Assembly (NCBI GenBank): GCA_913041175.1
Contig: CAJWGW010000004.1
Span: 1 to 32,469 of the forward strand
Source: an uncultured bacterium
GTDB taxonomy: Bacteria > Patescibacteriota > Minisyncoccia > Phycocordibacterales > UBA2163
Length of the DNA stretch: 32,469 nucleotides
Direction: 5' to 3'
Part shown: positions 1 through 32,469 of the stretch, in pieces
Layout: the number at the start of each line of letters is the position of its first letter
How positions within the stretch are numbered: the stretch's first letter is position 1
Made by a program: the position numbers and the translations under genes
The notes under the pieces: generated by a model
The model's database searches: none
Told to the model about the DNA's origin: nothing
What the model saw: the letters and a program-made list of their open reading frames with translations, nothing else

Positions 1-1869
1 TTATTTATTGACGAGATTCATACTATTGTAGGTGCAGGAGCTGCGGAGGGTGCTATGGATGCATCTAATATGCTTAAGCCCGCTTTAGCTCGGGGGGACC
101 TTCGTGCGATAGGTGCAACAACACTCAAGGAATATCAAAAACATATTGAAAGAGATCCAGCACTCACAAGACGCTTCCAGCCAGTTTATGTTCAAGAGCC
201 ATCTGTTGACGATACTGTTGCAATTTTGCGTGGACTTCGCGAAAAATATGAACTTTATCATGGAGTAAAGATCACAGATGAAGCTATTATCTCTGCTGTG
301 AATTTATCTAGCCGTTACATTACGGATAGATTTCTGCCGGACAAGGCAGTTGATCTGATTGATGAAGCAGCATCTTCACTGCGAATATCACTTGAAAACA
401 AGCCGCCTGTTCTTCAAGAAGCACATAGGAAAATTATGCGACTTGAGATTGAAAAGGAAGCACTCAAAAAAGATCTGGAGAGCTCAGGCAACAAAAAGAC
501 AATATCGCGCGTGAAGAAGATTGACAAAGACATAGCGGATATGAAAGAAAAGACGAAAGAAATAGAACTTAAATGGAATAATGAAAAGGAAGTTCTGGGA
601 GAGATAAAAGCAATCAAAAAAGAACTTGAGACACTTCGTATTGAGGCGGAAGGAGCTGAAGCGAAAGCCGATCTTACAAAAGCAGCAGAAATCAGATACG
701 GCCGACTTCCCTCTTTGGAAAAAGAATTTGAGACAAAAACAAAACGACTCAAAAAACTCCAGCGCTCCCGTAGGATTTTGAAAGAGGAAATTATGGAGGC
801 AGACATCGCAGATGTCGTGTCGCGTTGGACCAATGTTCCTGTGACACGAATGCTTGAAGAAGAGGCTGAGAAGTTAAACAGGATGGAAGATACTCTTGAA
901 AAGAAAATCATCGGACAGGGTGAATCTGTCAGGAAAATCGCTGATGCTGTGAAGCGCTCACGCGCTGGTATTGCTGACCCTGACAGACCAATAGGATCGT
1001 TTCTGTTCTTAGGTCCAACTGGTGTTGGCAAAACTGAGCTTACGAAAGCGCTTGCGGAGTTTATGTTTGACGACGAGAAAGCTCTTATAAGAGTTGATAT
1101 GTCAGAGTATATGGAGAAGCACGCAGTCTCAAAAATTATAGGCGCACCTCCTGGGTACGTTGGTCACGATGAGAGTGGCTCTTTGACTGAGACCGTACGC
1201 CACAGACCATACTCCGTGCTCTTGTTTGATGAGATAGAGAAAGCGCATCCCGAAGTGTTCAATATTTTGCTTCAGGTTCTTGATAATGGACGTTTGACAG
1301 ATGCCAAAGGAAGAACTGTTAACTTCAAAAACACGATAATAATTCTTACATCAAATATTGGTTCAGAGCATATAGACAAGATGAAGAACATTGGATTCTC
1401 TACAGTAGGGGATGACAGCAATGCACAGTATGAGGAAGCAAAGAACAAAGTCAAGGAGAGTTTGAAGGACTACTTCCGTCCGGAATTCCTTAATCGTCTT
1501 GATGAAATAATATTGTTCAACATCCTCACCCCTGTTGCTGTGAAAGAGATTGTTAAGATTCAAGTGGAGATTGTGAAGAAACGTCTTGAAGAGAAGGGAA
1601 TTGCGCTTAATATATTGCCGGAGGTTCTCTCACATTTGGCAAAGGAAGGATACAACCCGCAGTATGGAGCAAGACCTCTCAAGCGCTTGATACAAAATAA
1701 AATACTTACAAAAGTTGCGTCACTCATAATCTCTCAAGGAGTGGCTGAAGGTGGTTCAATCGAAATCGGGTTCAAAAAAGATGAGTTTACATTTGATGTG
1801 ACAAAAAAAGGAAGTAAAAAGGGAAAGAGCGTGAAGAGTAGTATCCGCGCAGAAAAAGTGCTAACATAA
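1..1869 (+). CDS. clpB: ATP-dependent chaperone ClpB, 3' part (open at left edge)
   Basis: Frame is open from base 1 ([23 protein letters not shown]). Two AAA+ modules with a long ClpB-type coiled-coil middle domain between them; [10 protein letters not shown] Walker A, GAPPGYVG pore motif, [11 protein letters not shown] linker. Confidence 0.93.
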
Positions 1870-1877
1870 CTCCATTA

Positions 1878-1962
1878 GGGTGCGTCGCATAGTGGCAATT
1901 GCACTTGGCTGTAAACCAAGCGTCTTCGGACTCCGCAGGTTCGAGTCCTGCCGCACCCACCA
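1878..1962 (+). tRNA. tRNA-Tyr (anticodon GTA), class II, CCA encoded
   Basis: Acceptor GGGTGCG/CGCACCC, anticodon arm CTTGG-CTGTAAA-CCAAG, variable arm GTC-TTCG-GAC, T arm GCAGG-TTCGAGT-CCTGC, then A-CCA. Confidence 0.95.
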
Positions 1963-2099
1963 AATCACAGCGCAAAGTACTAGGAGGGGGATATATTACA
2001 CTTTGAAATAAATTTTTCTCAATTTGATACATAAATATATCTATGTTATTTTACGTAAAATAGTTCATTAAAAATTTTCCCATATCTCAAAATTAAATA

Positions 2100-2175
2100 G
2101 GGTGGGACGATATGCTGTTTGTTTTAAAAATATATTGTTTATTTTAAACAAGACAATAGCACTAGTGTCCCACCC
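2100..2175. repeat. 76-nt inverted repeat / long imperfect hairpin with 9-bp perfect terminal arms
   Basis: GGGTGGGAC (2100-2108) and GTCCCACCC (2167-2175), with further partial pairing inside (TGCT...AGCA, TTGTTTTAAA...TTTAAACAA). Confidence 0.7.
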
Positions 2176-2324
2176 ATATAAATTAATGCCCTGCTTATAG
2201 ACAATTCACAGATTGTTTGATAAAAACGAACTAGAGGCTGTTTATAAACACGGTAAAATAATGTGTTCTGGAGATGAGCGTCTCTATGTCAGTAAAGACG
2301 AAAACTCAAATGTTAACAGGATAC

Positions 2325-2355
2325 ACAAGGTATCAGAAATGATACCTTGTTTTTA
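2325..2355 (+). terminator. Rho-independent terminator-like hairpin upstream of rpoB
   Basis: ACAAGGTATC-AGAAAT-GATACCTTGT (10-bp perfect stem) followed directly by TTTT. Confidence 0.7.
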
Positions 2356-2410
2356 TGTCCTAAAACACAGCTGTGTGAGCCGTAAAGAGGGATTGTGGAA
2401 AACTCTATTG

Positions 2411-2431
2411 ACAGGAAATACGGTTTCCTGT
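2411..2431 (+). other. Perfect 8-bp stem hairpin in rpoB leader region
   Basis: ACAGGAAA-TACGG-TTTCCTGT. Confidence 0.55.
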
Positions 2432-2627
2432 ACACTACTCAAATCGTGTTTTTCTACTGTGCAGATTGAGTTAAGGCTGTTTTTTTATATCGTTTTATTA
2501 GAAGGATTATACATATTTTAATCACTTTTATATTTTGCGGGAGCAAGAAAAATAATTAAATATTTTCTAAATTATAAAGCCATCACAAAGGCGTGGTCTT
2601 TGTTGTGTTGGTTTTAGGGTTATTTTT

Positions 2628-5600
2628 ATGAGCACAAAAAAAGAAACCACAAAATCTATAGAAAAAAAATATTTTGGACGCTTCAAGAAGCCTCTTGTAG
2701 AACTTCCTAATCTTGTTGAACCACAACTTGATTCTTTCAACTGGATAATAAAAACCGGTCTTAAAGAAGTTTTTAAGGAAATCTCTCCAATTAACGATTA
2801 TTCAGAGAAAAAATTTGAACTTGAATTTGTTAATTTTGAAATCGACAAACCAAAATTCAATGAGCATTATGCAAAAGAAAATATGCTCTCATACGACGCA
2901 CCTCTCCGAGCTACTGTCCGCCTTAAGAACAAAACAACGGGAAGTGTTAAAGAGCAGGAAATCTTCTTGACGGATTTTCCTATGATGACAGACCACGGCA
3001 CATTTATTATGAATGGAATTGAACGTGTTGTCGTCGCACAACTTGCACGCTCTTTTGGTGTTTTCTTCACGTCGCAAGAACTTAAAGGAAAGGTTTATTT
3101 TGGCGCAAAGATTATTCCCTCACGAGGTGCATGGATAGAGATAGAGTCTGAGCCAGATGGTGTTATCTATGTAAAAGTAGACAGGAAAAGAAAATTCCCT
3201 ATTACATCCCTTCTTCGCATTTTGGGAGCGCATTTTGACAGGGACATGACTTCCCTTTTTGCAAGTAATAAATTTGCCAAAGATATAATAAACAAGTCTC
3301 TTGAAGCAGACCCTGCAAAGACAGTAGAGGAGGCCTATATAGAGATTCATAAAAAGTTAAGAGACGGCGACCCTGCGACCCCTGCACATGCGAAAGAATT
3401 CATTGATTCAATATTTAGTTCTGACAGATATGACCTTTCAAAAGTTGGACGATATCGTTTTAATCAGAGATTCGGAAGGGCACTATCTGATGCGGAAATG
3501 GAAAAGAGAACGATTTCTCTTGATGATCTTGTGGCGATTATCTCTAACATCATAACACTCAATAATACTCCAGGAGCAGTTTCAGACGATATTGACCATC
3601 TTGGATTTAGGCGTGTGCGGTATGTAGGAGAAATGCTCCAGCAGAAAGTAAGAGTCGGAATGTCACGAATGAAAAGAAATATTCAAGACAGAATGTCCAC
3701 TGTTGATTCTGAGACAACTCTTCCTGTTCAGTTTATAAACCCAAGACCTTTGCAAGCAAGTGTTAAGGAGTTTTTTACTACAAGTCAGCTTTCTAAATTT
3801 ATGAGTCAGCAAAATGTCCTTTCTGAACTTGAAGACTTGAGGACGCTTTCAGCTCTGGGTCCAGGTGGACTTGACCGTAAACGTGCAGGTTTTGAAGTGC
3901 GTGATGTGCATCCATCTCACTATGGGCGATTGTGTCCTATCCACACTCCGGAGGGTCCGAACATTGGACTGATACTTAGACTTGCGATGTATGCGCGAAT
4001 AAACGAATTCGGAATGATTGAAACACCATATGCAAAAGTTGAAAACGGCAAAATTACAGATGAAATAATTTATTTAAATGCCCATGAGGAAGAAAAATAT
4101 AATATTGCGCATGCTGCTACAAAATATGACAACAAAAACAATATAGTTGAAGATTTTGTAGAAGTACGCAAAGGAGGTGAACCAAATCTTGTAGAGAAAG
4201 ACGAGGTTCATTTCATTGATGTTGCTACAAATCAGGCATTTTCTGCTGCAACATCAATGATTCCTTTCCTTGAACACAATAATGCAAACAGAGCACTTAT
4301 GGGCTCTAATATGCAGAAACAAGCAACACCTTCTATTGTGCCCGATGCTCCGCTTGTAGCAACAGGTATTGAAGAAGGCGCAGCACGCGATACAGGGCGA
4401 GTCGTCATATCAAAAACAGATGGAACAGTTACGCATGTTGATGCTAAGAAGATTATTGTTGAGAATTCAAAAAAGGAAAAAACTCAATATGACCTTATAA
4501 ATTTTGCACGCACAAATGATTTCTCTGTATTTCATCAGCGTCCGGCAATCACACTTGGACAAAAGATAAAAAAAGGACAACTTCTTGCGGACACTTCATC
4601 AAGTGCAAATGGGCAAATGGCTCTAGGACAGAATGTACGAGTTGCATTTATGTCATGGTTTGGCGCAAATTACGAAGACGCTATCATTCTTTCTGAACGA
4701 CTTGTCAAAAACAGCAAATTCACAAGCATTAGAATAGATGAATTTGAAGTAAATGTTCGTGATACGAAACTTGGTCCAGAAGTTACAACTCACGACATCC
4801 CAAATGTTGGTGAAATAAAACTAAGAAATTTAGACGAAGATGGAATCGTGCGGATAGGTGCTGAAGTCAGGCAAGGTGACATCTTGGTCGGGAAAGTTAC
4901 TCCAAAAGGTGAGTCACAACTTACTCCAGAAGAGCGGCTTCTACGCTCCATCTTTGGTGAAAAGGCAAAAGATGTGAAAGATACATCACTTCGTCTTGAG
5001 GGTGGGAAGCGCGGGAGAGTAATCGGAGTAAAAGTTTTCTCTCGCGAAAAAGGAGACACTCTTGAATCAGGAGTTATAAAAAAAATTCGCATTATTGTCG
5101 CACAACTGCGCAACGTTTCAGTTGGTGACAAGCTTGCTGGACGCCATGGTAATAAAGGAGTTATTTCTATGATTTTACCTGAAGAGGATATGCCTTACAC
5201 TGACGATGGACAGCCGGTTGATGTTATTTTGACCCCTCTCGGAGTGCCTTCAAGAATGAACTTAGGTCAAATACTTGAGCTCCATCTTGGGCTTGCTGCA
5301 AACACGCTTGGGTATCAGGCAATTGTTCCTTCTTTTGCAGGAGCTGACGACAATGAGATAAAAGAAGAGCTAAAGAAAGCAGGATTCAATGAAAATGGGA
5401 AAATGCCTTTGTATGACGGCAGAACTGGAGAGAAATTTGGACAGGATGTTTCAGTAGGTTATATGTACATTCTGAAACTTCACCACATGGTTGAAGACAA
5501 GATACATATGCGCTCAATTGGCCCATACTCTCTTATCACACAGCAACCACTAGGTGGAAAAGCGCAGTCAGGTGGACAGAGATTTGGAGAAATGGAAGTG

Positions 5601-5810
5601 TGGGCGCTTCTCGGATATGGGGCAGCATATACGCTCCGAGAGATGCTTACCATAAAATCAGACGATATATTAGGTCGATCAGAAGCATTTGATGCTATTG
5701 TCAAAGGTGAGAAAATCAGTCATCCGCACACACCCGCGGCATTTAATGTACTCCTTAATAATTTGAGGGGATTGTCACTTGACATTCAACTTTTAAAAAA
5801 GAACAATTAA
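2628..5810 (+). CDS. rpoB: DNA-directed RNA polymerase subunit beta
   Basis: 1060 aa; SALGPGGLDRKRAGFEVRDVHPSHYGRLCPIHTPEGPNIGL, GDKLAGRHGNKGVIS, GGKAQSGGQRFGEMEVWALLGYGAAYTL. Confidence 0.98.
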   Translation: MSTKKETTKSIEKKYFGRFKKPLVELPNLVEPQLDSFNWIIKTGLKEVFKEISPINDYSEKKFELEFVNFEIDKPKFNEHYAKENMLSYDAPLRATVRLKNKTTGSVKEQEIFLTDFPMMTDHGTFIMNGIERVVVAQLARSFGVFFTSQELKGKVYFGAKIIPSRGAWIEIESEPDGVIYVKVDRKRKFPITSLLRILGAHFDRDMTSLFASNKFAKDIINKSLEADPAKTVEEAYIEIHKKLRDGDPATPAHAKEFIDSIFSSDRYDLSKVGRYRFNQRFGRALSDAEMEKRTISLDDLVAIISNIITLNNTPGAVSDDIDHLGFRRVRYVGEMLQQKVRVGMSRMKRNIQDRMSTVDSETTLPVQFINPRPLQASVKEFFTTSQLSKFMSQQNVLSELEDLRTLSALGPGGLDRKRAGFEVRDVHPSHYGRLCPIHTPEGPNIGLILRLAMYARINEFGMIETPYAKVENGKITDEIIYLNAHEEEKYNIAHAATKYDNKNNIVEDFVEVRKGGEPNLVEKDEVHFIDVATNQAFSAATSMIPFLEHNNANRALMGSNMQKQATPSIVPDAPLVATGIEEGAARDTGRVVISKTDGTVTHVDAKKIIVENSKKEKTQYDLINFARTNDFSVFHQRPAITLGQKIKKGQLLADTSSSANGQMALGQNVRVAFMSWFGANYEDAIILSERLVKNSKFTSIRIDEFEVNVRDTKLGPEVTTHDIPNVGEIKLRNLDEDGIVRIGAEVRQGDILVGKVTPKGESQLTPEERLLRSIFGEKAKDVKDTSLRLEGGKRGRVIGVKVFSREKGDTLESGVIKKIRIIVAQLRNVSVGDKLAGRHGNKGVISMILPEEDMPYTDDGQPVDVILTPLGVPSRMNLGQILELHLGLAANTLGYQAIVPSFAGADDNEIKEELKKAGFNENGKMPLYDGRTGEKFGQDVSVGYMYILKLHHMVEDKIHMRSIGPYSLITQQPLGGKAQSGGQRFGEMEVWALLGYGAAYTLREMLTIKSDDILGRSEAFDAIVKGEKISHPHTPAAFNVLLNNLRGLSLDIQLLKKNN

Positions 5811-5819
5811 AAATTTATT

Positions 5820-8800
5820 ATGGATGATAAAACAAAAAAAAGCGCATTTAATACAGAAAACTTTGATACAGTGTCTTTGAAGCTTGCATCTCCAGATGTA
5901 ATACTCGACTGGTCATTTGGTGAAATTACAAAACCAGAAACTATCAATTATAGAACACAGAGAGCAGAGAAGAATGGTCTTTTTGACGAAAAGATTTTTG
6001 GACCGGAAAAAGATTATGAATGTTATTGTGGCAAATATAGAGGTATAAGATACAGAGGAATTGTCTGTGAGAGATGTGGCGTTGAAATAACACGCTCAGT
6101 TGTAAGGCGTGAAAGAATGGGGCATATAGAGCTTTCCACTCCCGTATCGCATATATGGTTCTTGAGAAGTATACCTTCAAGAATAAGTTTGATACTTGGA
6201 ATCTCTGCTTCCGATGTAGAAAAGGTTATTTACTTTGCTGGATATATTGTTACAAAAGTTGTTGATGCTGAGAAATCGAGAATCTTAAAAGAACTTGATG
6301 TTGAATACAAAACAAAAAGCAAAGCGGCAAATGATGAAAAAACAAAAACAAAGCTCAAAGAACTTTTTGTAACTGCAAAACAGGAAATTGAGAGTATTGA
6401 AGAAGGAGTTGTTTTAGACGAGATTGTTTATCACAAGTACGCTATAAAGTATGGAACACTTTTTGAAACAGGAATAGGAGCTGAAGCAATATATGATATT
6501 TTCAAAAAACTTGACCTCAAGAAACTAATTTCAAAGCTTGAAGAACGACTCACAAAAGCGGGATCTGTTGAAAGAGAGAAACTAAACAAACGACTCTCTC
6601 TTATAAAAGCAATGTTCTCTGCTGACATTCGTCCAGAGTGGATGTTTATGGTTCGTATCCCAGTGATACCTCCTGCGCTAAGGCCGATGGTTGCACTTGA
6701 AGGCGGAAGGCATGCAACATCTGATGTTAATGATTTGTACAGAAGAGTTATAAACAGAAATAATCGTCTCAAGAAGTTGAAAGACATCAACGCGCCTGAT
6801 GTAATCCTTAGAAACGAGAAAAGAATTCTGCAAGAAGCGGTTGATGCGCTTCTGGATAATTCAATAAGACACGGCAATACGCTATTTTCAGCAATGAGTC
6901 AGTCACAGAGAAGGCCATTGAAGTCATTGTCAGATTATCTAAGAGGAAAACAAGGATATTTTAGACAAAACCTTCTCGGTAAACGAGTTGATTATTCAGC
7001 GCGTTCAGTGATTGTTATTGGGGCGGACTTGAAACTTGATGAATGTGGTCTTCCAAAGCATATGGCGCTTGAACTTTTCAGACCATTTGTGATTTCAAAA
7101 CTTCTTGAAAGGGAACTTGCGTACAATATTCGTGGTGCGGGACGCCTTATAGATGAAGGTATCCCTGAAGTATGGGCAATTTTAGAAGAGGTAATCAAAG
7201 ACAAATATGTGCTTCTAAACCGTGCTCCAACACTTCATCGTCAGGGTATTCAGGGCTTTAGACCGATTTTGATTGAAGGTAATGCCATTCAAATTCACCC
7301 TCTTGTGTGCCCTGCTTTTAATGCGGACTTTGATGGAGACATGATGGCAGTTCATTTGCCCTTGTCAAAAGAGGCACAGACGGAAGCAAGAAATATTATA
7401 TCTGCTAATAAAAACATTCTTAAACCGGGCAATGGTGACCCTGTTATTTCATCAACACTACTTGATATAGTACTAGGATGTTATTGGATGACAAAAATCA
7501 TTCCAGGATACAAAGGAGAAGGGAAGATTTTTGCAACACCAAATGATGCGATTACGGCATATGATTTCGGTGACATTGGTTTTAGAGCGAAAATAAAAGT
7601 GATGCCATCTGATAGACCAAGATATGCAAAGTTTGAAGGAAAACCATTTGAAACATCAGTAGGCAGAATATTCTTTAATAATACTCTTCCAAATGATTAT
7701 CCATACATTGATTATGAAATTACAAAGAAAAGTATGATGGCGCTTGTTGAGGATCTTATAAAAGTTTACGGACTGGGAGAGATTCCAAAGATTATAGATA
7801 AAATAAAAAGGTTTGGATTCAAATATGCTACATACTCTGGCATCACATGGGGTATTGATGATGTTATAGTACCTGAAGGTAAAAAAGAAGTTATAGAAAA
7901 AGCTAAAAACAAATCAAAAGAAATATTAGAGCAATATAACGACGGGCTACTTTCAAAAGATGAGAAAAGAAGAATGAATATAGAAACATGGATTGGAGCA
8001 AAAAATGATATTGAAAGTCAGATTCCAGACACGCTAGAGAAAGATGGTTCAGTATATGATATGTGGAAAGCAGGAGCTAGAGGGTCAATAGGTCAGTTTA
8101 CTCAAATGTCCGGTATGGTGGGGCTTATGCAAAACACAAAAGGAGAAACAATTGAATTCCCTATAACTACTTCAATCAAAGAAGGACTTACTCCAATTGA
8201 ATATTTTATTACTACTCATGGTTCAAGGAAGGGTCTTGCCGATACGGCTTTGCAAACTGCAAAGGCGGGGTATCTAACAAGGCGACTTTTTGATGTTGCT
8301 CAAGACGCTATCGTGACAGAGAAGGATTGTGGAGTTAAAACAGGGGTTACAATAAATAAAATAAGTGCGTCTGGACTTGAGATTTCAATTGCAAGAAATA
8401 TAAAGGGAAGATTACTTGCAGAAGATGTTAAAGACACAAAAGGAAATGTAATGTTTAAAAAAGGAACTTTTCTGAATGCAGAAGAAGCAAAAGAGATTGA
8501 AGACGCTGGAATTGAAAGTGTTATTGTACGTTCTCCTATGGTATGTAAAACTCAGCAGGGGATTTGTCAGAACTGCTATGGTATGGATATGACAACAAAT
8601 AATCTTATTGAAATAGGAGAAGCAGTTGGTACTGTTGCGGCACAGGCTATCGGTGAGCCAGGAACACAGCTTACTATGCGTACATTCCACACTGGGGGCA
8701 CCGCATCAGTTGGAGGCGACATTACTCAAGGACTTCCGCGAGTTGAGGAAGTGTTTGAAAAAAGGTCTCCAAAGAATCCTGCAATTATAGCTCATGTTGA

Positions 8801-9497
8801 TGGAACAATTTCAGAGATAAAAAATGATGGAAAAGAAAAAATAATTATACTTCTTCCAAATGCTGGAGATAAGGCGGCAAAATCTAAGAAAAATACAGAA
8901 TACTCAGTTCACTTTAGAAGAATGACTCTTGTAAAGCTCGGCGACAAGGTACTTAAGGGTGATTTCTTAACCGACGGCTCTGCTAATATAGAGGAGTTAT
9001 TCAAGTATGCAGGAAAAGAGAGGGCACAGGACTATATAATCAGTGAAATCAACAGGATTTACGAGCTTCAAGGAGCTTCTATATCACGCAAGCATATAGA
9101 GGTTATAATCAAACAAATGTTCTCAAGAAGGAAAGTAAAAGAGTCCTCTGACGAGAATATAACTCCAGGCGATGTAATAGACAATTTTGAGTTCAAAGAA
9201 GCAGTTGAAAGGGCTAAGGAAAATAATAAGACCACACCTTCTGCTGACCCTCTGGTTCTAGGAATTTCTGAAGTGTCACTTTCGCGAAAAAGTTTTCTTT
9301 CTGCTGCGTCATTCCAAAATACTACTAAGATTCTTATAAACGCCGCAGTCAGAGGAAGACAGGATAAGCTTATCGGACTCAAAGAAAATGTTATAATCGG
9401 AAGATTGATTCCAGCTGGAACAGGGTTTGAGGGAAGTGCTAAAGCAAAGATGGTAGCGAAAAAGAAGGAAGAAGGAGAAGATTCAGAGGAAGAATAA
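5820..9497 (+). CDS. rpoC: DNA-directed RNA polymerase subunit beta'
   Basis: 1225 aa; CYCGKYRGIRYRGIVCERCGVE zinc site, NADFDGDMMAVHLPLS catalytic loop, TLQTAKAGYLTRRL region, GEPGTQLTMRTFHTGG. Confidence 0.98.
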   Translation: MDDKTKKSAFNTENFDTVSLKLASPDVILDWSFGEITKPETINYRTQRAEKNGLFDEKIFGPEKDYECYCGKYRGIRYRGIVCERCGVEITRSVVRRERMGHIELSTPVSHIWFLRSIPSRISLILGISASDVEKVIYFAGYIVTKVVDAEKSRILKELDVEYKTKSKAANDEKTKTKLKELFVTAKQEIESIEEGVVLDEIVYHKYAIKYGTLFETGIGAEAIYDIFKKLDLKKLISKLEERLTKAGSVEREKLNKRLSLIKAMFSADIRPEWMFMVRIPVIPPALRPMVALEGGRHATSDVNDLYRRVINRNNRLKKLKDINAPDVILRNEKRILQEAVDALLDNSIRHGNTLFSAMSQSQRRPLKSLSDYLRGKQGYFRQNLLGKRVDYSARSVIVIGADLKLDECGLPKHMALELFRPFVISKLLERELAYNIRGAGRLIDEGIPEVWAILEEVIKDKYVLLNRAPTLHRQGIQGFRPILIEGNAIQIHPLVCPAFNADFDGDMMAVHLPLSKEAQTEARNIISANKNILKPGNGDPVISSTLLDIVLGCYWMTKIIPGYKGEGKIFATPNDAITAYDFGDIGFRAKIKVMPSDRPRYAKFEGKPFETSVGRIFFNNTLPNDYPYIDYEITKKSMMALVEDLIKVYGLGEIPKIIDKIKRFGFKYATYSGITWGIDDVIVPEGKKEVIEKAKNKSKEILEQYNDGLLSKDEKRRMNIETWIGAKNDIESQIPDTLEKDGSVYDMWKAGARGSIGQFTQMSGMVGLMQNTKGETIEFPITTSIKEGLTPIEYFITTHGSRKGLADTALQTAKAGYLTRRLFDVAQDAIVTEKDCGVKTGVTINKISASGLEISIARNIKGRLLAEDVKDTKGNVMFKKGTFLNAEEAKEIEDAGIESVIVRSPMVCKTQQGICQNCYGMDMTTNNLIEIGEAVGTVAAQAIGEPGTQLTMRTFHTGGTASVGGDITQGLPRVEEVFEKRSPKNPAIIAHVDGTISEIKNDGKEKIIILLPNAGDKAAKSKKNTEYSVHFRRMTLVKLGDKVLKGDFLTDGSANIEELFKYAGKERAQDYIISEINRIYELQGASISRKHIEVIIKQMFSRRKVKESSDENITPGDVIDNFEFKEAVERAKENNKTTPSADPLVLGISEVSLSRKSFLSAASFQNTTKILINAAVRGRQDKLIGLKENVIIGRLIPAGTGFEGSAKAKMVAKKKEEGEDSEEE

Positions 9498-9513
9498 TCC
9501 GCCAGCCGGCGGA
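9498..9513. repeat. TCCGCC-AGCC-GGCGGA palindrome, variant of the dispersed repeat
   Basis: Directly follows the rpoC stop codon (9495-9497); 6-bp stem; same core as the copies in rpoD, relA and topA. Confidence 0.8.
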
Positions 9514-9529
9514 AAACGTCAAAATAATT

Positions 9530-11242
9530 ATGGCAACACAAGTAGAACAAATTAAAGAAAAATTAGGGATTGTGGATGTCGTAGGCCAGTATATAAAATT
9601 AGAAAAGGCAGGAAGTAATCTAAAGGCGAAATGTCCATTTCATAATGAAAAGACCCCATCTTTTTTTGTATCTCCTGCAAGAAATTCATATTATTGTTTT
9701 GGGTGTAATGCAAAGGGTGACATCTTTTCATTCGTAGAGCAGTTTGAAGGTGTTGATTTTACTGGTGCGCTTAAAATTCTCGGGGAAAAAGCGGGAGTAC
9801 AGATTGTATATGAGAGACAGGATATAAGAGATGAAAAGTCACGTCTCCACAGTATTATGGAGGACGCAACATTGTTCTTTGAAGAAAATTTAAACAAGCA
9901 GAAAAAAGTATTAGAGTATCTGAAAAAAAGAGGTCTTGATGATAAAACGATAAAAACGTGGCGTGTAGGGTATTCTCCAGATTCATGGAGTTCTTTATAT
10001 GAACACTTGAAAGGTAAGTTCAACACCGATGAGATTAATAAAGCTGGACTTATAAAAAAATCTGAGAAAGGCGGAGATTATTATGATAGATTTCGCGGTA
10101 GAATTATGTTCCCTATCTCTGATAATTCAGGTAGGATAATAGCATTTTCCGGAAGAATATTTAAAGATAATGAAAATGAGGCCAAGTATATTAATTCTCC
10201 AGAAACACAGCTTTTCAGCAAATCTAAAATACTTTATGGCTACGATAAAGCGAAATTTTCAATAAGGAAATTAAATTTCTCAATTGTCGTTGAAGGACAG
10301 ATGGACATACTTCTATCACATCAAGCTCTATTTACAAATACTGTAGCACTTTCAGGGACCGCACTCACAGAAGAACAAGTAGGACTTTTAAAGAGACTTT
10401 CAGGAAACGTTGTGTTAGCATTTGACTCTGATTCTGCGGGAGTAGCATCATCTGGAAAGAGTGCAATGCTGATGCTCTCTTTAGGTATGGATGTTAAGGT
10501 TACGCATTTAAAACAGGGAGAAGATCCATCTGATGTTTTGAATAGAAGTAAGGACGAATGGAAAAAAGCAATTAGGAATTCAAAACATATTGTAGACTTC
10601 TATCTTGATATACTTAGAGATTCAATAGACGATAAGAGAAAACTGCGTCTAAAAGTTGGACAAACTGTACTTCCATATATTAAAGTAATTTCAAATAAGA
10701 TTGATCAGGAGCATTTCATATCAGTTGTAGCACACAGGCTTGGAGTTGCGGAAGATGCAGTGCGAGAGGAAGTTGAAAATGTCCTGCCTGCACAGATATG
10801 TCCAGAGTTTGGAGAATATAAATCAAGTATAGAAGAGAGAACACCTGAATCCACCAAACGAAGTTCTATAGAAAATAAGCTTGCAGGCATAATTCTGTGG
10901 CAGAAAAGTATGGACAAATCGCTTGTTAATGTTGACTCAGTTATTACGGACTTGAAAAAGATTGTAGGTATAGAAAAGGTCGAAAGTCTTTTAAATCAGG
11001 GGGATCGTTTTGAAGAACTTTTGTTTGAAGCAGAATTGACAAATGATGACTCAGACAAAATAAGAGAAGACCTTGATGAACTTATATATCATCTAAAAAA
11101 AGAATATATCAAAGATGATTTAGAGAAAGTTTTCGGAGAATTAAAATCAGCAGAAGAGAAAGGCGATTCTGAAAAAATATCAAAAAAGCTGAAAAAGTAT
11201 AAAGAATTATCAGATGAATTAGCAAATATTAATACTAAATAA
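9530..11242 (+). CDS. dnaG: DNA primase
   Basis: 570 aa; CPFHNEKTPSFFVSPARNSYYCFGCNAKGD CHC2 zinc finger; Toprim motifs VVEGQMDIL and AFDSDSAG. Confidence 0.97.
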   Translation: MATQVEQIKEKLGIVDVVGQYIKLEKAGSNLKAKCPFHNEKTPSFFVSPARNSYYCFGCNAKGDIFSFVEQFEGVDFTGALKILGEKAGVQIVYERQDIRDEKSRLHSIMEDATLFFEENLNKQKKVLEYLKKRGLDDKTIKTWRVGYSPDSWSSLYEHLKGKFNTDEINKAGLIKKSEKGGDYYDRFRGRIMFPISDNSGRIIAFSGRIFKDNENEAKYINSPETQLFSKSKILYGYDKAKFSIRKLNFSIVVEGQMDILLSHQALFTNTVALSGTALTEEQVGLLKRLSGNVVLAFDSDSAGVASSGKSAMLMLSLGMDVKVTHLKQGEDPSDVLNRSKDEWKKAIRNSKHIVDFYLDILRDSIDDKRKLRLKVGQTVLPYIKVISNKIDQEHFISVVAHRLGVAEDAVREEVENVLPAQICPEFGEYKSSIEERTPESTKRSSIENKLAGIILWQKSMDKSLVNVDSVITDLKKIVGIEKVESLLNQGDRFEELLFEAELTNDDSDKIREDLDELIYHLKKEYIKDDLEKVFGELKSAEEKGDSEKISKKLKKYKELSDELANINTK

Positions 11243-11245
11243 AAA

Positions 11246-12517
11246 ATGCCGAAGAAAAAAACAAAAAAGAATCCGCCAGCTGGCGAAAAGAAGAAAAAGA
11301 CGAAGATTGTAAAAAAGGTTAAAAAAACCAAAAAATCTGTTTCGGCGAAAAAGAAATCTAAGCCTAAAAAGAAGGTCGCAAAGAAAAAACTTGTCCCCAA
11401 GAAAAGTAAACCGCTCACTAAAAAGGTTGTATCAAAAAAAACCAAAGCGCTTGAAAGAAAGGCACGAGAGCTTCTCTCAAAGGGGCGTCAAAGAGGGTTC
11501 GTAACATATGATGAAATTCTGAAAGAATTTCCATCAATTGAGACGGACATCATTTTCCTTGAAGAATTGTATGAAAAATTTGGTGCTGCAAAAACTGATG
11601 TACTTGAAAGTAGCGGAATGCTTGATGACAAATCATTTGAACTGGTTAACAAAAAAAATGTGTATAAACGCGGAAGCGATATATCTTCACATGATTCAAT
11701 TCAGATGTATCTTCGTGAGATAGGGCAGTATCCGCTTTTGACAAAAAAAGAAGAACAGGAACTTGCCAAGAGAATCTTAGCAGCAGATGACGAAGCGAGG
11801 AATCTTCTTGCGCGAGCAAACCTGCGTCTCGTTGTTTCAATAGCAAAAAGATATGTCGGCAGGAGTCCAGATCTCACACTTCTTGATCTGATACAAGAGG
11901 GGAACCTCGGGCTCTTCAAAGCAGTGGATAAATTTGACCATACAAAGGGTTATAAGTTCTCTACTTATGCTACATGGTGGATAAGGCAAGCTATCACAAG
12001 AGCCCTTGCTGACCAGTCGCGCACTATAAGGATTCCTGTTCATATGGTTGAGACGATTGCAAAGTACAAGCAGGTTTTCAGACGGCTTTCGCAGGACTTG
12101 GGGCGTGACCCACTTCCCGAGGAGATTGCAGCAGAAATGGATTTGGATGTTACTAAGATTTACCAGATTGAAAAGATCAATCAGGATACTATCTCTCTTG
12201 AACGTCCAGTCGGCGATGATGGAGATGAAAAATCAACACTTGGGGATTTTATAAAAGACGAGAAAATTTCCTCACCAGACCAAGACACTTCAAGGAGGAT
12301 TTTAGCTGATCAGATAAAAGAGATCTTGGATGACCTCTCACCAAAAGAGAAAAAGATTCTTGAGATGAGAAACGGTCTATCAGATGGTATTTATCATACA
12401 TTGGAGGAAGTAGGGAGAGAATTTGGAGTTACTCGAGAGCGTATCAGGCAGATTGAAGCAAAAGCGTTAGAGAAAATCCAAAAACACGAAAAATCCAAAC
12501 GCCTTAGAAACTACTAA
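11246..12517 (+). CDS. rpoD: RNA polymerase sigma-70 factor with lysine-rich N-terminal extension
   Basis: 423 aa; [40 protein letters not shown] (region 2) and [22 protein letters not shown] (region 4.2). Confidence 0.96.
11272..11286. repeat. Palindrome copy CGCCAGCTGGCG in rpoD coding sequence (encodes NPPAGE)
   Basis: 12-bp perfect palindrome at 11274-11285, same core as 22669-22684 and 24193-24208. Confidence 0.85.
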
Positions 12518-12520
12518 ACC

Positions 12521-12543
12521 CTGTTTAAGTTTGACTTAAACAG
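12521..12543. terminator. Likely terminator hairpin after rpoD
   Basis: CTGTTTAAGT-TTG-ACTTAAACAG, 10-bp perfect stem 4 nt after the rpoD stop; no strong U tract. Confidence 0.55.
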
Positions 12544-12569
12544 ACAGGGGCTATATTTTAAGCCATATT

Positions 12570-14048
12570 ATGCAACTATCTAAAACAGAATATATTATGT
12601 TTCTTAAGCATCCAGCTTGGCTGTGGTTAAAGAAGCACGACAAATCAAAATTGCCTGAGCCGGACGAGAACTTGCAGGCAATATTTGACTCTGGTAAAGA
12701 GTTTGAGCAATATGCTGAAAAAAGATTCCCTGATGGCGCGCAAGTTGGATTTGACTCTTTCAAGGATTATATGTCAATGCCAAAGCGGACCAAGCAGGTG
12801 CTTGATAGCGGGACTAAAGTCATATTTCAGGGTAGATTTGAAGCAAACAGTATTACCTGTATTTGTGATGTAATAGAACGGACAGAGGAGGGTGAGTTTA
12901 ATCTATACGAAATTAAGTCCAGCACAAAGAGCAAGCCAGAGCACTCATATGATCTTGCATTTCAGACGGTTGTTCTTGAAGGATCAGGACTCAAAGTAAA
13001 AAATATAGCAGTTGTACATGTTAATAATCAATATGTGAAGAATGGAGAAATAGACCCAATTGAATTATCTACTATAACTGATGTTACAAGCGAAGTACGC
13101 GATAAAATAGAAGGAACTAAAGAAAGTATCAAACGTGCGCTTGATGTGATTAATTTGTCTGAGATACCCGACCCATCTCCGCGCTATGTCAAACTTGGCG
13201 CGTTTAGTGAATGGATGGAGATTTACAAAGCTTTGGGCAAAAAGGTTGATAAATACAGCATATACAACCTCATAGCTCCCAGTACTAAGAGTTTAGGAGA
13301 GCTTGAGGATTTGGGTGTAGAATCTATCAAAGATATATCGGACGATTTTAAACTAACAGCTAAACAACAGGCACAAGTTGTGGCGACCAAAAAGGATGAG
13401 CAAATGGTAGATAAGAAAGGTGTTGAAGAGTTCTTAGGCACTTTGACTTACCCATTATATTTTCTTGATTATGAAACTGCAATGGGAACTGTCCCGATAT
13501 ATGACGGGACCAAACCTTATCAGCAGATACCATTTCAATATTCTTTACATGTTGTTAAAGAAAAAAGTAGTGAGCCTGCCCAGCTTGAATATTTACACAG
13601 AGATAGCAGTAACCCAGTTCCCGATTTGTTAAAAAGACTTAAAGAAGACATCGGTCCTGTTGGCAGTGTGATAGTTTGGTATAAAAGTTTTGAGATGAAA
13701 CGAAACGAAGAAATGGCAGAGATGTTTCCAGAATTTGCTGAATTTTTAGAGGGGGTTAATGGTAGAGTAGTGGACTTAATGGAGCCCTTCTCAAATGGAT
13801 TGTTCGTAGATAAAGATTTTCTTGGCAGTGCTTCCATAAAGAAGGTTTTACCAGTATTAGTTCCCGAACTGTCGTATAAAGAGCTTGGTATTCAAGAAGG
13901 CGCATCAGCTCAACGACTATGGATGGAGGAGGTCTTGAAAGGGGATAGTAGTATAGATAAAGAAAAATTATTCTCTGATCTTGTTAAATATTGTACATTG
14001 GATACTCTTGCTATGGTAAAAATCTGGAGCGTTTTGGAGAATTTATAA
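12570..14048 (+). CDS. DUF2779-type protein: N-terminal PD-(D/E)XK (Cas4/RecB-like) nuclease plus C-terminal DnaQ/DEDD-like exonuclease
   Basis: 492 aa; ICDVIER...FNLYEIKSSTK matches D-Xn-EXK; FLDYETAMGTVPIYDGTKPYQQIPFQYSLHV is DUF2779-like with a DxE motif; YCTLDTLAMVKIW near the end. Confidence 0.75.
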   Translation: MQLSKTEYIMFLKHPAWLWLKKHDKSKLPEPDENLQAIFDSGKEFEQYAEKRFPDGAQVGFDSFKDYMSMPKRTKQVLDSGTKVIFQGRFEANSITCICDVIERTEEGEFNLYEIKSSTKSKPEHSYDLAFQTVVLEGSGLKVKNIAVVHVNNQYVKNGEIDPIELSTITDVTSEVRDKIEGTKESIKRALDVINLSEIPDPSPRYVKLGAFSEWMEIYKALGKKVDKYSIYNLIAPSTKSLGELEDLGVESIKDISDDFKLTAKQQAQVVATKKDEQMVDKKGVEEFLGTLTYPLYFLDYETAMGTVPIYDGTKPYQQIPFQYSLHVVKEKSSEPAQLEYLHRDSSNPVPDLLKRLKEDIGPVGSVIVWYKSFEMKRNEEMAEMFPEFAEFLEGVNGRVVDLMEPFSNGLFVDKDFLGSASIKKVLPVLVPELSYKELGIQEGASAQRLWMEEVLKGDSSIDKEKLFSDLVKYCTLDTLAMVKIWSVLENL

Positions 14049-14085
14049 CAACACCCCGCGAGCCGAAGGCTCGCGGGGTGTTGTT
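14047..14085. terminator. Bidirectional terminator between convergent genes
   Basis: AACAACACCCCGCGAGCC-GAA-GGCTCGCGGGGTGTTGTT, 18-bp perfect stem that includes the stop codon of the upstream gene. Confidence 0.88.
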
Positions 14086-14095
14086 TGAGTTTTTA

Positions 14096-14851
14096 TTATT
14101 CTGTATCTACTGTATCTTCTTCAACTGTCTCGTCTGTTGTATCAGTTGTATCACTCTCCGCAAGGACTGCATCAATTGCAGCTTTCATTGCGGAGAATGG
14201 TTGTGCGCCGGGGATTGCAATCTTCTCATCTCCAACGAGCATTATGTTGTGAGGAGTTCCTCGTCCGCCTGAAGCAAACGCGTCAGCCAAGCCATCAGCA
14301 ACTTTCTTTTTGTTGTCTCCATTGTCAAGACATTCTTCAAGTTTTGCTCCATCAAGCCCGACATCCTCTGCGATTTGCGGAAGCAAATCCAAGTCAAGAC
14401 CATTATTTGAAGGAGTTATTTCATAAAGTCTGTCTGTGTATGCCCAGAACGTGATGTTGCCTCCTTGGTCAAATGCACACTCTGTAGCTTCAGCTTCTTT
14501 TGCCGCTTTTGAGTGAAGCTGTTCAAGAGGGAAATGTCTGTAAACCCAAGCAACCTTTCCGTCTTTGCCGTACTCATCAATGACCTGATGCATTGTCTCG
14601 TGGAATCTCTTACAGAATGGACACTCTGTGTCAGAGTATTCAACGACTATAATCTCAGCATTAGGATTACCAAGAATGTGGTCCGCTTCTGAAATTGGCT
14701 TCATATCTTTTGCGATATCTTCTGTTTGCCCATTATCACCATTATTATCAGCTACTGTAGGTGAACCCCCTTTGTTCACCATAAAAAGTGCTCCTGCAAT
14801 AACTATTGCAGCGATTATAATTGACGCAGGAATCATTAATTTACTATCCAT
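14096..14851 (-). CDS. DsbA-family thiol-disulfide oxidoreductase, membrane-anchored
   Basis: 251 aa; N-terminal hydrophobic anchor; VVEYSDTECPFCKRFHETMHQVIDEYG with CPFC motif; GTPHNIMLVG. Confidence 0.88.
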   Translation of the reverse strand: MDSKLMIPASIIIAAIVIAGALFMVNKGGSPTVADNNGDNGQTEDIAKDMKPISEADHILGNPNAEIIVVEYSDTECPFCKRFHETMHQVIDEYGKDGKVAWVYRHFPLEQLHSKAAKEAEATECAFDQGGNITFWAYTDRLYEITPSNNGLDLDLLPQIAEDVGLDGAKLEECLDNGDNKKKVADGLADAFASGGRGTPHNIMLVGDEKIAIPGAQPFSAMKAAIDAVLAESDTTDTTDETVEEDTVDTE

Positions 14852-14917
14852 ATTTTTTTATTTTCTTATTAATATCACACTACTATATCACACTAAAAGC
14901 TTAGCAGGAAACATTGC

Positions 14918-15493
14918 TTAAAACGGCAAAGTGTGGGTTATTGAGCCATCCTCCTTTTCCTCCCATGTCTTAGTATCGAGTTTTATCTCCCTCGTCTCTC
15001 CCAAATCCTTATATTTAAGAACTCCGTTTTTGAGTGCATATTCGTACAGCTCTTTTGTAATCCTTACATCTTCCTCGCAGTACTTTTTAACCTTTTCAAC
15101 TTCGCCGTTTTTCCACCAAGTTGTTGCTTGGAGCCCATGGCCGATTTTTCTCCTATTCAAAGTTCCCTCTGCGACAGAATCAAGCTTTAAGCGTCTGCCG
15201 AGAGAGTTTTTAATTTCTTTAAGTAAATCTAAACTCTTTATTTTTGTTAAGTCTCCAGAGTAATATTTATTCAAAAGTGGAATATCAAAATGGTCAGAGT
15301 TGTACCCGATAAGCATATCTGCTTTTTCTATAATTGGCCAAAGGTTAGAAAGTTCTTCTTGAGTATAAGAAGTGTATTTATCTGTATCTGAGTCATGTAT
15401 AGATACTACTGACAAATCCAAAAGAGCAGGGTCGGCTTTGCCGACATCCTGAAATACATTACTTGTTTCAATGTCAAAAACTATTTTACGCAC
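14918..15493 (-). CDS. RNase H-like / DEDD 3'-5' exonuclease domain protein
   Basis: 191 aa, GTG start; FDIETSN, ADMLIGYNSDHFDIPLL and YCEEDVRITKELYEY exonuclease motifs. Confidence 0.8.
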   Translation of the reverse strand: MRKIVFDIETSNVFQDVGKADPALLDLSVVSIHDSDTDKYTSYTQEELSNLWPIIEKADMLIGYNSDHFDIPLLNKYYSGDLTKIKSLDLLKEIKNSLGRRLKLDSVAEGTLNRRKIGHGLQATTWWKNGEVEKVKKYCEEDVRITKELYEYALKNGVLKYKDLGETREIKLDTKTWEEKEDGSITHTLPF

Positions 15494-15495
15494 TT

Positions 15496-16782
15496 TTATA
15501 AAATTATATTTTTTATTTCCTCTCCACTTACTTCTTTTTCTTTACCTGTCTTTAGCTCTTTTAACTTAAATTTTCCACTTTTTTCTTCTTCCTCTCCTAT
15601 GCAGATAACATATGGAACGCCTTGTTTGTCGGCAATCTTTATCTGGTCGCCGACTTTTTTGTCACTCAAATCTACGGCTACATTAAGCCCTTCTGCGCGG
15701 AGTTTTGAAGCTAGCTCTTGTGCTTTAGGCATATTCTCTTGGGCAAGCATGCAGATTACCAAGTTGGTCGTTGATACATATTCTGGAATTAAATTTCGTA
15801 CTTCAAGAAAGTTCTTAACCGGTACATCTCCCATACCAAAACCAACAGCAGGAACTTTCTCTGCGCCAAAAACTTCAAGTAAATTATCATAGCGTCCACC
15901 TCCAAACACAGAACGGTTGTTTTCTGGATTTGTATCATATACTTCAAATACCATTCCTGTGTAATAGTCAAAACCTCGTTTTAACCAAGGGTCAATATTT
16001 ACATTTATTCCTGAATTAGATAATTTTGCTCTTAATTCTTCTAAATATTTTATTTCTTTAACGATTCCTTTTTCAAAATATCTAGTTCTTAAAATATCTA
16101 AAAGTTTAGAGGCTTGTTCTTTTCCAATTATTTCTCCCGCTTTTTTTAAGAAGTTCTCATCTGATATTTTATCGTATTTGTTAATTATTTCTGTAAGTAT
16201 ATTTGTATTTTCTGGATTTGTACTAAACATTATTTTTAGATATTGATTTAATACCCCAGCATAGCTTATTCTGATTTCAAAATCTTTATCTTCTGCTCCG
16301 AAATCTTTCATAATCTGATATGCAAGTGAGATTATTTCTACATCTGCATCTATTTCATTGCTACCAAACAAATCGGCATTTAACTGCCAATGTTCACGCA
16401 CGCGCCCGCGCTGCGGGCGCTCATACCGAAAAGCGTTCGGTATGGAGTACCAACGAAGAGGGAAGCTAAGTTCGCGTTTTTTACCTGCTATCATTCTTGC
16501 AAGTGTTGGCGTCATCTCAGGGCGGAGGGTTACATTCCTGTCTCCTCTATCTTTAAAAGAGTAAGTCTGCTCCTTTACAAGCTCTTCGCCTGATTTGGCT
16601 TCGTAAAGCTCTGTGGGCTCAAGGATTGACGCTCCGTACTCTACATATCCAAAACTCTCTACTGTCTTTCGCATTTTACCGAAAATGTAGTTTTGAACAG
16701 CCATATCTGCAGGATAAAAATCCCGTACCCCTTTGTACGGTTCTGTCCCTAGTTTTCCTTTGTTTTTTGACTCATTAGTCAT
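15496..16782 (-). CDS. hisS: Histidine--tRNA ligase
   Basis: 428 aa; YKGVRDFYPADM, TLRPEMTPTLAR, FRYERPQRGRVREHWQLNADLFG, GRYDNLLEVFG. Confidence 0.96.
   Translation of the reverse strand: MTNESKNKGKLGTEPYKGVRDFYPADMAVQNYIFGKMRKTVESFGYVEYGASILEPTELYEAKSGEELVKEQTYSFKDRGDRNVTLRPEMTPTLARMIAGKKRELSFPLRWYSIPNAFRYERPQRGRVREHWQLNADLFGSNEIDADVEIISLAYQIMKDFGAEDKDFEIRISYAGVLNQYLKIMFSTNPENTNILTEIINKYDKISDENFLKKAGEIIGKEQASKLLDILRTRYFEKGIVKEIKYLEELRAKLSNSGINVNIDPWLKRGFDYYTGMVFEVYDTNPENNRSVFGGGRYDNLLEVFGAEKVPAVGFGMGDVPVKNFLEVRNLIPEYVSTTNLVICMLAQENMPKAQELASKLRAEGLNVAVDLSDKKVGDQIKIADKQGVPYVICIGEEEEKSGKFKLKELKTGKEKEVSGEEIKNIIL
16402..16444. repeat. Two tandem perfect hairpins in hisS motif 2 coding region
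   Basis: GCGCCCGC-GCT-GCGGGCGC (16402-16420) and CATACCGAA-AAGCG-TTCGGTATG (16422-16444). Confidence 0.85.
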
Positions 16783-16846
16783 AATTCAAATAATAACGGA
16801 ATTGACGCCTTCATACAAGTGTTACGTAGCTTGCTATGCAACTTCT

Positions 16847-18775
16847 TTACACAATCACAAAGTCAAGAGTCTTCTTGTCCAAGTCGGCGTCGAGGAGTTT
16901 AATCTTTACTTTATCCCCCAAAGTGAATGATTTTCCGCCTCGCTCGCCTTTGATGCTGTATGTTTTTTTATCAAGTGTATAGAAGTCATCACCAATCTTG
17001 CTCACATGCACAAGTCCTTCTGACTTTGTATTCACATCTTCCACAAAGATACCGAACTCAGCGACGCCGGTTATCTTACCGTCAAATACTTCACCAATAT
17101 GCTCTTTCATATATTCAATCTGTTTGTAGCGGATAGAGTCGCGTTCTGCTTGAGTTGCCTCTATCTCCTGCTCGGTTGAGGTCAGTGTTAGCTTTTCATA
17201 TTTTGAAAGCTCTTCTTTTGGTATCTCATCTCCAGTCAATTGACTCTTCATAATCCTATGCACCATAAGGTCAGGATAACGACGAATAGGGGAAGTAAAG
17301 TGCGTATAGTACTTGAACGCAAGTCCAAAGTGCCCGATGTTTTTGGTTGAATACACTGCCTTTGACATTGAGCGGATTGCAGATATTTTTATAAGGTCCT
17401 CTACTGGCTTACCCTCTATTTGCTTAAAGAGATTGTTTATATCGTGCGTTGTTACGCCACCCTCTTTTGGGTTGAAGTCGTAACCAATAGCATTAACGAA
17501 AATCTTCAAATCCTGTATCTTCTCGGGGTCTGGTACATCGTGGATACGATATACAAAAAGCAGTCCTTTCTTGTTTAATTTATTTATATATTGCGCAACT
17601 TCTTTGTTCGCAAGAAGCATATACTCTTCAATAAGATGATTCGTGTCATACATTATCTTTCTTTCGACTCCAGTTGGCTTGCCGTTTTCATCAAGTGTGA
17701 ACCTGACCTCGTCGTGCTCAAATGCAACAGAACCTTTTTTGAATCTCTCTTTGCGGATTATTTTTGCGACTTCATCCAAAGTTTTCAATTCTTCATAATA
17801 CTCTCCCGATTTTGCATCTATTGTTTTTTGTGCGTCTTCGTAAGAGAAGCGTTTGTCAGAGCGGATTATAGTCTTGCCAAACCAATGACTTTTTACCTCA
17901 CCTTCTTTTGACATTTCAAGTACTGCTGAATATGCGAGACGGTCTTCTTCAGGCCTTAAACTGCATACATCGTTTGAGAGAACTTCAGGAAGCATAGGTA
18001 TTGTTCTGTCCACAAGGTAGATAGAAGTTGCGCGCTTTTGCGCTTCTTTGTCGATTGCATCTCCCGGTTTTATATAATGTGATACATCTGCGATGTGAAT
18101 ACCGATTTCGAGGTTGCCGTTTCCAAGTGTTTTTATAGAAAGTGCGTCGTCAAAGTCTTTTGCATCTGGTGGGTCTATCGTCATCGTCGTTATACCTCTG
18201 AAATCTTTTCTCTTTTGTGCCTCTTCTTTAAAAGTATCTTCTTTTTTGTCTCCAATAACTTTTGCAGATTTTTCTACTTCCTCGGGGAAGCCAGTTTCAA
18301 AACCGTGACTCAAAACGATAGACTGCATCTCTACATTGTGCTCACCCTTACGCCCGAGGACTTGGAGTATCTTTCCCTCTGGGTTTTTCTTAGGGTTGTC
18401 CCAGTGGGTGAGTTCTACAAGTACTTTCATTCCGTCTTCTGCTTTCTCCTCAGGAGAGAGAAGTATGTCCATATACATCCTTTGGTCATCTGGGTCGAGG
18501 AAAGAAAGCCCGTCTTGCTTTTCAACTGTACCGACGAACTGGGTTTTTGCTCGTTCAATGATTTTTATAACTTCACCCTGAAGTCGCTTGCCTTCTACTT
18601 TAGGATGGAGCATTATTTCAACCTCGTCTTTATTGAGAGCTGTGTTTATATAGTCGTTTGGTATCTCTATATCCTCTTCAAAGGCCTCATTTGGCACATA
18701 TCCAACGCCTCGTCTTGTGACGGTTATATTGCCTGTAATATGTGAGGTTTTAGCTTTGCCTTGCTTATTATCCAT
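16847..18775 (-). CDS. rnr: Ribonuclease R (RNase II/RNB family with S1 domain)
   Basis: TIDPPDAKDFDDALSI, HIADVSHYIKPGDAIDKEA, HFGLAFKYYTHFTSPIRRYPDLMVHR, C-terminal S1. Start placed at MDNKQGKAK, because the longer ORF overlaps the rpsP start and its promoter. Confidence 0.92.
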   Translation of the reverse strand: MDNKQGKAKTSHITGNITVTRRGVGYVPNEAFEEDIEIPNDYINTALNKDEVEIMLHPKVEGKRLQGEVIKIIERAKTQFVGTVEKQDGLSFLDPDDQRMYMDILLSPEEKAEDGMKVLVELTHWDNPKKNPEGKILQVLGRKGEHNVEMQSIVLSHGFETGFPEEVEKSAKVIGDKKEDTFKEEAQKRKDFRGITTMTIDPPDAKDFDDALSIKTLGNGNLEIGIHIADVSHYIKPGDAIDKEAQKRATSIYLVDRTIPMLPEVLSNDVCSLRPEEDRLAYSAVLEMSKEGEVKSHWFGKTIIRSDKRFSYEDAQKTIDAKSGEYYEELKTLDEVAKIIRKERFKKGSVAFEHDEVRFTLDENGKPTGVERKIMYDTNHLIEEYMLLANKEVAQYINKLNKKGLLFVYRIHDVPDPEKIQDLKIFVNAIGYDFNPKEGGVTTHDINNLFKQIEGKPVEDLIKISAIRSMSKAVYSTKNIGHFGLAFKYYTHFTSPIRRYPDLMVHRIMKSQLTGDEIPKEELSKYEKLTLTSTEQEIEATQAERDSIRYKQIEYMKEHIGEVFDGKITGVAEFGIFVEDVNTKSEGLVHVSKIGDDFYTLDKKTYSIKGERGGKSFTLGDKVKIKLLDADLDKKTLDFVIV

Positions 18776-18803
18776 AGATTGTCTGATTTTCTTTTGCTCT
18801 CGG

Positions 18804-18850
18804 AGTATAGCAGTTTTTAGCTTGATATCAAAACGGATTTTTGTTATCAT
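18804..18850. promoter_or_regulatory. Divergent rnr/rpsP promoters sharing the palindromic -35 TTGATATCAA
   Basis: + strand: TTGATA (18822-18827), 17 nt, TG-T-TATCAT (-10 at 18845-18850). - strand: TTGATA (complement of 18826-18831), 16 nt, TATACT (complement of 18804-18809). Confidence 0.7.
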
Positions 18851-18860
18851 CTGTCTACTT

Positions 18861-19331
18861 ATGTTAAAAATACGGCTACAAAGAGTCGGACGAAAAAATG
18901 ACCCTTCCTTTAGGGCTGTTTGTGTTGATTCAAGAAAGAGTCCTAAAGTTGGCAAGCACACAGAAGTTCTTGGTTCGTATGACCCAAAACGTGACTATAT
19001 CGCTATAGATGGCGAGAGAGTAAAACATTGGATATCAAAAGGGGCTCAAGTGTCTGACACTATGCACAATCTTCTTGTAAAAGAGGGTGTTATAAAAGCC
19101 AAAAAAATCCACGTAGCAAAAGGAAAGAAGAAAGTAAAAAAGGAGATAAAAGCTGATGCAGAAACGCCAGCTGAAGAGAAAGAAGAAGCACCAAAAGAAG
19201 ATAAACCCAAAGAACCAGAGGCGCCAAAAGAAGAGGTAAAAGAAGAAGCTTTGATAGAGGAGAAAAAACCTGCCTCGCCGAGTCAAGGCGGGGAACAAGA
19301 AGTTGCTCCAGAAAAGAAAGAAGTGATATAA
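18861..19331 (+). CDS. rpsP: 30S ribosomal protein S16 with charged C-terminal extension
   Basis: MLKIRLQRVGRKNDPSFRAVCVDSRKSPKVGKHTEVLGSYDP, then a K/E/P-rich tail. The upstream part of the longer ORF is promoter DNA. Confidence 0.95.
   Translation: MLKIRLQRVGRKNDPSFRAVCVDSRKSPKVGKHTEVLGSYDPKRDYIAIDGERVKHWISKGAQVSDTMHNLLVKEGVIKAKKIHVAKGKKKVKKEIKADAETPAEEKEEAPKEDKPKEPEAPKEEVKEEALIEEKKPASPSQGGEQEVAPEKKEVI
19273..19293 (+). repeat. GC-rich RNA hairpin in the rpsP tail
   Basis: CCUCGCC-GAGUCAA-GGCGGGG (one G-U pair), encoding PASPSQGGE. Confidence 0.6.
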
Positions 19332-19332
19332 T
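19325..19332 (+). promoter_or_regulatory. Extended -10 (TGATATAAT) overlapping the rpsP stop codon
   Basis: TG-A-TATAAT (-10 at 19327-19332), 7 nt before the ATG at 19340. Confidence 0.65.
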
Positions 19333-19339
19333 TAATCTA

Positions 19340-19741
19340 ATGAAAAAAGCACTTATTTTCTTTTTTATACTTGCAATACTTCTCGTGCCTATTGCAAGTA
19401 TCCAAGCAGCACCTTTTGTAGGACAGATTGTACCAGAGTGTGCTCCAGACGGAATTTGTGGATTTTGTGACATTACGACATTAATACAAAATATCATTAA
19501 CTTTTTGATATATTTGGCGGTTGTTGTCGCGACATTGATGTTTGTGTATGCGGGCTTTAAATATCTCACTGCAGGTGGCAATCCAGAAAGGCTTAAAAGT
19601 GCTCACAAGATATTCTGGAATGTATTTTTTGGCCTTATCTTTGTACTCGCGGCATTTCTTATAGTCGACACTGTAATGAAAGCGTTTGTTGGTGGTGGAA
19701 ATGGAAAGCTTGGTACGTGGAATAAGATAGAGTGCAGATAA
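19340..19741 (+). CDS. T4SS-type pilin-like (VirB2/TrbC-like) small membrane protein
   Basis: 133 aa; signal peptide MKKALIFFFILAILLVPIASIQA, then two hydrophobic helices flanking AGFKYLTAGGNPERLKSAHKIFWNVFFGLI. Confidence 0.78.
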   Translation: MKKALIFFFILAILLVPIASIQAAPFVGQIVPECAPDGICGFCDITTLIQNIINFLIYLAVVVATLMFVYAGFKYLTAGGNPERLKSAHKIFWNVFFGLIFVLAAFLIVDTVMKAFVGGGNGKLGTWNKIECR

Positions 19742-19752
19742 AATGAAATAAT

Positions 19753-19911
19753 ATGTCACAAGACAGATTAATAAAACTTGCTTGCGAAAAATGTAAAAGG
19801 ATTAATTATTGGAGTCGCAAGAACAAGAAAAAAGTGGAGCGCAAAATAGAGCTCAAGAAGTATTGCAAATGGTGCAAGAAACAGACAGTTCATAAAGAAT
19901 CCAAGAAATAA
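19753..19911 (+). CDS. rpmG: 50S ribosomal protein L33 (absent from the supplied ORF track)
   Basis: Manual translation: MSQDRLIKLACEKCKRINYWSRKNKKKVERKIELKKYCKWCKKQTVHKESKK*; CxxC...CxxC zinc pattern. Confidence 0.93.
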   Translation: MSQDRLIKLACEKCKRINYWSRKNKKKVERKIELKKYCKWCKKQTVHKESKK

Positions 19912-19917
19912 AATGAT

Positions 19918-19989
19918 GGGCCTATCGGTTAATTGGTAAACCACAGGTTTCCAAAACCTGGACTGCAGGTTCAAGTCCTGCTGGGCCCG
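19918..19989 (+). tRNA. tRNA-Trp (anticodon CCA)
   Basis: Acceptor GGGCCTA/TGGGCCC, anticodon arm CAGGT-TTCCAAA-ACCTG, T arm GCAGG-TTCAAGT-CCTGC; 3' CCA not encoded. Confidence 0.94.
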
Positions 19990-19992
19990 CCC

Positions 19993-20889
19993 TTATTTTA
20001 GAAATTTCTTAATTTCTTTTTCTATTTTTCTTGTTTCATTTGGTTTAAACCATCTGATTCTTTTATCGCGTTTGAACCACCGCATCTGCCTTTTAGCGAA
20101 GCGTCTGATTTCTATCCCAAGTTTTGAGAGCATCTCTTGTTTGCCTAATTTCTTTTGCAAGTACAAGGCGAGATAGCGATATTCAAGTCCGAGTGCTTCC
20201 AAACGTTTCCACGAAAGCCCTTTAGAGTGCAGACGCTCCACTTCGCTCACCATCCCCTTACGCATTCGCGCTATGAGCCGAGTGTGGATTTTCTTTTTTA
20301 GTTTTTCATCTGTAAGTTTTAACCCTATCTGAAGGGCATCGTATTTGGGGAGAGTTTTAAGTTTTGGTACTTTGCCGAGTTCACGCGCGATTTCAATCGC
20401 GCGTATTAAGCGCCGTGGATTGTCTTTCTCAATCTCATCTGCGCGATTAGGGTCTAATTTTTTTAACATAGCAAAAAGCTCATATGTCGATTTCTTTTCG
20501 AGCTTTTTGCGAAGTGTGTAGTTGGGCATAACTGCCGGCAGTATTAGATTATCTACTATTGCCTGAATATAAAAGCCAGTCCCCCCGACTATTATTGGAA
20601 CTTTTTGGGGCTTATGGATTTCTGCAATTTTCTTGTCTGCAAGCTTTTTGTACTGCGCGACAGAAAACTTCCGTTTCGGATTTGCGACATCAAGTAAGTG
20701 ATGAGACACTCCGCGCATCTCTTTTTTAGTAATTTTCCCGCTTCCTATGTCTAGCCCTTTGTACACTTGCCTAGAGTCAGCAGAGATAATCTCCCCACCG
20801 AATTGCTTTGCGAGTTTGACTGCCAGCTCACTCTTACCAGTTGCAGTTTGTCCTAATATGACTATAATTTTCGGCTTACTTTTGTTCAC
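19993..20889 (-). CDS. miaA: tRNA dimethylallyltransferase
   Basis: IIVILGQTATGKSELAVKLAKQFGGEIISADSRQVYKGLDIGSGK and NPRRLIRAIEIARELGK. GTG start at VNKSKPK proposed; the longer ORF to 20955 runs into a repeat element. Confidence 0.93.
   Translation of the reverse strand: MNKSKPKIIVILGQTATGKSELAVKLAKQFGGEIISADSRQVYKGLDIGSGKITKKEMRGVSHHLLDVANPKRKFSVAQYKKLADKKIAEIHKPQKVPIIVGGTGFYIQAIVDNLILPAVMPNYTLRKKLEKKSTYELFAMLKKLDPNRADEIEKDNPRRLIRAIEIARELGKVPKLKTLPKYDALQIGLKLTDEKLKKKIHTRLIARMRKGMVSEVERLHSKGLSWKRLEALGLEYRYLALYLQKKLGKQEMLSKLGIEIRRFAKRQMRWFKRDKRIRWFKPNETRKIEKEIKKFLK
20383..20404. repeat. Perfect inverted repeat in miaA coding sequence
   Basis: ACGCGCGATT-TC-AATCGCGCGT, 10-bp stem. Confidence 0.85.
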
Positions 20890-20898
20890 ATTTTTATG

Positions 20899-21026
20899 TT
20901 GTGCCGGAGGTGAGACTCGGCCACGAATCACTAAGTATTTTACTTCGTTCCTCATAAAATACTAAGTGTTCTCGACCCCGCCTCAGTGCTCAGACCAGTG
21001 GCGCACTTCCGGCTTTCGAGTCTCAC
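20899..21026. repeat. tRNA-Leu-derived nested palindromic (MITE-like) element
   Basis: 20899-20919 is identical to 21075-21095 (tRNA-Leu 3' end, 21 nt). Terminal inverted repeats GTGAGACTCG (20910-20919)/CGAGTCTCAC (21017-21026), inner GCCAC/GTGGC, innermost CACTAAGTATTTTA/TAAAATACTAAGTG with one mismatch. Confidence 0.8.
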
Positions 21027-21077
21027 AAACAACCAGCAATAAAAAATAAACAACAAAGAGTTGATTATTTTTCATTG

Positions 21078-21159
21078 TGCCGGAGGTGAGACTCGAACTC
21101 ACAAGCCTTGCAGCATACGATTTTGAGTCGTACGTGTATACCAATTCCACCACTCCGGC
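21078..21159 (-). tRNA. tRNA-Leu (anticodon CAA)
   Basis: Minus-strand GCCGGAG...CTCCGGC acceptor, anticodon arm TACGA-CTCAAAA-TCGTA, T arm GTGAG-TTCGAGT-CTCAC; 3' CCA not encoded. Confidence 0.94.
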
Positions 21160-21168
21160 AATAAAACA

Positions 21169-21197
21169 AGTGTACTTGAGTTTTTTACATAAATCAA
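21169..21197 (-). promoter_or_regulatory. Sigma-70-type promoter for tRNA-Leu
   Basis: Minus strand TTGATT, 17 nt, TACACT, 9 nt upstream of the tRNA 5' end. Confidence 0.6.
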
Positions 21198-21220
21198 TTT
21201 GTGATACAATGATAAAAAAT

Positions 21221-22231
21221 ATGGAAAATCAATTTCACAATGACTCAATATATTGGGTTGAACTTCACAAAATAAAGCCCAACCCATACCAACCACGGCG
21301 TGAGTTTAACCCGCTGAAGCTAAATGACTTGGCGGACTCTATCCGTCAGTACGGTGTACTTCAGCCACTCGTTGTAACACGACACGAAAGTGAGACAGAC
21401 GATGGAGGACTCTCTGCAGAGTATGAACTTATCGCAGGCGAGAGGCGACTGAAAGCATCAGGGCTTGCAGGTATCAACCAAGTACCTGTAATTATAAGAA
21501 GTGTAGCGGACGACGGCAGAGTAAAACTTGAACTTGCAATAATTGAGAACCTTCAGCGCGAAGATCTAAATCCTATAGACAGAGCATATGCATTCTCACG
21601 ACTTGTAAATGAGTTTGACTTTAAGCACGGAGAGATTGGGAGTAAAGTCGGTAAGAGCCGTGAGTATGTATCAAACTCCATTCGCCTCCTCTCTCTTCCG
21701 GAGGAAGTCCAGCAGGCGCTTTCTGAAGGCAAGATAGCGGAGGGGCATGCAAGGCCAGTACTAATGCTTGCGGACAGACCGGAAGAGCAGATGACAATCT
21801 TTAAAGAAATAATGATGAAAAAGCTCACGGTGCGTGAAGCAGAAGCAATATCAAGAAGGATTGCAGTAGACAGGGTAAGAAAACACTCAAGAACTTTTGA
21901 CCCTGAAATGGTTGAGCTTGAAAACCAACTTACAGAAAAGCTTGGCACTCGAGTAATAATTGAGAGAAAGGAAGTAGGCGGGCGACTTACTATAAACTTT
22001 TTCTCCCCCGATGATTTGCATGGGCTTTTGGATATTTTAAATAAAGAAGAAGGTACAATAGGACAAGAAAAGGTAGAAAAATTTATAGAAAACAATAAAG
22101 AAGAGCTACGTGAGAAAGAAGAAGCCGAAAACGCTGAAGATGCCGAGGAAGAACAAGAGCCAATTGACGATAGATCCGAAAAAGAAAAAGAAGAAGAAGA
22201 TTTATATTCTATCAAAAACTTTTCTATTTAA
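21221..22231 (+). CDS. parB: ParB/Spo0J-family chromosome partitioning protein
   Basis: IKPNPYQPRREFNPLKLNDLADSIRQYGVLQPLVV, YELIAGERRLKASGLAG, ENLQREDLNPIDRAYAF, HTH GKSREYVSNSIRLLSLP. Start at 21209 or 21221; the 21077 start in the track lies in tRNA-Leu. Confidence 0.92.
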   Translation: MENQFHNDSIYWVELHKIKPNPYQPRREFNPLKLNDLADSIRQYGVLQPLVVTRHESETDDGGLSAEYELIAGERRLKASGLAGINQVPVIIRSVADDGRVKLELAIIENLQREDLNPIDRAYAFSRLVNEFDFKHGEIGSKVGKSREYVSNSIRLLSLPEEVQQALSEGKIAEGHARPVLMLADRPEEQMTIFKEIMMKKLTVREAEAISRRIAVDRVRKHSRTFDPEMVELENQLTEKLGTRVIIERKEVGGRLTINFFSPDDLHGLLDILNKEEGTIGQEKVEKFIENNKEELREKEEAENAEDAEEEQEPIDDRSEKEKEEEDLYSIKNFSI

Positions 22232-23823
22232 TCTTTACGGGCTATAACATTTTTTATATGCCTTTGCGCCACTGATGTTTTTGTCATATCAAGCCACTTT
22301 CTTGTGGGAGAGCTTGACGGTTTGGTCTCCACATCCACAATATCTCCGTTTTTGAGCTTCGTGCCAATAGATACGAATTTTTCATTTACTCTTGCACCCG
22401 AGATGTGATTACCAATATCAGAGTGAATGGCGTAGGCAAAATCAATAGGACTTGAGTCAGCAGGGAGGTCTATTACATCTCCTTTAGGAGAGAATACAAA
22501 TACTCTGTGACTAAAGAAGTCGGATTTCAGGTCATCAAGGAATTCTTTTGATTCGGGGACACTTTTTTGTTCTTCTGCAATTTGTTTAATCCACTTTGGT
22601 ATATTGTGGGCAGAGTATGTCTGTTTTGTATCTTTTTGTTTCTTTTTTCTTCCGCTAAGTTTTTTCTCTCCGCCAGCTGGCGGATTTCCCTCCGCTTTCT
22701 CTCCTCCGCTACGATATTTTTTTATACGGTTTGCTATTCCTGAAGACAGTAAATCTCTTACCCATGAAATATTAAAGCTACTTTTCTTTTTTCCATCTCC
22801 TACTTTATAAGATATATGAGATGCGATTCCGTATTCCGCTTCTTTGTGCATTTCTTCTGTTCTTATCTGGATTTCTACAAGGTTTCCGTCGCCTGTAAAA
22901 ATCGTAGTATGTAGACTTCTGTATCCGTTTGGGCGTGGGAAAGCGATATAATCTTTTATTTTTCCTGGAAGCGGACGCCAGATACTATGCACTATACCGA
23001 GTACTTTATAACAGTCACTTATTGTTGGGACGATAATGCGAAGAGCTGAAATATCTCTGATTTTTTCAATATTTTTCTCTTTTCTCTCAAGTTTTCTGTA
23101 TAAACTGTAGAGCTGTTTCATTCTGTGGTCAGTCCTGAAATTTATGATTCCGTTTTTCGCGAGTTCCTTTTTTAGAGATTTATCAATTTTTACAAGCCGT
23201 TTCAATGTCTCCTTGTTTCTTTGTTTCCTAAGAGTAACAACTTCCTCATATTTTTCTGGATAAATATATGGAAATGCTAAATCCTCAAGTTCTCCTTTCA
23301 TCTGCCCCATACCGAGGCGGTCTGCAATCTGCGCGTATATTTCAATCGTCTCGTGAGCATTCCTTTGCTGACTTTCTTCACTGTTGTATTGAAGCGTTTG
23401 CATATTGTGTAGACGGTCTGCGAGCTTTATAATCAAAACGCGAATATCTTGTGATGTGACAACAAAAAGCTTACGCAGTGACTCCGCGTGTTTTTTCTGT
23501 CCTCTATACCGAAGCATTCCAAGTTCAGTTACTCCTTGTATAAGCCGTGTCACTTCATCACCAAATTTTTTCCGAAGCTCCTCTTCAGTAACATCCACAT
23601 CCTCTATAGAGTCGTGTAGGAGCCCTGCTGATATGGTCTTTGCTCCCATACCGAGCCCTGCGAGGATTTTCGCAACCTCACTTAGATGCACTATATATGG
23701 GTCTCCCGAGTTTCTCTTATGGTTCTTATGCGCTTTTTCTGCAAATTTATATGCCTTACAAATAAGGTCTTTATCCTCGTCAGAGGGAGAATCCATCAAA
23801 TTTAATATGTCTTTAACACTCAT
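22228..23823 (-). CDS. RelA/SpoT-family (p)ppGpp synthetase/hydrolase, HD + synthetase + TGS, no ACT domain
   Basis: GLLHDSIEDVDV and LADRLHNMQTL (HD), NGYRSLHTTIF...VEIQIRTEEMHKEAEYGIASH (synthetase), FVFSPKGDVIDLPADSSPIDFAYAIHSDIG (TGS). Confidence 0.93.
   Translation of the reverse strand: MSVKDILNLMDSPSDEDKDLICKAYKFAEKAHKNHKRNSGDPYIVHLSEVAKILAGLGMGAKTISAGLLHDSIEDVDVTEEELRKKFGDEVTRLIQGVTELGMLRYRGQKKHAESLRKLFVVTSQDIRVLIIKLADRLHNMQTLQYNSEESQQRNAHETIEIYAQIADRLGMGQMKGELEDLAFPYIYPEKYEEVVTLRKQRNKETLKRLVKIDKSLKKELAKNGIINFRTDHRMKQLYSLYRKLERKEKNIEKIRDISALRIIVPTISDCYKVLGIVHSIWRPLPGKIKDYIAFPRPNGYRSLHTTIFTGDGNLVEIQIRTEEMHKEAEYGIASHISYKVGDGKKKSSFNISWVRDLLSSGIANRIKKYRSGGEKAEGNPPAGGEKKLSGRKKKQKDTKQTYSAHNIPKWIKQIAEEQKSVPESKEFLDDLKSDFFSHRVFVFSPKGDVIDLPADSSPIDFAYAIHSDIGNHISGARVNEKFVSIGTKLKNGDIVDVETKPSSSPTRKWLDMTKTSVAQRHIKNVIARKD
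22669..22684. repeat. 16-bp perfect palindrome TCCGCCAGCTGGCGGA in relA (encodes PPAGG)
   Basis: Exact palindrome, in frame in the synthetase-TGS linker (GNPPAGGEKKL). Confidence 0.92.
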
Positions 23824-23844
23824 CTTGTCATTCTATTCCTTTAA

Positions 23845-26040
23845 TTATTTCTTGTCTAATTTATGTGGGTTGTGGTTGAGACAACTCTTGTCTGAACATC
23901 TCTCTGGTATAGTTTTTGTGCCTTCCATCATTAAGGAGTTGCACATTGGGCATAGATTGCCCGTCGGCTTTGCTTTGATAGCGTGTTTGCAGTTAGGGTA
24001 ATTAGAACAACTATAAAAGAGTCCAAAGCGTCCGCGTCTTTCTGACATTTCGCCGTCTTTACATTTGTTACATTTAACTCCGGTTTTCATTCGCGCCTCT
24101 TCTTCAGGAGAAGTTTTTATGAACTTACATTTAGGGTAGTTATTGCAGGAAATAAATCTCCCAAATCTACCGTCGCGTTCTACGAGCCGTCCTCCGCCAG
24201 CTGGCGGACCACATTTAGGGCAATCTTCACCCGTTTCTTTTGGTCCCTCTAGTTCTTCTCCGTCAATTGTTCTCGCGCCAGAGCAGTCAGGGAACTTTGA
24301 ACAGCTCATAAACTTTCCGGTCTTAGAGAGTTTTATAACCATATCAGCTCCGCACTTTGGACACTTATGTTCTTTCGGTGCATCACCTAAATTAGTAATC
24401 TTTTCTATATCCTTTTTAGAATCTACATCTTTTGTAAATGGTGTATAAAAATCAGACAATGTCTTTACATATTCCCGCTCTCCACTTGCAATTTCATCAA
24501 GCTCATCTTCCATCTCTGCGGTAAAAGAATCGCTTATATATTTTTTGAAATTGTTTTCAAGGAATGTGCTTACTACATCTCCTGTATCGGTAGGGAAAAG
24601 GGTTTTTCCTTCTTTTGTCACATATCCGCGCTCATTGAGCGTTTTCATAATAGAAGCATATGTAGAAGGGCGTCCGATGCCTCTTTTTTCAAGCTCTTTT
24701 ATAAGACCGGCTTCTGTGTAGCGGAAAGGCGGCTGAGTTTGTCTTTCCTCAGAGTGCATCTCAATCAGTTTAAGAATCTCTCCAACATCAACTTTTGGAA
24801 GTTCTACATCCTCTCCTCGTGCGGTAGGGTCTGCCTTTAGCCATCCGTCAAATAATGTCCGTGAGCCATTTGTTGTAAAATTTGGTACGTTTTCAACTTT
24901 CACTATCATTTTCATTTTCAAAAGCTTCGCGTCTGTCATTTGGGATGCGACTGCTCTTTGCCATATGAGTTGATAGAGTTTCTTCTGCTCTTCTGTAGTG
25001 CCCGCTGAGTCCCTTGCTATATTTGATGGCCGTATCGCCTCGTGTGCTTCTTGGGCTGATTTGCTTTTTGTTTTAAATACACGAGGCTGGAAGTATTCTT
25101 TTCCATACTTGTCATTTACCAACTTTGATATCTGTGCGTGAGCGGACTTGCTCATAGTAGTACTATCTGTACGCATATAAGTGATATGTCCTGCTTCATA
25201 GAGCTTTTGCGCTACACCCATAGTTTTGGATGGCGCAAAACCGAGGCGCGTACTTGCTGTCTGTTGGAGAGTAGAAGTTATGAAAGGTGCTCTTGGCGTA
25301 CGCTTCATCTCACTTTCTTTAATATCTACTACATCCCATTTACCAGCTTTTCCGGAGTCCATTATCTTACTCATCTCTTTCTCATCTCTGGGCTCTTCAG
25401 AACAGGTAAGTAGAAATTGCGAATTACTTTTGTTTTTTACATCTGCAGTTATAACCCAGAAATCCTCTGGCTTGAACGCACGGATTTCTCGTTCGCGTTC
25501 CATTATTATGCGAAGCGCAGGGGACTGCACTCGCCCTGCAGAAAGTCCGTACCGCACCTTTTTCCAAATGAGCCCTGAAAGGTCATAACCAACAAGACGG
25601 TCTAATATCCTTCTTGCCTCTTGCGCTCTGCGTAGTTTGTCATCAATTTCTCTTGGATGTTCAATCGCTTCTTGCACTGCTTCTTTTGTTATTTCATTGA
25701 AGACGATTCTTTTAGGGTTTTTAAGGTCTAATACTTCTTTCAAATGCCAAGCTATAGCCTCACCCTCTCTATCAGGGTCTGTTGCGAGGAGCACTTCAGA
25801 GGCCTTTTTTGCTTTTGTCTTTATCTCAGAAATCACTTTTTCTTTACCTTTGGAGATTTCATAATGGGGGACAAACCCTGCTTCGATATCTATCGCCTTT
25901 TTGTTGCTCTTCGGTATATCACGAACATGCCCAACACTTGAAGTCACAGAAAAAGCTTCCGTCTGATTCGGAATATCATTTAAATATTTTGTTATTGTCT
26001 TCGCCTTCGCGGGCGACTCCACAATTAAAAGTTTCGTCAT
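23845..26040 (-). CDS. topA: DNA topoisomerase I with C-terminal zinc ribbons
   Basis: 731 aa; LLIVESPAKAKTITKYL, LATDPDREGEAIAWHL, AGHITYMRTDSTTMS, then several Cys4-type ribbons. Confidence 0.97.
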   Translation of the reverse strand: MTKLLIVESPAKAKTITKYLNDIPNQTEAFSVTSSVGHVRDIPKSNKKAIDIEAGFVPHYEISKGKEKVISEIKTKAKKASEVLLATDPDREGEAIAWHLKEVLDLKNPKRIVFNEITKEAVQEAIEHPREIDDKLRRAQEARRILDRLVGYDLSGLIWKKVRYGLSAGRVQSPALRIIMEREREIRAFKPEDFWVITADVKNKSNSQFLLTCSEEPRDEKEMSKIMDSGKAGKWDVVDIKESEMKRTPRAPFITSTLQQTASTRLGFAPSKTMGVAQKLYEAGHITYMRTDSTTMSKSAHAQISKLVNDKYGKEYFQPRVFKTKSKSAQEAHEAIRPSNIARDSAGTTEEQKKLYQLIWQRAVASQMTDAKLLKMKMIVKVENVPNFTTNGSRTLFDGWLKADPTARGEDVELPKVDVGEILKLIEMHSEERQTQPPFRYTEAGLIKELEKRGIGRPSTYASIMKTLNERGYVTKEGKTLFPTDTGDVVSTFLENNFKKYISDSFTAEMEDELDEIASGEREYVKTLSDFYTPFTKDVDSKKDIEKITNLGDAPKEHKCPKCGADMVIKLSKTGKFMSCSKFPDCSGARTIDGEELEGPKETGEDCPKCGPPAGGGRLVERDGRFGRFISCNNYPKCKFIKTSPEEEARMKTGVKCNKCKDGEMSERRGRFGLFYSCSNYPNCKHAIKAKPTGNLCPMCNSLMMEGTKTIPERCSDKSCLNHNPHKLDKK
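24193..24208. repeat. 16-bp perfect palindrome TCCGCCAGCTGGCGGA in topA zinc ribbon (encodes PPAGG)
   Basis: Exact palindrome identical to 22669-22684; product CPKCG-PPAGG-GRLVERDGRFGRF. Confidence 0.92.
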
Positions 26041-26064
26041 TAATGTATTAGTACACTAAGAAAT

Positions 26065-26604
26065 TTATTTAGTCAATTTTTCAAATGCTAACTTTACCGC
26101 TTCGATGTCATCAGGGAACATCGCTATTTTCTTACCGTCTTGTATTCCGTGCTCTCTGTCGGACTTTTTTAACTCTGTTATCTCTTCCACTTTCTCCTTT
26201 GGTAAGAGTTTCAAACCACCAGATGAGGGGTGAAGTTTTACTTTTTGTAAAAACTCATGAGGAAGAACTATTCCAAAATTCACATTAGATAGACTATCTT
26301 TTTCTATTCTGTTTAGCTCTATAAGCTCACCATATCTCCCCTCTATCTCTTGCGCGATTTCTTCCCCAAGTTCTTCCTTTGTTTCGCGTATCAGTGCTTC
26401 AAATTCTGACTCATCTTCCTCAATACTTCCATGAACGCTTATCTGCATTGCGCTTGTGTAAGTTTCAGGCGTTCTCTTTTCATAATTAAATTTGCCTCTT
26501 GTCTGAAGTATCGCAACAGCCCCGACAGGGTCGGGAATATTAGTAAGTATTATAAGGCCAATTGTTTTCTTGATTTTCATAATTTTATTTAATTCGCATC
26601 TCAC
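26065..26604 (-). CDS. NUDIX hydrolase-like protein
   Basis: Nudix box-like GSIEEDESEFEALIRETKEELGEE; start uncertain (MKIKKTIG is an alternative), overlaps dprA end. Confidence 0.75.
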   Translation of the reverse strand: MRCELNKIMKIKKTIGLIILTNIPDPVGAVAILQTRGKFNYEKRTPETYTSAMQISVHGSIEEDESEFEALIRETKEELGEEIAQEIEGRYGELIELNRIEKDSLSNVNFGIVLPHEFLQKVKLHPSSGGLKLLPKEKVEEITELKKSDREHGIQDGKKIAMFPDDIEAVKLAFEKLTK

Positions 26605-27433
26605 CCATACTTTCTTTTATAATTCCTTTTATCTCCATTGCAGAAAGCGTAACGTTTGCTTTTTGGATTGGGAGGCCGAGCCGCGCGACGAGCTCGTCGC
26701 GCGAAACAGGGTTCTTCAAAATTTCGACGACCTTTTTCTCATCTGATGACAAATCTTCAAGCTTTAGCTTTTGCTGACCCACATCTGCCTTGAGCCCAAA
26801 CGCTTCCAAAATATCCTCACTACTTGTCACAGGAGTTGCGCCAAGACGCAAAAGCATATGCGGACCATATGAATTATCTGAAAAAATTGATGCAGGGACA
26901 GTCAAAACATCTCTATTATACTCCGTTGCAAATTTAGAAGTAATAAGCGTTCCAGATTTCTCTTCCGCTTCTATTATAAGAGTAGCATGCGACATTCCCG
27001 CCATAATTCTGTTTCTTTGTGGAAAGCTGTAAGATGTTGCGCGAAAATTCTCCTCAAACTCCGAGATAAGTGCGCCCCCTGCATCAAGTATCCTTTTTGC
27101 CAAGTTTTTGTGAGTACTCGGATAAAGCACATCATCCCCAAGTCCCGAGCCGGGAACTGCAATCGTAGTAAGCCCTGCATCAAGCGCCGCTTCGTGTGCT
27201 ATACCATCAATGCCAAGTGCAAGTCCTGACACTATCACCACATCATACCCCCTCAAGCCCTCAATCAGTGTTTTGCAGGCTTCTTTTCCATAGGGAGAAT
27301 ATTTGCGTGAGCCAACGACACATAAGAATTTCATATCATCCTCTGGGAGCTTACCCTTCACATGAAGCTTTTTCGGCGGGTCGTTGATTTCTTGGAGTAA
27401 CTGCGGAAATTGCTCTTTAGTTAAGATGTCCAT
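26585..27433 (-). CDS. dprA: DNA-processing protein DprA
   Basis: CVVGSRKYSPYG, VSGLALGIDGIAHEAAL, SFPQRNRIMAGMSHATLIIEAEEKSGTLITSKFA. Confidence 0.96.
   Translation of the reverse strand: MDILTKEQFPQLLQEINDPPKKLHVKGKLPEDDMKFLCVVGSRKYSPYGKEACKTLIEGLRGYDVVIVSGLALGIDGIAHEAALDAGLTTIAVPGSGLGDDVLYPSTHKNLAKRILDAGGALISEFEENFRATSYSFPQRNRIMAGMSHATLIIEAEEKSGTLITSKFATEYNRDVLTVPASIFSDNSYGPHMLLRLGATPVTSSEDILEAFGLKADVGQQKLKLEDLSSDEKKVVEILKNPVSRDELVARLGLPIQKANVTLSAMEIKGIIKESMGEMRIK
26682..26703. repeat. 22-bp perfect palindrome in dprA
   Basis: CGCGCGACGAG|CTCGTCGCGCG, encodes RDELVAR. Confidence 0.92.
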
Positions 27434-27439
27434 TTGTCT

Positions 27440-27461
27440 ATTCTATCACTTTTGATACTAT
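27440..27461. promoter_or_regulatory. Divergent extended -10 promoters for dprA (-) and serS (+)
   Basis: Minus: TGA-TAGAAT then 6 nt to ATG. Plus: TGA-TACTAT then 7 nt to ATG, with TTGTCT 16 nt upstream. Confidence 0.65.
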
Positions 27462-27468
27462 ATAAGGA

Positions 27469-28731
27469 ATGTTAGACATTAAATTCATCCGAGAAAACAA
27501 GGACTTAGTAAAATCTGCCGCCAAGAAAAAGCATATAGAGATTGACATTGACCGGCTCATTGAAGTTGATGACGAAAGAAGAAAAAAAATCGCTGTATAT
27601 GAAGAAAAAAAGGCAGAGCAAAACAAAGTCTCTGACGAGATAGCGCAAATTACCGATTCAAAAGAGCGCGAACACCAAATAAGCAAAATGAAGATGCTCA
27701 AAGAGGCACTTGCCACATATGAAGCGGAGCTGAAGGATACGATGAAAGAGTGGCAACACCTTATGGTGCGTGTGCCGAACATCCCTGATATGTCAGTACC
27801 TGAAGGGGAAACTGAAGCAGACAATAAGGAACTGCGAACTTGGGGAGACAAGCCGGAATTTTCATTTGAGCCGAAAAGTCATATGAAGTTGATGGGGAAC
27901 TTGAATATGGTTGATTTTGAACGAGGTACTAAGATTGCAGGTTTCCGAGGACATGTACTAAAAGGCGATGCAGTAAGTTTACAGTTTGCACTATTTCAGT
28001 TTGTACAAGATCAATTTAAGGAAAAAGGCTTTACTTCGACTATTATTCCGTCACTTTTGAACAAAGAACCCTTTATAGGTACTGGCTTTCTTCCGCAGAG
28101 CGTTGAGGATTTATATAAGACACAAGACGACACTTATCTTGCAGGCACCGGCGAGGTAGGGATGATGGGTTATTATATGGACGAAGTATTAGACAAAAAA
28201 GATTTGCCGATTAAGTTTCTCGCATTCTCTCCATGTTTCAGACGCGAAGCCGGAAGCCACGGCAAAGACACGAAAGGTCTTATGCGCGTGCATGAATTTT
28301 ATAAATTAGAACAAGTTATAATCTGTGAAGCATCTCACGAAGAGTCAGTAAAGATTCACGAAGAAATTACAGAAAATTCAGAAAAGATTATGCAAGCGCT
28401 TAAAATCCCGTATCGTGTGGTTGTAAACTCTGGTGGAGACTTAGGACTCGGACAAGTAAAGAAATACGATATTGAAGGTTGGGTTCCGTCGGAGAAGAAG
28501 TATCGCGAGACACATTCATCTTCATACTTCCACGATTTCCAGACACGCCGACTAAATATTAAATACAAAGACGAAGAAGGTAAATCAAAATTTGCACATT
28601 CTCTAAACAACACAGCTATTGCGACTCCGCGCATCCTCATCGCACTCATTGAGAACAATCAAAATGAAGACGGTTCTATAAATATCCCTGAAGTACTCCA
28701 GAAATACATGGGCAAGGATAAAATAGTTTAA
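27469..28731 (+). CDS. serS: Serine--tRNA ligase
   Basis: MLDIKFIRENKDLVK; FSPCFRREAGSHGKDTKGLMRVHEFYKLEQV; SNTAIATPRILIALIENNQNEDGSINIPEVLQKYMG-like C terminus. Confidence 0.96.
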   Translation: MLDIKFIRENKDLVKSAAKKKHIEIDIDRLIEVDDERRKKIAVYEEKKAEQNKVSDEIAQITDSKEREHQISKMKMLKEALATYEAELKDTMKEWQHLMVRVPNIPDMSVPEGETEADNKELRTWGDKPEFSFEPKSHMKLMGNLNMVDFERGTKIAGFRGHVLKGDAVSLQFALFQFVQDQFKEKGFTSTIIPSLLNKEPFIGTGFLPQSVEDLYKTQDDTYLAGTGEVGMMGYYMDEVLDKKDLPIKFLAFSPCFRREAGSHGKDTKGLMRVHEFYKLEQVIICEASHEESVKIHEEITENSEKIMQALKIPYRVVVNSGGDLGLGQVKKYDIEGWVPSEKKYRETHSSSYFHDFQTRRLNIKYKDEEGKSKFAHSLNNTAIATPRILIALIENNQNEDGSINIPEVLQKYMGKDKIV

Positions 28732-28744
28732 GTATGAGTATAAA

Positions 28745-29566
28745 ATGATGATAAGGCGAAAACATCATAGACCGTCCAAACTTACACAAAAAAGAAGGAA
28801 GGTGTTTCTTTTTAAAATCGGTGGAGGAGTTTTTAGTATCATAGCTTTATTTGTGGGACTGGTGTATGTATCCCAATTTGAAGAATTTAACATTAGCGAT
28901 ATCTCTGTAGACGGAAACTCTACAATTGCAGAGAAATCAATAAAAGGGATTGTGGAAGAGAAAATCTCGGGGAAGTTTTTGTTTCTGTTTCCAAAGTCAA
29001 ACATATTGCTTTATCCGAGGACGGACATTGAGGCGACACTTCTTGAGGCTTATAAAGGTATAAAAGAGATAAATATAGCTTTTGAAGATTTGCAGTCTAT
29101 CTCTGTAACAATGGATGAAAGAAAACCGTTTGCACTTTGGTGTGATAAGGAGGTTATAGATGAGGAGAGCTGTTACTTCTTAGATGAAGATGGGTTTATC
29201 TTTACAAAAGCACCGAGCTTCTCGGGGAATGTGTATTTTAGATATTTCAGCATCTTGTCTTCAGATGAGCATGTTGGGCAACAGTTTATGGAAAAAACAG
29301 AGTTTCAGGAGATGACATTCTTCCTCTTATCTTTATCTGATATTGGGTTGACTCCGGTTGCGCTTGATGAAGTGGACGATGCTGACTATGAAATGCATTT
29401 AGAGGAGGGAGGGAAGATTTTCTTCGGGCAGAAACAAAATTTGTCTTTCGTGTTTGATAGTATTCAGTCCGTGTTTGACTCGGATGAGTTTAACGAAGAA
29501 GACCTCTTTAATCTTGACTACGCTGACTTCCGCTTTGGCAATAAAGTGTATTTCAAATTTAAATAA
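28745..29566 (+). CDS. FtsQ/DivIB-like POTRA membrane protein
   Basis: Basic N terminus, single TM (IGGGVFSIIALFVGLVYV), then POTRA-like FNISDISVDGNSTIAEKSIKGIVEEKISG. Confidence 0.68.
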   Translation: MMIRRKHHRPSKLTQKRRKVFLFKIGGGVFSIIALFVGLVYVSQFEEFNISDISVDGNSTIAEKSIKGIVEEKISGKFLFLFPKSNILLYPRTDIEATLLEAYKGIKEINIAFEDLQSISVTMDERKPFALWCDKEVIDEESCYFLDEDGFIFTKAPSFSGNVYFRYFSILSSDEHVGQQFMEKTEFQEMTFFLLSLSDIGLTPVALDEVDDADYEMHLEEGGKIFFGQKQNLSFVFDSIQSVFDSDEFNEEDLFNLDYADFRFGNKVYFKFK

Positions 29567-29589
29567 GGTATACTTCGCGACATAAAAAT

Positions 29590-30540
29590 ATGTCAAAGAA
29601 TTTCTGGCAAAAACTTAATAAGCCGATATTTCTCTTAGCGCCGATGGCGGATGTCACGGATGCGCCTTTCAGGCGCATCATCGCAAAGTACGGAAAGCCA
29701 GATGTAATGTACACGGAGTTTGTCTCTGCTGACGGGCTTTTCTTAGGTGGCAAGGATGCGCTTATTAAAGACTTGGCTTTTACTAATGAAGAGCGACCGA
29801 TAGTTGCGCAGTTTTTCACTTCAAAACCGGAGCTTATGAAAAAGGCTGCCGAGCTCGCTCGCGAGCTCGGCTTTGACGGCATTGATATTAATATGGGATG
29901 CCCTGACAGAAGTATTGAGAAGCAAGGAGCGGGAGCGAACTTAATGAAGAACCCTGAATTAGCTAGCGAGTTAATAAACTCTGCAAAAGAAGGCGCGGGC
30001 GAGCTTCCAGTGTCAGTAAAAACAAGGGTTGGTTACAGTAAATATGAACTCGATAAGTGGTTGCCGACACTTCTCTCCGCCAAGCCCTCTGCAATAATAA
30101 TCCACGCGCGCACGCGCAAACAACTTTCCAAAGTTTCTGCGGACTGGAGCTTTGTAAAGAAAGCAGTAGAGATTCGCGACAAAGTAAATCCAAACGTTCT
30201 AATCATCGGTAATGGCGACGTCACTGATATCAAAGATGCAAGGGAGAAGGCAAGTGAGACGGGCGCAGACGGAGTGATGCTTGGGCGGGCGATATTTGGT
30301 AATCCGTGGCTTTTTGATGAGAACAAGGACTCTGTAAGTAAAGAAATGAAACTGAAAGTATTAGTAGAGCATACGAAACTATTTGAAGAGATAGCCCCAC
30401 ATAAGAACTTCTTAATTATGAAGAAGCATTATAAAGCATATGTGAACGGCTGGGATGGCGCTAAAGAACTCCGCATCAAACTGATGCAAGCGGGGAGCGC
30501 GAGTGAAGTAGAGAAAATCATTAAAATAGCAAATTTGTGA
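29590..30540 (+). CDS. dus: tRNA-dihydrouridine synthase
   Basis: LAPMADVTDAPFRRIIAKYG, IDINMGCPDRSIEKQGAGANLMKNPEL, SVKTRVGY, IIGNGDVTD, GVMLGRAIFGNPWLF. Confidence 0.95.
   Translation: MSKNFWQKLNKPIFLLAPMADVTDAPFRRIIAKYGKPDVMYTEFVSADGLFLGGKDALIKDLAFTNEERPIVAQFFTSKPELMKKAAELARELGFDGIDINMGCPDRSIEKQGAGANLMKNPELASELINSAKEGAGELPVSVKTRVGYSKYELDKWLPTLLSAKPSAIIIHARTRKQLSKVSADWSFVKKAVEIRDKVNPNVLIIGNGDVTDIKDAREKASETGADGVMLGRAIFGNPWLFDENKDSVSKEMKLKVLVEHTKLFEEIAPHKNFLIMKKHYKAYVNGWDGAKELRIKLMQAGSASEVEKIIKIANL
29659..29679. repeat. Perfect hairpin in dus
   Basis: GATGCGCC-TTTCA-GGCGCATC, encodes the conserved DAPFRRI. Confidence 0.8.
29848..29871. repeat. Perfect 11-bp inverted repeat in dus
   Basis: GCCGAGCTCGC-TC-GCGAGCTCGGC, encodes AELARELG. 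Confidence 0.9.
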
Positions 30541-30546
30541 TATAAT
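30538..30546 (+). promoter_or_regulatory. Perfect extended -10 TGATATAAT for dnaX overlapping the dus stop codon
   Basis: TG-A-TATAAT, 6 nt before the dnaX ATG (30553); the dus stop TGA lies within it. Confidence 0.7.
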
Positions 30547-30552
30547 CCCTGC

Positions 30553-31599
30553 ATGTCGGAGGTACTCTATAGAAAATATCGCCCACAAGGGTTCAAAGAT
30601 GTGCTTGGGCAAGAGCATATTGTAGACGCCTTATCTGGTGCACTAAAACAGGGGAACATCGCGCACGCTTATCTTTTTTCTGGTTCAAGGGGGACTGGCA
30701 AAACGAGTATTGCAAGGATTTTAGCAAAGGAAGTGAAAACTTCTCTAAACGACTTGCATGAGATAGACGCTGCTTCAAACAGAGGGATTGACGACATTCG
30801 CGAGCTAAGAGAGGCGGTGACAGTACTTCCGTTTGAGTCACCTTATAAAGTGTACATTATAGATGAGGTGCATATGCTTACGAAAGAAGCGTTTAACGCT
30901 CTCCTTAAGACTCTTGAGGAGCCACCGAAGCATGTGATATTTGTACTTGCGACCACAGAGATTGATAAACTGCCGGAGACGATAATTTCAAGGTGTCAGA
31001 ACTTTACATTCAAGAAGCCCTCACAGAAGATTTTGAAAATTGCAGTAGAAGCGACTGCAAAGGCGGAGGGCTTTACGCTTGAGCCCTCCGCCGCAGACTT
31101 GATAGCAATCTTAGGTGACGGTTCGTTTCGTGATGCGCAGGGGATACTGCAAAAGGTTATTTACTCCTCGCCAGATAAGAAAGTTAGTATTTCTGAAGTG
31201 GAGAAGATCGCTGGCGCGCCCAAAGGCGCGCTCGTCAACAACATCGTTTCTGCAATACAAGATGGGGAACTTGAAAAAGGTTTGAGTGCTGTGAGCAGTG
31301 CAGTAGAGGGGAACATTGATATGAAAGTGTTTTTGAAAATGATTTTGCACAAAGTACGTTCTGTACTTCTGCTTAAATATGCAAAAGAAATGGAAAGTGT
31401 TATAAAAGAGCAATTCGGGAAAGAGGACTTTGAATTCTTAAAAAAGTTAAGTGGACAAACGAAGTCCACAATAAACTCAAATACACTAAACGAGCTTTTG
31501 GTTGCGTATGATGCAACAGGGCGGTCGTACATTCCACAACTTCCGCTAGAGCTTGCTCTTATCAAAATCTTGAGGAATAATGAGAATCAATCCTCCTAA
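30553..31599 (+). CDS. dnaX: DNA polymerase III gamma/tau subunit (short, no zinc module)
   Basis: YRKYRPQGFKDVLGQEHIVDAL, GSRGTGKTSIARILAKE, EIDAASNRGIDDIRELREAV, YIIDEVHMLTKEAFNALLKTLEEPP, SRCQNF. Confidence 0.95.
   Translation: MSEVLYRKYRPQGFKDVLGQEHIVDALSGALKQGNIAHAYLFSGSRGTGKTSIARILAKEVKTSLNDLHEIDAASNRGIDDIRELREAVTVLPFESPYKVYIIDEVHMLTKEAFNALLKTLEEPPKHVIFVLATTEIDKLPETIISRCQNFTFKKPSQKILKIAVEATAKAEGFTLEPSAADLIAILGDGSFRDAQGILQKVIYSSPDKKVSISEVEKIAGAPKGALVNNIVSAIQDGELEKGLSAVSSAVEGNIDMKVFLKMILHKVRSVLLLKYAKEMESVIKEQFGKEDFEFLKKLSGQTKSTINSNTLNELLVAYDATGRSYIPQLPLELALIKILRNNENQSS
31062..31092. repeat. Perfect 11-bp hairpin in dnaX
   Basis: GGCGGAGGGCT-TTACGCTTG-AGCCCTCCGCC. Confidence 0.9.
31213..31232. 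repeat. GC-rich hairpin in dnaX
   Basis: GCGCGCC-CAAA-GGCGCGC (31214-31231), plus one G-U closing pair. Confidence 0.8.
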
Positions 31600-31645
31600 A
31601 TTTTACTTTGCGAAGCAAAACTTAAGAGGGCAAGATAAATAATAT

Positions 31646-31716
31646 TGCCGGATCGTCTAATGGTAGGACTCGAGGTTTTGGATCTCGCTATCTAGGTTCG
31701 AATCCTAGTCCGGCAG
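31646..31716 (+). tRNA. tRNA-Gln (anticodon TTG)
   Basis: Acceptor TGCCGGA/TCCGGCA, anticodon arm CGAGG-TTTTGGA-TCTCG, T arm CTAGG-TTCGAAT-CCTAG; 3' CCA not encoded. Confidence 0.94.
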
Positions 31717-31879
31717 CTTTGCAGAGAATGACCCAGTTTTAGGTGCATTTGCTAATAGTTGATACTCTGGTTTGTACTTAGTTTGAGTCACGTTTCCTTT
31801 TTCGAGGGATAAGTTCCAAAGTATAGTATTTGCGATTTTGTGTTTCTTTAGGTATTGTTGGAGTAACTTAAACAATAAC
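31705..31879 (-). pseudogene. Possible C-terminal remnant of a serine recombinase abutting tRNA-Gln
   Basis: Minus-strand frame LLFKLLQQYLKKHKIANTILWNLSLEKGNVTQTKYKPEYQLLANAPKTGSFSAKLPD*, ending in the tRNA 3' end. Resembles recalled CPR recombinase C termini; not searched. Confidence 0.4.
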
Positions 31880-32469
31880 ATGTCTATTGAAGGATTTTCT
31901 ACAAAAACAGAGCAAAATGAGTCAGAAAAAAGATTCACACTTCCAAAAGAAGAATTTGCCAAAGAAAGAATTAAAGCAGTCAAAGAATCTATTAGTGAAC
32001 TTAAAGAAGGTAACCCGTTAATCTTATCTTTCTGCATGTATGGTTCTATGGTAAAAGGTACAACTAAGCCAGAGAGCGATATAGATGGTTTTTTGTTTGT
32101 TGATACAGGTTTGTCTGTAGAAGAGCGTCAACAGCACGATGAAAATCTTACAGAAGATAAAGAAAGTAAATCGAAAATTGAAACTTTTTTTATAGAAAAA
32201 ATAAATGACCAATATACTGAAAAGTTGCACGAAACATTAAAATCACAAGCAAATCTTACCGAAGAACAGGTTGCTCATGCAAAAATCAGACCAATTAATG
32301 AGGAAATTATTGATAAGCATATAGACTTCATAGCGGATGGACTTCAAAATGAAAGGGAGTATAAAAAACAATATGACGAATGGGATAAAAACCTTGATAG
32401 TAGTACGACCGATTTTAATAAATTAGATGAGTATCTTAAAGCTCGTCCAGAATATCCTGAACCGGTTTC
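31880..32469 (+). CDS. Nucleotidyltransferase-domain protein, N-terminal part (open at right edge)
   Basis: Manual translation MSIEGFSTKTEQNESEKRFTLPKEEF...LSFCMYGSMVKGTTKPESDIDGFLFVD; the GS...G...SDID motif is typical of Pol-beta-type NTases. Not in the ORF track because no stop occurs in the window. Confidence 0.7.
   Translation, partial: MSIEGFSTKTEQNESEKRFTLPKEEFAKERIKAVKESISELKEGNPLILSFCMYGSMVKGTTKPESDIDGFLFVDTGLSVEERQQHDENLTEDKESKSKIETFFIEKINDQYTEKLHETLKSQANLTEEQVAHAKIRPINEEIIDKHIDFIADGLQNEREYKKQYDEWDKNLDSSTTDFNKLDEYLKARPEYPEPV

What the first reader, a model, noticed from the sequence alone, without database searches (positions are those of the whole stretch)
20899..21097. Chimeric tRNA-Leu-derived nested palindrome next to the intact tRNA-Leu
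A 21-nt exact duplicate of the tRNA-Leu 3' end (20899-20919 = 21075-21095) lies 176 bp from the tRNA. An inverted T-arm copy TTCGAGTCTCAC (21015-21026) lies between them, preceded by CACTTCCGGC, one mismatch from the acceptor CACCTCCGGC. The unit 20910-21026 forms three nested stems (GTGAGACTCG/CGAGTCTCAC; GCCAC/GTGGC; CACTAAGTATTTTA/TAAAATACTAAGTG). This looks like a MITE-like or retro-derived element using tRNA T-arm sequence as termini, or an attachment-site scar. It also supplies the spurious N terminus of the long miaA ORF (MRNEVKYLVIRGRVSPPAQHK).
Basis: partly seen in the sequence, partly recalled or inferred. Interest (0 to 1): 0.75.

Follow-up and report, generated by a model that had tools for sequence, protein, structure and literature searches.

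The report
Hairpin elements behind bacterial tRNA genes
A small folded, non-coding DNA element sits just behind a tRNA gene here and behind dozens of different tRNA genes in related tiny (CPR/Patescibacteria) bacteria, each time framed by a sense and an antisense copy of that particular tRNA's 3' half, a layout that resembles the little-understood RtT RNA of E. coli.

Summary
Read on the minus strand, tRNA-Leu(CAA) is followed by a spacer, an antisense arm (complement of tRNA 54-65), a structured core (hairpins P2 and P3) and a second copy of tRNA positions 56-73. Three close copies in the same genome gave a covariance model. It found 34 of 60 relatives with copies; named hits are almost all Paceibacteria, with outliers elsewhere in the phylum. 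Of 191 elements examined, 119 lie within 110 nt downstream of a tRNA or tmRNA on the same strand (0 on the opposite strand), across 18 amino-acid tRNA types plus tmRNA. P2/P3 show overwhelming covariation. The flanks are specific to the neighbouring tRNA, whereas cores resemble each other by genome, not by tRNA. So the core spreads or is homogenised within genomes, and its flanks derive from the target. One copy sits at the end of rplL, where two congeners have none. The closest known relative in layout is E. coli RtT/RttR, but sequence and model do not match it. Tyrosine integrase, RAYT, reverse transcriptase and IS110 do not fit as movers. Best reading: an RtT-like, non-autonomous tRNA-anchored element.

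The parts
21078..21159 (-). tRNA-Leu(CAA), intact: the host gene and sense copy 1 of the 3' half
   Evidence: Rfam tRNA 58.5 bits; ARAGORN 21077-21159
21027..21074 (-). spacer with an A+T-rich terminator-like hairpin and T run between tRNA and element
   Evidence: sequence; the simple terminator scan did not score it, but GC-rich terminator-like hairpins lie at this place in most relatives
21015..21026 (-). 5' antisense arm GTGAGACTCGAA, reverse complement of tRNA positions 54-65
   Evidence: the repeat finder I2; ends at the complement of T54 across the family
20980..21013 (-). core hairpin P2 with a GGA/GA internal loop (GCCGGAAGTGC...GCACTGAGGC)
   Evidence: RNA fold; covariation over 118 sequences
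20919..20977 (-). core hairpin P3 (GGTCGAGAACACTTAG...CTTAGTGATTCGTGGCC) with conserved GA/GT mismatch, bulged A and T.T mismatch
   Evidence: RNA fold; covariation in 18 of 20 pairs
20899..20919 (-). second sense copy of the tRNA-Leu 3' half (position 56 to 73, plus CAA)
   Evidence: exact 21-nt repeat
20890..20955 (-). spurious N-terminal extension of the miaA ORF read from the element; likely true start GTG at 20889
   Evidence: TIGR00174 begins at residue 30 of the ORF; sequence

Best explanation
This is one copy of a family of non-coding, non-autonomous elements anchored to the 3' ends of tRNA and tmRNA genes in Patescibacteria, of the same general plan as the E. coli RtT RNA units. The part that spreads is a 65-125-nt folded core (P2 + P3). 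Its frame derives from the target: in effect the core lies in the T-loop, with tRNA positions 56-73 repeated on its far side, while an intact tRNA remains upstream and an antisense strand of the tRNA 3' half (from T54 outward, often through the trailer and terminator) lies between tRNA and core. Shown: anatomy, family, covariation, tRNA-specific frames, clustering of cores by genome, a site without the element at rplL in congeners. Inferred: that cores transpose or are copied through an RNA or single-stranded-DNA hairpin intermediate using host or unidentified proteins; that the antisense arm arises by fold-back copying of the target at insertion; and that read-through transcripts are trimmed at the tRNA-like 3' end, as the annotated 3' end of RttR in E. 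coli suggests.
For: Family in the same genome and in 34 of 60 relatives, 26 of 287 genomes across the phylum. Position: 119 of 191 within 110 nt downstream of a tRNA/tmRNA, same strand, 0 opposite. The second copy begins at the same place, one base before the core's end, in 73 of 75 well-matched cases; in tRNA terms this is C56. Structure: 92.4% of cells paired against 74% shuffled, 603 compensatory cells against 171, slid controls 30-46%. The tRNA-specific part (61-72) matches its own tRNA well above shuffled tRNAs: arm 6.5 vs 4.1 of 12, copy 7.6 vs 4.6 of 13. At non-Watson-Crick pairs of the parent tRNA the arm is the strict complement of the 3' strand in 16 cases and equals the 5' strand in 1 (neither in 6), so it is not a degenerate tRNA 5' half. 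Cores: 0.706 identity within a genome at different tRNAs vs 0.648 at the same tRNA in different genomes, 0.643 background. rplL: element in G000, none in G004 and G005, same downstream gene. Census: 16 of 31 tRNAs in G032 carry a copy of their own 3' half. E. coli RttR: same plan, 178-bp unit, annotated 3' end exactly at the CCA of the duplicated tRNA end.
Against: No strain-level pair shows an insertion event; clustering of cores by genome could be gene conversion between resident elements. No transposase, integrase or RT is linked to the family. Where the tRNA and its second copy differ, the arm matches the tRNA 82:5, which a simple P1-maintained RNA would not predict. A relic hairpin of tRNA and arm without a core exists at tRNA-Arg, so the arm may have an origin of its own. 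No expression data.
Confidence: 0.6

Rival explanations
1. A cis-acting RNA, not mobile: the arm, core and second copy form a processing or regulatory structure in the tRNA read-through transcript (arm pairs with the tRNA 3' half or with its decoy copy), inherited vertically and homogenised by recombination.
For: Strong RNA-like covariation; same-strand placement behind tRNAs; arm stays complementary to the functional tRNA (82:5); Rfam types RtT as Cis-reg.
Against: Different tRNAs carry it in species of one genus; a copy stands behind the protein gene rplL; elements sit behind truncated tRNA fragments; most have a terminator-like hairpin between tRNA and element.
Confidence: 0.2
2. Attachment-site product of a tyrosine recombinase: a tiny integrated circle, or a deletion scar of an integrative element, with attL = whole tRNA and attR = second copy.
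For: Duplicate of the tRNA 3' half with a fixed start in the T-loop, tandem accretion, tmRNA also used.
Against: Genomes with 10-17 elements have one Xer-like tyrosine recombinase; the supposed att core differs for every tRNA although element cores are alike; a conserved three-way-junction core and an antisense arm are not att features; no model hit in the four viral contigs that matched the short pattern.
Confidence: 0.07
3. Single-stranded-DNA recombination site in the style of integron attC or of REP/RAYT palindromes, moved in trans by Xer/IntI or by a Y1 transposase.
For: P3 has a paired box, a small unpaired spacer, an extrahelical A and a variable terminal stem, which recalls attC; tandem runs exist.
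Against: No integron-type GTTRRRY/RYYYAAC boxes on reading the cores; Y1 transposases absent from element-bearing, near-complete G015, G017, G035, G042; one tyrosine recombinase in the richest genomes.
Confidence: 0.08
4. A chance local duplication and hairpin with no wider meaning.
For: Only that a tandem duplication could give the 21-nt repeat.
Against: Family of at least 191 copies with covariation and tRNA-specific frames.
Confidence: 0.01

Closest known systems
RtT RNA / RttR (Rfam RF00391), tyrT operon of Escherichia coli
   Same: Sits directly downstream of a tRNA on the same strand; unit of 178 bp (176 here); antisense arm GGGGAAGGAT, folded core, then a copy of the tRNA-Tyr 3' end; arm pairs with that copy in the Rfam model; tandem copies; a tandem-GA motif has been reported in RtT (PMC7657543) and P2 here has a GGA/GA loop; annotated RttR ends at the CCA of the copy.
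   Different: No sequence or covariance-model match either way; the E. coli copies read here lie only behind tyrT and tyrV, whereas the CPR family uses nearly every tRNA, tmRNA and one protein gene; the P3 motif is absent; a terminator-like hairpin usually precedes the CPR element.
MITEs / REP palindromes mobilised by RAYT
   Same: Short non-coding palindromic repeats, multi-copy, extragenic, no ORF.
   Different: Not tied to RAYT presence; termini are target-derived and differ for each copy; the REP tag (GTAG/CGTC) was not tested.
Tyrosine-integrase tRNA attachment sites of genomic islands
   Same: Duplication of the tRNA 3' part starting in the T-loop, intact tRNA kept.
   Different: No island between the repeats (about 155 bp including a folded core), antisense arm present, no dedicated integrase.
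Integron attC sites
   Same: Imperfect hairpin with spacer, extrahelical base and variable terminal structure; tandem runs.
   Different: Lacks the attC boxes on reading, no integron integrase identified, sits behind tRNAs.

Membership tests
RtT RNA (RF00391) | match to the Rfam covariance model | tested here: not met
   No RF00391 match in the window or 13 CPR loci at gathering score, nor at E up to 10 in three element loci; model R2 does not find RtT
RtT RNA (RF00391) | antisense arm + folded core + copy of the neighbouring tRNA's 3' end, downstream of the tRNA | tested here: met
   Side-by-side reading
RtT RNA (RF00391) | released as a stable RNA from the tRNA transcript | not testable with these tools
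   needs RNA data
Tyrosine-integrase att site / genomic island remnant | integrase gene of the element in cis or a dedicated one in trans | tested here: not met
   one PF00589 protein in the element-rich genomes G032, G045, G043, G059
RAYT-mobilised REP/MITE | Y1 transposase in genomes that carry the element | tested here: not met
   no PF01797 in G015, G017, G035, G042
Retroelement (RT in trans) | reverse transcriptase in genomes that carry the element | tested here: not met
   no PF00078 in G000, G017, G020, G040, G042, G043, G045, G059
IS110-type (bridge RNA) element | IS110 transposase domain in the genome | tested here: not met
   PF02371 in 2 of 38 genomes
Integron attC | RYYYAAC/GTTRRRY boxes with an integron integrase | tested here: inconclusive
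   boxes not seen on reading the cores; no attC model and no separate IntI search were run, only PF00589 counts
MITE (general) | multi-copy, non-coding, short, conserved in structure | tested here: met
MITE (general) | terminal inverted repeats recognised by a transposase of a related autonomous element | tested here: inconclusive
   termini are target-derived; no autonomous partner found among the families searched

The most novel reading that the evidence does not exclude
A new mode of insertion in which a small folded nucleic acid enters the T-loop of tRNA genes and, at the same time, a fold-back copy of the target's own 3' half is written beside it, so that the gene is kept intact and every copy acquires an antisense arm exactly complementary to its new host tRNA; RtT of E. 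coli would be a relic of the same process.
Probability: 0.25. Interest if true: 0.9.

Novelty: new variant of a known kind. Interest (0 to 1): 0.75.

Why it matters
RtT has been an isolated curiosity of one tRNA operon in enterobacteria. Here the same plan recurs, without sequence similarity, behind nearly all tRNA types in a major branch of CPR bacteria with very small genomes; in one genome about half of the tRNA genes examined carry a copy of their own 3' half. This makes RtT-type units a general phenomenon and gives a large comparative data set to ask how a core spreads while its frame is rewritten to fit each new tRNA, and whether the antisense arm acts on tRNA maturation. It also means that tRNA 3' copies in CPR genomes should not be taken as integrase sites, nor element-derived codons as true N termini of genes such as miaA.

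Tried and rejected
Rfam at gathering and relaxed thresholds: only tRNAs and weak chance hits in CPR loci. Tyrosine integrase, RAYT, RT and IS110 as the mobilising enzyme: distribution does not fit. The idea that the arm is a leftover tRNA 5' strand (a degenerate second tRNA): rejected by non-Watson-Crick sites, 16:1. The idea that P1 (arm with second copy) is under compensatory selection: not supported, arm follows the tRNA 82:5, although with a symmetric selection arm and copy change at similar overall rates, the arm being more constrained only at 61-63. Viral contigs: four pattern matches, none confirmed by the model. Pattern hits in evidently non-CPR genomes were not confirmed by the model either. 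Literature searches for RtT or for CPR tRNA-flanking elements gave one passing mention.

Full report
Observation. On the minus strand of the window, tRNA-Leu(CAA) (21159-21077) is followed by an A+T-rich terminator-like spacer, then GTGAGACTCGAA (21026-21015, reverse complement of tRNA 54-65), a 96-nt core (21014-20919) and CGAGTCTCACCTCCGGCACAA (20919-20899), an exact copy of the tRNA 3' half. The whole folds at -50.1 kcal/mol, z -3.7. The structure is a three-way junction of P1 (arm with copy), P2 and P3. The long miaA ORF starts inside it, but the MiaA profile begins at residue 30.

Family in the same genome. A DNA search of the 444-kb genome found related stretches. Reading them gave full elements behind tRNA-Gly(GCC) and behind the ribosomal protein gene rplL. 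A covariance model of the three (R1) added tRNA-Ser(GGA); a census added tRNA-Glu(TTC). In each case the frame is that gene's own sequence, not tRNA-Leu's.

Family in relatives. R1 found copies in 34 of 60 genomes of the genus and order, up to 17 per genome, some in tandem. R2, from 119 sequences, found 26 of 287 genomes over the phylum; 20 loci were read, and most of those with a tRNA in range show the same plan, often with an encoded CCA in both tRNA copies.

Anatomy. Over 191 elements, 119 lie within 110 nt downstream of a tRNA or tmRNA on the same strand and none behind one on the opposite strand; distance peaks are about 68 and 46 nt. The second copy starts at the same place, the T-loop C56, in 73 of 75 well-matched cases. 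The arm ends at the complement of T54, including initiator tRNA-Met, whose different T-loop is copied faithfully (GCA instead of GAA). A minority with the shorter distance have an arm that covers only the acceptor strand. In many, a further hairpin interrupts the arm between the acceptor and T parts. Minimal cores are about 65 nt. P2 has a GGA/GA internal loop; P3 has a GA/GT mismatch and a bulged A.

Structure is real. Counting pairs in 118 distinct sequences: 92.4% of cells paired vs 74.0% after shuffling, 30 of 32 pairs with double changes, 603 compensatory cells vs 171, covariation score 0.380 vs 0.128; partners slid by 1-3 columns give 30-46% pairing. The alignment was fitted to the model's structure, which leans the counts towards it; the margin is far larger than in the slid controls.

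What is host-derived and what moves. The tRNA-specific positions of arm and copy match their own tRNA well above shuffled assignments. Cores are more alike within a genome at different tRNAs (0.706) than at the same tRNA in different genomes (0.648; background 0.643; pairs are not independent, so the P values are nominal). In G004 near-identical cores stand behind Val, Tyr and Met tRNAs, each with that tRNA's frame. So core and frame have separate histories. At wobble or mismatch positions of the parent tRNA the arm is the strict complement of the 3' strand in 16 cells, equals the 5' strand in 1 and is neither in 6. Where tRNA and second copy differ, the arm follows the tRNA 82:5; under a symmetric selection overall change rates are similar, with the arm more constrained at 61-63. 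In several copies complementarity runs on into the trailer. The arm therefore looks like a fold-back of the tRNA 3' half, or is kept complementary to it; I cannot tell which.

Site without the element. Downstream of rplL, G000 has an element; G004 and G005 have only a short spacer and terminator before the same next gene. The second rplL end (GTTACGCTTAAATAA) keeps the AAA TAA ending seen in G003, G004 and G005; the first ends in a hairpin (TACAGTTACT-CTTA-AGTAACTGTA) that still encodes VTLK-stop. At tRNA-Arg(TCG), G000 has only a relic hairpin of tRNA and arm, while G003 has a full element.

Mechanism. Candidate mobilisers were tested by presence: one Xer-like tyrosine recombinase in the richest genomes; Y1/RAYT absent from several; RT absent from many; IS110 nearly absent. 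None fits as a required factor. I conclude that a core is copied or moved in trans by a factor not identified here, and that its frame is derived from the target; that this happens through an RNA or single-strand hairpin, and that the arm is made by fold-back copying, is inference.

Comparison with the known. E. coli RtT (RF00391) behind tyrT/tyrV has the same plan, with a 178-bp unit, an arm pairing with the copied tRNA end in Rfam's own model, and an annotated RttR 3' end exactly on the CCA of the copy. RtT-like DNA is present in 4,671 of 5,426 E. coli genomes. A tandem-GA motif in RtT is reported in PMC7657543. Earlier work on release of this RNA from the tyrT transcript is known to me only from memory. 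The CPR family is not a member of RF00391 by model but is built on the same plan and is far more general.

Limits.

Noticed in passing
L010:1651-1694 (G000 contig C1, behind tRNA-Arg TCG): Near-perfect inverted repeat of the tRNA-Arg 3' half (TCGAATCCT...AGGATTCGA, outer part of a longer stem) with no core or second copy; the related species G003 has a full element at its tRNA-Arg (L045). Probably a relic.
   Followed up: partly
L009:1868-1995 (G000 contig C24): A second palindrome (TTCTCAAAGG ... CCTTTGAGAA) of about 130 bp downstream of the rplL element, not matched by the model; possibly another element type.
   Followed up: no
L280:2991-3300, L275:9010-9400, L278 (G032): Other core types in the same frame (antisense arm, hairpins, copy of the tRNA 3' half), e.g. 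TCGAACGGAACTTTTGC...GGAGGAAAATATTTTC; so several unrelated-looking cores use one plan.
   Followed up: partly
L282:969-1380 (G032): Behind tRNA-Ile(TAT) lies an inflated pseudo-tRNA-Ile with hairpins inserted in the D-loop, anticodon loop and variable region.
   Followed up: no
L029:1118-1180 and L044:241-303 (minus strand): Elements directly after truncated tRNA 5' halves (tRNA-Ser-like and another), i.e. in broken tRNA genes.
   Followed up: no
L047, L049, window 20899-21159: At tRNA-Leu(CAA) three species of one genus each carry an element with a different core; the G002 locus (L049) is syntenic with the window on both flanks.
   Followed up: partly
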